From NCBI GenBank assembly GCA_902763535.1, contig CACWSG010000004.1, positions 71,568 through 135,567 of the forward strand: a stretch of 64,000 nucleotides of DNA, read 5' to 3'. Positions within the stretch are counted from its first letter, which is position 1. Every line of letters starts with the position of its first letter. Below, piece after piece: positions 1 to 64,000 of this stretch. The notes beneath the pieces are model-generated. The model was not told the origin of the DNA, ran no database searches, and saw only the letters and a list, made by a program, of their open reading frames with translations. This DNA is from an uncultured Pseudomonadota bacterium (GTDB taxonomy: Bacteria > Pseudomonadota > Alphaproteobacteria > RF32 > CAG-239). The position numbers were made by a program, and so were the translations under genes.

Positions 1-2
1 AA

Positions 3-857
3 AAAATCGAAAAATTTAAATGGTCCAAAACAGCGATAGTTATGCGTTGGTTATTCAAAGATAAATTTGATATAACAGCAGCTTGCGGCTTTTTGCTCGA
101 ACTATACAAAAAGAATATCATTGATATCCAACAATCTGATGACACAATTTTATTGATAAAACGCACGGATAATCTTAAAAGTTTGAGCCAGTTCGAGCAA
201 AAAGCCTTATCACGGCTGTTTCCTGCTCACGAAATGATATTTAATGTTGAGACAAAAACAAGGTTGGCTTTCACTCGCTTTATGAAGGATTTAAAATCAG
301 GGTTAAAAAGAGAAATCAACAAGTTTAACTTTAAGCTTTGTATCGGTTATATCGCCATAAGTTTTGCTATGTTGCTTTTAACGGAAGCCTTTATTGCCTA
401 TTTCAAAATTTCGTCCGGTCTGACTTTTGCGACTTTGGCAACAGCAACATTGGTATCAGGTTTATTTTTGCTGTTATGGAATATACAAATGCCTCGTTGG
501 TTGAAAATAATGTGGCGGCTTTTTATCATTGATATTTGTCTGTTTGCGATTTTTTGCATGATTGGAGTTGTAAGTATTGCAGCAGCAATCATATTAATGG
601 TTAGTGAAATCATTATAGTTGTTGCAGTGCGAATTTTTGCTCGCCGTTCTGGATTGCTGAGTTATTATATCAAAGATCTTTATGATTATCGTGATAATTT
701 AGTTAAGAATGTCGACAACATCACTTTAGGCAAAAATTTTATCAATTACCAAGCACCTATATGGGTTTTGGATTTAAGTGATGACATTATTCCGCTAAAA
801 GAAGAAGAGTATTATAAAATTCCGATTGTAAAAAATATAATCCGCATATTTTCGTGA
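3..857 (+). CDS. DUF2207-like membrane protein (C-terminal part, 5' end outside window)
   Basis: The frame is open to the left edge, so this is the C-terminal part of a longer protein; the first ATG in the window (42) is unlikely to be the true start. Visible features: a segment ending in SLSQFEQKALSRLF, then an amphipathic linker, then at least two long hydrophobic stretches (about residues 100-150 and 160-200 counted from the ATG at 42), and a hydrophilic tail. The pattern (E-x-x-L-L-x-x-LF followed by FxxFxxxLKxxL and paired membrane helices) matches the C-terminal half of DUF2207 predicted membrane proteins, whose function is unknown. The DUF2207 assignment is by eye and moderately sure. 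The convergent gene on the minus strand ends 16 bases away. Confidence 0.6.
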   Translation, partial: KIEKFKWSKTAIVMRWLFKDKFDITAACGFLLELYKKNIIDIQQSDDTILLIKRTDNLKSLSQFEQKALSRLFPAHEMIFNVETKTRLAFTRFMKDLKSGLKREINKFNFKLCIGYIAISFAMLLLTEAFIAYFKISSGLTFATLATATLVSGLFLLLWNIQMPRWLKIMWRLFIIDICLFAIFCMIGVVSIAAAIILMVSEIIIVVAVRIFARRSGLLSYYIKDLYDYRDNLVKNVDNITLGKNFINYQAPIWVLDLSDDIIPLKEEEYYKIPIVKNIIRIFS

Positions 858-873
858 TATATGATGATAAATA

Positions 874-1611
874 TTACAATTTGTTGGCTTTGTCTTTACC
901 GACATAACCATACTCGTAGTACGATACTTTAAATCCATAAGGATTCAATAAGTACTCCTGTGGTGGATTATTTTTACTCCATTTCGCATAATTTATTCGT
1001 AAATATGCATTCCACAAAGATATGCTTGGTTGGTCACTGTTCGGCATTGTCGTTATGGTCCTGAAGCGCACCATGTAAAGGTTGCCGAAAACATTAATCA
1101 CTTCATCAATTACGACACTATGCTTAATTTTTTGTCGCAGGTATTTTATTAATTTATCCTTATTGAATTGAGCCGTAAATTGAGCATAAACTTCATTGCT
1201 GCAGTATGTGCGAAAAAGAGAATTTTCATCCCACTGATACTGCAATGTCACGCGACTGGTCGGAAGCGTGTGTCGCATTTTGATATACTCACTGATGAGA
1301 CTTTCTGTTAGTAATTTTCCTTGATTTGTCTTGACAGTAAAAGGTTGTACCTTACCCAAGGCCCCATTATGAAGTTCATACAGTAAAGGTTGTACCCCGC
1401 GCGATGGAAGTAATAAATAAATAGTCATTGTTAACATTACGGTTATACTTATATTTATAGCTGCCCATATTACCAATAGCCGCGAAGTCCACAAATATCT
1501 TCGTTCAGGGAATGCTTTAATATGGCAACGTTCAGGATATAATCCTAATCGGTCAGGACTTTTTTGATCATGATATCGAAATATGGCGGAAAATATTTGC
1601 ATATTTGCCAT
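874..1611 (-). CDS. VirB8-like bitopic membrane protein, copy 2
   Basis: 245 residues: a short cytoplasmic N-terminus (1-45), one transmembrane segment (about 46-70, RLLVIWAAINISI onward) and a periplasmic domain of about 170 residues ending near LLNPYGFKVSYYEYGY. The topology, length and terminal NP-x-GF-x-V-x-x-Y motif are those of the VirB8/TraM (NTF2-like) family, an inner-membrane assembly subunit of type IV secretion systems. It follows its paralogue (1621-2397) by 9 bases and the two share the juxtamembrane motif P-E-R-R-Y-L-W-T-S-R-L-L-V-I and an LYPE motif, so they form a tandem duplicate. No other T4SS component (VirB4, B9, B10, B11, D4) is in the window, so a T4SS role is inference. 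An IcmL/DotI-type relative is the main alternative. Confidence 0.5.
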   Translation of the reverse strand: MANMQIFSAIFRYHDQKSPDRLGLYPERCHIKAFPERRYLWTSRLLVIWAAINISITVMLTMTIYLLLPSRGVQPLLYELHNGALGKVQPFTVKTNQGKLLTESLISEYIKMRHTLPTSRVTLQYQWDENSLFRTYCSNEVYAQFTAQFNKDKLIKYLRQKIKHSVVIDEVINVFGNLYMVRFRTITTMPNSDQPSISLWNAYLRINYAKWSKNNPPQEYLLNPYGFKVSYYEYGYVGKDKANKL

Positions 1612-1620
1612 CCTGCCTTG

Positions 1621-2397
1621 TTAATAATGCAAAAGCATTCTTCGTTTAAGTGCATCTTGCATATATCCGGCCACATTATTCGGGGACCCTATATAAGACA
1701 GCGAATAGCTGGTGACCAAGAAACCAAAAGGATTTTGATAACGTATTGATTTGTTATCATAATTGATTAATGCCAAAACAGCCCTAACATAGGCGTGCCA
1801 TATATTTATAATTGGTAATTTGGAGGTCGAGTAATAATCATAGGTGGCAAAACGCACTACCCACAGACCATTGGCTATGGGGTATGCAAATTCAATATCT
1901 AAAGTTCTTGTAAATTCTTTTGACTGATAAGAAAATAGGAGTTGATCTACATTGTCGGATGCAAATTCTTTATAGACTTGCGGTGTGCTCATCCAATAAA
2001 AGCGCGAACCGACGGCCCATCTTGATTTTAACTCGTCATATTGTGAAGTAACCGAATGTCTTAATAAGACATATTCACGAATGAATGATTCGAACAACAA
2101 ATCTTTAGGTGCAACATTAACTTCCTGCTTTTTTATTAATTTCAACTGGCTGAAATAGTCATCTTTTACCAAAAGTCGTGAGTTTGCCCCGCGTTGCGGT
2201 AACAGCACATATAATGTCGAAACCAACATAATGTTAACACAAATACTTAACGATGCAAAAATAACCAATAAACGCGAAGTCCACAAATAACGACGTTCCG
2301 GTATGGCGCTGGTGTGCACTTTTTCCGGATAAAGCCCAAGTTTATCAGGACTTCGCTTTTGAGAATATTTAAATACGGCTCTTAATAAATCAAGCAT
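1621..2397 (-). CDS. VirB8-like bitopic membrane protein, copy 1
   Basis: 258 residues with the same architecture as its downstream neighbour: a basic N-terminus containing LGLYPEK and ERRYLWTSRLLVI, one transmembrane helix at about 45-68, then a periplasmic domain ending around YQNPFGFLVTSYSLSYIG. The NPFGF-x-VTSY motif resembles the C-terminal beta strand of VirB8 proteins. The two copies are clearly paralogous but diverged over most of the periplasmic domain, as in organisms that carry two non-identical VirB8 subunits. The gene is divergent from the TolC-like gene at 2571, with a 170-base intergenic region. Function as a secretion-channel component is inferred from fold and topology only. 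Confidence 0.5.
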   Translation of the reverse strand: MLDLLRAVFKYSQKRSPDKLGLYPEKVHTSAIPERRYLWTSRLLVIFASLSICVNIMLVSTLYVLLPQRGANSRLLVKDDYFSQLKLIKKQEVNVAPKDLLFESFIREYVLLRHSVTSQYDELKSRWAVGSRFYWMSTPQVYKEFASDNVDQLLFSYQSKEFTRTLDIEFAYPIANGLWVVRFATYDYYSTSKLPIINIWHAYVRAVLALINYDNKSIRYQNPFGFLVTSYSLSYIGSPNNVAGYMQDALKRRMLLHY

Positions 2398-2471
2398 GTC
2401 ATAATATCCGCGTTATTTTCAGGTTTATACACTTCCATTATAAAGCATAAAAAATATCTTTTTTATTAATT

Positions 2472-2514
2472 TTATACAACAAAGTTGAATAAAAGCAAAT
2501 AAATACTGTTAATA
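2472..2514 (+). promoter_or_regulatory. Candidate promoter and dyad upstream of the TolC-like gene
   Basis: TTGAAT at 2485-2490 is followed after 18 bases by TTAATA at 2509-2514, a plausible vegetative promoter for the operon starting at 2571. An imperfect inverted repeat (TTATACAAC / GTTGAATAA around AAA, 2472-2492, one mismatch) covers the -35 hexamer and could be an operator. Weak evidence. Confidence 0.3.
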
Positions 2515-2570
2515 TGCAAAATATTGGTATAACATTACGACAATGTAATCTGTTCAATAAGGGTTGTAAT

Positions 2571-4460
2571 ATGAAAAAAAAGAGCTTTTTAATCGGTATG
2601 ATGGCACTGTTGATAACCTCATGTTCCAACAGCTACAATGAAGTAAGTGTTCCGGCTCCGGCTTCCTACACCGATTGGGATAGGGCGATTCGTATCGATG
2701 CTGATATGCAGTCTATGTATGCAAGTATGCCGTCGCACATAACTAAACCTATCGATATGTATATGGCGTTTGCACTGGCTCTGAAGTATAACTACACCCG
2801 TCGTCTGACCAGCTATCAACAAAGTATGATAGAGGTCGGGTTGTCTCCGGAAAATCGTTTGCCTGAAATTTTTTCCTCAGCCGGATATGTTAATACTGAA
2901 AATCGTACGGCAATGGATTCTGAGTTGAAACTGGCATGGAATATATTGGATGTCAGTACGGTATATTACCAAAGCAAGGACAGTTTGTATCAAACCGGTG
3001 TTGCCTATGAACAAAGCCGTAAGGTTATCCATAATTTGATGCAGGAAGTAAGAACCTTGTATTGGAAAGCTTTGAGTGCGCAAAGAATGTTACCGCTGAT
3101 TGATGATATGATAGAATATATGAGTTTGGATATTGATGAGATGAATGCGTCAACAGCCGATTTAGCTAAGGACGGTAAGAGCTTGAGTGTTGCTGATTTG
3201 GATAAAAAACGCAGTTTTATGGAGAAAATTAAAAATTTATCATCATTAAAACGTGATTTGGAAACAGCCAATGTCAGATTAGCCTCGTTGATGGGTTTCC
3301 ATCCCAATACTGATTTTAAGTTGGTTGGTAAAGAGGATGGTAATTATGATTTGCCGGATATCAAAAGTTCTTTGAGCGAGATGGAATGGGTGGCTCTTGA
3401 AAATCGTCCGGAATTGCGGGCTCGTGATTTGGTTACCAATATTGATGAAATTGTTTCTTCGTTTAAGGTTTTGAACAATCCGGGAAGCCAGAAATATCTC
3501 AGCGATTCCAACTACTACAATCGCGTATGGTCGAAAAAAGCACGCGAAGTCGGTATGGAAGTTTTTGAGAATGTGAAGAATCCAAAGTATTTTGAGGCTG
3601 AAGCCTTGCGCAGACAAAGAATGACCAACTTAATTTTAACGCAGGTTTATATCGCTTGGGCTCGTTATATGTCGGCGATGGAAGATTATCGTATAGCCAA
3701 AGAATTGTCATTGGCCTCCGAAGATATTGCTGAGGATGTGGCTATATCTAACGGTGCCAGAGCCACAAAAACTCAGCTTGAATCGGCCAGAGCTATTGAA
3801 GATGAAGCCAAAGCTATGTTAGCTTATGTTGATTTGCAGGATGCTTTGGGCAGCTTGTATGCTACTTTGGGAATGGATGCCATACCTTATTATATGCTTA
3901 ATGAAAAACCATCGCAAATAGCTGTATATTTACGCGGTGTTCTTGAAAAATGGCGTAAAGGAGAATTCCTGCCGGATAATCGTCCTTATCTGTTGGATGT
4001 TCCGGCTAAACGTCCTCCTGTCAATTTATCTTCATCTAAGTTAATGCCGGATTTGACGCTTGAGAGCGGACAGCGTTTTGAGGTGGTTATTCCTGAAGCT
4101 GTTTTCAAAAAGATGAACTTTAGCGGCGATGTATCGGTTAAAGCCGGTTTGTTAAACGATTCTCCGCTGCCGGAATGGATTATGTATGATGAAGCCAGCC
4201 GTAAATTTATAGGACAGGCGATGCCCGGTAATATCGGACACTATACGATTAAAGCCTACCTGACTGATTCTAAAGGCACAACCGGATATATAACATTTAA
4301 CATTAACATCAAAGATGTTTATGTTCCATCGGTAAAGTTGCGCGGATTAAGTGAGGGACGTAATGCGTTGGTGTTGAAACGTTGCGTCGGTGCACAGTGC
4401 TCTGACAGCTATATTTCCGAATCGGTAATTGGAGAAGATGTATATAAATCAGCACAATAG
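2571..4460 (+). CDS. TolC-family outer-membrane lipoprotein with C-terminal Ig/cadherin-like domain
   Basis: An in-frame ATG exists at 2514, but ATG 2571 is chosen: it has AAGGG eight bases upstream and opens a lipoprotein signal (residues 1-17, lipobox LITS-C18). The body, about residues 60-470, is long alpha helices with heptad character typical of outer-membrane efflux (TolC/OEP) proteins, including a VRLASLMGFHP segment like the LxxLLG motif of the family. After about residue 490 comes a beta-rich region (GQRFEVVIPEAVF, PLPEWIMYDEASRKFIG, GHYTIKAYLTDSKG) resembling CADG/putative Ig dystroglycan-type domains. TolC proteins do not usually carry this. No MFP or ABC transporter gene is adjacent. 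First gene of an operon running to sdaA. Confidence 0.75.
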   Translation: MKKKSFLIGMMALLITSCSNSYNEVSVPAPASYTDWDRAIRIDADMQSMYASMPSHITKPIDMYMAFALALKYNYTRRLTSYQQSMIEVGLSPENRLPEIFSSAGYVNTENRTAMDSELKLAWNILDVSTVYYQSKDSLYQTGVAYEQSRKVIHNLMQEVRTLYWKALSAQRMLPLIDDMIEYMSLDIDEMNASTADLAKDGKSLSVADLDKKRSFMEKIKNLSSLKRDLETANVRLASLMGFHPNTDFKLVGKEDGNYDLPDIKSSLSEMEWVALENRPELRARDLVTNIDEIVSSFKVLNNPGSQKYLSDSNYYNRVWSKKAREVGMEVFENVKNPKYFEAEALRRQRMTNLILTQVYIAWARYMSAMEDYRIAKELSLASEDIAEDVAISNGARATKTQLESARAIEDEAKAMLAYVDLQDALGSLYATLGMDAIPYYMLNEKPSQIAVYLRGVLEKWRKGEFLPDNRPYLLDVPAKRPPVNLSSSKLMPDLTLESGQRFEVVIPEAVFKKMNFSGDVSVKAGLLNDSPLPEWIMYDEASRKFIGQAMPGNIGHYTIKAYLTDSKGTTGYITFNINIKDVYVPSVKLRGLSEGRNALVLKRCVGAQCSDSYISESVIGEDVYKSAQ

Positions 4461-4495
4461 TTTGATCGGGTTGAAGGGGCAAGGACAGCTTTTCT

Positions 4496-5974
4496 ATGGA
4501 ATTTAATCGCAAAAATTTTTCCAACTATTTCATGATTGCAACCATAGTTTTCGTGGTTATATGGTTTAATGCGTTGTATTTTAAAAATCGCATTTCCAGC
4601 AATCATCAAAGTATTTCGGAATATAATTTGAGCGATGAAGATATTGCTCCGGCATCCAGTTTGGCAACAGCCGCCTTTTTTTATCCGGCCGAAAGCTATC
4701 AAACTGACAACGATAACGATGGTTATATCGAACATAAATCATTATACACCAAACATAAGCCGCTTGTTGTAATTGAACCGCATTACGGCTATCGGCGTTC
4801 GAGTGCCGTTGCGGCGGCAAGTTATGACTATTTGCGCGGTTTTGCGCAAAAGTTGAAAAATATCATTTTAGTCGGACCTTTGCATCAAAATATCAAAGGA
4901 GCTGTTTTGCCGAAAGTCGGTAGCATAACCACCCCTTTAGGTGAAGTTCAGATAAATCGCAATATCATTGGTGAGCTTCAGAAAAATCCATTGTTTGATA
5001 AAAATCAGCCTTATCCGGTTAAAAACTCGATTAATATGCAGTTGCCGTTTATTGCCAATACTTTTGATAAGGTCAAAATTGTTCCGATACTTTATGGTGA
5101 TATCAAAATTGAAAAATTGGTTGATGTCGTTAGCCAATATGTTTCACCGAAAAATTTGATAATTATTGTTGCGGATTTGCCGGCTTATTTTCCTCTGAAC
5201 AAAGATGAGGTTGTAAACGGCAAGCACGCCAAATGCCAAGAAGTGGGTATAAAAACTGCCATGGCGCTTGCCAGAAAATATGGTTTGGTTCCCAAGCTCT
5301 TAAATGTTGAAAGTCAGGCCAATTACAAAGGTGTATCGTTTAAGCAAAGAGGTTGGAGTTATAAAGAACCAACTGAAAAGCCTGTTTTATACGGGGTAGA
5401 ATTATCGTACCACAACTTGCAAAATTTTGTGCGGCACCATCAAAAAGAGTTATTGGACATTGTTAAAAAAGGTTTGTCATCAGGAATTGACAAACGCTAC
5501 AAGGTCAAACGCAAATATTACAATGACTTTTTATTTAATCGCGGAGCATCGCTGATTAACATATATCGTGATAAAAAATTATTAGCAAGCACAGGCGATG
5601 TGGCAGCAACCAAAGCGATTGCCGCAGACATATCGGATAATATCTTTCATGCACTGAATTCATTAAGTAAAAAAGATTTAAGAAATATTGCCGCATTGAA
5701 AGTCTCACTCCAATTGTTAACTGATATGGAAGAGATAAAATTTTCAACCTATGAAGACCTAATGGAAAAAATAGAATACGGCGTTGACGGACTGGTTATT
5801 CGCAGCGGCGAACGCGAAGGATTTTTGCCTCCCGATGCGTGGTTGGATGTCAAAGATAAAGCTGAGTTTTTAACCAAGTTGAAAATTAAGGCGGGATTGA
5901 GCCCCACCTATTGGTCAGACACTACAAAAGTTTTTCGTTTTAGAACAGTTGAGGTGAGAGATGACAAAAATTAA
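4496..5974 (+). CDS. Membrane-anchored Memo-AMMECR1 fusion (AmmeMemoRadiSam B+A type)
   Basis: One N-terminal membrane helix (about residues 11-30) is followed by a Memo-like domain (about 80-330: EPHYGYR with H96, GPLHQN with H130, QLPFI, KIVPILYG) and a C-terminal AMMECR1-like domain (about 335-488: DGLVIRSGEREGFLPPDAW, KAGLSPTYW, FRFRTVEV). Memo and AMMECR1 are known to occur together, often with a radical SAM protein; their biochemical role is unsettled. Two oddities: where Memo proteins usually have a His in a DxSHY-like motif, this has DLPAY; and the AMMECR1 LRGCIG signature is replaced by LLASTGD. The protein is therefore probably not a standard Memo/AMMECR1 enzyme. It overlaps the next gene by 14 bases, implying translational coupling. 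Confidence 0.8.
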   Translation: MEFNRKNFSNYFMIATIVFVVIWFNALYFKNRISSNHQSISEYNLSDEDIAPASSLATAAFFYPAESYQTDNDNDGYIEHKSLYTKHKPLVVIEPHYGYRRSSAVAAASYDYLRGFAQKLKNIILVGPLHQNIKGAVLPKVGSITTPLGEVQINRNIIGELQKNPLFDKNQPYPVKNSINMQLPFIANTFDKVKIVPILYGDIKIEKLVDVVSQYVSPKNLIIIVADLPAYFPLNKDEVVNGKHAKCQEVGIKTAMALARKYGLVPKLLNVESQANYKGVSFKQRGWSYKEPTEKPVLYGVELSYHNLQNFVRHHQKELLDIVKKGLSSGIDKRYKVKRKYYNDFLFNRGASLINIYRDKKLLASTGDVAATKAIAADISDNIFHALNSLSKKDLRNIAALKVSLQLLTDMEEIKFSTYEDLMEKIEYGVDGLVIRSGEREGFLPPDAWLDVKDKAEFLTKLKIKAGLSPTYWSDTTKVFRFRTVEVRDDKN

Positions 5975-7676
5975 TGATTATGAGATAGCCATTACGGAAA
6001 CACAGTTGGATAAAATGATTAATCAGCAGATGATGCCTGTTGAAATGATAGACACATCTTTCGATGGTTATCAAAGTTTGGCTGAAGGTGATAAAAAGGC
6101 TTTATCACACTTAGTAAAAGCAGCCCGCATATTAAATGATGTTGCTTTGGAACAAGATCATCCGCTTAATCTTCAACTCAAAGCCGGTTTGGAAAAAGCT
6201 GCTGTAAGTGATACTCATGCAGCCAAAGCCTTAAAGATTTTTAATTCATTGAATGGAGTTGCCGGATTGAACGGGATTGATGCTGATCCGGTAGAGATAT
6301 TTTCCGGTGTTCATATCTTAAAAGGACGCAATTTTTACCCCACGGACTTGAGTGTTGAGGAGTTTCATGCCATCATTCGTCGTATGATTGAAAAAGGAAA
6401 GATTGACGAAGTTCGCCAAATTTTATCAGCGCGCACAATGGTGCGTCGTAATGGCGATGAGCTGACAGCAATTGACTATACGCAATATTTTGCTAAAGCT
6501 TTCTCCGAAATGGCTAATGAACTTGAGCTTGCAGCTCACTATTCCACCAATGATGAGTTTAATGACTATCTAGGTTGGCAGGTTCAAGCCTTGCTGCAAA
6601 ATAATGAAGACATGGATATGCTGGCAGACAAACATTGGGCCGTTTTGCAGGATACTCCGCTGGAATTTACACTGTCTCGTGAAAATTATGAAGATGAAAT
6701 AACTCCGACAATTTTTGAGAATGATGATTTAGTTAATTTGCTCAGCAGCCACAACATTTTTCCAATCTCTAAGGATATGTTGGGTGCTCGCGTCGGTATC
6801 GTCAACAAAAAAGGCACAGACCTTATTCTTACCTTTAAGTCGCAGATGTCGCAGCTGGCTAAATTAATGCCCTTTGCCGATAAGTATGAACAAAAAATTG
6901 ATTCCGGAGATGAAGTAAAACAAACAATGGTAGATGTGGATTTGGCGACTTTGCAAGGTGATTATGCCCAGTGTCGCGGTGGTATTACTACGGCTCAAAA
7001 TCTTCCTAATGATGACAAGCTGTCAGTCAAAACAGGTGGCGGCAGACGCAATGTTTATCATCGTCAGGTGCGTATGTCCGGTGACAAACAGCGGCAGATG
7101 AAAATATTAGACGCCTTGCTTGATAAAGAGTTTCATCAATATTTTGATGAAGAAGCTGAACACATCTTTGTTATTGGACATGAAAACGGGCACTCGCTCG
7201 GACCGGACAGCTCTTACAAGGATTCTTTGGGTATTTACAAACATATCATTGAAGAGAACAAGGCTGATGTTGTATCAATAGCCATGATGCCGCAATATGT
7301 CAAAACGAATGTTATCGATGAGACAACCCTGCGCAAAGTTTATGTTACTTGGATTATGCGGCTTTTGCTAAAATCCAAGCCGCAGCAAATGCATCCTCAT
7401 CGTGTAGGAGATTTGATACATTTTAATTATCTGTTGAAACATGGTGCAATTTCAATCACCTCAGATAACAAAGTCAGAATTGATTTTGCCAAAATGCCTG
7501 AGGTTATGAATAAAATATTACAAGAAACAATTGCTGTACAATTGTCAAAATCGCCTCAAAAAGCTCAGCAATTTATTGCCGAAAACAGCGATTGGGGAAA
7601 ATTGCATGAATATATTGCCGATACCTTGCAAAAAATCGGTATTAAGCCCTATAAAGATATAAGGACCTATCTGTAA
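5961..7676 (+). CDS. M49-like (dipeptidyl peptidase III-related) zinc metallopeptidase
   Basis: 571 residues without signal peptide or membrane helix. The zinc motif HENGH is at residues 407-411 and a second motif EENKAD at 431-436, the spacing and form seen in M49/DPP-III-related zincins (His, His and a downstream Glu bind zinc; the Glu of HExxH is the base). The preceding GGGRRNVYHRQVR region also looks family-like. Canonical DPP III has HExxxH, so this belongs to the shorter-motif relatives. ATG 5961 has GAGGTGAGAG immediately upstream. It overlaps the Memo gene by 14 bases and sdaA by one base. Substrate unknown; a cytoplasmic peptidase supplying amino acids, for example serine to SdaA, is speculation from context. 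Confidence 0.7.
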   Translation: MTKINDYEIAITETQLDKMINQQMMPVEMIDTSFDGYQSLAEGDKKALSHLVKAARILNDVALEQDHPLNLQLKAGLEKAAVSDTHAAKALKIFNSLNGVAGLNGIDADPVEIFSGVHILKGRNFYPTDLSVEEFHAIIRRMIEKGKIDEVRQILSARTMVRRNGDELTAIDYTQYFAKAFSEMANELELAAHYSTNDEFNDYLGWQVQALLQNNEDMDMLADKHWAVLQDTPLEFTLSRENYEDEITPTIFENDDLVNLLSSHNIFPISKDMLGARVGIVNKKGTDLILTFKSQMSQLAKLMPFADKYEQKIDSGDEVKQTMVDVDLATLQGDYAQCRGGITTAQNLPNDDKLSVKTGGGRRNVYHRQVRMSGDKQRQMKILDALLDKEFHQYFDEEAEHIFVIGHENGHSLGPDSSYKDSLGIYKHIIEENKADVVSIAMMPQYVKTNVIDETTLRKVYVTWIMRLLLKSKPQQMHPHRVGDLIHFNYLLKHGAISITSDNKVRIDFAKMPEVMNKILQETIAVQLSKSPQKAQQFIAENSDWGKLHEYIADTLQKIGIKPYKDIRTYL

Positions 7677-9055
7677 TGCATTATTGTTTGAAAGAAATTT
7701 TTGCTATCGGTATCGGACCATCCAGTTCCCACACGGTTGGTCCGATGCGGGCAGCCAAGAGATTTGTCGAAAATATCAAAAGATATGACTCAATAGATCA
7801 GGTTACATCAATCAAAGTTGATCTATACGGCTCCTTAGCTCTGACCGGTATCGGACATGGAACTCTGAAAGCAATAGCCTATGGATTGATGGGTTTTGAG
7901 GCTGAAGATGTTGATACCGATCAACCCTATTATTCATATCTTGAACGCGATAAAATGTTGCACTTAGGTCAGGTAAAACCGATAGCTTTTGATGTTGAAA
8001 AAGATATGATTCTGCACAAAGATGAGTTTTTGCCCGAACATTCCAATGGTATGCGGTTTACCGCTTATGCCGCTAAAAAAGAAATCTTAAGCGAAGAATA
8101 TTTTTCTGTTGGTGGCGGCACAATTCTGCGCAAAGACGAAATGGATCAATTATCAACTCAAAAATTTTATAATGTTCCGCACCAATATGATAGTTGTGAT
8201 GAGTTACAGGCAATTTGTGACAAGTATAATCTCAGCATATCAGATGTCGTTTTGCAAAATGAAGTAAGTTTAATGCCGGAAAAAGAGGTATATGATTACC
8301 TAAAGAAAATTCATAATATTATGGATGCGGCAATTGACAAAGGAATGCGCGGTACCGGAGAGCTCCCGGGAGGATTGCATGTCAAACGCCGAGCAGCAGA
8401 GATTTATCGTCGCATGAAAGAGAAGTTTTTGACCAATCAGCAAGATGGTTTGGAAGTAATTGATTGGTTGAATTTATGGGGCTTTGCTGTCGCAGAAGAA
8501 AATGCATCAGGTGGGCGAATTGTTACTGCACCGACTATGGGGTCAGCCGGAGTTATGCCTGCGGTTTTGCGTTATTTTCAAAAATTTGCTTCGCATATGT
8601 CGCCTCTTACGGTTGAAGATGGTATCGTTAAATTTTTTACCACTGCTGCTGCAATATGTTCGCTTTATCGAACCAATGCATCGATTTCCGGCGCTGAAGT
8701 CGGCTGTCAAGGTGAGGTGGGTGTTGCTTGTTCTATTTCAGCTGCCGGATTGGCTGCCGCTATGGGGGGAAATAATCAGCAAATTGAACAAGCTGCCGAA
8801 ATCGCAATTGAGCATAATTTGGGATTAACTTGTGATCCGGTATGCGGTTTGGTACAGATTCCCTGTATTGAACGCAATGCCATGGGCGCGGTTAAAGCGG
8901 TCAATTCCGCTCGTTTGGCCTTGCAAGGCAAAGGTGAACACTTTGTTTCATTGGACAGTGCCATAAAAACCATGTACAGCACCGGTCGCGACATGAGCAG
9001 TCGCTATAAAGAGACTTCTCTCGGCGGATTAGCTGTCAATATTGCTAACTGTTAA
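7676..9055 (+). CDS. sdaA: L-serine dehydratase (iron-sulfur, single chain)
   Basis: 459 residues, the normal length for single-chain SdaA. It converts L-serine to pyruvate and ammonia with a [4Fe-4S] cluster. The N-terminal beta domain begins with the conserved [16 protein letters not shown]; the alpha domain contains [26 protein letters not shown] (cluster Cys) and [18 protein letters not shown] (two more cluster Cys). The ATG overlaps the TAA of the M49-like gene by one base (TAATG), showing translational coupling. Last gene of the operon that starts at 2571. Confidence 0.97.
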
Positions 9056-9133
9056 AATGATATATTATTTACTTGCTTAAATTTACAATGCTTAACATAA
9101 TAAAGGTATCATAACTGATAAAAGGTGGCATTT

Positions 9134-9505
9134 ATGTTGAAAAAACTTTTTAATGGCGAGCTTTCTCTAAGAGCTACATTTTGGAAATACGGAGTTTTGG
9201 GACTGACCATTTTGTACTATGCCTATAAGATGTTTAAATCTTTGGCCGGATATTATGGCGTAGGTGCCAATTGGCTTAATTTTTTCCGCAATCTTAACAT
9301 TGCTAAATTAGCAAATCTTAATGTAGCATGGGTTTTGGGATATTTAGCAATATCATTGTTTATGATTGTATATTCATATGGTATAATCAAAGGTACATGG
9401 CGTGCGGCTGCCGCTTATGAAAAAAGCGTGTGGTTGGCACAATTGGCTCGTTTAATTATCATAGGTATAGTAGCTGTCATTTGGTATATCATAATAAAAG
9501 GATAA
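9134..9505 (+). CDS. Small polytopic membrane protein, unknown
   Basis: The ATG at 9134 is preferred over the GTG at 9125 because AAAGG (9121-9125) is then correctly spaced. 123 residues with a short basic N-terminus (MLKKLFNGELS) and three hydrophobic segments (about 14-36, 66-90 and 100-122). No motif that identifies a family. It is followed after 5 bases by a small lipoprotein gene, so the three genes 9134-10082 probably form one unit. Confidence 0.6.
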   Translation: MLKKLFNGELSLRATFWKYGVLGLTILYYAYKMFKSLAGYYGVGANWLNFFRNLNIAKLANLNVAWVLGYLAISLFMIVYSYGIIKGTWRAAAAYEKSVWLAQLARLIIIGIVAVIWYIIIKG

Positions 9506-9510
9506 AATCA

Positions 9511-9666
9511 TTGAAAAGAACTTTATTAATATTTGTACTGCTGAGCTTTTTGAGCGGATGTATCTCGGTTGGTGAATTTACTCCTAAACGCCATGCGCAA
9601 CATGAGGTTGGTCATGCTGATTGCGAAAAAACTCCGGATCGCTGCGTCAATGGGATTCCATGGTAA
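9511..9666 (+). CDS. Small lipoprotein (51 residues), TTG start
   Basis: Translation from TTG 9511 gives a lipoprotein signal: basic KR, a hydrophobic core TLLIFVLLSFLSG and lipobox LSG-C17. The mature part is about 35 residues with two further Cys and ends in RCVNGIPW. No ATG is available in frame at a sensible place; AAAGGA lies about ten bases upstream. The stop overlaps the next ATG (9660). Function unknown. Confidence 0.55.
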   Translation: MKRTLLIFVLLSFLSGCISVGEFTPKRHAQHEVGHADCEKTPDRCVNGIPW

Positions 9667-10082
9667 ATCAAAAAGCTTTAATTATTGCTCAAACTTATGA
9701 TGTATCAACCAAGCCGGATACATTAGTTTTATTCAGTACCAGTTTTCAAAATAATGAAACCAACAAAATTATGGCTCTTGATTATGTCAAAAATCATGCT
9801 TCGGCAATGACTATTGAGGACACCGCTTGCGGACGAGCCTTAAAAGAACTTAATTTATTTTCTGCTGACAGCGGAATTTCCCAAGATGAAGCCTATCAAA
9901 TTTGGGGGATTGCTTCAACCAGAATGGTTTTACACGCAAAAGGAAACATTACGGCTTTTATCAAAAATGCTCATCCCTTAAGCACTTTCTGTCAATATGA
10001 GCTGCCGACAATACTGCTCAATCCCAACATCAAAACCATCAATGGTAAAGATAAATTTCAACTTTTTGCCGAGCCTTGGTAA
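9660..10082 (+). CDS. Hypothetical protein, 140 residues
   Basis: The ATG at 9660 overlaps the end of the lipoprotein gene (ATGGTAA) and is preferred to the in-frame start at 9621, which would lie inside the lipoprotein coding sequence. The protein begins MVNQKALIIAQTYD, has no strong hydrophobic segment and contains two Cys (ACGRAL, FCQYEL). It is convergent with argS and ends 4 bases from it. I do not recognise a family. Confidence 0.5.
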   Translation: MVNQKALIIAQTYDVSTKPDTLVLFSTSFQNNETNKIMALDYVKNHASAMTIEDTACGRALKELNLFSADSGISQDEAYQIWGIASTRMVLHAKGNITAFIKNAHPLSTFCQYELPTILLNPNIKTINGKDKFQLFAEPW

Positions 10083-10085
10083 GGT

Positions 10086-11825
10086 TTAGGCCTTTTTCAG
10101 CATAACCTCCGGTGCTTCAATTCCCAAAAGATTCAATAACAATACGAGAGTATCACGCACCAGTTTTGCTATTGCCAAGCGCGATGCTGCCAATTCTTTA
10201 TCCTCTTCTGATAATATCGGTGCCGCATTATAAAATCCGGAAAATATTTGCGCCAAAGTATAGGCATAATCAGCAATAATACTGGGTTCTTTTTCATTAT
10301 GGGCTCGCCAAACAGTCGAATTTAACGCCGCCAGTTTCAATGCCAAATCGCGCTCTTCCGCAAGTTGTATTTTGATTTGTCCGTTTGCCAAATCTTTTTC
10401 AGCCGCCTTGCGCAAAATAGAATTGATACGCGCAATAGCATATTGAATGTATGGACCGGTCTTGCCGTCAAATTTGGCAAAATCATCCAAATCAAAAATA
10501 TAGCCCGATGCGGTGTTGTTTTTTAAATCTTGAAACTTTATGGCACCGATGGCTATCTGATTAACTAAATTGTCAATTTCTTTTGCGCCGTATCCTTCAA
10601 CTTCATCGGCTGCCGGCATTGATTCACGAACTCTGTCTTTGGAAAGTTTAATCAAATTTTCCAAAGTCATCACTCCGCCGTCCCGAGTTTTAAAAGGTTT
10701 GCCATCGGCACCGTTGACTGTACCAAAGCCGTAATGTTTCATCTTAACATTTGGGGCTATTCCTAATTTTTCAACCGCCTGAAACACTTGCTCAAAGTGC
10801 AATGATTGACGTTGATCCACGAAATAATAAATCTCTTTAGCCTGAAATTCATCGACACGGCGTTTGATGGTAGCAATATCGGTAATTTGGTAACCAAACC
10901 CGCCATCGCGTTTAATCAAAATAATCGGCGGCATCGGCTTGTTGTTTTCTTCCAAACGCATAATTAATGCCCCGTCATCCATCTCGGCTAAGCCTTTTTC
11001 TTTGGCTAAATCAACGATTTTATAACTCATTTCATGAGCATCACTTTCGCCCCACCACAAATCGAAATTAACATCTAAAGCATCATAATTTTTTTTGATG
11101 GCATCAATTGAAACTTTGCGCAAATGTTGCCAAGCTTTGCGATATTCCGCTTCACCGTCTTGCATTTTAGCAGTTATAATTCTTGCGTTCTCTTTAGCCT
11201 CTTCATCTTCTTTGCAACGAATGGTCGCTTGCTTATAAAATTCGGTAATCTGATCAATATCATAAGTTTCGGTTTTGCTCAAATCGCCATCGTGGCGAAC
11301 AATTTCAGCCAAAATCATTCCCATCGGTGTACCCCAGTCGCCGAGGTGAACATCACCGATAACTTTATTGCCGATAAATTTTTCGATTCTGCGTACAGAC
11401 TCACCGATAACTCCGGCACGCAAGTGTCCGACATGCATAGCCTTGGCGGCGTTCGGTCCGCCATAGTCCAAAACAACCGTTTGCGGATTGGCAATTTTTT
11501 GTACGCCTAAACAGCTGTCTTTACTCATTTCTTGCAACACATCAGCGATAAAATCATTATTCAAAGACAAATTCAAAAAACCCGGTCCGTCAACCGAAAC
11601 TTTGGCAAAACAATTATCTTTTTGTAATTCATTGGCAATCATTGCGGCAATTTCGCGCGGATTCTTATGCATTGATTTGGCCAAAGCTAAAGCTCCATTG
11701 CATTGAAAATCACTCAAATCTGGACGATCAGAGGTTTTGCAAAATGCCATATCGGCATTCAATCCCAAAGTCGTAAATACATTTGCCATCTTTTCATTGA
11801 TAATGTTATCCAAAGACAAGTTCAT
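10086..11825 (-). CDS. argS: Arginyl-tRNA synthetase
   Basis: 579 residues, the usual class I ArgS length. It charges tRNA-Arg with arginine. Visible: the N-terminal Add-1 domain (about 1-90), the signature GGPNAAKAMHVGHLRAG with the HIGH-type motif HVGH, LGDWGTPMG after it, the KMSKS-equivalent region GKPFKTRDGGVMTLENLI, and a C-terminal DALR anticodon-binding domain (about 460-579). Five bases separate it from the upstream lipoprotein gene, so they are probably co-transcribed. Confidence 0.97.
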   Translation of the reverse strand: MNLSLDNIINEKMANVFTTLGLNADMAFCKTSDRPDLSDFQCNGALALAKSMHKNPREIAAMIANELQKDNCFAKVSVDGPGFLNLSLNNDFIADVLQEMSKDSCLGVQKIANPQTVVLDYGGPNAAKAMHVGHLRAGVIGESVRRIEKFIGNKVIGDVHLGDWGTPMGMILAEIVRHDGDLSKTETYDIDQITEFYKQATIRCKEDEEAKENARIITAKMQDGEAEYRKAWQHLRKVSIDAIKKNYDALDVNFDLWWGESDAHEMSYKIVDLAKEKGLAEMDDGALIMRLEENNKPMPPIILIKRDGGFGYQITDIATIKRRVDEFQAKEIYYFVDQRQSLHFEQVFQAVEKLGIAPNVKMKHYGFGTVNGADGKPFKTRDGGVMTLENLIKLSKDRVRESMPAADEVEGYGAKEIDNLVNQIAIGAIKFQDLKNNTASGYIFDLDDFAKFDGKTGPYIQYAIARINSILRKAAEKDLANGQIKIQLAEERDLALKLAALNSTVWRAHNEKEPSIIADYAYTLAQIFSGFYNAAPILSEEDKELAASRLAIAKLVRDTLVLLLNLLGIEAPEVMLKKA

Positions 11826-11830
11826 TGTTC

Positions 11831-12157
11831 TTATTCCTTATTTTCGCACTTAAAATAGTAATGATTAGGCACCAAAAGCCGGCAGGTAAACAAAGTTTTT
11901 TTTGCCGGCACGGCATGATTGCCGGCTTTGTTTTTTACGCACTCTTCATCAGCCAATTTTTGAACTTCTTCAAAAGAAGTATATAATTGGTTGTAACAAA
12001 TAGCAGGTTCGTTATCGGTCGATTGTCCTACATACAAAGTTCCGTTGCTGAATCCGCCGGCTTCCCTGCGGCGGTCAACAAAAGGTCCGAATTGTGAAGC
12101 ACAACTGCACAGCAATGTTGCCAACAAAACGATATTTATTAATTTCACTCTTGCCAA
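11831..12157 (-). CDS. Small lipoprotein upstream of argS
   Basis: 108 residues with signal KLINIVLLATLLCSC-A: basic start, hydrophobic core and lipobox around LCSC (Cys17-Cys19). The mature part contains GTLYVGQSTDNEPAICYN, several Cys and KCENKE at the end. TTG at 12157 is taken as start because AAGGAG lies 11 bases upstream; GTG at 12148 is the alternative. It resembles short uncharacterised alphaproteobacterial lipoproteins. Likely co-transcribed with argS. Confidence 0.6.
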   Translation of the reverse strand: MARVKLINIVLLATLLCSCASQFGPFVDRRREAGGFSNGTLYVGQSTDNEPAICYNQLYTSFEEVQKLADEECVKNKAGNHAVPAKKTLFTCRLLVPNHYYFKCENKE

Positions 12158-12225
12158 TTTTAATAAAGCTCCTTATACTCAACCTTAATTTTTAATAATA
12201 GAAAATATACCAAGAAGAATAAAAA

Positions 12226-12810
12226 ATGCAAGCAAACAAATATATCGGTGATGAAGCTTTTAACAAAATGTTGGAACATTATGCCTGTCCCACGCCTTTG
12301 AGTGTTGTCAAAATGCGCTTTTGCGGGGCTATATGTTCGCCTAATTTGAAATTGCGTCCGGCTGATGTGATTTCATCTTTATGGCCGGAAGGGGCTGCTC
12401 CGAGGTTGGAAACCAAAGCTGAGGCTGATTTGTTTTTTAAATTTTTTATGGGACTGTGGGATGAGATTTTTGATTTGGTAAACCAAAACAAAATCAAGCT
12501 ATCTTCCATGAAAGAAAGCAATATTACAAGTTATTGCCAAATGCGCTATGATGAGATAGAACTTGGCTTTGTTGAAGGCTTTTTCGGCGGAGAAGAAAAT
12601 CTGCAAATTCCCGGCTATCTGGCACAAATTGTCGATTCGCTTTCAGAACTGGCTCTGGCTTGCCAAAAAATCGGGCAAAAAGGAGATAGCACTCAGGCCG
12701 TGTGGGAAGCAGTTTGGCACACTGAGCAAGTTGTTGAAAAATCAATTGCCTTTATAATTCAAAATTCAGTGCTTCCGCGCATTGATCAACTGAAGCGTCA
12801 GGTTAACTAG
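12226..12810 (+). CDS. UPF0149/YecA-like protein
   Basis: 194 residues, soluble and acidic, with Trp-rich helices. The segment CPTPLSVVKMRFCGAICSP followed by LWPEG, and later MRYDEIELGFVEGFFGG, resemble the hGlltG and W-x-x-GFxxG patterns of UPF0149/YecA-family proteins, whose function is unclear. It lacks the C-terminal SEC-C zinc motif found in some members. Weak family assignment. The stop overlaps the convergent hemolysin III gene by 4 bases. Confidence 0.45.
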   Translation: MQANKYIGDEAFNKMLEHYACPTPLSVVKMRFCGAICSPNLKLRPADVISSLWPEGAAPRLETKAEADLFFKFFMGLWDEIFDLVNQNKIKLSSMKESNITSYCQMRYDEIELGFVEGFFGGEENLQIPGYLAQIVDSLSELALACQKIGQKGDSTQAVWEAVWHTEQVVEKSIAFIIQNSVLPRIDQLKRQVN

Positions 12811-13460
12811 TTCAAAACGCAAGAATAAAGTATGGCAAAGAAGTGTAACACTGTGCCGACCAACACAAAAAAGTGCCAAATCGCATGAGTGTAGGCTTTC
12901 TTTTTGTTAATATAAAATAACACACCGAAAGTATAGGCCAGTCCTCCCAAAATCAAAAAAACTATTCCGGTTGTGGGCAACTGGGCAAAAAGGGGTTTTG
13001 AGGCAAACACCACTAACCATCCCATCGCCAAATAAAGGCATACCGACCAGGCTTTGGCGCCGTTACCATCGCTAAGCAATTTGAGAAATGTTCCCAATAA
13101 GGCCAAACCCCATATAATGCCAAAAACGCTCCATCCCAAAGCACCTCTTAAGTTTACCAGCATAAAAGGGGTATAACTTCCGGCAATCAAATAGTATATT
13201 GATATATGATCAAATTTTTTTAATATCTTACGCCATCTGTCTTTTTTAGCGGCATGATACAAGGTTGAAGCAGTGTACAACAAAATCATCGAAACGCCGA
13301 ATATAGCCGTCGATACAATACTCCATACATCGCTGTATAGTGATGAAAAAACAGCCAAAATACTCAATGCTGCCACACCCAAAATAATGCCAAGTCCATG
13401 AATCAGGCAGCTCCACAATTCTTCTTTTGGTGAGTATCTGGTTAAAACAGTTGCACTCAT
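12807..13460 (-). CDS. Hemolysin III (HlyIII/PAQR) family membrane protein
   Basis: 217 residues with seven predicted membrane helices. Diagnostic motifs: an N-terminal EELWSCLIHGLG (H in TM1), STLYHAA, KKFDHISIYYLIAGSYTPF, and a C-terminal HAIWHFFVLVGTVLHF. These Ser/His/Asp positions are the metal-site residues of the PAQR/CREST superfamily. Bacterial members have uncertain physiological roles despite the name. AAAGG precedes the ATG at 13460. Confidence 0.9.
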   Translation of the reverse strand: MSATVLTRYSPKEELWSCLIHGLGIILGVAALSILAVFSSLYSDVWSIVSTAIFGVSMILLYTASTLYHAAKKDRWRKILKKFDHISIYYLIAGSYTPFMLVNLRGALGWSVFGIIWGLALLGTFLKLLSDGNGAKAWSVCLYLAMGWLVVFASKPLFAQLPTTGIVFLILGGLAYTFGVLFYINKKKAYTHAIWHFFVLVGTVLHFFAILYSCVLN

Positions 13461-13550
13461 AATCTTCTACCTTTGCTAAATCTTTCTTCCCCCTTAAAAT
13501 CACACATTTTTCAGGTTGCGTCAAGTAGGCACTCTTGCGGTTTTTAGTAT

Positions 13551-13562
13551 GTTTCGGGAAAC
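13551..13562. promoter_or_regulatory. Short perfect dyad upstream of LuxR-type regulator
   Basis: GTTTC-GG-GAAAC is a perfect inverted repeat in the intergenic region between the divergent hemolysin III gene and the response regulator. It could be an operator; no promoter elements were confidently placed around it. Confidence 0.2.
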
Positions 13563-13645
13563 TGGCATAATGTTTTTTTTCATAACATCTTTAAAAATCA
13601 ACAGTGGAAATTATATTTAGCTGAAGTTTCAAACAGGAGATTGTG

Positions 13646-14245
13646 ATGAAGATTTTAATTGCCGATAAACAACCGATATATCGCGACGGATTAAAACATA
13701 ACTTGAGTATAATAAATCCGGCGGCGGTGGTTTTAGATGCCGCATCATTGGGACAAATCAACGATATTTTGCGTCAAAATAATGACATTGATTTGATTTT
13801 GACCGACATTGATATGATGCAACCAAATTGGGAAAATAAAGCGCGTGAATTGTTGAGTTCGCCAAGATCTCCCCGCGTAGGCATTATGGCTGACAGCCAT
13901 AATCAATCAGATGCAAAAAAGGCCAGCGATATCGGTTTATGCTGTTATTTGCCCAAAAATATTGAATCGCATACCTTGGAGCAGGCTTTGGGTAAAGTGT
14001 TGCGCGGAGAAAATTATTATCCGCCGATTAATACTTCCAATGCCAAAGCACCGGCTAAATTAACCAATCGCCAGTTTGAAGTGTTGAAATATTTAGCCCA
14101 AGGGCTTTCCAATAAGCAAATAGCTTATTATATGAATGTTTCAGAAGCTACGGTAAAACTCCATATAAATGCTCTCCTGCGAGCCATTGAGGCAACCAAT
14201 CGCACTCAAGCAGTTGTCAAATCACAAAAAATGGGCTTAATTTAA
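13646..14245 (+). CDS. NarL/LuxR-family response regulator
   Basis: 199 residues from ATG 13646 (CAGGAGA at seven bases upstream; GTG 13643 is three bases earlier). The N-terminal receiver (1-120) has acidic residues at ILIADKQ and the likely phospho-acceptor Asp in LILTDIDMMQP. The C-terminal GerE/LuxR helix-turn-helix (about 135-195) is typical: LTNRQFEVLKYLAQGLSNKQ then SEATVKLHINALLRAI. No histidine kinase is nearby, so the input is unknown. The gene is convergent with the LdcA-like gene with no bases between the stop codons. Confidence 0.9.
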   Translation: MKILIADKQPIYRDGLKHNLSIINPAAVVLDAASLGQINDILRQNNDIDLILTDIDMMQPNWENKARELLSSPRSPRVGIMADSHNQSDAKKASDIGLCCYLPKNIESHTLEQALGKVLRGENYYPPINTSNAKAPAKLTNRQFEVLKYLAQGLSNKQIAYYMNVSEATVKLHINALLRAIEATNRTQAVVKSQKMGLI

Positions 14246-15133
14246 TTACCAACAAACGGAGCAATCTGGTTTGCCTGATGTCATCTTTACCTTTACTCCC
14301 AAAGGCAAAATGTGCCGTTGCGGAATATGTCCATAGGCAAAATCACCAATCACCGGAATATTTAAATCACAGATAAAGTCATTGATGCAATCATCCACAG
14401 AACCGTCAATAGGATCTTTTATAACACAGTCGCTGAATTGTCCGATAATGATACCGGCCAATTTATCAAAATTCGGTTGTTGTTTTAATTGCGTCAACAT
14501 CAAATCTATTTTATAAGTTTTTTCGCCGACATCTTCCAATAACAATATTTTATCGGTCAAATCAGGAAAATATTTGGTTCCGCATAATAAACTGAAAACA
14601 CTCAAACATCCACCGACAATCTCTCCTTCAGCTTTTCCTTTTTTCAGGCATACTCCGGAAACAATTTCATGCTTATTTGCAAACAAAGCATCTTTTAATT
14701 CGCGTTGCATGGTCTCGTCAATCTTGCCGTTTTTGCTATCATAAAGCGGTAAAAATCCTGTCAAAGCAGGGCATCTTGCCATAGTTATAGCGGCATTTTG
14801 TAAAGCTGTTGAATCGCTCAATCCGATGATTGGTTTGGGATTTTCGCGTAAGGTCATAAAATCTATCATGTCAATCATACGCGTAGCTCCGGCTCCCCCT
14901 CTAAGGCAAAACAGCGCTTTAATATCGGGATTCTTAATTATTTGATTGAATGATTCGGCGCGTATTTTATCTGTTCCGGCCATATAGCGATAGCGATTTT
15001 TAATGTTGGTTGCTTCAACAACCCATAAGCCCATTTGTGTGAACATATCTAAAATCGGTTTTAAATCAAATTCACCCAAAGCTGATGATGGAGCAATCAG
15101 TCCGACAGTATCACCTTTTTTCAGCCAACTCAT
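14246..15133 (-). CDS. ldcA: LD-carboxypeptidase (peptidase family S66)
   Basis: 295 residues. S66 enzymes remove the terminal D-Ala from muropeptide stems during peptidoglycan recycling. Seen: DTVGLIAPSS at the N-terminus, FCLRGGAGATRMIDMID, the nucleophile motif GLSDSTALQNA, then GGCLSVFSLLCGT, LLLEDVGEKTYKIDLMLTQL with the catalytic Glu, and GDFAYGHIPQRHILPLG with the catalytic His. No signal peptide, consistent with a cytosolic recycling enzyme. ATG 15133 overlaps the end of the upstream Mur ligase gene by four bases (ATGA), so the two are translationally coupled. Confidence 0.88.
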   Translation of the reverse strand: MSWLKKGDTVGLIAPSSALGEFDLKPILDMFTQMGLWVVEATNIKNRYRYMAGTDKIRAESFNQIIKNPDIKALFCLRGGAGATRMIDMIDFMTLRENPKPIIGLSDSTALQNAAITMARCPALTGFLPLYDSKNGKIDETMQRELKDALFANKHEIVSGVCLKKGKAEGEIVGGCLSVFSLLCGTKYFPDLTDKILLLEDVGEKTYKIDLMLTQLKQQPNFDKLAGIIIGQFSDCVIKDPIDGSVDDCINDFICDLNIPVIGDFAYGHIPQRHILPLGVKVKMTSGKPDCSVCW

Positions 15134-16497
15134 TTTAAATTCTCCAAAATACGGTATCCCATATCAGTTATAGAATTATCTCTGGCACCCATCAATATTA
15201 TTCTGTCACCAAAGCGAGCCATTGTCATAATTTTATTTTCTAAATCATCGCGTTTCTCAAAAAACAAAGCTTGCTTATTTTGTTTGAGTGCGTAATCAAC
15301 CAAATCTTTGGAAGAAATATCACGATTAACCGTGCCTCCGGAAAAATAAATTTCCGGCAACATAAGTACATCATCATCTCCCATATATTTAACGAAGCTG
15401 TCAATAATTTCGTGTCCCATCAGACGCATCGGAGCAAAACCGTGAGGTTGAAACATAATCAATAATCGTCCGGAATAGCTTTTCAATGCTGACATCGAGG
15501 CTGCAACTTTATCCGGATTATGAGCAAAATCATCAATTACGGTAATGTTGTTTTTTTTGCCCAAAACTTCCAAACGCCGTTTGGTACCGGCAAATTTTTG
15601 CAATATTTCACAAGCTTCATGCGGGGCAACTCCCAGCATCGAGCAAGTTGCAACAGCCGCTGCGGCATTTGCCACATTAAATTTTCCGATTATTGATAAA
15701 CTGTATTGCCGATTTTCAAATTGGTAGGTTGAACCGGTTGATGTCGGCACAATATTACTGAAATAAAAATCGGCATCTTTATTATCAATCGCAAATGTTT
15801 TTACCTTCATGTTTTTGTTTAACAATTTGCGGCAATGCGGACAATCAAGATTTAATACGGCACCGGCCTTGGCCTTTGCGGCAAAATCACCGAACAATAG
15901 TTCCAGTTCTTCTAAAGTTTTGTGATCAAGTGAAATGTTGTTTACCACGGAAATATAAGGGGTGTATTTTTCAATGGAGCCATCGCTTTCATCAGCCTCA
16001 ATCACACATATATCGCCATGATTTAAAATAACATTCGGCAGTCCGGCAACATCTTTATAATTCTGCATTCCTGCTCCGTTAATCACTGTCGGATTAAGTT
16101 TTGCCTGATCCAAAATAAAGCCGACCATCGTTGTCAGGGTTGATTTTCCGGAAGTTCCTCCGATGGCAACTCCTTTGGCATAAGAAGCAAAAACTTCTGC
16201 CAGCAAATCGGAACGCCGTTTGACCGGAACTCCCAATTCCAAAGCTCTTTTCACATCGGGGATGGTGCTTTCAACAGCAGTCGAGGTATATAATATATCC
16301 AACTTGTTATCCAGCATGGAACCATCTTGCGGACAAATTTTAATACCGACACCCTGCAAAGCCTGTTTGATTTTTTGTTCTTTACCTTGATCAAAACTGC
16401 GATCTGAGCCATACACCTCACAACCCTGTGCTTGCAAAACCTGCGCCAAAGCACTCATGCCCGAACCGGCAACCGCGCAAAATCCAACTTTTTTCAT
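15130..16497 (-). CDS. Mur ligase family protein (MurC/Mpl-like), probable muropeptide recycling ligase
   Basis: 455 residues with the three Mur ligase domains: an N-terminal UDP-binding fold (GSGMSALAQVL, YGSDRS), a central ATPase with P-loop GGTSGKSTLTTM, IEADESDGS and NNISLDHK, and a C-terminal domain starting near GTKRRLEVLG with DDFAHNPDKVAASMSAL. MurC and Mpl usually have GTHGKTT, so GTSGKST marks a divergent clade. Coupling to the LdcA-like gene favours an Mpl-type recycling role (attaching recovered tripeptide to UDP-MurNAc) over de novo MurC, but substrate cannot be settled by reading. AAAGG precedes ATG 16497. Confidence 0.75.
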   Translation of the reverse strand: MKKVGFCAVAGSGMSALAQVLQAQGCEVYGSDRSFDQGKEQKIKQALQGVGIKICPQDGSMLDNKLDILYTSTAVESTIPDVKRALELGVPVKRRSDLLAEVFASYAKGVAIGGTSGKSTLTTMVGFILDQAKLNPTVINGAGMQNYKDVAGLPNVILNHGDICVIEADESDGSIEKYTPYISVVNNISLDHKTLEELELLFGDFAAKAKAGAVLNLDCPHCRKLLNKNMKVKTFAIDNKDADFYFSNIVPTSTGSTYQFENRQYSLSIIGKFNVANAAAAVATCSMLGVAPHEACEILQKFAGTKRRLEVLGKKNNITVIDDFAHNPDKVAASMSALKSYSGRLLIMFQPHGFAPMRLMGHEIIDSFVKYMGDDDVLMLPEIYFSGGTVNRDISSKDLVDYALKQNKQALFFEKRDDLENKIMTMARFGDRIILMGARDNSITDMGYRILENLK

Positions 16498-16575
16498 AAT
16501 TCAACCTTTATAAAAATGCTTAGACCTGTTTGCATTTTTATCATTAAAAGGTTAAATTTTATCTAAAGAAAGAAT

Positions 16576-18303
16576 TTATTTATACAGCTTAGGCAGTGCT
16601 CCGTCATCACCTGATGTGCATTTTACTTTGTGCGAGGCGGCTTTTTTGAATGCACGCACAAAAGTTACTCCGTCCCACTGAGCATCGCTTCCGGCATAGA
16701 GAAACTCTCTTATTTTATCCAACTGCACATTAAATTCATCATCTTTCAGAACATCAGCCAAATCTTGCAAATTGGTGATTCCTGCCGAGGGGTATTTTTC
16801 TTTTCCCCATTCGACCAGTTCTTCGCGCAATTTGTGAACATTGGCACTTTGTGCCGCAGCAATAACCTCGTGATAATGATTAGATGATTTAGTCTTATAA
16901 CTGCCAAACAACTTCAATAGCAAAAATGTTATGATTATGCCGCCTAAAAATGCGCCCAACAACATCCAAACAATCAAAGTGTTATCTACCTGATTGACCT
17001 CTTGCAGCGCAGGTTGTGCCGCGGGAACAGCCTTTGGTGCGACAGCCGCTGATGGTTGAGATTGTTCATCGAGTATTACCGGATCATTTCCTTGGAACAC
17101 TACGGCTTTATATGCCGGAAGTGCGGCAGTCTCTAATTTTTGAGTCTTGGTATTAAACCAATTTACGGTAATTTCAGGCAATATAATTTCACCGCTTTGT
17201 GAGGGAATATAAACATTACCGATTTGAGCTTTTGCCACAATTTGGTCGTTTTCGATTCCCATCTCGGTTATCGGTTTTTCGGGATATTGTTTAACCCCTT
17301 CAATGTTAGCAAATTTCAATTCGGGAAGTTGGTTATCCGTAACTCCGTAGGCCTTAAGATAAATAGTGCGGCTGATTGGTTCACCGATGGCAAATTGCGG
17401 ATGAGATTTTTCAAATTCTGCCGATAACTCTACTTTTGATGCCGGCAGCCACCATCCATCGCTGATAGCCGCAGGTTTAACCTCAATAGGTATAGCTTTT
17501 GCCCTAAGCACTATCGGATTTTTGCGGGCAAAAATGTCATTAAGTCCAAATCCGCCGAACATATCGTCATCATCAAAAAATCCGGCAAATGGATCAATGC
17601 GTTTTGACTTGGTCAAATAATATCCGTTAAATTGCACCGCCGGCACAACCAAATTTCCGCTCTTTTGCGGAAACATAGCATAAGTAAAGGTTATCTCACG
17701 CAAAGGTTGTCCATTGATAATTTGTGTTTCAATTTCCGGCTCTCCCAAACTTTTGATGACCCAATCATCAGCATTGCTCAAAAATACCGGTGCATCACCT
17801 TGCAAACCGCCGGCATCATATATTTTCAATTTATATGTTATCTGCTGTTGCACATAAGGATTTTGGTTATCAACCGAGCCAATCATCTTAAAACGGGGGG
17901 CATCTGCCTGAGTTTGTGTTGTGGAATCGCTCGGATTACTGTTCGGAGCATTGACTTTTAAGCTAATCGGTTTTGTTTTGTAGCCGGCCAACTCTATTGC
18001 CGGAATAACAATTTCTCCGCTGTGATTGGGAATCATCACCAAACTCCATTGGCGCGATTTGCTGACATCGCCGTTGATAATATTGGTGCGATAGCCGTTT
18101 GACACCGACATCACGGTAAAATCATTTGATAAAACATTCAAATCAGGGCTTGCAGAGGTATCAACATCTTTTAACTCCAAAGTCAATACCAAAGTTTCAC
18201 CTTCCGGAACCGGATTGCGATTTACCGTCGCCGTAAACTCCTGAGCTTGGATATTAGTGTTCCAAATTATCGCTAATAACAGTCCGATTATCAATTTTTT
18301 CAT
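16576..18303 (-). CDS. batD: BatD-like protein (aerotolerance operon)
   Basis: 575 residues: a signal peptide (1-20, ending NIQAQ), a long beta-rich periplasmic region with repeated Ig-like segments (FTATVNRNPVPEGETLVLTLEL; RNPIVLRAKAIPIEVKP), a membrane helix near 445-470 (MLLGAFLGGIIITFLLLKLF), and a cytoplasmic helical tail. This matches BatD/oxygen-tolerance proteins. It is the last gene of the DUF4381-BatA-BatB/C-BatD cluster, 8 bases after BatB/C. Bat proteins are proposed to form an envelope complex in stress tolerance; the mechanism is unknown. Confidence 0.9.
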   Translation of the reverse strand: MKKLIIGLLLAIIWNTNIQAQEFTATVNRNPVPEGETLVLTLELKDVDTSASPDLNVLSNDFTVMSVSNGYRTNIINGDVSKSRQWSLVMIPNHSGEIVIPAIELAGYKTKPISLKVNAPNSNPSDSTTQTQADAPRFKMIGSVDNQNPYVQQQITYKLKIYDAGGLQGDAPVFLSNADDWVIKSLGEPEIETQIINGQPLREITFTYAMFPQKSGNLVVPAVQFNGYYLTKSKRIDPFAGFFDDDDMFGGFGLNDIFARKNPIVLRAKAIPIEVKPAAISDGWWLPASKVELSAEFEKSHPQFAIGEPISRTIYLKAYGVTDNQLPELKFANIEGVKQYPEKPITEMGIENDQIVAKAQIGNVYIPSQSGEIILPEITVNWFNTKTQKLETAALPAYKAVVFQGNDPVILDEQSQPSAAVAPKAVPAAQPALQEVNQVDNTLIVWMLLGAFLGGIIITFLLLKLFGSYKTKSSNHYHEVIAAAQSANVHKLREELVEWGKEKYPSAGITNLQDLADVLKDDEFNVQLDKIREFLYAGSDAQWDGVTFVRAFKKAASHKVKCTSGDDGALPKLYK

Positions 18304-18311
18304 ATCATCAC

Positions 18312-20099
18312 CTATTCTTCATTATAACGATTTTTTTGATATTCTCTGGCAATAAATGCTCTCAACAATCCGCCGGGATCTTCCGGTATATCGCGATAGC
18401 GTTGCATTTTAGCTTGAACTTTTTCATCATAATCTTCATCATCACCTTCTTGAGCTTCAGCTTGAGCTTTGGGGGTATCTTTGCCTTGTTGTTGTGGTTG
18501 ATTTTGAGTTTGCTCATCCATTGTCGAATCTTGAGTTTGATTATCATTATCGTTTTGCTGATTCTCATCACCTGATGAATTGCTTTCTTCTTGTTGGTTG
18601 TCTGATTGTTTTTGTTCGGAAGAATTGTCATTACCGCTTTCTGAATTGTTTTGAGACTGCTGTTGATTTTGCTGTTGCTGATTTTGTTCATCGCTTTGTT
18701 TATCATCTTCACCGGAATTGTTTTGATTATTGTCATTGTTGTTATCTTGGTTTTGCTCATTACTTTGCGAAGAGTCATCCGAATTATTGTTTTGTGATGA
18801 AGATTGATTTTGTTGCTGTTGCTGCTGATTTTGTTGTTGTTTTAAATATTCCAAATTAAATTTGGCATCTTCATGATCAGGCTGCAGCTTTAACACTTCT
18901 TCATATTTAGCAATAGCTTCGGCAATTTTTCCGCCCTTTGCCAAAGCATTACCTTGATTATATAATCCTTCTGCCGAATTATTTAAAGCATAGTGCTTAA
19001 AAGCCTCGGCATAATTACCTTGGCGATAAAAACTGGAAGCTTTCCAATCGCTGTTTTTGAAATCAGTTGCAGCTTTGGCGTAATTTTGCTCTTCGAAAGC
19101 TTTCAAGCCGTCTTGATCGGCATTGCTGAAGAAACCTGCTTGTGCTTCGCTAATTCCCAACAGCAAAACAACAACTAAAATTCCTCTTCTGAAAAAGGCC
19201 AAACAAAACATCAAAGGTATCACCAAAAAATACCATCCGCCATCCAGCCACTGTAAAGACAAATTTTTACCTTTTTCACTCGGAACATTACTTTGATTTA
19301 TGGTTTTCGCAAAATCATCAATAGCCTTATCATCCTTCAGCAAATCCCAAAACCTGCCTCCGCCGTTTTGAGCTAACAGTTTCAATTTATCAGTATTTTC
19401 TTGGCTTATTCCGATAACATTAATATTGATACCTTTAGCTTTTGCGGCCTCGGCTTCTTTCAAAGCAAGGTTGAATTTTTGCCCGATATCCGGCGTAAAA
19501 ATAATGATATTACCTTTTTCATATCCGGCAGTTGTTATTCTGTCACTTGCTAGGTTAATGGCACGATCCAATCTGTCACCGTTAACCGGCATAATGTCAA
19601 AAGATATTTTCGGCAACAGATTTTGCAAAATTTTTGCATCATCACTGAACGGCGCAATAATGAAAGGTTCGGCACTGTACACACCCAACGAAGTTTGGGT
19701 TGAATGAAGCTGCTCCAAAAAATCTTTTATTTTGTATTTTGCTCTTTCCAAGCGATTGGGTTTAATGTCATCAGTTTTCATATCCGATGACATATTCAGC
19801 ATCAACACTACCGGATTTTGCTTTTGCAAAACCGGAATTTCTTGTTTTTCCCAGCTCGGACCGGCACAGATAAACACCGTACAAATCAATCCGATTATAG
19901 CTAAATGAGCTAAATTTTTTCTTTTGTTGGCAGATCCTTTTACCAGCAAAAAATCAAGCAATCGCGGATCAATAATTTTGCGCCAAGATGATTGAGCCGT
20001 TTTTCCGTAATTATAAAAAGCATATAAGCCAATCGGCACGATTGCCAGTAACAGCAACCATGGCCGCAAAAAATGAAAATTATTCAACAACTCATTCAT
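18312..20099 (-). CDS. batB: BatB/BatC fusion: VWA domain, TPRs and Q/N-rich linker
   Basis: 595 residues. Order: an N-terminal membrane helix (12-30), a second (60-80), a VWA domain (90-275), membrane helices (285-325), a TPR region (335-425: SSFYRQGNYAEAFKHYAL, LYNQGNALAKGGKIAEAIAKYEEVL), then about 130 residues almost entirely Q, N, S, D and E, and a conserved end (RYRDIPEDPGGLLRAF) typical of BatC. The VWA metal site is degenerate: the usual DxSxS is NMSSD here, so the MIDAS Asp is Asn. BatA next door keeps an intact MIDAS. Overlaps batA by 8 bases. Confidence 0.9.
   Translation of the reverse strand: MNELLNNFHFLRPWLLLLAIVPIGLYAFYNYGKTAQSSWRKIIDPRLLDFLLVKGSANKRKNLAHLAIIGLICTVFICAGPSWEKQEIPVLQKQNPVVLMLNMSSDMKTDDIKPNRLERAKYKIKDFLEQLHSTQTSLGVYSAEPFIIAPFSDDAKILQNLLPKISFDIMPVNGDRLDRAINLASDRITTAGYEKGNIIIFTPDIGQKFNLALKEAEAAKAKGININVIGISQENTDKLKLLAQNGGGRFWDLLKDDKAIDDFAKTINQSNVPSEKGKNLSLQWLDGGWYFLVIPLMFCLAFFRRGILVVVLLLGISEAQAGFFSNADQDGLKAFEEQNYAKAATDFKNSDWKASSFYRQGNYAEAFKHYALNNSAEGLYNQGNALAKGGKIAEAIAKYEEVLKLQPDHEDAKFNLEYLKQQQNQQQQQQNQSSSQNNNSDDSSQSNEQNQDNNNDNNQNNSGEDDKQSDEQNQQQQNQQQSQNNSESGNDNSSEQKQSDNQQEESNSSGDENQQNDNDNQTQDSTMDEQTQNQPQQQGKDTPKAQAEAQEGDDEDYDEKVQAKMQRYRDIPEDPGGLLRAFIAREYQKNRYNEE
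18460..18845. repeat. Low-complexity Q/N/S/D-coding tract inside batB/C
   Basis: On the coding (minus) strand this region is a run of CAA/CAG, AAT/AAC, GAT and AGC codons, giving long Q and N stretches. It creates open frames on the opposite strand that are artefacts. Such linkers are common in BatC-like proteins but this one is long. Confidence 0.8.
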
Positions 20100-21096
20100 C
20101 TTTTTGTCCTCGTTGCATCAATATGGCAATCAACGCCAAAATCCAAGCTGCTAATAAAGGAATATAATAAACTTCCCTGACTTCTTGCACATAACGATCT
20201 TCTTTGCTCATCGGCTCAAGAGCATCAATCATCTGATAAACTTTTTGCAAATCACTCGCTGATGCCGCTCTGAAATATTGTCCTTTGGTTGTTTCCGCCA
20301 ATTCTTTCAGCTCTGTCTCGTCGATTCCTTGCAAACCGACTGCCGTCAACATCTTAAAGAACAAATTAGGTGAACCGACACCAATGGTATATATTTTAAT
20401 ATTTTCTTGTTTGGCTAATTTAATAGCCTCCGACATGGATAAAGAACCATCATTGTTTTCGCCGTCGGTCAACAAAACGATTACCTGACTGTCAGGCTGT
20501 TTGTTTAATCGCATATTTTTTAAAGCTAACGCCAAGGCATCACCGATACTGGTTGAATCACCGGCCATACCGGCTTGCATTGAATACAGTATATCTTGAA
20601 CTGCTGACTTGTCATAAGTCAAAGGTGCTTGCAGGTAAGCTCTGGTACCAAACAAAATCAATCCGACCCGATCACTGGCGCGTTTTTTTACAAAGTCAGC
20701 CACCGTATGTTTGACAGCATCCAGTCTTGTCATGCGATGACCGCGATAACTGAAATCAGTTTCCAACATTGAAGTTGATATATCCAAAACCAACATAATG
20801 TCGCGTCCTTCATCAGGAAGCGGGTGTGCTTCTCCGACAACTTGCGGTCGTGACAACGCCAAACATAGCAATCCCCATATTAAATAAAGGTACAAGAATT
20901 TTGCTGACCAAGCTGTTTTATAATCGGTAGTTGTGCGCCACAATCCTTTGCTCTTGATATTAATGTTTTTCAAATCGGCAATAAACGGAATCCTCAAGGC
21001 ATCACCATACAATCCTTTTACCGCTGGTAAAAGATAATACACTAACCATGGCAAGATGAGCAGGGCAAAAGCATAAGGAAAAGCTAAGGTTATCAT
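20092..21096 (-). CDS. batA: BatA-like VWA domain protein
   Basis: 334 residues: two N-terminal membrane helices (about 5-25, 60-78), a VWA domain with full MIDAS (LVLDISTSM at about 103; GDSTSIGDAL supplying the Thr; LLTDGENND supplying the second Asp), and a C-terminal membrane helix (about 310-330) before a short basic tail. This is the standard BatA layout. It overlaps DUF4381 by 4 bases (ATGA) and BatB by 8 bases, so the proteins are made together. No MoxR ATPase or DUF58 gene, which usually head this operon, is in the window. Confidence 0.92.
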   Translation of the reverse strand: MITLAFPYAFALLILPWLVYYLLPAVKGLYGDALRIPFIADLKNINIKSKGLWRTTTDYKTAWSAKFLYLYLIWGLLCLALSRPQVVGEAHPLPDEGRDIMLVLDISTSMLETDFSYRGHRMTRLDAVKHTVADFVKKRASDRVGLILFGTRAYLQAPLTYDKSAVQDILYSMQAGMAGDSTSIGDALALALKNMRLNKQPDSQVIVLLTDGENNDGSLSMSEAIKLAKQENIKIYTIGVGSPNLFFKMLTAVGLQGIDETELKELAETTKGQYFRAASASDLQKVYQMIDALEPMSKEDRYVQEVREVYYIPLLAAWILALIAILMQRGQKDE

Positions 21097-21554
21097 AGAT
21101 TTTCCCCTATCCAGTTACGGCAAAAAAGTCGCAACCCGTCAATATCATTACTGCTGAAATCAGTAATGTCTTCCGGCATATAAGGTGCATTGAGCAACAA
21201 ATCGCGCTCTTGTTTTTTTAATTTGTTTTTGCAATGATTCTCTACAAAATCTATCCAAGCTTTACCGCTTAAACTTACTGCTGAAGGATATTTGTAGATA
21301 CATATTCTTCGCAAAATTTCCGACATATCGGCTGCTGATTTTATATCATTTTTATTTTTTAATTTTTCCAACAGACGTAAAGCATATAATTTTTTAGATT
21401 TGCGTCTGATGTATTTCCACAAATAGTACAGGGCAACAAAAGCTGTAATGCTGCCCAAAATAACCCACCAACCATAAGCCAAAGGCCAAACGGAAACTCC
21501 GTTTGGCAAATGGATATCTCGAAGTTGCGGCAAATTATCTGAAACAGGCATCAT
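21093..21554 (-). CDS. DUF4381 protein (Bat operon)
   Basis: 153 residues with LRDIHLPNGVSVWPLAYGWW at the N-terminus, one membrane helix (about 30-50) followed by a basic stretch (YIRRKSKK), and a helical cytoplasmic domain containing ILRRICIYKYP and LSGKAWIDFVE. This matches DUF4381 proteins, usually encoded between DUF58 and BatA. First gene of the visible Bat unit; tyrS lies 58 bases upstream on the same strand, so read-through from tyrS is possible. Confidence 0.85.
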   Translation of the reverse strand: MMPVSDNLPQLRDIHLPNGVSVWPLAYGWWVILGSITAFVALYYLWKYIRRKSKKLYALRLLEKLKNKNDIKSAADMSEILRRICIYKYPSAVSLSGKAWIDFVENHCKNKLKKQERDLLLNAPYMPEDITDFSSNDIDGLRLFCRNWIGENL

Positions 21555-21612
21555 TTTTTTCTATCTCTCTTCCCTTTTTAATATTTAGGGATTGCCGATA
21601 CGATAATCAAGT

Positions 21613-22863
21613 TTAATTCAGTTTAATTATACCGAATTTTTTCTTTCCTAAAGCTATTTTAATTTGTCCTTGAGCATTGTCGGCGGCACTCAAGCGATAA
21701 TTTTCATCAACGACCGTGTTGTCGTTTAACTTCAAACCGCCTTGTTTTATCAATCGGCGAGCTTCACCTTTAGAAGCACAAAAACCGATTCCGACAAATG
21801 CATCCAAAATCCCGCATCCCTCTTCACAAGTGAAAGTCGGCAGATTGTCGCCCAAAGCACCTTGTTCAAAAGTTTTAGCAGCGGTGTCGCGTGCAGATAC
21901 GGCTTCTTCTTCACCGCGGCATATTTTGGTTGCTTCAAAGGCTAAAATTTTCTTGGCCTCATTGATTTCTTTATCTTGCAAACTTTCCAAGCGGCGCACT
22001 TCCTCAATCGGCAAATCAGTGTATATACGCAAGCATTTGCCAACTTCGGTATCGCCGATATTGCGAAAATATTGATAGTAGTCATAAGAAGATAATTTAT
22101 CCTCATTAATCCACACAGCATTGCCCTCGGATTTGCCCATTTTTTTACCATTCGCATCAGTGATAATCGGTGAGGTATAGCCAAACAACTCGACATCATA
22201 TTTGCGACGACCTAATTCGGTGCCCGAGGTTATGTTGCCCCATTGATCGGAGCCGGCAATCTGAGCACGACAATTATATTTTTGATACAAAACGCAAAAG
22301 TCATAACCTTGCAGCAGCATATAGTTAAATTCCAAAAAGCTCATCGGCTGTTCGCGTTCCAATCTGGTTTTGACGCTGTCCATGGTGAGCATCCGATTTA
22401 CGGAATAGCAGGTGCCGATATCACGCAAAAATTCCAAATAATTTACATCCTTAAACCAATTCCAGTTGTCTTCCATAATGGCATCTGACGGCTTTTCACC
22501 AAAATTCAAAAATTTTGCAAATGATTTTTGCAAACCTTTAATGTTGTGGCTGAGAGTTTCCTCACTAAGAAACGGACGCAATTTATCCTTGCCCGACGGA
22601 TCACCGATACGGGCAGTTGCACCGCCGACCAAAGCAATCGGTTTGTGTCCGCATCTTTGAAACCAACGCAACATCATCAATGGCACAATATGACCGACAT
22701 GCAAACTGTCGCCGGTGGGGTCTGATCCCAAATAGCCGACTGCCGGTTTGCCTGCTTTTTCGCACTCATACAGATAGGTATCAAATCCTTCTAAATTGGT
22801 GCATTGATTGTAAAAACCGCGTTCCAGCATAATGTTCAAGAATTCAGACTTCAGTTGTGTCAT
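21613..22863 (-). CDS. tyrS: Tyrosyl-tRNA synthetase
   Basis: 416 residues from the ATG at 22863 (GAGG eight bases upstream; an in-frame TTG at 22878 is less likely). Class I enzyme: SLHVGHIVPLMML carries the HIGH motif, GSDQWGNITSG binds tyrosine, and KKMGKSEGNAVW is the KMSKS loop. The C-terminal S4 RNA-binding domain (about 350-416) begins GILDAFVGIGFCASKGEARRL. The catalytic domain is of the common bacterial TyrRS type. Divergent from anmK. Confidence 0.97.
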   Translation of the reverse strand: MTQLKSEFLNIMLERGFYNQCTNLEGFDTYLYECEKAGKPAVGYLGSDPTGDSLHVGHIVPLMMLRWFQRCGHKPIALVGGATARIGDPSGKDKLRPFLSEETLSHNIKGLQKSFAKFLNFGEKPSDAIMEDNWNWFKDVNYLEFLRDIGTCYSVNRMLTMDSVKTRLEREQPMSFLEFNYMLLQGYDFCVLYQKYNCRAQIAGSDQWGNITSGTELGRRKYDVELFGYTSPIITDANGKKMGKSEGNAVWINEDKLSSYDYYQYFRNIGDTEVGKCLRIYTDLPIEEVRRLESLQDKEINEAKKILAFEATKICRGEEEAVSARDTAAKTFEQGALGDNLPTFTCEEGCGILDAFVGIGFCASKGEARRLIKQGGLKLNDNTVVDENYRLSAADNAQGQIKIALGKKKFGIIKLN

Positions 22864-22982
22864 CAATTTTATCCTCAAATTAAATTATAACCAAATGTTA
22901 ACTCCTGTCGAATATAATCCAAATCGACAAATTAGCATATTAGCAGATATTTTTGCTATTGCAAGAAAGGAGTTAAAGTTTT

Positions 22983-24071
22983 ATGCCGTCATTACAAACT
23001 TATCGTGCGCTGGGGCTGTCCAGCGGTTCGGAATTAGATGGATTAATTGCCTCGGTTATTGTAACTGATGGTGTTGATGTTTTTGAAATGTGCGGCAATT
23101 TTGAATTTCCTTTTGATGAAGAATTAAGAGAAAATTTGCGTGCTTTGCATAAAAAATATCCTGATATTGATGAAGCTGGCAAATCTCAGATTGAAGAGCA
23201 GTTCACAGCTTTTTGCATTTCTTCAATTCAAGAAATTTTGGCAAGCGATAGTGAAATTAATTTGCTTGGATTCGGCGGGCATATTATTTGCCATAAACCC
23301 AATGAACATATTTTATGTCAAATCGGTGACAATGAAAAAATTGCCCATGAATGTCATATCAAAACAGTCGGGCACCTGCGTGATGCCGATATCTTATCCG
23401 GCGGCAGGGGCGCTCCTTTAGCGGCAATTTACCATTCGGCTTTGTCGCAAAACATAGCAAAACCGGTTGTTTGGGTTGATGTCGGAGGTGTCAGTGCCTT
23501 AACTTATATCGGGCATAATGGTGAAATGCAGGCCTTTGATACCGGCGCCGGAAATGCTGTTATCAACGAATGGGTTAACAAACACGCGCATATGCAAGCT
23601 GACTACAATGGGAGTTTGGCAATCAGCGGTCATATTCATGACGATGTGCTAATCTCGCTTATGCGTCACAAATTTTTGTCTCAGCCTCCGCCTAAAGCTG
23701 CTGAAAAGAGTACTTTCGATGACAAAATTGAACATTTGGAAGGCCTGAGTTTGGAAGACGGCGCGGCAACCGCAACGGCTTTTGTAGCAGATTCTATTAT
23801 TAAAGCAATTAATGATTTTGTGCCGGAGCAACCGCAAAAAGTAATTATCTGCGGAGCCGGAGCTAAAAACCCGACCTTAATGCGTTTTCTGCGCCAACGC
23901 TCGGAAAATATGGAAATATGTTGTGCCGAAGATTTTGGTTATGCCTCGCAAGCCATTGAAGCGCAAGCTTTTGCCTTTTTGGCAGTGCGTCGTTGCAATC
24001 AAATGCCGACATCTTATCCTTTTACTACCGGAGCGGCAGTTGAGGTTATCGGTGGAGAAATTTATCTTTAA
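22983..24071 (+). CDS. anmK: Anhydro-N-acetylmuramic acid kinase
   Basis: 362 residues. AnmK phosphorylates and hydrolyses 1,6-anhydroMurNAc to MurNAc-6-P in cell-wall recycling. The N-terminal ATPase motif reads GLSSGSELDGL where the family usually has GLMSGTSxDG, a mild divergence. Other family features: GGHIICHKP (GxTIxHxP region), VGHLRDADILSGGRGAPLA (the usual NFR-x-x-D-x-AxGGQGAPL region), WVDVGGVSALTYI, AFDTGAGNAVI with the catalytic-region Asp, and VIICGAGAKNPTLM. AAGGAG lies ten bases before ATG 22983. anmK next to divergent tyrS is an arrangement I recall from other alphaproteobacteria. Confidence 0.88.
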   Translation: MPSLQTYRALGLSSGSELDGLIASVIVTDGVDVFEMCGNFEFPFDEELRENLRALHKKYPDIDEAGKSQIEEQFTAFCISSIQEILASDSEINLLGFGGHIICHKPNEHILCQIGDNEKIAHECHIKTVGHLRDADILSGGRGAPLAAIYHSALSQNIAKPVVWVDVGGVSALTYIGHNGEMQAFDTGAGNAVINEWVNKHAHMQADYNGSLAISGHIHDDVLISLMRHKFLSQPPPKAAEKSTFDDKIEHLEGLSLEDGAATATAFVADSIIKAINDFVPEQPQKVIICGAGAKNPTLMRFLRQRSENMEICCAEDFGYASQAIEAQAFAFLAVRRCNQMPTSYPFTTGAAVEVIGGEIYL

Positions 24072-24074
24072 GCT

Positions 24075-24266
24075 TTAAAAATCAGCTTCCTTAACGGCTT
24101 TGTCGGTGGCAAAGTCTTTGGTGCGCTGAGTAGTATTTTGAATACTTTCGCTTAAAGATGAATCCTTGAATTTTTGCACTGCTTCATCGACATATCCGTT
24201 GTCATAAAGCCATTTTCCGCCATATATGACAGCTGCCAAAATTGCCAGCCAAATTATCGGTTTCAT
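24075..24266 (-). CDS. Small single-pass membrane protein, 63 residues
   Basis: Hydrophobic N-terminus (IIWLAILAAVIYGGKWLY, residues 4-21) and a hydrophilic helical tail rich in K, D, S and T. It follows the 172-residue exported protein gene by one base, so it belongs to the 25667-24075 operon. Function unknown. Confidence 0.5.
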   Translation of the reverse strand: MKPIIWLAILAAVIYGGKWLYDNGYVDEAVQKFKDSSLSESIQNTTQRTKDFATDKAVKEADF

Positions 24267-24267
24267 T

Positions 24268-24786
24268 TTATCTTTCTCCGGTTATTTTAGTTAACGATTG
24301 TCTGTTTAGTTGTTTTATAAATTGTTCGGCATAACATTTATGATCTTCCCAGCATGAGATGGTGAGCTTCCAGTGTAAGGAAATTTTGACCACAAATGTA
24401 GTCATTAGTTTTTGAGGATTACGCGGACCGGCATAAATTTTTTCACGCCAGATTTTAGTGTCATAGTTATTAATTGATTTGGTCTCTTGCGGAGGGGCTA
24501 TTGGTTGTTCATCCTCATCAACATAATCCAAATCTATCCTTGTTGCCAACTCGGAATGTGGCTGACCGGCGGTGTTAAATGTTTGGTATATATCACAGCT
24601 GACGGCATCTTTGCCCAAATTTTTGATAGTTCGGCAAAAATTATGTTGGTGCTGATAATTTGCTCCGGCAATAATTCCTTCAAATATTGAACGCAGGCTG
24701 TTCACCTGCTGCAAACTGGGAGCCACCGCCGAAGCATTGTGCCAACACAATACTAACGCAAACAAAATTAAGATTGGTTTTGGCAT
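24268..24786 (-). CDS. Exported protein, 172 residues, unknown
   Basis: A signal peptide (MPKPILILFALVLCWHNASA, cleavage near ASA-V) is followed by a mature domain with five Cys and several Trp. No domain recognised. Separated by two bases from the upstream exported protein and one base from the downstream membrane protein, indicating a three-gene unit. Confidence 0.55.
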   Translation of the reverse strand: MPKPILILFALVLCWHNASAVAPSLQQVNSLRSIFEGIIAGANYQHQHNFCRTIKNLGKDAVSCDIYQTFNTAGQPHSELATRIDLDYVDEDEQPIAPPQETKSINNYDTKIWREKIYAGPRNPQKLMTTFVVKISLHWKLTISCWEDHKCYAEQFIKQLNRQSLTKITGER

Positions 24787-24788
24787 TT

Positions 24789-25667
24789 TTAATTTTCCGT
24801 TTTAGCTGTCTGCTTTTGTAATTCATCAAGTTTTACTTTGACTTTTTCACGAAGTCTTATTTTTATCTCAGATATACTCTCACTGCCGATGACCGATTTC
24901 AAACAATTTACATCAATATCGTGCCAAAATTTTTCTGAAACATCTTTATATCCTTCACCGCTGATTTTGGCTTTGATGGACAGTGTTCCGATTGAGCCGA
25001 TTGTATATGCGGTATTTTTTTCTTCATCAAAAGCTTCCATAATTTCCATTCCGTTCCGATTACTTTTGCGGAACTTATCGGCGTTTATATTATCACCTCC
25101 TATTATATAGAGTTGTGAAGAACTTTCGTTTTCGCTTGCTTTATTGAGGTCATCACTATCCATAGCTTCAGGAAGGGCATCACTTACAGCTTGGGCTGTT
25201 TTTTGGGGCATATCATTAAAAGCTTTTGCCATATCTTCAACCATGCACAGACAATACGAATTCATCAACTCAAGGTTAGCGTTTGATTGATTAATCTCAA
25301 AATTGCCGCTGGCAAAATTATCGCCGGTTGTGGCATCAGGATTAATCGCAAATTTGCTTAAATTATCGGGGGTTATGCATTTTATGACGGCTTCAGCCTT
25401 TTCTTTTGTCAGAGCTCCGGACTTTTGGTCTTCATCTTTGCAAACTTCAGCTATTGCATGTATATGCGTAAAAGTATCCACCATAGAGCCTAATGCCGAA
25501 CCGATTGCTTCAACAGCAGGCTGAATAACGGTATCTACGGTGGTATTTATTTGTTCATTGAGTTTGTCAAAAGCTTCATCAACTTGTTCTTGAGTTATTT
25601 CCTGAGCATAAATTGCTTGCTGGCTGGCGGCGAGAAAGGCTGATACTAAAAATATAATTTTTTTCAT
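24789..25667 (-). CDS. Exported protein, 292 residues, unknown
   Basis: ATG 25667 is chosen over the in-frame 25682 start because GGGAG lies eight bases before it and it opens a clean signal peptide (KKIIFLVSAFLAASQQAIYAQ). The mature part is acidic and helical, with Cys pairs (AEVCKDE, VIKCITPD, SYCLCMVED, VNCLKS). No family recognised. First gene of the three-gene unit of unknown exported or membrane proteins. Confidence 0.55.
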   Translation of the reverse strand: MKKIIFLVSAFLAASQQAIYAQEITQEQVDEAFDKLNEQINTTVDTVIQPAVEAIGSALGSMVDTFTHIHAIAEVCKDEDQKSGALTKEKAEAVIKCITPDNLSKFAINPDATTGDNFASGNFEINQSNANLELMNSYCLCMVEDMAKAFNDMPQKTAQAVSDALPEAMDSDDLNKASENESSSQLYIIGGDNINADKFRKSNRNGMEIMEAFDEEKNTAYTIGSIGTLSIKAKISGEGYKDVSEKFWHDIDVNCLKSVIGSESISEIKIRLREKVKVKLDELQKQTAKTEN

Positions 25668-25749
25668 ATTAAACACTCCCAAATACCACTTTATTATAGG
25701 ACTAAAATTTTAATATCGGTTTAATTTGTTACTTTATTAACAATAGTTC

Positions 25750-25777
25750 TTGTCATAAAAATAAAACATTATAAAAT
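25750..25777 (+). promoter_or_regulatory. Candidate promoter for the GT4-thrS unit
   Basis: TTGTCA (25750-25755) and TAAAAT (25772-25777) are 16 bases apart, upstream of ATG 25813. An alternative -10, TATAAT at 25793, has no good -35 at the right distance. Confidence 0.35.
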
Positions 25778-25812
25778 ACACCTGCTTTATAGTATAATAA
25801 CAGAGGATTGAA

Positions 25813-26964
25813 ATGAGTTTGAACGAAGGAAAAGAACCGGTAGTTTTGCAAGTGTTGCCGGAGATGGAACATGGCGGAGTAGAGGTCGGTACAGTGGAAA
25901 TTGCTGCCGGCTGTCAGGAAAAGGGAATTAAAAATTTTGTAGCATCGTCCGGCGGTCGTATGGTCTATGATTTGCAAAAAATCAAAGTTCAGCATTTTGA
26001 ATTACCGCTAAAGACTAAGAATATATTCAAAATGCGCGCCAACGCAAAGAAATTAGCTAAAATCATTAAGGAAAACGGCATCAATATCGTGCACGCAAGG
26101 TCACGCGCTCCGGCTTGGAGTGCCTATTGGGCGGCAAAGAAAACCGGCGCAACTTTCTTAACCACTTATCATGGCACCTATGGGTTGGGCTTCTTAAAGT
26201 TGAAAAAGATATATAATCGGGTAATGACTTATGGTAAGCTGGTTATAGCCATTTCAGAGCATATTAAAAAACACATAATGAGTGAGTATAAAGTTCCGGA
26301 AGAAAAAATTCGCCTGATTCATCGCTGCGTAAATTTGGATAATTTCAGTCCTGAAAAAGTCAGCCAAGAGCGCATGATTAAGGTGATTTCTGATTATAAC
26401 ATTCCTGAAGATAAGCCGGTTATATCGCTTATTGGTCGTATTACGCCGTGGAAAGGACAAGCTTTATTGTTGGAAGCATTATCAAAAATGCACAACAAAA
26501 ATTACTGCTGTCTGATTGTCGGATCTGATCAGGGACGCACTTCATACAGCAACAAACTCAAAGATATGGTAAAAAAGTATGGGCTTGATGATCGTGTCCA
26601 ATTTATTGAACATAGTTTTGACATTCCGGCACTGTTGATGATTTCCGACATCGTGCTGTCAACAGCCATAGAGCCGGAGGCTTTTGGACGTGCGGCCATT
26701 GAAGGTCAGGCTATGGGAAAGATTGTGATTGCTTCTAATATCGGCGGCTCTTTAGAGAATACCATCGATGGTGTTACCGGTAAGTTGTTCAAGAGCGGCG
26801 ATGCTGATGATTTGGCTTCAACCATTGATTGGGCACTTGATTTGCCGAATCAGGAAAAAGCCAAGATTAGTGCTGCGGCAATCCAAAATGTAAAAGAGCA
26901 CTTTACTAAACAAATAATGTGTGATAAGACGATAGCTGTTTATCGAGAATTAATGAAACAATAA
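25813..26964 (+). CDS. Glycosyltransferase family 4
   Basis: 383 residues with the two Rossmann-like domains of GT-B enzymes. The N-terminal part has VLQVLPEMEHGGVEVGTVEIA, typical of GT4 acceptor domains; the C-terminal part has LIGRITPWKGQALLLEAL and the E-x7-E motif EPEAFGRAAIEG used for nucleotide-sugar binding and catalysis. Likely cytosolic or peripheral, adding sugar to an envelope glycolipid; donor and acceptor cannot be read from the sequence. GAGG precedes the ATG. thrS starts 18 bases downstream and is probably co-transcribed. Confidence 0.88.
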   Translation: MSLNEGKEPVVLQVLPEMEHGGVEVGTVEIAAGCQEKGIKNFVASSGGRMVYDLQKIKVQHFELPLKTKNIFKMRANAKKLAKIIKENGINIVHARSRAPAWSAYWAAKKTGATFLTTYHGTYGLGFLKLKKIYNRVMTYGKLVIAISEHIKKHIMSEYKVPEEKIRLIHRCVNLDNFSPEKVSQERMIKVISDYNIPEDKPVISLIGRITPWKGQALLLEALSKMHNKNYCCLIVGSDQGRTSYSNKLKDMVKKYGLDDRVQFIEHSFDIPALLMISDIVLSTAIEPEAFGRAAIEGQAMGKIVIASNIGGSLENTIDGVTGKLFKSGDADDLASTIDWALDLPNQEKAKISAAAIQNVKEHFTKQIMCDKTIAVYRELMKQ

Positions 26965-26982
26965 GAAAGGAATAATTGAATT

Positions 26983-28908
26983 ATGGTTGCGATTAAACTG
27001 CCGGATGGCAGCATTAAAGAAATGGAGAACGGGGCAAGCGGAGCTGATTTGGCTCAAGCCATAAGCCCTAATTTGGCAAAAGCGGCATTAGCTGTTGAAA
27101 TTAATGGTGAATTAAAAGATTTGACCACTCCTATCACAACCGATTCGACCGTTCGCATTATCACAGCTAAGGACAAAGAAGGTTTGCATATTTTGCGCCA
27201 CACCTGCTCGCACATCATGGCTCAGGCAGTTAAGGAATTGTGGCCGGATGTACAGGTTACCATTGGTCCGGCTATTGACAATGGTTTTTACTATGACTTT
27301 TCGCGACAAGAACCTTTTACGACCGAAGAGTTTGAAAAAATTGAAGCCAAAATGCACGAAATCGTCAAACGCGATGAAAAATTGGAGCGCATTGTTATGC
27401 CGCGTGCCGAAGCTATCAAATTTTTTGAAGATTTGGGCGAAAAATACAAAGCTGAGATTATTCGCGATTTACCCGAAGATGAAACCATCAGCCTGTATCG
27501 TCAAGGTTCGTTTACCGACTTGTGCCGCGGACCTCATGTTCCCTCAACCGGCAAAGTTGGCGATGCTTTCAAATTGATGAAAGTTGCCGGTGCCTATTGG
27601 CGCGGCGATTCGTCCAAAGAAATGTTGCAACGCATTTATGCTACGGCTTGGGCTGACAAGAAAGAATTACAGGCTTATTTAGATATGCTGGAAGAGGCGG
27701 CCAAGCGCGATCACCGCAAATTGGGTCGGGAAATGGATTTGTTCCATTTTGAGCCGGAATATGCCCCCGGTGCCGTTTTTTGGCATGATAAAGGTTATCG
27801 CATTTATCGTAAATTGATTGAATATATGCGTAATCGCCAAGAGCATAACGGCTATGTTGAAATTTGCACTCCGCGCGTTATGGACCGAGTTTTGTGGGAG
27901 ACTTCAGGGCATTGGGAAAAATATGGTGCTCACAACTACTCCGGTCAAACCGAAGACGGCAAGTGGTTTTGTATCAAACCGATGAACTGCCCCGGCGGTG
28001 TTTTGGTCTATAAACAGGGAATTCGTTCTTACCGTGATTTGCCGCTGCGCATGGCTGAGTTCGGCAAAGTCAATCGCTATGAGGCTTCCGGATCTTTGAT
28101 GGGCTTGATGAGAGTTAGAGAATTCACTCAGGATGATGCCCATATTTTCTGCACTCCTGAACAGATGGAAGAAGAATGCATCACCACCCTAAAGTTGATT
28201 TTTGACATTTATAAAGACTTTGGTTTTGACAATGTTAAGATTTATCTGTCCACCCGTCCGGAAAAGCGTATCGGCTCGGATGAGATTTGGGATTTGTGTG
28301 AAAAATCTTTGGCCAATGCTTTGACCACGCATGGTTATGCCTTTGAGATTAACGAGGGCGAGGGGGCTTTTTATGGTCCCAAGCTTGAATTTATCCTAAA
28401 AGATGCCATCGGGCGCGAGTGGCAGTGCGGCACCATTCAGGTTGATATGAATCTGCCTGAGCGCTTTGACATCAGCTACATCGGCGAAGATGGCGAAAAA
28501 CATCAACCGGTGATGTTGCATCGTGCCTTGTTTGGCTCGATTGAACGTTTCTTAGGCATTTTGATTGAGAATCATGCCGGCAAATTGCCTTTGTGGTTGT
28601 CGCCTGAGCAAGTAGTTGTATGCCCGATTGTCAGTGAATTTGATGATTATGCATGCGAGGTTGCTGACACATTACGCAAAGCCGGATTGTTGGTCAGCAC
28701 AGATTTGCGCAATGAAAAAATCAATTACAAAGTTCGTGAACATTCTGTTGCCAAGATTCCGGTTATTGCCGTGGTCGGTGCCAAAGAGCGCGACAACAAA
28801 ACGGTTACCATTCGTCGCATCGGCTCCGAAAAGCAAGAAGTTGTTCCTTTGGATGACTTGGTTAAAATGCTCACTGATGAGGCAAAAATGCCGCACATGG
28901 ATGAATAA
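26983..28908 (+). CDS. thrS: Threonyl-tRNA synthetase
   Basis: 641 residues, full length. Domains: TGS (1-62), editing SAD domain (65-230: HTCSHIMAQAVKELWP, with a conserved Cys in DLCRGPH), class II catalytic core (about 245-535) with zinc ligands Cys in KPMNCPGG, His in QDDAHIFC and His in MLHRALFGSIERF, and the C-terminal anticodon-binding domain (540-641). AAAGG precedes ATG 26983. A rho-independent terminator follows at 28919. Confidence 0.97.
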   Translation: MVAIKLPDGSIKEMENGASGADLAQAISPNLAKAALAVEINGELKDLTTPITTDSTVRIITAKDKEGLHILRHTCSHIMAQAVKELWPDVQVTIGPAIDNGFYYDFSRQEPFTTEEFEKIEAKMHEIVKRDEKLERIVMPRAEAIKFFEDLGEKYKAEIIRDLPEDETISLYRQGSFTDLCRGPHVPSTGKVGDAFKLMKVAGAYWRGDSSKEMLQRIYATAWADKKELQAYLDMLEEAAKRDHRKLGREMDLFHFEPEYAPGAVFWHDKGYRIYRKLIEYMRNRQEHNGYVEICTPRVMDRVLWETSGHWEKYGAHNYSGQTEDGKWFCIKPMNCPGGVLVYKQGIRSYRDLPLRMAEFGKVNRYEASGSLMGLMRVREFTQDDAHIFCTPEQMEEECITTLKLIFDIYKDFGFDNVKIYLSTRPEKRIGSDEIWDLCEKSLANALTTHGYAFEINEGEGAFYGPKLEFILKDAIGREWQCGTIQVDMNLPERFDISYIGEDGEKHQPVMLHRALFGSIERFLGILIENHAGKLPLWLSPEQVVVCPIVSEFDDYACEVADTLRKAGLLVSTDLRNEKINYKVREHSVAKIPVIAVVGAKERDNKTVTIRRIGSEKQEVVPLDDLVKMLTDEAKMPHMDE

Positions 28909-28918
28909 TCACAATCTT

Positions 28919-28951
28919 AAAAGAGCTGCTAAATGCGGCTCTTTTTTTTAT
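28919..28951 (+). terminator. Rho-independent terminator after thrS
   Basis: AAGAGCTGC / GCGGCTCTT (28921-28929 and 28935-28943, one G-T pair), loop TAAAT, followed by a run of seven or more T. Confidence 0.9.
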
Positions 28952-28982
28952 TAGCATTAAATGTTTTTTTATTCCAAAAGCA

Positions 28983-29011
28983 TTGACATTGATTGCAAAA
29001 TGCAATATTTC
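28983..29011 (+). promoter_or_regulatory. eno promoter with dyad operator in the spacer
   Basis: TTGACA (28983-28988) and TATTTC (29006-29011) are 17 bases apart. A perfect inverted repeat ATTGCA-AAA-TGCAAT (28992-29006) fills the spacer, where a bound repressor would exclude RNA polymerase. TATAAT at 29028 lies nearer the gene but lacks a matching -35. Confidence 0.5.
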
Positions 29012-29032
29012 ATAAGCGAAAATATTTTATAA

Positions 29033-30328
<1,296 letters not shown>

Positions 30329-30347
30329 GCTCAGCAATAACTAAATT

Positions 30348-30381
30348 AAAAAAAGCGGCTCATCAAAGAGCCGCTTTTTTT
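30348..30381 (+). terminator. Rho-independent terminator after eno
   Basis: GCGGCTC (30355-30361), loop ATCAAA, GAGCCGC (30368-30374), flanked by A-run and seven T. Confidence 0.92.
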
Positions 30382-30384
30382 GAT

Positions 30385-30418
30385 ATATAAAAAATCCCCT
30401 TTGGCAAACCAAAGGGGA
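30385..30418 (-). terminator. Rho-independent terminator for the minus-strand Cys-rich genes
   Basis: TCCCCTTTGG / CCAAAGGGGA (30395-30404, 30409-30418) with loop CAAA; read on the minus strand it is followed by a T-rich run. It ends the 34928-30427 unit. Confidence 0.88.
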
Positions 30419-30426
30419 AAAGAAAT

Positions 30427-32724
30427 TTAATCTAAAAGTCCAGGATTAAGTCCAGGATTAAACCCACCATCGTCCAGCGGATTTATTTTGCCATATCCGG
30501 CGCCGCTATTGTATGCACTATCGCTGGACCAATCATCGGTATCAGCACCATAGTAATATACACAACGTACATTGCGTGGGCGATCAGCGTCGCCGGTTTG
30601 CCAGCTTTGTGCTACGCCAAACTTAGCCTCGCCGGTACGCGGCAACGGACGATAAAACCAAGTGTAGTCATAATTCTTGATGCCTTTTTTGGTTACCTCA
30701 TTATATGGAGAAACATCGCTCGGACCGGTATAATCATCAATGGTATAACCCATAGTTGAAGCCCATAATGATTCATTGCTAAGGAACGAATATTTTTTTG
30801 TCCCTGTATTGATGAGAAGTGCCGGTTTGTTAACTTGCTTATTCGTTCCAATCCAATTTTTCAAAACATCTTTAACATCATTAAAGAATGTCCGAGTATT
30901 AGCTATTTCGGTAGACCCGCTTCGCACATCAAGAGAGTCATACCGTAATCTGATAGGCAACAGACCTGAAGCGGCATTTATATACTCCATATCCTCAAAA
31001 GATTTTGCTGCTCTGATTTTGGCTCCGATAGCCTTCAGTTCGGTTTTCAATGTTGCCGGATTAGCAGTCAAAAGCGGATTGGTTCCGCCGCTAATCGCTT
31101 TCATTATGGTTGGAGTATTAATACCGATTAAGTTAACTTTTATATCTTGCTTGTTTGAGCTGTGTTTTGGATCATAGTTGTACTTGGCAACAAAACGAGC
31201 TGCTGCTGCCAAACCGGCATTTACCTTTTCGATATTGTCGCCTAAAACACCCAAATCGCCGATTGATGGCAGAAACCAATAATTTCCTGCCGGATCATAA
31301 TAGGTTGATCCCCAACCCCCAAAGTCAAAGGCCATTTCATAAACAAGTGGTTCAGGACCATCACCGCCTGCCACTCCTCCCATAACATTACAAGTGTTAC
31401 CACACATTGTTACATCATGACTATATTCATAAGAAGCTAGGGTAGAAGGATTGAGCCTGTCTCTATTCATCATCATACATCTGGTCGCTGCTGCAGTTTC
31501 AACCTTTGTGCCTCGAGTCGTAAACGTGCCGGTACAAAAACGACCATAACAACCTGCAGCCTCTCGCTCAGCTGAGGTGGCAGGCCTTTCTGATATTATT
31601 TTATTTTGGTTATCTTTTGCCCATTCATAAAGCTTTCTGGTATCAGCATAACCGCCTACTGACTTTTTCGTTGAGCGATAATCCAAAGCTGCTTGTTTGC
31701 AACGTTGCACCTGAGCACAATCAGAACTCAACGGTTTGAAAATTTCACTTCCTAATTTATAATCCTCAAATCGCAACAATTTTTGCGTTCCTGAAGCATC
31801 AATATAAGGCTCAAAAGCTGTCGTCTGAATCTTGATATCTTCAACAGTTAAACCGGAAAACGGTTTGATGGAATTGTATGCCGGACCTTCACCATTGTTA
31901 CTGTCTTTCAGCTCAACCATTTTTTTGAAAAATGCTTTGGGGGTTTCTTCCAAATTAAATTTCTTGTTTTTGAGGGCAGCGCCGGAAAGCTGGAATTCTG
32001 TTCTGGCATTGTAATTACATTCACAACTGTCATAATCAATCAATGTATTAACATTTGGTGCCGGCGTACCGATAGAATATTCAGTTGTAGTATTGTTAAT
32101 CAAGACAGCTGTCGGAAAATCCATTTTAACCTTTTCATATTTAAGTTGAAATGATTGAGGTGCTCCGCTGGTGTCCAGTTTTTGAGCTACCCCTGGAAAC
32201 TTTACAGTAGAAGGAACTTCTTTGGTTTCCTTTTGATAAAGATCTGTTGGATTAACTTTGTAAAACGGCTCAACGATTTTATAGGTCGAGTTGGTTATAG
32301 TTGTAGAATGCAACAAATCTTGTTCTCTGGTTCTAACCGCAGGAACCATGCTTCCACCTTCCAACTCAACTGCCAATTTGTTTTCAGGGTCAAACACCAC
32401 AGCTTTCGGCATAACCCCTTCGGGGACTTTATCCAAATCATAATAGCATCGTTTGTCGTCAAACAATATGTCACCGGCCTCACAAACTTTAGACTTACTG
32501 CGATAACAATAAACTTTGCTGTCATCAAAAGGACACTTTAAAGTAGGATATGAGCAATTATTTCCACTGTCATCACATCCGCAATTAGTTTTTGTCAACA
32601 CATAGCCCATGTCAGCACACTTTTCAGTGGTATTAACCGTATCACAATCCGGAGTAGCTGCATAAGCCATATTCAAAACCATTGAGGTTGATAATGCCGT
32701 AAATGTCATAAATATCTTTTTCAT
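30427..32724 (-). CDS. Large Cys-rich exported protein, copy with one Cys module
   Basis: 765 residues with a signal peptide (1-22, ending MAYA). The N-terminal region holds one Cys module: C36-ADMGYVLTKTN-C48, then KCPFDDSKVYC (C64-C73), then CEAGDILFDDKRC. A long middle region follows, with scattered Cys pairs (YDSCECNYN), and near residue 480 the motif YWFLPSIGDL, which recalls the W-x-LP-S segment of Lcl/FISUMP-type C-terminal domains. It lacks membrane helices after the signal. It is a paralogue of the next gene upstream, 17 bases away, and both end at a shared terminator. Surface or secreted location is inferred. Function unknown. Confidence 0.65.
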   Translation of the reverse strand: MKKIFMTFTALSTSMVLNMAYAATPDCDTVNTTEKCADMGYVLTKTNCGCDDSGNNCSYPTLKCPFDDSKVYCYRSKSKVCEAGDILFDDKRCYYDLDKVPEGVMPKAVVFDPENKLAVELEGGSMVPAVRTREQDLLHSTTITNSTYKIVEPFYKVNPTDLYQKETKEVPSTVKFPGVAQKLDTSGAPQSFQLKYEKVKMDFPTAVLINNTTTEYSIGTPAPNVNTLIDYDSCECNYNARTEFQLSGAALKNKKFNLEETPKAFFKKMVELKDSNNGEGPAYNSIKPFSGLTVEDIKIQTTAFEPYIDASGTQKLLRFEDYKLGSEIFKPLSSDCAQVQRCKQAALDYRSTKKSVGGYADTRKLYEWAKDNQNKIISERPATSAEREAAGCYGRFCTGTFTTRGTKVETAAATRCMMMNRDRLNPSTLASYEYSHDVTMCGNTCNVMGGVAGGDGPEPLVYEMAFDFGGWGSTYYDPAGNYWFLPSIGDLGVLGDNIEKVNAGLAAAARFVAKYNYDPKHSSNKQDIKVNLIGINTPTIMKAISGGTNPLLTANPATLKTELKAIGAKIRAAKSFEDMEYINAASGLLPIRLRYDSLDVRSGSTEIANTRTFFNDVKDVLKNWIGTNKQVNKPALLINTGTKKYSFLSNESLWASTMGYTIDDYTGPSDVSPYNEVTKKGIKNYDYTWFYRPLPRTGEAKFGVAQSWQTGDADRPRNVRCVYYYGADTDDWSSDSAYNSGAGYGKINPLDDGGFNPGLNPGLLD

Positions 32725-32741
32725 TTTTAAATCCTCCTTAA

Positions 32742-34928
32742 TTATAAGCCTTTCTTATCGAGACTATCATGGAACGAACTGGCAGAAATGCCGCTAAATG
32801 CTGATACGCTCATAGTTGCTTCATTAGATAAATCGACTCCCGGCACAATTTTTTCTCTTGCCTCAATGATTGAGCTGAATCGTGAGGGTCTTGAAACGGC
32901 AGGAACAGCAGGATCACTGTCGCCGCAAATGCTCTTCTTGCCAACTTTTGCAACATTTTCATATTGCGAAGCATCAACACCAACCAAAGTTACACAGTGT
33001 ACCACATCGCCGAGTAAAGATAATTGTAAATCCCAAGAGTATGTTACATCACCTTTATCACGATCGGTGGCATTACTACCTCTTTGAAGAGGACACATAA
33101 CACCGGTGGTTGTACCGCTACTGTTGGACAAATACATCGCTGAGGTAATTGTTCTGCCCAACTCTCTTTTCATCAATACCTCAGGGCTCTTTACATTAGC
33201 AAGATTTTGTCCGTTAAATCCGCTCGGGAATACCGAAGTTTGAGAAGCGGCGGCAAGCAAAGCCTGACGATATTTTTCCAACATTTCCGAATCTTCCATC
33301 AGGTTTTTGATATCGCCCGGAGCCGGCAAAAACCAATCTTGTCCACCCGAGGTACGACCAACACACAGCTTTGCTGCTTCACTGCTTAAACCTATTTTGC
33401 GGGTAGCCGCAGCTCCGCTGGGAGCAGGCGCAAAGGATACAACTCCGTTTGCATTTATGCTGGTCATGCGTGGATTGATAAATCCGCTATTAAGTTCTTT
33501 AATCCTCATCATCGGGAATTGCTCAACCTTTTTCATACCGCAACTGCAGTTATAGATGGTCCTTGATGGTAATACACTAGTGGACTGGAAAGTTTCAGAT
33601 AATTCCGCAACTGTTTGAGGTACGGTTGCACCGCGTAAACCAAAGTTTTCCACAACATGCGGTTTGGCATAATTCTGAGCAAGCAAAGGTTTAACTTTAA
33701 CAATCGGTCTGAATTTGTTTGTGCTGGCATCAATATATGGAGATGCACAGTTGCCGCTGCGCAAGTCTTTACAAATAAGCATTAAACCGGCTGCGGCTGT
33801 TTGAGTTGCCGCGTTAGGTATTTTGGGGGTTATAGGAGAACTCCTCGTCCAAGTAACATTCAGTTTATCTGTCGGCAAACTATTCATATACGGCAACCAT
33901 GTTTGACCGGTAACCGCCGGACTATATACCGACTTTTTCAATTCACGCATAGCATAAATTTCACGTAAAACATTCTCCTTTAACTTAGTAAAGTTTTCAG
34001 AGCTTATGGTTGCGGGGCTAATATCGCACACATCTTCCAACAACTGCTCCATCGCCGTTACATTACATACCGGAACATAACGGTCAATATTGATATTAAA
34101 AGCACCATTGTTCGCCAGCAGATTGGTAATATAGTAGCCATTGTTGCTGGTGGTTGTGGTGTAATATCCGCCGCTGGTGGCAACACCGGCATTGCTAAAA
34201 GTCTGGTCATAATCATTTATGCTGAAAACATTGCCGTATGGAACTTCAACCTCAGAAAACGGCGCACCGTTACAATCCTTAACTTCATTGGTTACTGCGG
34301 AAAATAATCCTGTTGCACTGCTGGTTTTTTTCTCACAAACAATACCGGATTGTACACCGACATTGCGCCATACAATTTGTCCCGAGTGCCCACCAATATT
34401 GCGTACATAATTCTCGCCGGAATAAGCCGAACCATAGAATGACAAATCAATTGCCACCTTGTCGTTCAACATAAATCCGATAGGAGTTTTGCCATTGGCA
34501 TCGCTGCCTTTCCAGCAGCCTATGTTATTGTTGGCATCAGTATATAATGTGTCACCGGCAACGCAGTTATAGCCGCCGCAATAGAACTTATCATCATCAA
34601 ACGGACAGGCCAAACGAGTATGAGTGCGCTCGCACTCTTCAGCAGTGCGGTTATACCCTAAAGCATCACAATCACGCGTGCTGCAAGTCATGGATTCGTT
34701 ACCGGGCACGCTTTCCGGAACATTAGCACTATCGCCGCAGAACAACGCTTGTTCATTAAACGGACATTTAATCGCTTTATACCCCTTACATTCATTGGCA
34801 GTTTGGTTAAAACCCAATTGCGCACAAGTCGGATGAGATGATCCGCAATTAAAAGTTGTTGCCAAAGCCGAAAAAGGCGTCAGTAAAGCTACTGCACCCA
34901 AAACTCCCATGTTCAGCTGTTTCACCAT
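32742..34928 (-). CDS. Large Cys-rich exported protein, copy with two Cys modules
   Basis: 728 residues; signal peptide about 1-24 (ending SALA). Two tandem Cys modules: C35-AQLGFNQTANE-C47 with KCPFNEQALFC (C55-C64), and C87-DALGYNRTAEE-C99 with ACPFDDDKFYC (C108-C117). Then CVAGDTLYTDANNNIGC. Around residue 530 is DWFLPAPGDI, matching YWFLPSIGDL of the paralogue; a YNCSCGMKK motif parallels YDSCECNYN there. The middle is Gly/Asn/Tyr-rich. AAAGGAG precedes the ATG. A lineage-specific exported protein family; no known function recognised. Confidence 0.65.
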   Translation of the reverse strand: MVKQLNMGVLGAVALLTPFSALATTFNCGSSHPTCAQLGFNQTANECKGYKAIKCPFNEQALFCGDSANVPESVPGNESMTCSTRDCDALGYNRTAEECERTHTRLACPFDDDKFYCGGYNCVAGDTLYTDANNNIGCWKGSDANGKTPIGFMLNDKVAIDLSFYGSAYSGENYVRNIGGHSGQIVWRNVGVQSGIVCEKKTSSATGLFSAVTNEVKDCNGAPFSEVEVPYGNVFSINDYDQTFSNAGVATSGGYYTTTTSNNGYYITNLLANNGAFNINIDRYVPVCNVTAMEQLLEDVCDISPATISSENFTKLKENVLREIYAMRELKKSVYSPAVTGQTWLPYMNSLPTDKLNVTWTRSSPITPKIPNAATQTAAAGLMLICKDLRSGNCASPYIDASTNKFRPIVKVKPLLAQNYAKPHVVENFGLRGATVPQTVAELSETFQSTSVLPSRTIYNCSCGMKKVEQFPMMRIKELNSGFINPRMTSINANGVVSFAPAPSGAAATRKIGLSSEAAKLCVGRTSGGQDWFLPAPGDIKNLMEDSEMLEKYRQALLAAASQTSVFPSGFNGQNLANVKSPEVLMKRELGRTITSAMYLSNSSGTTTGVMCPLQRGSNATDRDKGDVTYSWDLQLSLLGDVVHCVTLVGVDASQYENVAKVGKKSICGDSDPAVPAVSRPSRFSSIIEAREKIVPGVDLSNEATMSVSAFSGISASSFHDSLDKKGL

Positions 34929-34965
34929 AATAAATCTCCTTTATCACGCCAACAGCCAAACCTCC

Positions 34966-35015
34966 AATTTGACTGTGTGCAGTTTTACGTACAAAAAATA
35001 TATAAATTTGACTGT
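34966..35015. repeat. Direct repeat upstream of the Cys-rich gene pair
   Basis: AATTTGACTGT occurs at 34966-34976 and again at 35005-35015, 39 bases apart, in the upstream region of the minus-strand unit. Spacing near four helical turns would suit two regulator molecules on one face. No convincing promoter was placed. Confidence 0.4.
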
Positions 35016-35126
35016 ATCAAATCTACACGCTAAAACAAGTGTAAAACAAATTTATACCATAAGCAAGATTTTTTTGTGTTATTGGATAATATTTCATTTT
35101 TCTGTCACAAAACTTTTTTATGGTGT

Positions 35127-35162
35127 GCAAAAAAAGTGCTTCAACTTTGGTGAAGCACTTGA
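35127..35162 (-). terminator. Rho-independent terminator after serS
   Basis: AAGTGCTTCA / TGAAGCACTT (35134-35143, 35151-35160), loop ACTTTGG; on the minus strand a run of about seven T follows. It lies 12 bases after the serS stop. Confidence 0.92.
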
Positions 35163-35171
35163 ATTTTAATG

Positions 35172-36446
35172 TTATTTTCCTATTACTTTTTTCCCACCCA
35201 TATAAGGATGTAATTTAGGCGGAATATTGACCGTGCCGTCAGCATTTTGATGATTTTCGATAAACGGCACCAAAGCGCGCGGAGTAGCTATACCCGTATT
35301 GTTCAAGGTATGAACAAACTTAACTTTGCCGTCGGCATTTTCTCTATATCGCAAATTGGTGCGTCTTGCCTGCCAATCGGTAATGTTGGAGCAGGAATGC
35401 GTTTCACGATAGCAATTTTGAGACGGCACCCAAGCTTCCAAGTCATACTGGCGATATTTAGGCGCACCCATGTCTCCGGTGCAAATGTCCAAAACCTGAT
35501 AAGGAATTTCCAAATCTTGCAAAATTTCTTCCGATATTTGTAACAATTTTTGGTGCCATTTTTCGCTTTCGTTAATGTCGTTTTTGCAAATAACGAATTG
35601 TTCGGTTTTCATAAACTGGTGCACTCTTACCAGTCCGCGGGTATCTTTACCGGCGGCACCGGCCTCGCGGCGAAAACACGGCGAAAATCCGGCATATAAA
35701 ATCGGCAACTGATTCTCGGATAAAATCTCATCGGCGTGCATTGAGTTCAAAATCAATTCCGCAGTGCCCGAGAGATAAATGTCATCGGCCGGCATATAAT
35801 AAATTTCATCGCGCGAAAACGGCAAATAGCCTTGTCCGTAAAGCGGTTTTTCTTTGGAAATTGACGGAACCGTAATTACCGTAAAACCGTTGTTGCGCAA
35901 CTTGTCTAACACCATCATATGCATGGCCAATTCCAGTTTGGCCAAATCATTTTTTATGGCATAAGTTCTGGTGCCGGAAATACGGGCAATTCGCTCCATT
36001 TCTCCCCAATCGTTGAACTCCATCAGCTCAATATGGTCGCGCGGCGTAAAGTCAAATTTTCTCGGTTCGCCCCACTTGCGAATAACCACATTTTCGGAAT
36101 CATCTTTGCCGTCAGGACAATCGGCACTCGGCATATTGGGCAGTCCCAACATCATCAAATCATATTCAGCCTGAGCCTTGTCCAGCTCGACCTGCTTTTC
36201 TTTCATTTCTTCGCCGATTTGTTTGCTCTTGGCGATAATTGCGGCTTTTTCTTCCGCCGGTGCTGATTTGATGGCATTACTGAGCTTGTTTTTTTCTTCC
36301 GATCCGGCTTGAACGGCAGTTTTTAGCTTGTTAAGCTCTTTATATTGATTGATAAGAGCATCAATCTTGGCGGCCTCATAACCCTTGCGGCCGAGCGATT
36401 TTTTAACTTCATCAGTGTGTTCGACAATATATTTGATATCCGGCAT
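35172..36446 (-). CDS. serS: Seryl-tRNA synthetase
   Basis: 424 residues from ATG 36446 (MPDIKYIVEHTDEVKKSL, the normal SerRS N-terminus, with AGGA upstream); an in-frame start at 36503 adds 19 residues not expected in the family. The N-terminal long coiled-coil arm (about 25-100) binds the tRNA-Ser long arm. Class II motifs include SPCFRREAGAAGKDTRGLVRVHQF (motif 2 region), TETHSCSNITDWQ-type serine pocket ETHSCSNITDWQARR and the motif 3 region LNNTGIATPRALVPFIENHQ. Divergent from trpS. Confidence 0.97.
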   Translation of the reverse strand: MPDIKYIVEHTDEVKKSLGRKGYEAAKIDALINQYKELNKLKTAVQAGSEEKNKLSNAIKSAPAEEKAAIIAKSKQIGEEMKEKQVELDKAQAEYDLMMLGLPNMPSADCPDGKDDSENVVIRKWGEPRKFDFTPRDHIELMEFNDWGEMERIARISGTRTYAIKNDLAKLELAMHMMVLDKLRNNGFTVITVPSISKEKPLYGQGYLPFSRDEIYYMPADDIYLSGTAELILNSMHADEILSENQLPILYAGFSPCFRREAGAAGKDTRGLVRVHQFMKTEQFVICKNDINESEKWHQKLLQISEEILQDLEIPYQVLDICTGDMGAPKYRQYDLEAWVPSQNCYRETHSCSNITDWQARRTNLRYRENADGKVKFVHTLNNTGIATPRALVPFIENHQNADGTVNIPPKLHPYMGGKKVIGK

Positions 36447-36547
36447 AACTGTTATAATCCTATAAATTAAATGTTGATTTAAATCTTGCGCTATGTTAAG
36501 CATAACTCAAAATAATTTCAACAGAAAATTAAAAAGGTAACAATTTA

Positions 36548-37552
36548 ATGTTTGAAGATAAGACAGTTTTGACAGGAGTAAAACCTACCGGAACCCCGCA
36601 TTTGGGCAACTATATGGCGGTTATTTCTCCGGCTATCAAAATCGGCAGTACCGCTAAAAATCATTATATGTTTATCGCCGATTATCATGCCATCAATGCC
36701 GAAAAAGATCCGGCTGTTTTGCGGCAAAAATGTCAGGAAATTGCCTGTGGTTATTTGGCTTGCGGGCTCAATCCCGATCACTCGGTGTTCTATCGTCAAT
36801 CAGATGTGCCGGAAATTTTGGAGTTTACCACCATTTTGTATGCTTATACGCCTAAAGGTTTTATGAACAAGGCTCATGCTTACAAAGCTTTTGTTGATAA
36901 AAATCGTGCCGCACAAAAACCCGATGATGACGGCATTAATATGGGACTTTATACTTATCCCGTGCTTATGGCGTCCGATATTTTATCATTTGATACCGAT
37001 GTTGTTCCGGTTGGTAAAGATCAGGTCCAACATGTTGAAATTGCGCGCGATATTGCCGGAATTATCAATGCTCATTATAATCGTGAAATATTGCATCTCC
37101 CCGAATATTATCTAAAAGAGAATATCGCAATCATTCCCGGAGTTGACGGGCGCAAAATGAGCAAATCTTATGATAATGTCATTCCTTTGTTTGCAGATGA
37201 TGCTACCATAAAAAAAGCAGTTTATTCCATAAAAACGGATTCGCGCTCACTGGAAGAGCCTAAAGATCCGGATTCTGTTTTGGTTTATCAGATTTATAAA
37301 GCCGTTGCTTCTGATGAGCAGGTTAAAGAGATGGCTGACGGTCTGCAACAAGGCAAATTAGGCTATGGCCACATTAAAGCCATGTTGCTCGAGGCTATCG
37401 TCAATCTTGTTAAAGAGCCGCGTGAAAAATACAACTATTATATGGCACATTTTGATGAAGTTGAGGGAATGTTGCAAAATGGTGCCGCAAAGGCTCGCCC
37501 GATTGCCCGACGCACACTTGACAGACTGAAAGATGCCGTTTTCGGTCGTTAG
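36548..37552 (+). CDS. trpS: Tryptophanyl-tRNA synthetase
   Basis: 334 residues, typical bacterial size. Class I: TGVKPTGTPHLGNYMAVI has the HIGH-type HLGN motif, PVLMASDILSFDTDVVPVG and DQVQHVEIARDIA are the Trp/ATP site, and GVDGRKMSKSYDNVIPLF carries the intact KMSKS. AAAAAGG lies ten bases upstream. A 228-base gap with the ileS leader follows. Confidence 0.97.
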   Translation: MFEDKTVLTGVKPTGTPHLGNYMAVISPAIKIGSTAKNHYMFIADYHAINAEKDPAVLRQKCQEIACGYLACGLNPDHSVFYRQSDVPEILEFTTILYAYTPKGFMNKAHAYKAFVDKNRAAQKPDDDGINMGLYTYPVLMASDILSFDTDVVPVGKDQVQHVEIARDIAGIINAHYNREILHLPEYYLKENIAIIPGVDGRKMSKSYDNVIPLFADDATIKKAVYSIKTDSRSLEEPKDPDSVLVYQIYKAVASDEQVKEMADGLQQGKLGYGHIKAMLLEAIVNLVKEPREKYNYYMAHFDEVEGMLQNGAAKARPIARRTLDRLKDAVFGR

Positions 37553-37656
37553 CTTTTGTCTTGCACATGAAATAATTTGCCATAAGTATCTTGACTCTTG
37601 GCTTTGGCTGTATTAAAGTCCTCATCGAATAATGACTTTATTTTGAAGGCAATAAA

Positions 37657-37704
37657 ATGTTGAAGCACAAAATATTCATATCATCAATTACCATTATCCC
37701 TTAA
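37657..37704 (+). CDS. Isoleucine-rich leader peptide of ileS (15 residues)
   Basis: ATG 37657 to TAA 37702-37704 encodes MLKHKIFISSITIIP. Five of 15 residues are Ile, using all three Ile codons (ATA twice, ATT twice, ATC once). GAAGG is placed eight bases before the ATG. The reading frame overlaps the 5' arm of the terminator-like hairpin (37663-37718) and ends 76 bases before ileS. The composition, size, own ribosome site and position before an isoleucyl-tRNA synthetase gene are what an amino-acid attenuator needs. No database search was possible. Confidence 0.7.
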   Translation: MLKHKIFISSITIIP

Positions 37705-37739
37705 GGGGGATTGTGCTTTTATTTTTTTTCTTTTTTTTA
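37663..37739 (+). promoter_or_regulatory. Candidate transcription attenuator of ileS
   Basis: AAGCACAA (37663-37670) pairs with TTGTGCTT (37711-37718), and an inner hairpin ATCCC/GGGAT (37696-37700, 37707-37711) can form inside or compete. The 3' arm runs directly into about 20 nearly pure T (37717-37738). The 5' arm is within codons 3-5 of the leader peptide, so a ribosome held at the Ile codons would disrupt the outer helix. The long loop makes this unlike a simple terminator, and the full antiterminator alternative is not resolved. Confidence 0.6.
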
Positions 37740-37780
37740 GTTTTTAGATTTTATCAATTTAATTTTAGGGTATTTTAATA

Positions 37781-40700
37781 ATGAAACATTATGCAGATGT
37801 AAAGGCTAAGCCTGACTTTTCCGCGATGGAAAAAGAAATTTTGAAGTTTTGGGAAGAAGATAAAACTTTTGAAAAGTCGGTTCATAATCGTGACGGTGCG
37901 GCGGAATTCGTATTTTATGACGGACCTCCGTTTGCCAACGGCACTCCGCACTATGGGCATATTATGGTGTCTTATGTTAAAGATGTGGTAGCCCGTTTTC
38001 AAACCATGAACGGCAAAAAGGTTGAACGTCGTTTGGGCTGGGATTGCCACGGACTTCCGGCTGAAATGTCGGCTGAAAAGCAGTTGGGCGTTTCCGGACG
38101 CAAGCAAATTGAGGCTTTTGGGGTTGAAAAATTCAACAATTTCTGCCGTTCTGATGTGCTCAAATATTCCGGCATTTGGGTTGATATGTTTAAACGTATC
38201 GGTCGTTGGGTTGATTTTTCCAATGATTATAAAACCATGAATTTGCCTTTTATGGAGAGTGTAATCCACAATTTTAAGGAGCTTTATGACAAAGGTTTGG
38301 TTTATGAAGACTATCGAGTTTTGCCTTATTCATGGGCGGCCGAAACTCCGCTTTCCAACTTTGAGGTCAACCAAGGCTATCAGGACAAAACCGATTTTGC
38401 CATTACCGTGATGTTCAAGCTTGAAAATGGTATGAAGATTCTGGTATGGACAACGACCCCTTGGACTTTACCCTCTAACCTGATGTTAGCAGTGGGCAAA
38501 GATATTGACTATGTTATTATGGAAGAAGACGGACAAAAGTATATTCTTGGCCGTGCTTTGCTCGGAAGATATAAAAAACAACTCGAGAATGCTAAAGAGG
38601 TCGGCTCGCTTAAAGGTTCCGATTTGGTCGGATTAAGCTATGAGCCGATGTTCCCGTACTTTAAGCACTTAAAAGAAAAGGGTTGCTTTAAGGTGCTTTC
38701 CGGCGAGTTTGTTTCCACCGAAGACGGAACCGGTGTTGTCCATATTGCCCCAGGCTTTGGTCAGGATGACTTTGATGTTTGCCGTGCTTATGACGAGCAT
38801 TTCCCGATTATTTGTCCGGTTGATGAAGCGGGCAAGTTTACTGCGGAAGTGCCGGATTATCAGGGCAAACAAGTTTTTGAAACCAATGAGCCGATTATGG
38901 CTTGGCTCAAAGAAAACGGGCTTTTGGTTAAAAAAGAGCAATATACCCACTCTTATCCTTTCTGCTGGCGCACTGATACTCCGCTGATTTATAAAGCGAT
39001 GTCGTCTTGGTTTGTTAAGGTTACCGATTTCAGAGATGAGATGGTCAAAAACAACCAACAAATCAACTGGGTGCCTGAGCATATTAAAGACGGTCGTTTC
39101 GGTAAATGGCTGGAGGGTGCAAGAGATTGGTCAATTTCGCGTAATCGTTTTTGGGGTACACCGATTCCGGTATGGAAGTCAGACAATCCGGCATACCCGA
39201 GAGTAGATGTTTTCGGATCAATAGCTGAAATTAAAGAAAAAACCGGCTTTGAGGTTACCGATTTGCATAAACCATATATTGATGATGTGGTTTATCCCAA
39301 TCCTGATGATCCCTCGGGCAAAACCATGATGCGCCGTGTAGCTGATGTGTTTGACTGCTGGTTTGAGTCAGGTTCAATGCCTTATGCTCAAGTGCATTAT
39401 CCGTTTGAGAACAAGCAATGGTTTGAAGAGCATTTTCCGGCGGACTTTATTGTCGAAGCCATCGACCAAACTCGCGGTTGGTTCTATACTTTGACCGTTC
39501 TTTCTACCGCTTTGCATAACAAGCCGGCATTTAAGAACTGTATTTGCACCGGATTGTTGATGGCTGAGGGCGGACAAAAACTCTCTAAACGCTTGAAAAA
39601 TTATCCTGATCCGAATGAAGTTTTGGAAAATATCGGCTCGGATTCTTTGCGTTGGTTCTTGGTATCATCGCCGGTTCTAAAAGGTGGCAATTTAGCGGTT
39701 GATAAAGAGGGCAAAGAGATTGCCAAAGCCACGCGCGAGGCGCTGATTCCTTTGTGGAATGCTTTTTACTTCTTTACGCTTTATGCCAATGCCGAAAGCT
39801 ATAAAGCTAAAGAAGTTTATACTTCTGCCGATGCGATGGATAATTATATCCTCTCAAAACTCAAAAAATTGGGCGAAACCGTAAAGAAAGGTTTAGAGAC
39901 TTATGATGTCGCAGTTGCCTGTGATGCGGTAGCCGCATTTATTGAAGTATTAAACAACTGGTACATTCGCCGCACTCGCGATCGTTTTTGGGAAGGCGAG
40001 GGACAGGCTTTTGATGTGCTTTATACCGTATTGGTTAATTTGTGCAAAATTACCGCCCCGTTAATGCCGTTTGCCACCGAATATGTCTATAAGACATTGA
40101 CTGGTGAAGAATCCGTGCATTTGTGCGACTATCCGCAATTGAGCGAGATTAAATATGATGCCAAGTTGGTTGAGGATATGGATTTCTTGCAAGAATTATG
40201 TTCGGCCGGCAAGTTTATCCGTGAGGAGAAAAAACTGCGTAATCGTTTGCCTTTGAGCTCATTGACGGTTGTTGGACGCGAGCTGCCGGAAGCTTATCAG
40301 GAAATTATCAAAGATGAGCTTAATGTAAAACAGGTCAAATTTGATAACAATTTGAGTGCTTATGCCGACAAAAAGCTTTATTTATATACTCCGCTTTTAG
40401 GCAAGAGCTTGGGCAAAGATATGGGCGCGGTTATGGCGGCCTACAAACAAGGGCAGTGGTCGATGAATGCTGATGGAACTTTGGCTATCGGCGGACATAA
40501 TCTGACCAATGATTTGTTCGAAGTCCGCTTGGAAATGAAAGACGGCATCTCCGGAGCTCCGTTTGCTGAAAATAAGGCTTTGGTTACCTTGGATACCGAA
40601 GTTACACCGCAATTAAAACGCGAGGGTATGGCTCGCGACTTTGTGCGTTTGGTGCAAACTTTGCGTAAGGATAAAGACTTCAATATTTCGGATAGAATTG

Positions 40701-40867
40701 AGCTTTGTTATTCTACTTCATCCGATGAATTGTCTTTGGCCTTAAAAGAAAACGAGAGCTATATCGCTGAACAAGTTTTGGCTGTAAAAGTCAGCGATTC
40801 ATGCACTGACGGACAAAAAGCCGATATTGAAGGCGCTGAAGTCTCTTTCAATGCTAAGGTTGCTTAA
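37781..40867 (+). CDS. ileS: Isoleucyl-tRNA synthetase, eukaryote-type (IleS2)
   Basis: 1028 residues. Class I with FYDGPPFANGTPHYGHIMVS (HIGH = HYGH) and KLSKRLKNYPDPNEV (KMSKS loop). The sequence blocks FWEEDKTFEKS, RLGWDCHGLPAEMSAEKQLG, RIGRWVDFSNDYKTMN and SWAAETPLSNFE are those of the IleS2/eukaryotic clade, not the IleS1 enzymes of E. coli. IleS2 enzymes are known for low mupirocin sensitivity. CP1 editing domain at about 180-390 (WTTTPWTLPSN, GTGVVHIAPGFGQDD). The C-terminal half is helical anticodon-binding. Preceded by the Ile-rich leader and followed by a bidirectional terminator. Confidence 0.96.
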   Translation: MKHYADVKAKPDFSAMEKEILKFWEEDKTFEKSVHNRDGAAEFVFYDGPPFANGTPHYGHIMVSYVKDVVARFQTMNGKKVERRLGWDCHGLPAEMSAEKQLGVSGRKQIEAFGVEKFNNFCRSDVLKYSGIWVDMFKRIGRWVDFSNDYKTMNLPFMESVIHNFKELYDKGLVYEDYRVLPYSWAAETPLSNFEVNQGYQDKTDFAITVMFKLENGMKILVWTTTPWTLPSNLMLAVGKDIDYVIMEEDGQKYILGRALLGRYKKQLENAKEVGSLKGSDLVGLSYEPMFPYFKHLKEKGCFKVLSGEFVSTEDGTGVVHIAPGFGQDDFDVCRAYDEHFPIICPVDEAGKFTAEVPDYQGKQVFETNEPIMAWLKENGLLVKKEQYTHSYPFCWRTDTPLIYKAMSSWFVKVTDFRDEMVKNNQQINWVPEHIKDGRFGKWLEGARDWSISRNRFWGTPIPVWKSDNPAYPRVDVFGSIAEIKEKTGFEVTDLHKPYIDDVVYPNPDDPSGKTMMRRVADVFDCWFESGSMPYAQVHYPFENKQWFEEHFPADFIVEAIDQTRGWFYTLTVLSTALHNKPAFKNCICTGLLMAEGGQKLSKRLKNYPDPNEVLENIGSDSLRWFLVSSPVLKGGNLAVDKEGKEIAKATREALIPLWNAFYFFTLYANAESYKAKEVYTSADAMDNYILSKLKKLGETVKKGLETYDVAVACDAVAAFIEVLNNWYIRRTRDRFWEGEGQAFDVLYTVLVNLCKITAPLMPFATEYVYKTLTGEESVHLCDYPQLSEIKYDAKLVEDMDFLQELCSAGKFIREEKKLRNRLPLSSLTVVGRELPEAYQEIIKDELNVKQVKFDNNLSAYADKKLYLYTPLLGKSLGKDMGAVMAAYKQGQWSMNADGTLAIGGHNLTNDLFEVRLEMKDGISGAPFAENKALVTLDTEVTPQLKREGMARDFVRLVQTLRKDKDFNISDRIELCYSTSSDELSLALKENESYIAEQVLAVKVSDSCTDGQKADIEGAEVSFNAKVA

Positions 40868-40880
40868 GATTGGCATAACA

Positions 40881-40914
40881 AAAAGCCCCATCTGAAATGA
40901 TGGGGCTTTTTTTT
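40881..40914. terminator. Bidirectional terminator between ileS and aminotransferase gene
   Basis: AAAAGCCCCATC / GATGGGGCTTTT around loop TGAAAT, with T runs on both strands. It serves the convergent ileS and DegT-type genes. Confidence 0.93.
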
Positions 40915-40925
40915 GTCGTTGTTAA

Positions 40926-42086
40926 CTAAGCGGCTTTACTTTTTTTTAAAGCAGCAAATTCATTCATAACACCAATGATATAATCCATTTGTTCATTGTC
41001 CAAATAAGGTGTCATCGGCAAGCTCAAAACAGTCTTTGACAATTTTTCGCAAACCGGCAATGAACGAGTATTCCACTTTGCATAAGCCGTTTGAGTGTGA
41101 ACCGGACGAGGATAATAAGCACCGCAAGGAATTCCGCGCTCTTTTAAGTAAGCCATTAATTCATCACGATTCTCACAATTTATGGTATAAAGCGCATAAG
41201 CCGAACGGCAATTGGGCAAAATTTGTTGTTTATTAAAATAGTTGTCCAATTCGTTATCATAACGCGAAGCTATCTTGTAACGATTTTCCAATTCTTGATT
41301 GAAAACAGTTAACTTTTGCAACAAAACAGCACCCTGAAAAGAATTCATTCTTCCGGTAATACCCAGACGAATATTGTCATAGTGGTCCTCAGGGCTCATA
41401 CCATGAACGCGGCAGGATTGTACCAATGAATTCCAAAGTTCGTTATTGGTAAATACTGCACCGCCATCGCCGTATCCGCCCAAAGGTTTGGTAGGATAGA
41501 ACGAGGTTGCAGTCATATCGGCAATAGATCCGGCTTTTTTGCCATGATAAATCGAACCATAAGATTGGCAGGCATCAGACAAAACTTTCAAGTTGTACTT
41601 GTTGGCTACGGCAAATATCGCATCATAATCACAGGGAGATCCGAAAATATCAACCGCAATGATCGCTTTGGGCGACAGTTTGCCTTCACGAATAACTTCT
41701 TGAATGGCTTTTTCCAAATCGTTAACATCCATATTATAAGTATTTGGATCGGAATCAACAAACACCGGAGTTGCACCGGTAATGGCAATGCATTCAGCCG
41801 ATGCTACAAAAGTGAAAGATGATACGAACACGGCATCGCCTTCCTTCAAACCCCAAGCCATCAGAGCTAAAGTCAAAGCATCAGTACCGGACCCGCAGGT
41901 CGAGCAATATTTAACATTTGAATAATTTGCCAAAGCGCTGTCCAATTGTTTGGTTTCAGGACCTTGACAATATCCGCCGTGATCTAAAATGGTCTTAAAA
42001 GCATTCAAAAACTTTTCTTGGCCAATAACTTCTTGAGTTGTTTTGCAATCAAACAAAGGGATTGCTTTCGCTGGTTTATTTAACAT
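40926..42086 (-). CDS. DegT/DnrJ/EryC1/StrS-family aminotransferase
   Basis: 386 residues from ATG 42086 (AGGA upstream); an in-frame upstream start at 42164 would add a 26-residue hydrophobic stretch not expected for the family. PLP-dependent sugar aminotransferase fold: STCGSGTDALTLALMAWGL (PLP phosphate contact), VDSDPNTYNMD, VDIFGSPCDYDAI, SDACQSYGSIYHGKKAG and the Schiff-base Lys in SFYPTKPLGGYGDGGA. C-terminal FPxPxH-like segment AYYPRPVHTQTAY. Likely transfers an amino group to a keto-sugar nucleotide for surface glycan; the exact sugar is unknown and no other sugar-nucleotide genes are adjacent. Confidence 0.9.
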   Translation of the reverse strand: MLNKPAKAIPLFDCKTTQEVIGQEKFLNAFKTILDHGGYCQGPETKQLDSALANYSNVKYCSTCGSGTDALTLALMAWGLKEGDAVFVSSFTFVASAECIAITGATPVFVDSDPNTYNMDVNDLEKAIQEVIREGKLSPKAIIAVDIFGSPCDYDAIFAVANKYNLKVLSDACQSYGSIYHGKKAGSIADMTATSFYPTKPLGGYGDGGAVFTNNELWNSLVQSCRVHGMSPEDHYDNIRLGITGRMNSFQGAVLLQKLTVFNQELENRYKIASRYDNELDNYFNKQQILPNCRSAYALYTINCENRDELMAYLKERGIPCGAYYPRPVHTQTAYAKWNTRSLPVCEKLSKTVLSLPMTPYLDNEQMDYIIGVMNEFAALKKSKAA

Positions 42087-42214
42087 AGCATTTTTCCTAA
42101 CAATTGATAAAAGTTCCAATTTCGTTGGTGAGAATAAGTAAATTTGCAGCAAAATGCAAAACACAATTTTTTTCTTTTCTGTAACAAAACAAAATATTTA
42201 TTTTAAAAGTAAGC

Positions 42215-42243
42215 TTGATTTTACAAAATAAAAATGCTAAATT
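42215..42243 (+). promoter_or_regulatory. Promoter of mlaA-mlaC
   Basis: TTGATT (42215-42220), 17 bases, TAAATT (42238-42243), preceded by TGC giving an extended -10 (TGnTAAATT). The start codon TTG is 34 bases downstream of the -10 hexamer. Confidence 0.5.
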
Positions 42244-42276
42244 CGTCTGCGATATAAAATTTTACGGAGAACAAAA

Positions 42277-43038
42277 TTGCATAGTAATGTTACCATTGCC
42301 GCTTTGAGTTTGAGCTTAATGCTGGGTGCCTGCGCATCAAATATCCATCGTAATGATGCCGATGCCGATCCCTATGAAAATATGAATCGCAAAATTTTTG
42401 CCTTTAATGACAAAGTTTATGAAAACATCTATTTCCCGATTGCCCGCGGTTATCGCAAAATAACCAGTCAAGATGTGCGTAATCGCGTATCGAACTTTGT
42501 TGACAATATTGAAGAACCGATTACCGCAGCCAACTATGTTTTGCAGCTGAAACCAAAAGAGGCCGGTATCAGTGTTGCGCGTTTTGCCGTCAACTCTACT
42601 TTGGGTTTGGCCGGTACATTTGATGTTGCAACCGGCTGGGGTTTGGGCTTAGAGCGCACCAACGCCAATACAACAATGGCCAGCTGGTGTATGGCTGATG
42701 GTCCTTATGTCGTTGTGCCTTTCGTTGGACCGGGAACAGCTCGTTCATTTGCCGGTATGGTAGTGGATTCGGCGGCAGATCCGGTTTATTGGACAACTTA
42801 TAAGGATGCCAACATCCATGATAAGGCAACTTATGGTTTCGCTGCAGTCAAATACACTGACAAAATCAATTCTCTGATGGATTTATACACCGGTTTCAAG
42901 GAAGATTCGGTTGACTTGTATGCAACCTTGCGATCAGCATACCTGCAAAACCAACGCAAGTTAAAGTGTCGTTTTGCTGATGAGAGTGATGAAACCTCGC
43001 ATTTTGACTTTGATTTTGACGAAGATATGGAAGACTGA
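42277..43038 (+). CDS. mlaA: MlaA (VacJ) outer-membrane lipoprotein
   Basis: 253 residues starting at TTG 42277 (CGGAG eight bases upstream, no in-frame ATG before the lipobox). Lipobox LGA-C19. The mature protein begins NDADADPYENMNRKIFAFNDKVYENI, the standard MlaA signature, followed by NFVDNIEEPITAANYVLQ, RFAVNSTLGLAGTFDVA and YVVVPFVGPGTARSF. MlaA forms a ring in the outer membrane and passes mislocalised phospholipids to MlaC. It is 34 bases upstream of mlaC; the MlaFEDB transporter genes are not in the window. Confidence 0.95.
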   Translation: MHSNVTIAALSLSLMLGACASNIHRNDADADPYENMNRKIFAFNDKVYENIYFPIARGYRKITSQDVRNRVSNFVDNIEEPITAANYVLQLKPKEAGISVARFAVNSTLGLAGTFDVATGWGLGLERTNANTTMASWCMADGPYVVVPFVGPGTARSFAGMVVDSAADPVYWTTYKDANIHDKATYGFAAVKYTDKINSLMDLYTGFKEDSVDLYATLRSAYLQNQRKLKCRFADESDETSHFDFDFDEDMED

Positions 43039-43072
43039 TAAACTTAACACTTAACTTATAAGGAAAAGGACT

Positions 43073-43690
43073 ATGAAAAAACTTTTAGCTTTTGCCGCTG
43101 CCGCCATCGTCGGAACATTTTGTCTTAAGGCTTATGCCGAATTGGACGCCGGTGCAGCTGAAAAATTTATCAAAGACACCACATCTGAGGGTGTTGAGCA
43201 GATTATTAATGCTGATGTCAGTCAGGCTGAAAAAGACAAACGTTTTCACAAATTATTGAATAATGCTTTGGATTTGGACTTTATCGGACAATTTGTGCTG
43301 GGACGCAATTGGAAGACAGCCACTCCTCAGCAGCGCGACCAATTTGTTACAACCTATCGTGATTTAAATATTCTGAATTGGTCTAAACGCTTCAATGAGT
43401 TCAAGGGTAAAAACTTTGTATTTAAGGGCACTACACCTTCCACCTCAAAAGGACAGATTTTTGTTAATACTGTTGTTCCGATGGATCAGGGGGAGCCGGC
43501 AAAAGTTTTGTGGCGTGTTCGTGAAAAAAACGGCACTTATAAGATTGTTGATATTGTGATTGAGGGTGTGAGCATAGCTCAAGCATCGCGCAGTGAATAT
43601 ACCGCCTTTATCAAAAACAATCCCGGAGGATTGGATGCTTTGATTCGCGATTTGAAAGATAAGCTGAAAAAAGCTCAAACATCCAAATAA
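43073..43690 (+). CDS. mlaC: MlaC periplasmic phospholipid-binding protein
   Basis: 205 residues with signal peptide (1-22, ending AYA). The mature part fits MlaC/Ttg2D: LDFIGQFVLGRNWKTATPQQRDQFVTTYRDL, FNEFKGKNFVFKGTTPS, KVLWRVREKNGTYKIVDIVIEGVSIAQASRSEY and NNPGGLDALIRDLKDKL. Receives lipids from MlaA. Same unit as mlaA, ended by a terminator at 43704. Confidence 0.94.
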   Translation: MKKLLAFAAAAIVGTFCLKAYAELDAGAAEKFIKDTTSEGVEQIINADVSQAEKDKRFHKLLNNALDLDFIGQFVLGRNWKTATPQQRDQFVTTYRDLNILNWSKRFNEFKGKNFVFKGTTPSTSKGQIFVNTVVPMDQGEPAKVLWRVREKNGTYKIVDIVIEGVSIAQASRSEYTAFIKNNPGGLDALIRDLKDKLKKAQTSK

Positions 43691-43703
43691 AAAGTATGGT
43701 CTT

Positions 43704-43742
43704 AAAAAATAGAGTCGGTTTTTAGAGTCGACTCTATTTTTT
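43704..43742 (+). terminator. Rho-independent terminator after mlaC
   Basis: AAAAAATAGAGTCG pairs with CGACTCTATTTTTT around an 11-base loop, ending in a T run. Confidence 0.88.
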
Positions 43743-43860
43743 TGTGTCAAAAAAGCAGAAAATTTTAATGACTTTTTAAAAATTTTATGCTAGAATCGCA
43801 ATAAAATACGCGGTGTTGGGAAAATTTAAAGAAAAAATACCTAATTTTGACAAAAAAGTA

Positions 43861-43889
43861 TTGAAATGCACAAAATTTTATGGTATAAT
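43861..43889 (+). promoter_or_regulatory. Strong promoter of the 1261-residue protein gene
   Basis: TTGAAA (43861-43866), exactly 17 bases, TATAAT (43884-43889), with TGG before it forming an extended -10. The predicted leader to ATG 43947 is about 50 bases. One of the best sigma-70-type matches in the window. Confidence 0.7.
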
Positions 43890-43946
43890 CCCCGCAGTTA
43901 ATTTGAAAAAGTAGCATAAAACGAGCATTTATAAGGAGCGAAAGTT

Positions 43947-46900
43947 ATGAGTTTACGGACAGAAGATGAATTAAACGGAATGTCAATCCGCGAGGTATAT
44001 GGTCTTTGGAAAGAGGCGAATGAAGCGGAAAAGAAATATATAAGCGATTATATGGAAAGTCGTGTTTTAACTGTTTCTTCATCAGATAAACTTGAAGATA
44101 TCAATGGAGATTTTTTAGGCGAGTATGAGTTAGCTGCCGCAATCAAGATAGCATATAATAATAAATCAGGAAAAGCTCCTAAAGAAGTATTAACATTAGT
44201 TGGCGCAGCAATTAAATCTGTTGAGGGTGACAGAAATATATCGTCTTTGCAAAAAAATCTGCGTATGAATGCATTGATTGAAGCGCAGAGTGTTTTGAAT
44301 AGCGGTGTTTCCGGGGTTAGCGAAAATAGCAAAAAAAATGGCAACATTATTGCTGCAAATCTAAAAAATAAAAAATCTGATGATCTTTTGCCTGAAGAAA
44401 TCAAAGATTTTAACGATGCTGATGAGACCGGAGGTTTGGACAATGTTGATCCTGCGGTTGTTGAACAACTTCGCAGGGAAATTGCTAAATTAACAAATTT
44501 CAACAAAGTTGATGGTAAAACCATCGAAACCAATGATAATGTTTTAGCTGATATTATTGGTGGTTTATATAATGAACGCCTGTTTGATAAGATAAAGGTT
44601 AAACTTAAGTTTGCTGAGGGAGAGGAAGGAAAAGAAGGATATGTTGAAACTTCACTTGAGCAAGCAGAACAGCTTGAAGAAGTATTAAAGCACAATGCCG
44701 CTTTGCGTGCAACTTATGATGCTTTATCAGATAAAGATTTTTATAAAAAATATCAGTCTTACCTTAAAATAATGGATGAAGACTACGATTCAGCCCGAAA
44801 AATGCAGGGCGAAATCATAGAATATTTCCAAGATAAGATTGCTTTAAATTATCAACGCAGCTTGATTTTGGCTCGTATTACTACATTAGACAGCGACGAG
44901 CTGCTTGATAAGGTTACAATCAACCGCAAAACCGGTCGAGCTTCTTATCAAAAAGATGATGCACATATTGTAAAAGTTATCAGTGATGTTGAAGAAGCGA
45001 TTCGCGATGGAAAAGAAATTGAGGTCAATCCGCATACCGTTGGTATGGATACCTATGATATGGAATTGGAAAATGCTCAAGTTTCTCAAGCCTTAAAGAC
45101 CAAAAATGTTCTTGACAAAGCCAAAGAAAAAATGAAATTTTTCAAGACAATGAAACAGGGCTGGAAACAAGCCACCAAAGATGGTGGTTGGAAGCGAGTA
45201 TTGGGGCGCGGATTTGTTAACGTTGGTGTTTTTGGAGTTTCGGCTGCTGCTATATCTACCGGCTCGGCAGCTCTTATCATACCCGGTGCTGTTGCTTATG
45301 CCGGATGGACATATGTTAATGCCAAGATGATGCCGGTTTATGATCACATCAAAGCCAAATTACGCAATGGTGACAAGCTAAGTCGCAAAGAAAGACGCAA
45401 ATATATTAAAGAAAACTGGAAAGCCAACAAGGATGAGGTTTATGCTCAAACTCGTTTCAAGAAGCGTTCAAACTTCCGCGTCAGCGAGGGTGCCGTTGTG
45501 GCTGGTGTTGCCGGTGTTACCTCGTTCGTTGCTGGACCGTTATGGTCAAGATTAGCTCGTCAAGGAGTTATGCTTGGCGGTAAAGGTATCACTCTCGGAC
45601 AGACAGCTATTGCAGAGAAAAAGTCTAAGGAACAGTATTTGGAAGATGGTCATCGCCGTCTTGCTCAGTACAAAGAAATTAAGGCATTGGAAAGCCAGAA
45701 GACTCAAGATATAGTTACTCTCGGCGCAGTTGTTGCCGGTGCGGCTTATGTTGACTCCGGTGCCGCAGCTTCCGTTAACAATGCTGTTATTGGTGCACTC
45801 GGGCTCGAAGATAAAATTGCTTCGCTTCAAAATCTGCTGCCGAGCGGTAAAAACACCGCCGGAGCAAATCAGGCTGGTGATGAAGCTGCACCTGCTGATG
45901 GTGATAATCAGTCAAATAATGGTGCTGAACAGGAGAATCCGGAAGTTGAAAAGACACCTGAGCAAATAGAACAAGAAGCCAAAGAAGCTCGCTGGGCTGA
46001 TAATCAGGCAAAGCTTTTGCAAGAAGCCGGAGACAATCATAATTTTGGTACCGATCCGAAGCAATTTGACGGCTATACACTTAAGATGTATAATGCTGCC
46101 GGTAAATTCAGCACTGCTCAGCATGATGCATGGTTGCAAAATTTTGCTGATGGCAAGATTGACTCTCGCCCTGAAGGGATGTCTCCTATGCAATATATTC
46201 GCGCATACGAATTATTGGAGGCTTTTGGTCATGATGCAGCCGGTCATCCTGATGCCGAGGTTGTAAAAGCGATTCGTATGGATCTCAACTGTGATGATGA
46301 TTATGTTCCAACTCCTGAAATGAATGAACGCATTAAGGAAGTTTTGGGCAAGGTAGTATTTGAAAACAAAAGTCGTTTGGTAATAATCCAAAAAGGTGAT
46401 TGTTTGGTTGAGTACAATGAATATGGTCACATGGGATATATGGATGCTCAAAAGTGCGGTTACAAGCAGGTCGTTTTGGATGATGGTCGTACTGCTATCA
46501 CAAAGTCAACTTTGACCCTAAACAGAATAAAAGGCATGGAAGTTGCCAATATTGATTGTGACGGCAAAACTGTTGGAATTAGCAAAATTGTTCAGGTAAG
46601 ACCCATGCCTTGTGACAACCAACCGGTTATTGAAGAACGTGTTATTGAAACACCGGTTATTGAAACACCGATTATTGAAACACCGGTGCGTGAGCCGCAG
46701 AATTTTGCAGTTGCACCGAGCAATGACATCCATTTTGAGAGTGAAATTCCCGGAACTGCCGATGAAATTCAAATTCACTCGTCTAAGGGTAATTCTTTGC
46801 AAATCGACAGAAAGACTGCAACTGAAAGTCTGTTGGCTTTGCATAGTGATGTTGCCGATTCTCTTAAAGCTTCAGAAGACATCACCGTAGAGCAGTTGAA

Positions 46901-47732
46901 GCAAATTGACAAGATGTTGGGAATAAACGGTGGCGTTGACATTGATAAGGATAATCCTTGGAATTCAAAAATTAAAGTCAGCGGCACATGGAAGGAGAAT
47001 GGAGTAGATACTGACAATGTATCGGTTGGTACCGTTCGTATGACTGCTCAAATGTGGCATGAATCTCTGAACGGCAACTATGGTTCGCACACGGTTGCTC
47101 AGAACATTGATGCTGATAAGTTGATTGAAAATGCTCAAAATATTAAATACTCTCATAGTGAAAACGGTCAAGACTACTATGATACCGGTATAACCGATAA
47201 AAAGGGCAATGCTGTTCGTTTTGCAGTTCCGTCACCAGTCAACATTAATATGGATGCAGAAATTGTTGCCGGAGAGACTTCGGATGGCGGAAGAGAGTAT
47301 GCTTGCCAAACCACGGATGGTAGCAGCGTAATTATCAAGTTGAAAGGCAATAGTGTTACTATCAGTGATGAAGATGGTCGTCAAGGTGTGATTATTGCTC
47401 CTCAAGATCGTGCTCCTTTAACTGAGGCAATCAATCAAGATTTGGCAGCTTTGCCTGAAAATGATATAAATAAAGGCGGAAAGGTTGATTTGAATCCGGA
47501 TCGCAACTCTCCGCAGGCGGCCTACGAGCACTCTCGTTATCCTGATTTGGTTCCGTTTGGTAATCAGGAGCCTGAGCCGCAAGCCGCACCGCAAAACAAT
47601 GGAAATCAGCGAGACTATTTCCAAGAGCATTTCCATCCCGGTCGCTATGGTAATACCCCTGATGCGGCCAAGAACACCGCTTCAATGGATTTGGCTATGA
47701 TGGTCAGAAACACTACCAGAGGTGGTAAATAA
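43947..47732 (+). CDS. 1261-residue protein, unknown, with internal hydrophobic segments
   Basis: AAGGAGCGAAAGTT precedes the ATG. There is no signal peptide. Residues 1-400 are charged and helical; a Lys-rich stretch (FFKTMKQGWKQATKDGGWKRVLG) leads into Gly/Ala-rich hydrophobic segments at about 424-452, 513-545 and 588-620 that could insert in a membrane. Next comes an acidic linker (EQENPEVEKTPEQIEQEAKEA), then a hydrophilic domain, a short tandem repeat at about 890-915 (VIETPVIETPIIETPV) and a C-terminus rich in N, D, P and H (DYFQEHFHPGRYGNTP). I recognise no domain. It is monocistronic with a strong promoter and own terminator, implying high expression. A secreted effector or large scaffold are both possible; neither is shown. 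Confidence 0.7.
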   Translation: MSLRTEDELNGMSIREVYGLWKEANEAEKKYISDYMESRVLTVSSSDKLEDINGDFLGEYELAAAIKIAYNNKSGKAPKEVLTLVGAAIKSVEGDRNISSLQKNLRMNALIEAQSVLNSGVSGVSENSKKNGNIIAANLKNKKSDDLLPEEIKDFNDADETGGLDNVDPAVVEQLRREIAKLTNFNKVDGKTIETNDNVLADIIGGLYNERLFDKIKVKLKFAEGEEGKEGYVETSLEQAEQLEEVLKHNAALRATYDALSDKDFYKKYQSYLKIMDEDYDSARKMQGEIIEYFQDKIALNYQRSLILARITTLDSDELLDKVTINRKTGRASYQKDDAHIVKVISDVEEAIRDGKEIEVNPHTVGMDTYDMELENAQVSQALKTKNVLDKAKEKMKFFKTMKQGWKQATKDGGWKRVLGRGFVNVGVFGVSAAAISTGSAALIIPGAVAYAGWTYVNAKMMPVYDHIKAKLRNGDKLSRKERRKYIKENWKANKDEVYAQTRFKKRSNFRVSEGAVVAGVAGVTSFVAGPLWSRLARQGVMLGGKGITLGQTAIAEKKSKEQYLEDGHRRLAQYKEIKALESQKTQDIVTLGAVVAGAAYVDSGAAASVNNAVIGALGLEDKIASLQNLLPSGKNTAGANQAGDEAAPADGDNQSNNGAEQENPEVEKTPEQIEQEAKEARWADNQAKLLQEAGDNHNFGTDPKQFDGYTLKMYNAAGKFSTAQHDAWLQNFADGKIDSRPEGMSPMQYIRAYELLEAFGHDAAGHPDAEVVKAIRMDLNCDDDYVPTPEMNERIKEVLGKVVFENKSRLVIIQKGDCLVEYNEYGHMGYMDAQKCGYKQVVLDDGRTAITKSTLTLNRIKGMEVANIDCDGKTVGISKIVQVRPMPCDNQPVIEERVIETPVIETPIIETPVREPQNFAVAPSNDIHFESEIPGTADEIQIHSSKGNSLQIDRKTATESLLALHSDVADSLKASEDITVEQLKQIDKMLGINGGVDIDKDNPWNSKIKVSGTWKENGVDTDNVSVGTVRMTAQMWHESLNGNYGSHTVAQNIDADKLIENAQNIKYSHSENGQDYYDTGITDKKGNAVRFAVPSPVNINMDAEIVAGETSDGGREYACQTTDGSSVIIKLKGNSVTISDEDGRQGVIIAPQDRAPLTEAINQDLAALPENDINKGGKVDLNPDRNSPQAAYEHSRYPDLVPFGNQEPEPQAAPQNNGNQRDYFQEHFHPGRYGNTPDAAKNTASMDLAMMVRNTTRGGK
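46625..46690 (+). repeat. Short in-frame tandem repeat (VIETP units)
   Basis: The unit ATTGAAACACCGGTT is repeated three times in a row with one variant (ATT for GTT), preceded by a partial copy (ATTGAAGAACGTGTT), inside the 1261-residue gene. It encodes a Pro-rich spacer. Confidence 0.8.
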
Positions 47733-47748
47733 CCTCAAAAAAACATAA

Positions 47749-47777
47749 AAAAGAGAGGAACTTCCTCTCTTTTTTTT
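47749..47777 (+). terminator. Rho-independent terminator after the 1261-residue gene
   Basis: AAGAGAGGAA / TTCCTCTCTT (47751-47771) followed by six or more T. Confidence 0.92.
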
Positions 47778-47789
47778 ATGGATGTTTCA

Positions 47790-47825
47790 AAAAAAATGCC
47801 GCTTTTTTAAGCGGCATTAAATTTT
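47790..47825 (-). terminator. Rho-independent terminator for hxlR
   Basis: AATGCCGCTT / AAGCGGCATT (47795-47804, 47809-47818), loop TTTT; on the minus strand a T run follows. T runs occur on the plus strand as well, so it could act both ways. Confidence 0.88.
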
Positions 47826-47838
47826 TTTAGATTGGCTA

Positions 47839-48180
47839 TCAGCTCAGAGTTTCGATTCCCAACATCATATTTTCGCGATATTCCGCACCCCAAGCCGCCA
47901 TCGATTCGATAACCGGTTGCAAGGCAAAACCGATTGTCGTCAAAGTATATTCTACTTTGGGAGGAATTTGCGCATAAACTTTGCGGATTACCAACCCTTT
48001 TTCTTCCAAAACCCGCAAATTAGATGTCAAAACTTTCTGGGTAATATCACCCAATGACTTTTTCAGTTCACCAAAACGTTTAGTGCCGTCCATCAAATTT
48101 TGGATAATTTGCATTTTCCAACGATCGCCGATTAATTTTACGGTCATTTCCGCTAAGTATTTCTGCACATCATCAATCAT
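47839..48180 (-). CDS. HxlR-family transcriptional regulator
   Basis: 113 residues from ATG 48180 (GGGAG seven bases upstream; the in-frame 48210 start lacks this). Winged helix-turn-helix: KLIGDRWKMQIIQNLMDGTKRFGELKKSLGDITQKVLTSNLRVLEEKGLV is the diagnostic HxlR block, shown here only as a pattern from about residue 12 to 62, followed by the wing and PPKVEYTLTTIGFALQPVI. No Cys is present, so it is not a thiol-redox sensor of the YodB/HypR kind. It is divergent from fadL and probably binds the palindrome at 48237. Confidence 0.93.
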   Translation of the reverse strand: MIDDVQKYLAEMTVKLIGDRWKMQIIQNLMDGTKRFGELKKSLGDITQKVLTSNLRVLEEKGLVIRKVYAQIPPKVEYTLTTIGFALQPVIESMAAWGAEYRENMMLGIETLS

Positions 48181-48236
48181 ATAATATCTCCCTAGGCATC
48201 CCAAAAACATTCATTGGTTACTATAAAGAAACTGTC

Positions 48237-48250
48237 GCACTTATAAGTGC
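48237..48250. promoter_or_regulatory. Perfect 14-bp palindrome, candidate HxlR operator
   Basis: GCACTTATAAGTGC reads the same on both strands. It lies in the 150-base divergent region between hxlR and fadL, five bases before the fadL -35. HxlR-family dimers bind short palindromes of this type near their own genes. Confidence 0.55.
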
Positions 48251-48254
48251 CTAC

Positions 48255-48284
48255 TTTACATATATAACTGCCTTTTGCTATAAA
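48255..48284 (+). promoter_or_regulatory. Promoter of fadL
   Basis: TTTACA (48255-48260), 18 bases, TATAAA (48279-48284) with TGC directly before it (extended -10). The start codon is 47 bases downstream. Confidence 0.5.
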
Positions 48285-48330
48285 TTGCAACAGAATTTTT
48301 GATTCTGTAACCAACAAAGGAAATAAATAG

Positions 48331-49530
48331 ATGAAAAAACTTATATTTGGCGCGTCTCTTTTAGCGCTCGGATTGGCTGGCAATGCACAGGCTGCCGGTT
48401 ATCAATTGAATGAATATTCCATCACCGGTTTAGGTCGTGCTTGGGCCGGTGCCGGTATTATGGGCGATGACTATTCAGCTCTGGCTAACAATCCTGCCGG
48501 TATGACTTTGGTAAAACGTTCCGGTATGTCTGCCAGCTTTACTGAAGTTGAGGAGTATTCTAAAATTAAAGGTGAGGGAGCTGATGCTGGAAAAAGCACC
48601 AAAATGCACTATGGTGTGCCATTGCCCTCAGTTTTCGGACAATGGAATGTTAATGACAAATTGTTCTTAGGTGCTGGCTACTATGTTCCGTTCGGGCTTT
48701 CAGCTAACCACAAAAAAGGTAGTTTTATTAGCCCCATTGCGCGCAAATCTGAGTTAGAAGTTATGGATACCGCTTTGGCTGCCGCTTACAAGGTAACTGA
48801 CAAGTTGTCTTTGGGTGCCACTTTGATTTATCGTTATATTCATGGTAATATGACATTTGGTCAAGGAATCAACGGTTATGACTTGGACGGTTGGACTTGG
48901 ACCGGCAATTTTGGTGTTATGTATGAATTTTCACCGGATACCCGCGTTGGTTTGAGCTATCGCATGAAGAGCAAACAAACCGTTAAGGGCGATTTAACTT
49001 TAGGTAATTTCGTTTTTGATGATGGTCGCGCCTCTCCGGATTTGCCTTCCAGTATCATCTTATCGGGTTATCACAAACTCAACGATAAGTTAGGTTTGTC
49101 GGCATCCGCTAAATGGACGCATTGGGCAGTATTTAAGCACTTTATTATGACATCTCCGACAGCGGCGAATAGCGGTATACCGGTAGTAGCTGCGGCTGGT
49201 TATGTTGATCACCCTTATGAGTATCGTGATTCTTGGACCATTTCAGCCGGTGCTGATGTTTATTTGAATGACAAATGGACTTGGCGCTTTGGTACGGCTT
49301 ATGACCAATCTCCGGTTAAGAGCGTAGCTCATCGTTCCAACCGTATTCCTGATGTTAACCGTATTTGGTTGACCACCGGTCTTAGCTATGAAGCCAAAAA
49401 TTGGCAAGTCGATTTGGGCTATGCACACCTCTTCATGAGTAAAGGTCATACAACAGCTCAAATGGGTGTTCCGGCCGAGTATAACAGCCACTCCAATATG
49501 TATGGCTTGAATGTTCAGTATAAGTTCTAA
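48331..49530 (+). CDS. fadL: FadL/TodX-family outer-membrane transporter
   Basis: 399 residues with signal peptide (1-21, NAQA-AG). The mature N-terminus AGYQLNEYSITGLGRAWAGAG and SALANNPAGMTLVKR (the NPAG motif) are hallmarks of the FadL family, which imports long-chain fatty acids or hydrophobic compounds through a 14-strand barrel. Later segments alternate as beta strands and the chain ends in aromatic F (LNVQYKF), as outer-membrane barrels do. Regulated perhaps by the divergent HxlR. Own terminator at 49548. Confidence 0.93.
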   Translation: MKKLIFGASLLALGLAGNAQAAGYQLNEYSITGLGRAWAGAGIMGDDYSALANNPAGMTLVKRSGMSASFTEVEEYSKIKGEGADAGKSTKMHYGVPLPSVFGQWNVNDKLFLGAGYYVPFGLSANHKKGSFISPIARKSELEVMDTALAAAYKVTDKLSLGATLIYRYIHGNMTFGQGINGYDLDGWTWTGNFGVMYEFSPDTRVGLSYRMKSKQTVKGDLTLGNFVFDDGRASPDLPSSIILSGYHKLNDKLGLSASAKWTHWAVFKHFIMTSPTAANSGIPVVAAAGYVDHPYEYRDSWTISAGADVYLNDKWTWRFGTAYDQSPVKSVAHRSNRIPDVNRIWLTTGLSYEAKNWQVDLGYAHLFMSKGHTTAQMGVPAEYNSHSNMYGLNVQYKF

Positions 49531-49547
49531 TTGAACCTCAAAATTAA

Positions 49548-49579
49548 AAAAACTCTCCTTGCTCAAGGGGAGTTTTTTT
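49548..49579 (+). terminator. Rho-independent terminator after fadL
   Basis: ACTCTCC / GGGGAGT (one T-G pair) around TTGCTCAA, with A run before and seven T after. Confidence 0.88.
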
Positions 49580-49603
49580 GTGTCTGTTAATATCTCGAAG
49601 TAA

Positions 49604-49678
49604 ATAGTTAACTATCAAAAAAATATAGGTTAAAAATAAATCTAAGGGGAAAACGGTCGAATACAAAATTCGTGCCGT
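49604..49678 (+). promoter_or_regulatory. Palindrome and hairpin in the fliF upstream region
   Basis: ATAGTTAACTAT (49604-49615) is a perfect palindrome. Downstream, ACGG-T-CGAAT pairs with ATTCG-TG-CCGT (49653-49662 with 49668-49678), loop ACAAA, in the presumed 5' leader of the flagellar operon. No T run follows, so it is not a terminator. No sigma-54 -24/-12 element was found. They could be operator and leader structure for the operon. Confidence 0.35.
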
Positions 49679-49708
49679 GTAGTTATGTTTGAATAGATTG
49701 GGGAATCT

Positions 49709-51328
49709 ATGAATAATATATTGCAGTCAATCAAAAATATGTCGCCGTCGAAAATTGCTTCGATTGCGGCGATAATGATTTTTTTAATCAGTTTCTTTGT
49801 TTATGTTATTGTACAAATCGGCGCCAAGGAATATTCAGTGCTCTACACCGATTTGGATATGGAAGATGCCAAGCAGATAACGGCTCGTCTTGATACTTTT
49901 AACATAAAATATCAATTAGCCAAAAATGGTACCGAAGTTTTGGTTCCCACTGACGAAGTTAATAAAATGCGCGTTGAGACGGCAGACATTGCAGTTTATT
50001 CCAAAGGTTCCAATGTCGGTTATGAAGTTTTTGATAAATCCGATACTTTGGGCGCTACCAACTTTGTGCAAAATGTCAATTTGTTGCGCGCTTTGGAGGG
50101 CGAACTTGCCCGCACGATTCGTACGGTTGATAACATTCGTTCGGCTCGAGTTCATTTGGTTATGCCAAAACGCGAGCTGTTTTCTCGTGAGGAACAAACC
50201 CCCAGTGCTTCCGTGGTCATCAAAACCAAAGAAGGTGCTTTGAGCTTGCAAAATATCCAATCTATTCAAAAGATTGTTGCCGCTGCCGTTCCAAAGCTTG
50301 ATGTTAAAAATGTGGCAATCGTCGATTCTAACGGCAATTTGCTGACAGAGTTCAATGAAGAGCAAAATGACATTGTTAAAAATGCCAACAAAGACAAAAT
50401 GCGTATTGATCAAGAGCGCAAAATGGCTCAAAAAATTCAGCAGTTGTTGGAAAAGACTCTCGGTGCCGGCAAAGTTCAGGCTCAGGTAAATATTGAGATG
50501 GATTTTGATGAAATTGTCACCAATGAAGAAATTTATGATCCTGACAGTCAGGTTGTTCGTTCAACCGCCACCATTTCTGAACAGGGCGTTTCCACAACTC
50601 AGGATGGTACGGTTACCGTTGCTCAAAATATTCCCAATGGCGACAGCCAACTCAATTCCGAGGGTGTGCGCGATTCTTCCTCAAAGGTTGAAGAAACCAT
50701 TAACTATGAAATATCCAAAGTTATTCGTAATAAGGTTAAAAACACCGGCACTATTCGCCGTTTGACTGCTGCGGTATTGGTTGACGGAGTTTATGAAAAA
50801 GATGCCGAAGGTAATCAAGTCTATCGCAAACGCTCTGATGAGGAAATGGAACAAATCGTTGCCTTGGTAAAATCGGCAGTCGGCTATGATGCCAACCGCG
50901 GCGATATGGTTGAAGTCGAAAACTTGCGTTTTGCTACTTTGAGTAATGCGGTTGCTGAAAAAGGCGAGATGATGTATCTCGGATTTACCAAAGCTGAGTT
51001 GATGCGTATTGCCGAAGGTTTGGGCGTAGCTATTGTTGCTATTTTGGTAATTTTGTTGGTAATTCGTCCGCTCATCAACAATGCTTTCGAAGTGTCTTCC
51101 AACAACAATGCCGAACGGCTCATTTCCTCCGGCGATGCCGAAGACAATTTGTTGTTGTCAAACTTCCTCAGCGACAATTTTGATGAATCAGCCGAGGAAT
51201 TGGTCAATATGAATAAGGTCGATGGTCGTATTAAGGTTTCATCGCTTAAAAAACTTAATAATACGGTTGAGAAAAATCCGGCTGCTGCCGTCAATGTAAT
51301 TCGTTCATGGTTGTATAGTGATAATTAG
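49709..51328 (+). CDS. fliF: FliF, flagellar MS-ring protein
   Basis: 539 residues. Two membrane helices (about 17-37 and 430-455) enclose a periplasmic region containing the YscJ/FliF ring-building motifs (YSVLYTDLDMEDAKQITARL, LRALEGELARTIRTVDNIRSARVHLVMP, VAAAVPKLDVKNVAIVDSNGNLL). The C-terminal tail (VSSLKKLNNTVEKNPAAAVNVIRSWLY) is the FliG-binding site. GGGGA precedes the ATG. First gene of a unit that continues to 60435 with gaps of at most 17 bases. Confidence 0.97.
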   Translation: MNNILQSIKNMSPSKIASIAAIMIFLISFFVYVIVQIGAKEYSVLYTDLDMEDAKQITARLDTFNIKYQLAKNGTEVLVPTDEVNKMRVETADIAVYSKGSNVGYEVFDKSDTLGATNFVQNVNLLRALEGELARTIRTVDNIRSARVHLVMPKRELFSREEQTPSASVVIKTKEGALSLQNIQSIQKIVAAAVPKLDVKNVAIVDSNGNLLTEFNEEQNDIVKNANKDKMRIDQERKMAQKIQQLLEKTLGAGKVQAQVNIEMDFDEIVTNEEIYDPDSQVVRSTATISEQGVSTTQDGTVTVAQNIPNGDSQLNSEGVRDSSSKVEETINYEISKVIRNKVKNTGTIRRLTAAVLVDGVYEKDAEGNQVYRKRSDEEMEQIVALVKSAVGYDANRGDMVEVENLRFATLSNAVAEKGEMMYLGFTKAELMRIAEGLGVAIVAILVILLVIRPLINNAFEVSSNNNAERLISSGDAEDNLLLSNFLSDNFDESAEELVNMNKVDGRIKVSSLKKLNNTVEKNPAAAVNVIRSWLYSDN

Positions 51329-51339
51329 GGAATAACCTT

Positions 51340-52362
51340 ATGAAGCAAAATGTTATTGATGATTATAATCTTCTTTCCGGTCAGCAAAAAGCGGCAATCT
51401 TGGTAATGTCGCTTGATGAGGAACGTTCATCGACACTGTTTTCGTTGATGGATGAGGAAGAAATAAAAGAACTTTCCGTCATAATGGTGTCATTAGGTAA
51501 GGTTAATTCGAATATTATAGAGCAATTGATAGCCGAATTTAATGAAAAGCTGAATACTACCGGCGGCTTGGTCGGTACCTATGAAAGCACTGAACGTTTG
51601 CTGGCCAAAACTCTTGATAAAGACAAAGTAAACGCAATTATGGAAGAGATACGCGGTCCGGCCGGACGCACCATGTGGGATAAGTTAGGTAATGTTAACG
51701 AGCATGTTTTGGCCAATTATCTCAAAAACGAATATCCGCAAACCATTGCCGTTATTCTTTCTAAAATTAAGGCTGAGCACGCTGCTAAAGTAATTGCTTT
51801 GTTTCCTGAGAATTTTGCCATGGAAATTGTTATGCGTATGTTGCGCATGGATTCTGTGCAAAAAGATGTTATGGACAGTTTGGAAACCACATTGCGTAAA
51901 GAATTTATGAGCACCTTGTCAAAATCTACCCGACGTGATGCTCATGAGCTGATTGCCGATATTTTCAACTCTCTTGACCGCAACACCGAAAATCGCTTTA
52001 TGGAAGCTTTGGAAGAGCGCAATCGTGAAAGTGCCGAACGCGTTAAAGCTTTGATGTTTACCTTTGAAGACCTCAATCGTATTGACTCGCAAGGTATTCA
52101 AGTATTGTTGCGCAGTGTTGATAAAGATAAGTTGGCAGTAGCTTTGAAGGGTGCTTCCGAGACCTTGAAAGAGTTGTTCTTCAATAATATGTCAACTCGT
52201 GCCGGAAAAATCATCAAAGAAGATATGGATGCAATGGGACCGGTCAGAATGCGTGATGTTGAAGAAGCTCAGCAATACATTGTTACTACGGCCAAAGATT
52301 TGGCTAACCGCAATGAAATTGTGGTTTCCGAGGGTAAAGAAAGCGATGAGCTGGTATATTAG
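51340..52362 (+). CDS. fliG: FliG, rotor switch protein
   Basis: 340 residues with N-terminal (FliF-binding: LSGQQKAAILVMSLDEERSS), middle and C-terminal armadillo-like domains. The EHPQTIA motif region reads NEYPQTIAVILSKIKAEHAAKV, and the C-terminal torque helix region contains LMFTFEDLNRIDSQGIQVLLRSVDKDKLAVALKGA with charged residues that face the stator. It starts 11 bases after fliF. Length is normal. Confidence 0.97.
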   Translation: MKQNVIDDYNLLSGQQKAAILVMSLDEERSSTLFSLMDEEEIKELSVIMVSLGKVNSNIIEQLIAEFNEKLNTTGGLVGTYESTERLLAKTLDKDKVNAIMEEIRGPAGRTMWDKLGNVNEHVLANYLKNEYPQTIAVILSKIKAEHAAKVIALFPENFAMEIVMRMLRMDSVQKDVMDSLETTLRKEFMSTLSKSTRRDAHELIADIFNSLDRNTENRFMEALEERNRESAERVKALMFTFEDLNRIDSQGIQVLLRSVDKDKLAVALKGASETLKELFFNNMSTRAGKIIKEDMDAMGPVRMRDVEEAQQYIVTTAKDLANRNEIVVSEGKESDELVY

Positions 52363-52379
52363 TCAAAGGCGTGAGTTAA

Positions 52380-53147
52380 GTGGCGGAATATCGAAAATAT
52401 ATGTTTGATAATTTTGTAATCGGAGGCGCTGCCAAAGAAGTTGCTTCTTCCGATGAAACCCCCGCTGCCGCTGATGACAATATCAAGCAGACAGCAACGG
52501 AAGTTGCTGCACCGGTTGAAGAAGAAGTTACAAATGATGAAGAAATTTCAATCGTTGAACCCGAGCCGGAAGAAGAATATACCACCAGTCCGATGTCGGA
52601 GTTTATGTTCTCGCAGGATGATTTGGATGATGCTGTCGCCAAGGCCAAGGAAGAGGCTTATGCTCAAGGTTTGTTAGCTGCGCAAAACAACGATACCAAC
52701 CGCCAAAACACATTATTAGAAGAAATTAAAAATCAATTATCATTAGTTTTTGCTGAAAGTCAGCAGTCAAGTGAAACACAAGAATTAAATGCTTTAAGAT
52801 TTTTGGCAGCCGCTTTGCACAAATTATTGCCCAGCTTGGAAAAGATTGACGGCATATCAGAAATAAAACAATTTTTGGATGACAATTTTGCCCAACTCAG
52901 CTCGCAAAAGTCTTTGGCATTTTTCTTTCATCCCGATGCGGCAAAACAGGCCGCACCGCTGATTGAAAAGCTGGCGGCACATCATGATTTTGAAGGCAAA
53001 ATATCAATCCATAAAGACGATAATTTAGGTCTTTCGGATTGTCGTATAGAATGGAAGGACGGTTATGCTGAACGCAATACCGCCAAATTATTGGAAAAAT
53101 TACAGGAATTATTGAATAACAATCAACAAGAGAGGGAAAATGGATAA
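52380..53147 (+). CDS. fliH: FliH-like flagellar export regulator (FlbE type)
   Basis: 255 residues starting at GTG 52380 (AAAGG ten bases upstream). Starts MAEYRKYMFDNFVI, typical of alphaproteobacterial FliH/FlbE, then an acidic Pro/Glu-rich linker (about 20-75), a helical segment (DDLDDAVAKAKEEAYAQGLLAA) and a C-terminal domain. It probably restrains the export ATPase FliI, whose gene is not in the window. The end overlaps fliN by 8 bases. Between fliG and fliN it matches the Caulobacter fliF operon order. Confidence 0.85.
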   Translation: MAEYRKYMFDNFVIGGAAKEVASSDETPAAADDNIKQTATEVAAPVEEEVTNDEEISIVEPEPEEEYTTSPMSEFMFSQDDLDDAVAKAKEEAYAQGLLAAQNNDTNRQNTLLEEIKNQLSLVFAESQQSSETQELNALRFLAAALHKLLPSLEKIDGISEIKQFLDDNFAQLSSQKSLAFFFHPDAAKQAAPLIEKLAAHHDFEGKISIHKDDNLGLSDCRIEWKDGYAERNTAKLLEKLQELLNNNQQERENG

Positions 53148-53496
53148 TCAATTGGATTTAGATGAATTGAGCGAAACATCTTCAATGGATGATGAGCCCA
53201 TATTGCGTAAAGAAGTTGGTATGGATGATTTTGATATTCCGACTTCGACATCTGATTTGGAAGCAGTGTACAACATTCCGGTCAAAGTATCAGCAGTTTT
53301 GGGCAAAACCAACATGAAGGTCAGCCAATTAATGAAATTGAATAAAGGTGCAATTATTGAGCTTGATCGCAAAGTCGGTGAAGCTGTTGATATTTATGTC
53401 AACAATTCTTTGGTTGCGCGCGGAGAGGTTGTTGTGGTAGATGACAAACTTGGCATTACCATGACCGAAATTGTTAAATCTGTCAACAAGGCTTAA
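53140..53496 (+). CDS. fliN: FliN, flagellar C-ring protein
   Basis: 118 residues: an acidic N-terminal extension (1-42) and a SpoA domain (about 43-116) with VYNIPVKVSAVLGKTNMKVSQLMKL, DRKVGEAVDIYVNN and VARGEVVVVDDKLGITMTEIV. It forms the lower part of the switch complex. Overlaps fliH by 8 bases. Confidence 0.95.
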   Translation: MDNQLDLDELSETSSMDDEPILRKEVGMDDFDIPTSTSDLEAVYNIPVKVSAVLGKTNMKVSQLMKLNKGAIIELDRKVGEAVDIYVNNSLVARGEVVVVDDKLGITMTEIVKSVNKA

Positions 53497-53499
53497 ACC

Positions 53500-54822
53500 A
53501 TGGAATTATTGATTGTCGGAGCACTAAACGGTCAAATCGGAGCAGCCAGCAAGATTGCCATAGCCAAAGGCGGGCAGGTAACCTTGGCCGATTCTGTCGA
53601 TAAAGCACTTGATATAATGCGTTCCGGCAAAGCGATAGAATTGGTGATGATAGATGTTACTTTGGATGTTTACAAACTTATCTCATCATTGACCAACGAG
53701 CGTATTAATGTTGCTGTTGTGGCTTGTGGCGTGGCTAATGATACATCATTGGCGGTTAAAGCAATCAAGGCCGGAGCTAAAGAGTATATCCCTCTGCCTC
53801 CTGATCCCGACTTGATTGGTGCAGTTTTAGCAGCGGCAACACGCGAAAATCACGCACTTATTTATGGTGATAAAAAGACCGAAGCGGTACTAAAAATGGC
53901 TAAACAAATAGCCCCATCAGATGCCAGCGTATTACTTACCGGCTCGTCGGGTACCGGTAAGGAAATTTTTTCGCGTTTTATTCATGATAATTCCAAACGC
54001 GCTTCCCGCCAGTTTGTGGCCGTAAACTGTGCCGCCATACCGGAAGCATTGTTGGAATCCGAGTTGTTCGGTTACGAAAAGGGAGCTTTTACCGGCGCAG
54101 TTGCCCGCCGTATCGGCAAATTTGAAGAAGCTTCCGGCGGAACATTGTTGCTTGATGAAATTTCGGAGATGGACATCTCTTTGCAAGCCAAGTTGTTGCG
54201 TGCAATTCAAGAAAAAGAAATTGATCGTTTGGGCGGCAAAGCTCCGATAAAAGTTGATACCCGTATTATTGCCACATCTAACCGCAATTTGGAAGAATGT
54301 GTGCAAAACGGCACTTTCCGTCAGGATTTGTATTATCGATTGAATGTTATTGCTTTGAATATTCCTGACCTGAAAGATCGTCCGGATGATATTATAGTTT
54401 TAGCCAAGCATTTTATCAAAAAATATTCCGAGGTGAACGAATTGCCGATGCGTGATCTGTCGGTTAAAGCTTCGGAGTTGTTGCTCAATTATTTGTGGCC
54501 GGGCAATGTTCGCGAATTGGAAAACACCATGCATCGCGCCGTATTAATGGCAAGCGGTGATGAAATTGATGAAAATGCCATCATTCTCAACAATCCCAAA
54601 GCTGTAAAAACTCCGCCGACGGCACAGGATAATACTCCCTCGCAGGTCGGGCAGACAGTGGCAAGCGTTGAGCGAAAACTGATTCTGGACACTTTGGAAA
54701 GCACTTCGTGGAATCGCACAACAGCCGCAATTTTGCTGGGTATATCGATTCGCACTTTGCGCAACAAACTCAAACAATATCAGGAAGAGGGCTATAATAT
54801 TCCTTCTTCTGCACAAGGATAG
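53500..54822 (+). CDS. flbD: FlbD, sigma-54-dependent flagellar regulator
   Basis: 440 residues. N-terminal receiver-like domain (1-118) with weak acidic pocket: FlbD proteins work without classical phosphorylation. AAA+ domain (about 125-355) with Walker A GSSGTGKE, the sigma-54 contact GAFTGA, Walker B LLLDEISEMD and RQDLYYRLNVIALNIPDL. C-terminal Fis-type helix-turn-helix (about 385-425: LILDTLESTSWNRTTAAILLG). It activates middle and late flagellar promoters with RpoN. Three bases after fliN. Confidence 0.93.
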   Translation: MELLIVGALNGQIGAASKIAIAKGGQVTLADSVDKALDIMRSGKAIELVMIDVTLDVYKLISSLTNERINVAVVACGVANDTSLAVKAIKAGAKEYIPLPPDPDLIGAVLAAATRENHALIYGDKKTEAVLKMAKQIAPSDASVLLTGSSGTGKEIFSRFIHDNSKRASRQFVAVNCAAIPEALLESELFGYEKGAFTGAVARRIGKFEEASGGTLLLDEISEMDISLQAKLLRAIQEKEIDRLGGKAPIKVDTRIIATSNRNLEECVQNGTFRQDLYYRLNVIALNIPDLKDRPDDIIVLAKHFIKKYSEVNELPMRDLSVKASELLLNYLWPGNVRELENTMHRAVLMASGDEIDENAIILNNPKAVKTPPTAQDNTPSQVGQTVASVERKLILDTLESTSWNRTTAAILLGISIRTLRNKLKQYQEEGYNIPSSAQG

Positions 54823-54831
54823 ACACAACCA

Positions 54832-56940
54832 ATGGCAAAAGCACCGCGCAATTCTTGGGCAACCAATCTTAAAAATACGCTTGTAGGATCAGCCAAGCGC
54901 GGTGACATTATGTTTGCCATCGGTATAATTTTGATATTGGTAGTTTTGATTATGCCGATGCCGGTATGGTTGTTGGATATATCTTTGGCATTATCCATTA
55001 CCATGTCTTGTATTGTGTTGATGATGGCAATTTTTATTGAAAAGCCTATCGAATTCAGTGCCTTTCCTTTGGTTTTGTTGATTGTTACCATTTATCGATT
55101 AGCACTGAACCTCGCTTCAACCCGTCTGATATTATCACGCGGCTCCATGGGTCCTGACGCTGCCGGCGAAGTAATTAAGGCCTTTGGCGGTTTTATCATG
55201 GGCAATAATTTTGTTATCGGTGTTATTGTTTTTGCGATATTGGTTTTGGTTAACTTTATTGTTGTAACCAAAGGTTCCGGTCGTATTGCCGAAGTTGCCG
55301 CTCGTTTTGCTTTGGATGCCATGCCCGGCAAACAGATGGCGATTGATGCCGATTTGTCATCCGGATTGATAAATGAAGACGAAGCTCGCAAACGCCGTGA
55401 AGATTTATCCAAAGAAAGTTCTTTCTATGGAGCCATGGATGGTGCTTCTAAATTTGTACGCGGTGATGCCATCGCCGGATTATTGATTACATTTATCAAT
55501 ATTATTGCCGGTATCATCATCGGTATGGTGCAAAATGATATGAGCTTTTCTCAAGCCGGAGAAACCTATACCAGACTGACGGTCGGTGATGGTTTGGTGT
55601 CTCAGATTCCGGCCTTGATTGTTTCGGTTGCTGCCGGTATTTTGGTGTCAAAAGCCGGCATGACGGAATCAACCGACAAAGTATTATTTGAGCAGGTTGC
55701 CAATTATCCTAAGGCTTTGGGTATGAGTGCCGGTTTGGCAATTGCTTTGGGATTTTTGCCAGGTATTCCGATGATTCCGTTTTTTATTTTGGCAACTTTG
55801 ACCGGAAGTACTGCTTATTATTTGAATAAACAACGAACTCAAGAGCAGGCTGTCGAGCAAGCCGCCCTAGAACAAGAAAAACAGACCGGTGGTGCCAAAG
55901 CCGCCGAAGAGCCGATTTCTAATGTGCTCAAAGTTGATGCCATCAGGTTGGAAGTCGGTTATGGATTGTTGCCACTGATAAATGATGATTCCAATCGCAA
56001 AATTACCGACCAAATCAAAGCATTGCGTCGTGCTTTGGCCGCTGAATTAGGCTTTGTTATGCCGTCAATTCGCATTCAGGATAATATGCAGTTGGAAGCA
56101 AATGAATATAATATCTATATCAAAGAAGTGCGCAGCGGACGCGGAACTTTGCGTCCGACCCAGTTGTTGGTTATGGATCCGCGCGGGGATAAGATAAATC
56201 TTCCCGGTGAGGAGACACAGGAGCCGACTTTCGGATTACAGGCTATGTGGATTGATCCCTCCTACCGCGAAGAAGCCATGTTTAGAGGTTATACCGTGGT
56301 TGATCCGGCCACTGTTGTTACCACTCATATCACTGAACTGGTCAAAGAAAATATGCCGGAATTACTGTCTTATGCTGAAACTCAAAAACTGCTTGATGAA
56401 ATGGATAAAGAACATCAAAAATTAGTCAAAGACCTTATTCCTTCTAAGATTAGTCTTGCAGCGGTTCAGCGCATTTTGAAAAATTTGTTACAGGAAAGAG
56501 TTTCTATTCGCGATTTGCCCACTATTTTAGAGGGAATATCGGAGGCGGTTGCTTCAACTCACAGCTTAATGCTGATTACCGAACACGTGCGTTCGCGTTT
56601 GTCTCGCCAGTTGTCCAACGCTTATGCCAATGAATTCGGGGTTATATCATTAGTTCCATTGTCGCCGGAATGGGAGCATAATTTTTCACAAAGTATAGTT
56701 GGTGACGGCGATGACAGGCAGTTAGCTATGGCGCCGTCTCAATTGCAGTCATTTATCACCAAGGTGCGCAGTGTTACTGAAGATTTGGCAGCTAAAGGTG
56801 AAAATCCGGTTCTCTTAACAAGTCCGTCGATTCGCCCGTTTGTGCGTTCAATAATTGAACGTTTTCGTCCTTTGAGTGTGGTTATGTCACAAAATGAAAT
56901 TCATCCTAAAGCAAAAATAAAGACTGTCGGGCAGATATAA
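54832..56940 (+). CDS. flhA: FlhA, flagellar export apparatus gate protein
   Basis: 702 residues, full length. Eight membrane helices in the first 340 residues with the FHIPEP signatures: [61 protein letters not shown] region and [18 protein letters not shown]. The cytoplasmic domain (about 360-702) binds export chaperones. The family block around residues 165-195 is intact, shown by [15 protein letters not shown]. Ten bases after flbD. Confidence 0.97.
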   Translation: [702 protein letters not shown]

Positions 56941-56944
56941 TATC

Positions 56945-57739
56945 ATGGAAAACGGCTACACAGGCAATTTATATTCAACACCGGAACCTTCCTATTACAA
57001 AGGTAAAAATATGATTGCCGTCATGTCGGGAAGACACGGCAGCGGAAAAACATGGCTTGCAGTATCTTTGGCACAAGTTTTAAGCGCGATGAAACAAAAA
57101 GTTTTGTTGTTTGACGGTTCCGGCGGTATCAATAATATCAAAAAACAACTGGGGCTGGACGATTGTCCCGATTTGGATAAAGTCATATATCAGGGAGATT
57201 GCTTAAATCAAATCATCACTTGTTATAATAAAGGGCATTTTGATTTGATATTAAGCAATCCGTCATCATCAGGATTAGCCACAATGTCTATCGGTTGTTT
57301 GCAAATATTTGGTGATGATTTGAATATCATATCGCAAGAATATGACAAAGTTATTCTTGATATTGATGTAAATGACAATGATGCGGCTCATGTTTTGGCC
57401 GGTATGTCAAAATCGGTAATTGTCGTATGCGGCAATTCGGTTGCTTCAATGACAGAGAGTTATCAAATTATTCGTGATTTTTACACCCGTTATCCGCAAA
57501 CCGACATCAAGGTTTTGATAAATCAGGCCGATAATTATACCGAAGGGCAGAGAACCTTTGCCGGTTTGGCATCAACTTGTCAGCGATTTTTGAATTATAC
57601 CCCGAAATTGTTGGGGATTGTGCGTGAAGATACCAGAGTCCGTGATGCCATACGCAATCAAACAACCGTGATTAATCGATATCCTCAATCCGAGGCTTCT
57701 TTAGATGTGATAGCTGTTGCTAAGGAGATATTGAAATAA
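56945..57739 (+). CDS. FlhG/MinD-like ATPase with altered deviant Walker A
   Basis: 264 residues of the ParA/MinD fold. The P-loop is GRHGSGKTW, where MinD/FlhG proteins have xKGGxGKT: the signature Lys is Arg and the next Gly is His. The usual DxD after strand 2 (LLVDAD) is LLFDGSGG. Other parts follow the family: KVILDIDVND, VIVVCGNSVASMTESYQIIRDF, VLINQAD and VREDTRVRDAIRNQ. The position between flhA and the FliK-like gene supports an FlhG role in flagellar number control, but ATP hydrolysis may be altered. No FlhF gene is beside it. The stop overlaps the next ATG (TAATG). Confidence 0.8.
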   Translation: MENGYTGNLYSTPEPSYYKGKNMIAVMSGRHGSGKTWLAVSLAQVLSAMKQKVLLFDGSGGINNIKKQLGLDDCPDLDKVIYQGDCLNQIITCYNKGHFDLILSNPSSSGLATMSIGCLQIFGDDLNIISQEYDKVILDIDVNDNDAAHVLAGMSKSVIVVCGNSVASMTESYQIIRDFYTRYPQTDIKVLINQADNYTEGQRTFAGLASTCQRFLNYTPKLLGIVREDTRVRDAIRNQTTVINRYPQSEASLDVIAVAKEILK

Positions 57740-59307
57740 TGGAAACCATAGCTTCAACCATTAACATGATAACCGGCGATACTGCTTTGCCCAATACTGA
57801 AATGTTGCAGTTGACCGAATTGCCGGATGATTTGTTGGCAATACTGCAAAATGGCGCCAAAGCAAATTTAAGAATTTCTCTAATCGATTCTGCGCTATTG
57901 ACTCAATTAGAAATAAACGGTCAGACTTTTGAAGTCAAAATCAATGGTACTTTGCCCCAGCCGCAAACAAATGAAACCTTAGATCTTCCGGTTAAAGTAA
58001 GTTCGGGTAATCGCTTGCAGGTTTTAGTACCGCAGGTGCAAACACATTCGCTAACCTCAAAGTTACAGCCGGATATCAAACAGCCTGCCGTACAATCGCA
58101 CTCATCGGCTGTTGATATAAATATAAATCCAACCAAACAGTTGCAAAAGGTTGTACTTGAACCGCTCAAACTTGATGAAGTCGTGAGCTCCAAATTAACT
58201 GAACTGAAAGCTCCGCTCGCGCTCAAAGAACAAGTTATGTCTCAGATTCCTCGTCTGGAAATCAACATTTCTTCGGTGGGACAAACCAGTTCTTCTGCCA
58301 AAAGTATTCTCCAGCCGATTTATGACACCATTGAACAGATGGTTTATGCTAATACTGATGGTGATGAAATAAAAGTTTTACAGAACCAATTACAGAATAA
58401 TATTGCAGATCTTGTCGGTAAAAATATCAACGGAACGATTAGTCGGCAGCAAAATGCCGCAACCTTTATCAAAACAGATATTGGTGAAAGTTTTTTCACT
58501 GCTCCGCTCAAATTCAGCCCTAATGAAACAGTTGATTTGACCATCAATAATATTGTGTTTCCGACCCAAACAAAACCGGATAATATTTTTACCCGAATTG
58601 TTAATTTGTTTGAGAGTAAAAATTCCGATATTACAATAGCGTTGCGTGATAATCCTCACATATTGAGTAAATTGTTCAGCCAAGATGTAACCGTTGCCGC
58701 TGAGCAAAATTCACCTTTGTTGAATACCTTAGTTGCCAAACTACCGGCATATAATCAAAATTTTTTACCTAATTTGGTAACTTTTTATCAGGCGGCGGTA
58801 CAAAAAGACGCAGCAATATGGCTGGGAGCAGATAACATCAAACAAATTGCCGAAATCAGCAAAGATGTTAATGTAGCAGGTATTACTAAAGAACTTAATA
58901 ACTTTGTTGCTTCAAGTATCAAAGAAACTCCTATGTGGCGCATAAGCGAAATTCCGGTTTATGCCGATAATAATTTTACTTCTCTAAAGATAGCTGTAAA
59001 AAAAGATCATGATGACAGCAAAGAAGCAAAGCAATCCAAGCAGGGTACTCGTTTTGTAGTTGAAACTCAGTTTTCCAAGTTGGGAAATTTTCAGTTTGAT
59101 GGTTTTGTACGCTCCCATGAACGCAATTTGGATTTGATAGTTCGTACCTCATCACAACTAGATGATGATTTTTGTACGCAGCTTATCAATTTATTTAAGA
59201 ATTCACTTTATAATTTTGACTACAAAGGTAGTGTTAAGATAAACCAAAAAGAAAGCTTTATTAATTTTTATGAGGCCGCGCCTCGCAAGCAAGGGATTTA
59301 TATCTAA
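57739..59307 (+). CDS. FliK-like flagellar hook-length control protein (putative)
   Basis: 522 residues, hydrophilic, with a Q/S/T-rich N-terminal half and a more ordered C-terminal part (about 400-510: MWRISEIPVYADNNFTSLKIAVKK, GTRFVVETQFSKLGNFQFDGFV, DLIVRTSSQLDDDF). The last block looks like the C-terminal export-switch domain of alphaproteobacterial FliK-type proteins, with poor overall conservation as usual. The ATG overlaps the flhG-like stop codon and the stop abuts the J-protein ATG. Assignment depends partly on context. Confidence 0.6.
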   Translation: METIASTINMITGDTALPNTEMLQLTELPDDLLAILQNGAKANLRISLIDSALLTQLEINGQTFEVKINGTLPQPQTNETLDLPVKVSSGNRLQVLVPQVQTHSLTSKLQPDIKQPAVQSHSSAVDININPTKQLQKVVLEPLKLDEVVSSKLTELKAPLALKEQVMSQIPRLEINISSVGQTSSSAKSILQPIYDTIEQMVYANTDGDEIKVLQNQLQNNIADLVGKNINGTISRQQNAATFIKTDIGESFFTAPLKFSPNETVDLTINNIVFPTQTKPDNIFTRIVNLFESKNSDITIALRDNPHILSKLFSQDVTVAAEQNSPLLNTLVAKLPAYNQNFLPNLVTFYQAAVQKDAAIWLGADNIKQIAEISKDVNVAGITKELNNFVASSIKETPMWRISEIPVYADNNFTSLKIAVKKDHDDSKEAKQSKQGTRFVVETQFSKLGNFQFDGFVRSHERNLDLIVRTSSQLDDDFCTQLINLFKNSLYNFDYKGSVKINQKESFINFYEAAPRKQGIYI

Positions 59308-60435
59308 ATGAGTGATGCTTTGGAATATTATAAAATATTAGAAATTTCTCCGGATGCTTCCGATGAAGAAATAAGAACATCATATCGCAACAAAGCAAAA
59401 ATCTGGCACCCCGATTCTAACCCGTCTCCCGAAGCGGCTGAAATGTTTCGCAAACTTTCTGAGGCGCATACGGTCTTAACTGACAACAAATTGCGCAGCC
59501 GCTATAATTTGCTTTCTTTGTGTTGCACAGCTGATAATTATCCGCAAACCTCGAATTTGGCGGTTATAAAAGACGGGGCTGAAGATGTTAATTTGCGTGC
59601 AGTTCGCCAAAAAGTTATTCGGGCTAAAATAATTGATTATGAAAGTAAAAATACCGTACAGGTTGTCAATTATGCCAATGCGCTCAAGCTCAACTTTAAT
59701 AATTCGCTGACCAACTGGACTCTCGGCTGGTGGCACCTCAAAACATTTGTTCCTAATTTGCTTAATATAATTCACAACTTTTACCATCCGCTTGCCAAGC
59801 AGGATAGTTGTCGAATTTTATTGACCAATATGCTGGCACATGAACAATCAGGACAACTGACCAAGGCAGCACAGTGCGGGCTGATTGCGTGTGATTATTT
59901 GGATGCGGCCGGACAGCAGATGGTAAAAAACTATCTTTCTGCTTGGAATGTTCCGCTATCGCGTCCTCGTCCGTGGAACTTAAGTAAATTATTGCTTTCT
60001 CAGTTGGTAGCACCGATTGCCTTAATAGCGATTATTGCCATAATTTTTATGTTCGGCTGTAATAACAGGTTATTCAATGGCAAAAAAACAACAGCAATCA
60101 ACTATTATCAAAGTGTTGATTTCGGTTCGCGCGGAAGTGTTACCGATGATATTGTGGTTGGTAAGGTAATCAATATTCCGGTCAACAAGAATGATGATTC
60201 CAAATTGTACCATTTCAAAAAAGCGGCAAAAATCATGTACGGACCATCGGATAAATTTGATTTATTGAAAACCGCCGAAAAAGATATGACCGTGCGCTTA
60301 ACCGGTATTACACCGGACAATATTTGGGCTCGTGTTATGATTGATAACGGCGAAATGGGCTTTGTTCATATGGATGCTATCCAGCAGGGACGCGGTGCTG
60401 AAATTCCTTTCGGCAGCAAGATAACCGGCAATTAA
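59308..60435 (+). CDS. Membrane-anchored DnaJ-domain protein with C-terminal SH3-like domain
   Basis: 375 residues. J domain at 4-68 with intact HPD (KIWHPDSNPSPEAAEMFRKLSEAHTVL shows helix III too). A middle region (90-225) is followed by one membrane helix (about 233-252, APIALIAIIAIIFMFGC) and a C-terminal SH3-like domain (about 305-365: MYGPSDKFDLLKTAEKDMT, WARVMIDNGEMGFVHMDAI). Predicted N-terminus in the cytosol, where it can recruit DnaK, and C-terminus in the periplasm. Last gene of the flagellar unit; starts at the base after the FliK-like stop. Not the canonical DnaJ (no zinc domain). Confidence 0.85.
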   Translation: MSDALEYYKILEISPDASDEEIRTSYRNKAKIWHPDSNPSPEAAEMFRKLSEAHTVLTDNKLRSRYNLLSLCCTADNYPQTSNLAVIKDGAEDVNLRAVRQKVIRAKIIDYESKNTVQVVNYANALKLNFNNSLTNWTLGWWHLKTFVPNLLNIIHNFYHPLAKQDSCRILLTNMLAHEQSGQLTKAAQCGLIACDYLDAAGQQMVKNYLSAWNVPLSRPRPWNLSKLLLSQLVAPIALIAIIAIIFMFGCNNRLFNGKKTTAINYYQSVDFGSRGSVTDDIVVGKVINIPVNKNDDSKLYHFKKAAKIMYGPSDKFDLLKTAEKDMTVRLTGITPDNIWARVMIDNGEMGFVHMDAIQQGRGAEIPFGSKITGN

Positions 60436-60493
60436 AATTCCTGTTTTTAGCATCGGGCTTTCCAAAATTTCGTATTGATTTTATTAATCTAAA

Positions 60494-60531
60494 GCGAATA
60501 ATACAACGATATTCGCATTAAGATTAATGCG
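60494..60531. promoter_or_regulatory. Two overlapping dyads upstream of rpoH
   Basis: GCGAATA-N9-TATTCGC (60494-60500, 60510-60516) and CGCATTAA-GA-TTAATGCG (60514-60521, 60524-60531) share bases 60514-60516, so only one of the two hairpins can form fully at a time. They lie 58-95 bases before the rpoH ATG. Either operators or alternative leader structures. Confidence 0.5.
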
Positions 60532-60588
60532 ATTCCGGAACTTGGACTATTGCAAATAAAGTTCATGTTTTATGATGGAGTGTAAGCT

Positions 60589-61461
60589 ATGGATCAGAAC
60601 ACTGCACTATCCGGTATCGATTTTTCAGCCGAAGTCAATATGGCTCGCTATATTCGCAACATCAACAATTTTCCGATTCTTGATGTTGATGAGGAGTATG
60701 AAATAGCACTAAAATATCAGCAAACCAAAGACAAAAAATTAGCCTATAAATTGATAACCTCCCACTTGCGGCTGGTGATAAAATTAGCTTCAGCCTATAA
60801 AGGATACGGTTTACCGATGCAAGAACTTATCTCCGAGGGCAATTTAGGTCTGTTGTATGCGGTGGACAAATTTGAACCTGAAAAAGGTTTTCGTTTTTCG
60901 ACTTATGCTTTATGGTGGATAAAAGCCTATATTCAAAAATACATTCTCAATTCTTGGTCATTGGTAAAAATTGGAACGACAGCGGCGCAAAAAAAATTAT
61001 TTTTTAACCTGCGCAAAATGAAAAGCCAACTGAATTTAGTTGACGGGCGAGATTTGAGTGATGAAACTCTGAAACATATTGCGGATTCTCTTTCAGTTGG
61101 CATCCAAGATGTCAAAGATATGAATAATCGTATGCATTCGCATGATAGCTCATTGAACAAATTGTGTAATGACGGCGAGGAAGACAGTGCCGAGTGGATG
61201 GACTTTTTAGCCGATAGCAAACCATCGCCGGAAGCATCAATGTCTTATTCCGAAACTTATGCCTATCGTAAAAAGTTATTTTCGCAGGCTTTGTCATGCT
61301 TGAATAAACGCGAGCATGATATATTGTATAAGCGTCGTATGCTCGACAATGCTTTTACCTTAGATGAGCTGAGTAAAGTATATGGCATCAGCAAGGAGCG
61401 CATTCGTCAGATAGAACTTAATTCCATTCGCAAAATTCGCAAAAACTTGTCTTTAATTTAA
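60589..61461 (+). CDS. rpoH: RpoH, heat-shock sigma factor (sigma-32)
   Basis: 290 residues, normal alphaproteobacterial size. Region 1.2/2: ARYIRNINNFPILDVDEEYEIA, SHLRLVIKLASAYKGYGLPMQELISEGNLGLL, FRFSTYALWWIKAYIQKYIL. The RpoH box is present as TAAQKKLFFNLRK (about 133-145), which separates RpoH from RpoD. Region 4 ends with LDELSKVYGISKERIRQIELNSIRKI. GGAG lies nine bases before the ATG. It directs transcription of heat-shock genes; the upstream J-protein gene is compatible with that theme but is on a different unit. Confidence 0.96.
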   Translation: MDQNTALSGIDFSAEVNMARYIRNINNFPILDVDEEYEIALKYQQTKDKKLAYKLITSHLRLVIKLASAYKGYGLPMQELISEGNLGLLYAVDKFEPEKGFRFSTYALWWIKAYIQKYILNSWSLVKIGTTAAQKKLFFNLRKMKSQLNLVDGRDLSDETLKHIADSLSVGIQDVKDMNNRMHSHDSSLNKLCNDGEEDSAEWMDFLADSKPSPEASMSYSETYAYRKKLFSQALSCLNKREHDILYKRRMLDNAFTLDELSKVYGISKERIRQIELNSIRKIRKNLSLI

Positions 61462-61477
61462 CCAAACAAAATTGTAC

Positions 61478-61544
61478 ATAAAAAAGCCCACTATGTCGTG
61501 GCTTCAAATCCCAACCCTTACATATAATAAAAAAGCCCACTATG
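61478..61544. repeat. 18-bp direct repeat in the rpoH / tRNA-Met intergenic region
   Basis: ATAAAAAAGCCCACTATG occurs at 61478-61495 and again at 61527-61544, 49 bases apart. Each copy is half of a hairpin facing the tRNA gene (minus strand), so the terminator appears to be duplicated. Confidence 0.75.
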
Positions 61545-61557
61545 AAAGTGGACTTTT
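61527..61557 (-). terminator. Terminator of tRNA-Met
   Basis: On the minus strand AAGTCCAC / GTGGGCTT (61555-61548 with 61540-61533, one G-U pair), loop of seven, followed by TTTTTT. A degenerate second copy at 61481-61506 could act as backup and might also serve rpoH. Confidence 0.75.
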
Positions 61558-61563
61558 TTATTA

Positions 61564-61639
61564 TGGTAGCGGGTGAGGGATTCGAACCCACGACACAAGG
61601 ATTATGATTCCTCCGCTCTACCGACTGAGCTAACCCGCC
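61564..61639 (-). tRNA. tRNA-Met (CAT), elongator type
   Basis: 76 bases on the minus strand including an encoded CCA. The acceptor stem GGCGGGT/ACCCGCT has a G-U first pair; D-arm TTAGCTCAGTCGGTAGAGC; anticodon loop ATCATAA with CAT (complement of 61604-61606); T-arm with GGTTCGAATCC. The anticodon stem lacks the three G-C pairs of initiator tRNA. The G1-U72 start and GCTACCA end match elongator Met tRNA; tRNA-Ile2 (lysidine at C34) is less likely. Confidence 0.93.
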
Positions 61640-61749
61640 ATCGCCTCAAAGCAAGCTATTTAATAATATGATAGTTTGCCTTTGTCAATATTTTTTTTGT
61701 ATTCTTACCAATAGTTCAGGATATTGAATAAATAGTCAACTAAGTTCAC

Positions 61750-63039
61750 CTAGCTTATGCTGTACTGCGATCCTCTTCTTCCTATAACTGCTTGTCTTGG
61801 GATATCTTGCTCAACAGATGATTTTTGAGGACGATTAGAAGCAGGTGAAAAGTGAATAGATGGAGGATGGTTCTTTGCAATTGGAATATCAAACTCAAGT
61901 TTTGAAATATCCGGCGCAACAGTATGGGTATCGGCAACAGCCAAATTTGTAAATTCTCCTTTAGATATTTTTAGAAAAGATATGTTAATGCCATCAGGTT
62001 TTGTGTCATAGGCAAGCTTATTATTTTTCATGCTTTCTAATTCAGCCAATTGATCATACGAGTTGACATAATAAGTATCACTTGATAAACATTTTGAGAA
62101 TTTTTCCATGAATTGAGTAGCATCATTTCGCGAAATTTTATTGTTATATTTCTTTAAACTGCACAATTCATGATTTACATAGCTTGCAAATATTCCGGTT
62201 ACATCAACAACATGACCTTTTCTACTTTGAGCAAATTTGTAGTCTTTTACCGAACGCACATCTTCTTTATTGAATGAAACTCGCCAATAATCGGCCCCGT
62301 CAAAATACAGCATTGTAAAATGTCTTCCGCCATCATTGGTCTCTTCACACAAAAAAAGTTTTTTATCATCATTGGGATTGTGCTTTTTGTTATAGTCAGT
62401 GATTTTTTTATAAATATTGCCATTATCTTCCATAAAAAATTGATTTGGTTTTTCACAATATTTTTTTGCTATACTTTTCAAATCATTAATTATGGTGGGA
62501 GCAAAGTTCGGATTTTTAAGATTATTATAAACGGAATCAATCAAAAATTGCGGTGTAAATTTTTGATTAAAAACTTCCCAAGATCCGGCCTCAGCACAAT
62601 GTTGACGAAGATTATTTATACGGCTTTTTTCAATGGCTTTAGATATGGCTTGATTGTAATTTTTACCCTGTTTTTTAGCTTTGTTTATGGCTGCCACATC
62701 AGCAGTTGCTTCCGCTATATAGGCTTCAAGATAATTATTGATACTTTGAGCATACATTTCAAGAGCCATTTTTTGGACATCTTCAAAATCAAAATATCCT
62801 TGGTCACCATGACGCAAACTTGCAGGAAAGTTATAATAATTAGTATCTGTTGTTAACTCAGTAGTTTGTGCGTTTTTATCTTCACGCGAATGGTTTTCAG
62901 CTGCTTTGACAGTTCCGGACAAAAGCGTTGTTGCACTGAGAGCCGCAGTGGTAATCAGAGTCTTCAGATAACCGGCTCTGTTCATTTTAGCACGACAAGC
63001 CCGCACCTTTTTTTCTAAATCATTTTTACTAATAGCCAT
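61750..63039 (-). CDS. Exported protein of unknown family, 429 residues
   Basis: A 22-residue charged N-terminus (SKNDLEKKVRACRAKMN) precedes a hydrophobic segment (about 24-46, LKTLITTAALSATTLLSGTVKA), so it is either a long signal peptide cleaved at VKA-A or a signal anchor. The rest is hydrophilic, K/N-rich, with Cys at several places (RQHCAEAG, KKYCEKPN, LFLCEETN, HELCSLKK, SKCLSS) and the phrase GGRHFTMLYFDGADYWRVSF. No family recognised. AT-rich like other accessory genes. Its promoter (63098-63126) carries a dyad in the spacer. Confidence 0.6.
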   Translation of the reverse strand: MAISKNDLEKKVRACRAKMNRAGYLKTLITTAALSATTLLSGTVKAAENHSREDKNAQTTELTTDTNYYNFPASLRHGDQGYFDFEDVQKMALEMYAQSINNYLEAYIAEATADVAAINKAKKQGKNYNQAISKAIEKSRINNLRQHCAEAGSWEVFNQKFTPQFLIDSVYNNLKNPNFAPTIINDLKSIAKKYCEKPNQFFMEDNGNIYKKITDYNKKHNPNDDKKLFLCEETNDGGRHFTMLYFDGADYWRVSFNKEDVRSVKDYKFAQSRKGHVVDVTGIFASYVNHELCSLKKYNNKISRNDATQFMEKFSKCLSSDTYYVNSYDQLAELESMKNNKLAYDTKPDGINISFLKISKGEFTNLAVADTHTVAPDISKLEFDIPIAKNHPPSIHFSPASNRPQKSSVEQDIPRQAVIGRRGSQYSIS

Positions 63040-63097
63040 TTCTTCTAGCTCCTTCTACTCATGTCTTTATCCACTTTACAACATCTATTTTGTCTAA

Positions 63098-63126
63098 ATT
63101 ATACGACTTTTGTCGTCTGATTGCAA
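63098..63126 (-). promoter_or_regulatory. Promoter with spacer dyad for the 429-residue protein gene
   Basis: Read on the minus strand: TTGCAA (63126-63121), exactly 17 bases, TATAAT (63103-63098). ACGAC-TTTT-GTCGT (63103-63116) is a perfect inverted repeat inside the spacer and touching the -10, a classic position for a repressor. The start codon is about 60 bases downstream. Confidence 0.55.
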
Positions 63127-63227
63127 CATATTTTTTTATATTTTTTATATGGTTAAACACTTTAAATTTCCACGATAACAATTACATATCACCATAATTT
63201 TTACAAAATATTAAAAAAGGAGGAAAA

Positions 63228-64000
63228 ATGCACAAAATTTCATTATATATGGGCGTTAGTTTGGCTTTATTGGGTTTGACCTTTTCGGTTCAGGCTGCCG
63301 ACCATCCGGTCAAAAAGGGAAAACGAGTTTCAGAATTTGGTGAAATATGGCAAGACTACGAAAATTTTAAGCAAAATTTACAAAAAAACTATGGATTCGA
63401 CTATGGTTTAACTTATTCTTTATTGGGGCAATACGGTGCTCCTTCAGGAAAAAAAGCCGCTTTTCAGTCAATAGCGTATCCTGATTTTACTTGGACACTT
63501 TTTAACAACGATATGGGAAATTTGGCTCTGAATGCCGCTTACAACATGGTGCAATATTCCGGCTCTAACGGCAACGGTATCGGTAATCGTATCGGTGTGA
63601 TAACACCTATAAATGACTATACCGAACAGTCAAACGAATTTCCTGAATTGTATTTAACCTACCAATTGCCGGCAGATTATAATTGGATGACCATCGGTTT
63701 GGGACAATTTCCGATTTATAATTTTGACGGTACTGCCTATAACTCCAACCAACAAGAAAACTTTATTAACTGGACTTTTGCTCAAAATGCTTCGTCAACT
63801 TATCCGACTGCAGGTATCGGCGGCTACATTCAAGCCTCACCCAATGATTGGGTATTTACCATCGGTGCTCAAGATGCTACCAATATCACCGGCGAAAGTA
63901 TTTCAACATCCAATTTGGATGAAAAGCATTATACCACATTCGCATCAATCGCGTATAATCCGACCATCAGCGGACTGGGGCAGGGACAATATTCCGTGTT
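63228..64000 (+). CDS. OprB-like carbohydrate-type porin (3' end outside window)
   Basis: ATG 63228 with AAGGAGG four bases before it; the frame is open to the right edge (257 codons visible). The signal peptide is about 1-23 (LALLGLTFSVQA-AD). The mature part shows alternating beta-strand segments with many aromatic residues: FDYGLTYSLLGQYG, LPADYNWMTIGLGQFPIYNFDGTAYNSN (in two parts), INWTFAQNASSTYPTAGIGG, WVFTIGAQDA. The early QDYENFKQNLQKNYG and the later GQFPIYNFDG resemble OprB carbohydrate-selective porins. Divergent from the 429-residue gene. Confidence 0.75.
   Translation, partial: MHKISLYMGVSLALLGLTFSVQAADHPVKKGKRVSEFGEIWQDYENFKQNLQKNYGFDYGLTYSLLGQYGAPSGKKAAFQSIAYPDFTWTLFNNDMGNLALNAAYNMVQYSGSNGNGIGNRIGVITPINDYTEQSNEFPELYLTYQLPADYNWMTIGLGQFPIYNFDGTAYNSNQQENFINWTFAQNASSTYPTAGIGGYIQASPNDWVFTIGAQDATNITGESISTSNLDEKHYTTFASIAYNPTISGLGQGQYSV

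Follow-up and report, generated by a model that had tools for sequence, protein, structure and literature searches.

A five-cysteine cap and Lcl_C-type heads in a putative pair of exported binding proteins from a gut-type alphaproteobacterium

The Legionella collagen-like adhesin Lcl is an extracellular adhesin that binds sulphated glycosaminoglycans and has a collagen-like stalk and a C-terminal domain (Lcl-CTD; PF07603/DUF1566; 8Q4E) that is free of disulfides (PMC11162425). DUF1566 is also the commonest target domain of diversity-generating retroelements (DGRs) in surveys (PMC4159848, PMC6642488), and the cellular targets of DGRs are in general exported binding proteins (PMC8144416). Two further systems invite comparison, namely the Bacteroides ovatus fimbrial protein BACOVA_04982 (4EPS) and the receptor-binding proteins of phage tail collars and tail fibres (PF07484 and PHROG tail families).

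Here we describe two adjacent genes, P2 and P1, in a 64,000-nucleotide stretch of DNA (the window; C4:71568-135567) from a 1.5 Mb, 99% complete alphaproteobacterial genome, G000. Their products are predicted through relatives to have the lectin-type head fold of Lcl, but carry a Cys cap and two large inserts, whereas Lcl has no Cys module; no collagen-like Gly-X-Y stalk is present in either translation. The head match to 4EPS, a protein from another phylum, is limited to its residues 285-534, and its N-terminal part is replaced here by the Cys module. Relatives of P1 and P2 are targeted by DGRs at the same place in the fold as the described DUF1566 variable proteins, but these targets carry a family-specific Cys cap, and G000 has lost or never had the retroelement. 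Other relatives fuse the same cap to Collar heads, whereas P1 and P2 lack a Collar domain and are bacterial genes with signal peptides.

The P2-P1 locus and its cysteine module

In the window the two genes are bracketed by serS and eno. Gene order, the 17-base gap and the flanking hairpins suggest that they form a co-transcribed, operon-like pair with the following features.

32742..34928, minus strand: P2, first gene of the pair, 728 aa; Sec-type signal peptide, two Cys modules and a predicted expanded Lcl_C-type lectin-fold domain
30427..32724, minus strand: P1, second gene, 765 aa; signal peptide, one Cys module and a predicted expanded Lcl_C-type lectin-fold domain
32725..32741, minus strand: P2/P1 intergenic gap of 17 bases with the ribosome-binding site AAGGAGG
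30395..30418, minus strand: terminator-like hairpin 3' of P1
35134..35160, no strand given: terminator-like hairpin in the interval between serS and P2

Both translations open with a Sec-type signal peptide, and no ligand or surface-anchor signal was found in either protein. A reading of the sequence alone had proposed that two exported, cysteine-rich proteins here contain three copies of a module with constant C-x11-C and C-x8-C spacings. Read-back confirmed this description: C2-x11-C3 and C4-x8-C5 (numbered to include a further cysteine, below) are kept in all three copies, and the gap between C3 and C4 is 7, 8 and 15 residues.

34737..34847, minus strand: Cys module 2a of P2, CGSSHPTCAQLGFNQTANECKGYKAIKCPFNEQALFC, found by leave-out profile and read-back
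34578..34685, minus strand: Cys module 2b of P2, CSTRDCDALGYNRTAEECERTHTRLACPFDDDKFYC, found by leave-out profile and read-back
32506..32646, minus strand: P1 copy of the Cys module; its C3-C4 loop has 15 residues, two of them extra Cys

The leave-out profile was built from 33 modules of relatives with the window copies excluded, and when searched against 1073 frames of the window it found P2 (E=2.9e-24, two domains) and P1 (E=1.2e-5); none of 2000 shuffled P1/P2 sequences matched it. A fifth conserved Cys lies 5-10 residues ahead of the first one originally recognized and is present, at most 12 residues ahead, in 114 of 120 distinct modules from the relatives and the window, so that the earlier definition keeps its spacings and is better written with five cysteines. 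Absence of the spacing in other homologues had been named as a reason to give the module up; C2-x11-C3 occurs in 109 and C4-x8-C5 in 114 of the 120 modules, in a count for which the search pattern itself restricts the allowed range of spacings. The candidate family pattern becomes C1..C2-x11-C3..C4-P[FY]..x8-C5 after a signal peptide, and both P1 and P2 display it.

The claim that the module belongs to no known family, which a Pfam match was to overturn, stands after profile searches of Pfam, NCBIfam, PHROG and the PDB: none gave a family match, the best PDB match was a 12-residue CPFD fragment of GTSF1 (E=0.04), and a known Cys-rich domain was rejected as the identity of the module on the strength of these empty searches. 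No description of it turned up in literature searches on these alphaproteobacteria with adhesins or DGRs or on flagellins with C-type lectin domains. As far as the searched libraries and open papers go, the Cys cap, its use across the family and its association with partner genes and with hypermutated heads seem not to have been described. The invariant cysteines, five per module and hence odd in number, probably form disulfides; DsbB was not found in G000, though the genome encodes Cys-rich exported proteins.

Predicted lectin-type heads of P2 and P1

Two further motifs had been taken to define a family without known match, namely C-x-AGD-x-L[YF], which occurs once per protein, and [DY]WFLPxxGD, near residues 482-535 of P1 and P2. 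This interpretation was not sustained. A head profile made from relatives, with P1 and P2 left out, scores P1 at 56.8 bits (E=1e-16) and P2 at 28.7 bits (E=4e-8), against a best of 6.8 bits and no better than E=0.2 among 1000 shuffles, and the motifs are thus best read as opening strands and core of a single Lcl_C (DUF1566) C-type-lectin-fold domain.

34434..34574, minus strand: P2 'C-x-AGDxLYxD...KTPIGFM...AIDL', first lectin-fold strands, positions 10-50 of the relatives' profile
33276..33407, minus strand: P2 'AAKLC...DWFLPAPGD', lectin-fold core, positions 92-138 of the relatives' profile
32350..32496, minus strand: P1 'C-x-AGDILFDDKRC...AVVFD..LAVEL', first lectin-fold strands, 40.8 bits with the relatives' profile
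31183..31284, minus strand: P1 'YWFLPSIGDLGVLGDNIEKVNAGL', lectin-fold core, 15.9 bits with the relatives' profile
30541..30774, minus strand: P1 'LWAST...VRCVYYY', last lectin-fold strands, weak alone and seen by alignment

Short relatives of ~240 aa consist of the module followed by C-x-vGDILYsDkkC...KTPIGVVFD..rlAvaL...GdWFLPs..el..l...YWSSsE...VRcv, and for 12 of 24 relatives there is a match to PF07603 Lcl_C, the best at 9.3e-17. P1 and P2 themselves match no Pfam family at E<=10 and do not reach the gathering score of PF07603, and for this reason they are filed as Lcl_C relatives and not as Pfam members. The AF2 model of a canonical relative has a pLDDT of 88, and its residues 62-241, which follow the module, match the CTL part of 4EPS, which ranks first for the head in both structure (Z 17.7, 178 residues) and profile (E=2e-5), and Lcl-CTD (Z 13.3). 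The module of this relative (~residues 22-60) lies outside all fold matches listed, which therefore have no bearing on the novelty of the module fold. The AF2 model of P1, based on 18 alignment rows, has a pLDDT of 48.5 and its fold search returned only noise (Z under 3); because this model is poor and neither protein matches a Pfam family, the fold of the two heads was assigned through relatives. On profile evidence the P1 and P2 heads are homologous to Lcl_C-type domains via these intermediates, their C-type lectin fold is predicted from the relative's model, and the head fold is an already known one, not a new domain.

By alignment, two inserts, about 290 and 130 residues long, interrupt the lectin-type domain of P1. 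Orthologs of P2 and P1 in the arrangement serS-[P2-P1]-eno were found in one other species, RUG14511 (L040), and full-length matches to P1 only in G041, on the same contig as that locus. Identity to the RUG14511 orthologs is 55% for P1 and 63% for P2, compared with 97-98% for the flanking genes. The corresponding dN/dS values are 0.23-0.26 for P1/P2 versus 0.02-0.03 for the flanking genes, the P1/P2 ratios being rough since their synonymous distances are high, exceeding those of the flanks and approaching saturation. In blocks of 60 residues, the inserts retain roughly 25-65% identity to the ortholog and the cap and core about 75-90%. P1 and P2 are thus judged to be fast-evolving proteins in which the cap and fold core are conserved and the inserts are not.

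These values also bear on the idea that P1 and P2 are secreted enzymes or effectors with the inserts as their active part. The inserts are large and match nothing, as such a role would allow, but they are the least conserved portions of the proteins, no catalytic motif was seen and the short relatives do without them, so that we regard an enzyme or effector as improbable. The P2 ortholog in RUG14511 has the same two modules, with 32/37 identical residues between the a copies, 30/36 between the b copies and 13/35 between a and b; since a-a and b-b are far closer than a-b, the duplication is older than the species split. A recent or ongoing duplication was rejected on account of this two-copy ortholog, which contradicts the 'active evolution' that the sequence-only reading had seen in the duplicated module.

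Distribution, partner genes and diversified heads in relatives

A search of relatives with the module profile, as had been suggested, matched 94 of 153 genomes of the order (here essentially one alphaproteobacterial family), and copy number in a module-positive genome ranges from 1 to 50 or more. Samples of the class (385 genomes) and phylum (398) held no convincing module outside the same family; one other match, of 23 bits, lies in a 42-aa frame that contains a stop. As far as these profile searches reach, the module is restricted to one alphaproteobacterial family. A count of two paralogues understates what is a lineage-wide multigene family. Named records of the relatives are uncultured Alphaproteobacteria, at least some of them titled animal gut or rumen metagenomes. 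The module had no match in viral contigs, phages or plasmids, and an origin of the cap from any of these was rejected.

Among 143 distinct module ORFs, the module directly follows the signal peptide in 107 and is C-terminal in 16. The heads behind it vary and include Lcl_C, phage tail Collar (PF07484, 1.9e-22) and BspA-type leucine-rich repeats (LRR_5, 2.1e-10); the remainders of other module proteins are Cys-rich repeats or sequence without a match, and PHROG tail families are also matched by relatives. By domain content, the module is a constant N-terminal part shared by proteins with interchangeable heads. A same-strand ORF lies immediately upstream of 64 of the 80 N-terminal-module genes with enough upstream sequence, and 57 of these 64 ORFs bear a module or contain at least 8% Cys (hand count, P2 itself included). 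Several upstream partner proteins terminate in a module, and five partners scanned against Pfam gave no match. The P2-P1 pair fits this two-gene plan, yet P2 itself belongs to the head type and, with 3.3% Cys versus 8-15% in typical partners, is no Cys-rich partner. In another species a three-gene run of Cys-module or Cys-rich proteins (L140:5702-9753; G040:C5) lies elsewhere, near flagellar-looking genes.

This organization can be set against the view that the module has no partner and is no more than a secreted unit for folding or spacing, or a knob that binds metal, and that P2 and P1 act independently. The odd number of invariant cysteines would suit such a unit, as would the occasional tandem or mid-protein placement of the module in fusions (L099), and four of the cysteines could bind metal. 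However, its place right after the signal peptide favours disulfides over metal, and the strong operon link to Cys-rich or module-bearing upstream genes, together with the C-terminal copies on partners, argues for a shared role in assembly. We consider an independent spacer or metal-binding unit doubtful, although it is the likeliest of the alternatives weighed here.

Paralogues within one genome offer a view of how heads may change. In G136, DNA identity among four paralogues is 93-100% from the signal peptide through the module; along most of the upstream partner gene it is about 77-100%, and right after the module it mostly falls to 30-60%, values similar to those given by gapped alignment of unrelated DNA. 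Similar mosaics with constant 5' and variable 3' parts occur in G042, where some pairs stay alike further downstream.

Reverse transcriptases were found in 35 of 134 genomes searched, and several adjoin module genes. At five loci with a module-protein target, L170 (G042), L171 (G063), L172 (G135), L173 (G140) and L182 (G071), the template repeat corresponds to the sequence of the final Lcl_C-head strands; over cores of 57-119 bases the two differ by 8-20 mismatches, every one of them at a template adenine. In the targets at L172 and L173 the module is a CPH variant, which the search pattern missed and which is plain in translation. The same A-only pattern is present at L176 (G136), where the N-terminus of the head protein is lost at the contig end. 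Judged by their repeats, the five loci are DGRs; in at least five relatives a module protein is hypermutated in this way at its Lcl_C tip.

Such targeting of relatives is what could suggest that P1 and P2 are themselves hypermutated in G000. No RVT_1 reverse transcriptase is present, however, in this 99% complete genome or in its closest relative G041, and the window contains no template repeat for the C-terminus of P1 or P2. DGR action on P1/P2 in G000 is refuted unless a retroelement lies in the missing sequence, for which we see hardly any chance; the best explanation is that these heads are not retroelement-hypermutated and would change by ordinary fast divergence.

Lectin-type domains also occur in flagellins. 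At L174 (G047:C2:130000-142000) a DGR variable repeat (5436-5540) falls within a flagellin of 796 aa that has a lectin-type insert, and differs from its template (8856-8960) at 13 positions over 105 bases, all at template adenines; flagellin has been named in passing among DGR targets in one survey (PMC6642488). More A-biased template/variable repeat pairs, in tail-like proteins at L179, L187 and L188, probably belong to prophage retroelements. In G000 itself, a flagellin on the minus strand of L119:2811-4379 (G000:C4:8813-10378; Flagellin_N 6.6e-10) has in its variable middle an Lcl_C-type domain with an E-value of 3e-7, a match that falls short of Pfam's own cut-off. Several genomes of the genus encode long flagellins of this kind, and one 1.5 Mb genome has as many as 42 flagellin-like matches. 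Adjoining this flagellin, on the plus strand (L119:4840-6399), is a gene for a 519-aa Cys-rich protein with a diverged C-terminal lectin-type head (SWFLPAVGDI) and no Pfam match. A 1802-aa exported protein (L120:2123-7531, plus strand; G000:C3) combines several Lcl_C-type domains (1.8e-18) with Cys-rich repeats, and one of these domains is 44% identical to the L119 flagellin insert.

Proposed role of the cap and heads

P1 and P2 could be thought to belong to a flagellum- or pilus-associated appendage, as a tip or filament-decorating adhesin, instead of being free surface proteins. The closest solved head is the fimbrial protein 4EPS, the same lectin-type domain is inserted in the G000 flagellin, the window carries the flagellar genes fliF and flhA, and a secretin is present. 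Neither protein, however, has a pilin domain or pilin-type signal, and the genes stand between serS and eno, outside pilus and flagellar operons; we consider an appendage unlikely, slightly more so than the independent spacer.

The reading that we favour, and hold to be probable, is that a gut-type alphaproteobacterium exports P2 and P1 as paired binding proteins, either adhesins or receptors, each with a Cys cap and an Lcl_C-type head with two large insertions. It agrees with the general nature of cellular DGR targets (PMC8144416). Weighing against it are a fold assigned through relatives, the failure to find a ligand or surface-anchor signal or DsbB, the low Cys content of P2 and the odd number of invariant cysteines. 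After export by the Sec pathway, the constant N-terminal cap, a five-Cys module that is doubled in P2, would form disulfides ahead of the lectin-fold head, and the cap may dock or assemble the head on the cell surface. Its docking site would probably be the Cys-rich protein usually encoded just upstream, a place that P2 may take for P1. The head would then bind a ligand of host, particle or microbial origin. Given that Lcl, a member of this fold, binds sulphated glycosaminoglycans (PMC11162425), a glycan makes a sensible initial guess and no more, and the surface adhesin function of P1 and P2 is putative.

More tentatively, a display system may operate across the family, in which a Cys-rich scaffold and a head protein are joined via five-Cys caps, perhaps with an inter-protein disulfide formed by the odd Cys, and mount interchangeable receptor-binding heads of the lectin, phage collar or leucine-rich repeat type. 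Heads would be exchanged downstream of an unchanging 5' block. In some species DGRs would hypermutate them and would also diversify the same lectin-type head where it is set into flagellin, and P2-P1 would be an enlarged, fixed branch of the system.

A Cys module absent from the libraries searched is now linked with an extensive set of putative surface binding proteins, specific to one lineage of uncultured gut bacteria, and part of this set bears the marks of targeted hypermutation. The ligand, the anchor and the mode of diversification become directly testable. Together these features suggest a possible route by which such bacteria adjust their surface to the mucus of the host, to food particles, to neighbours or to phages.
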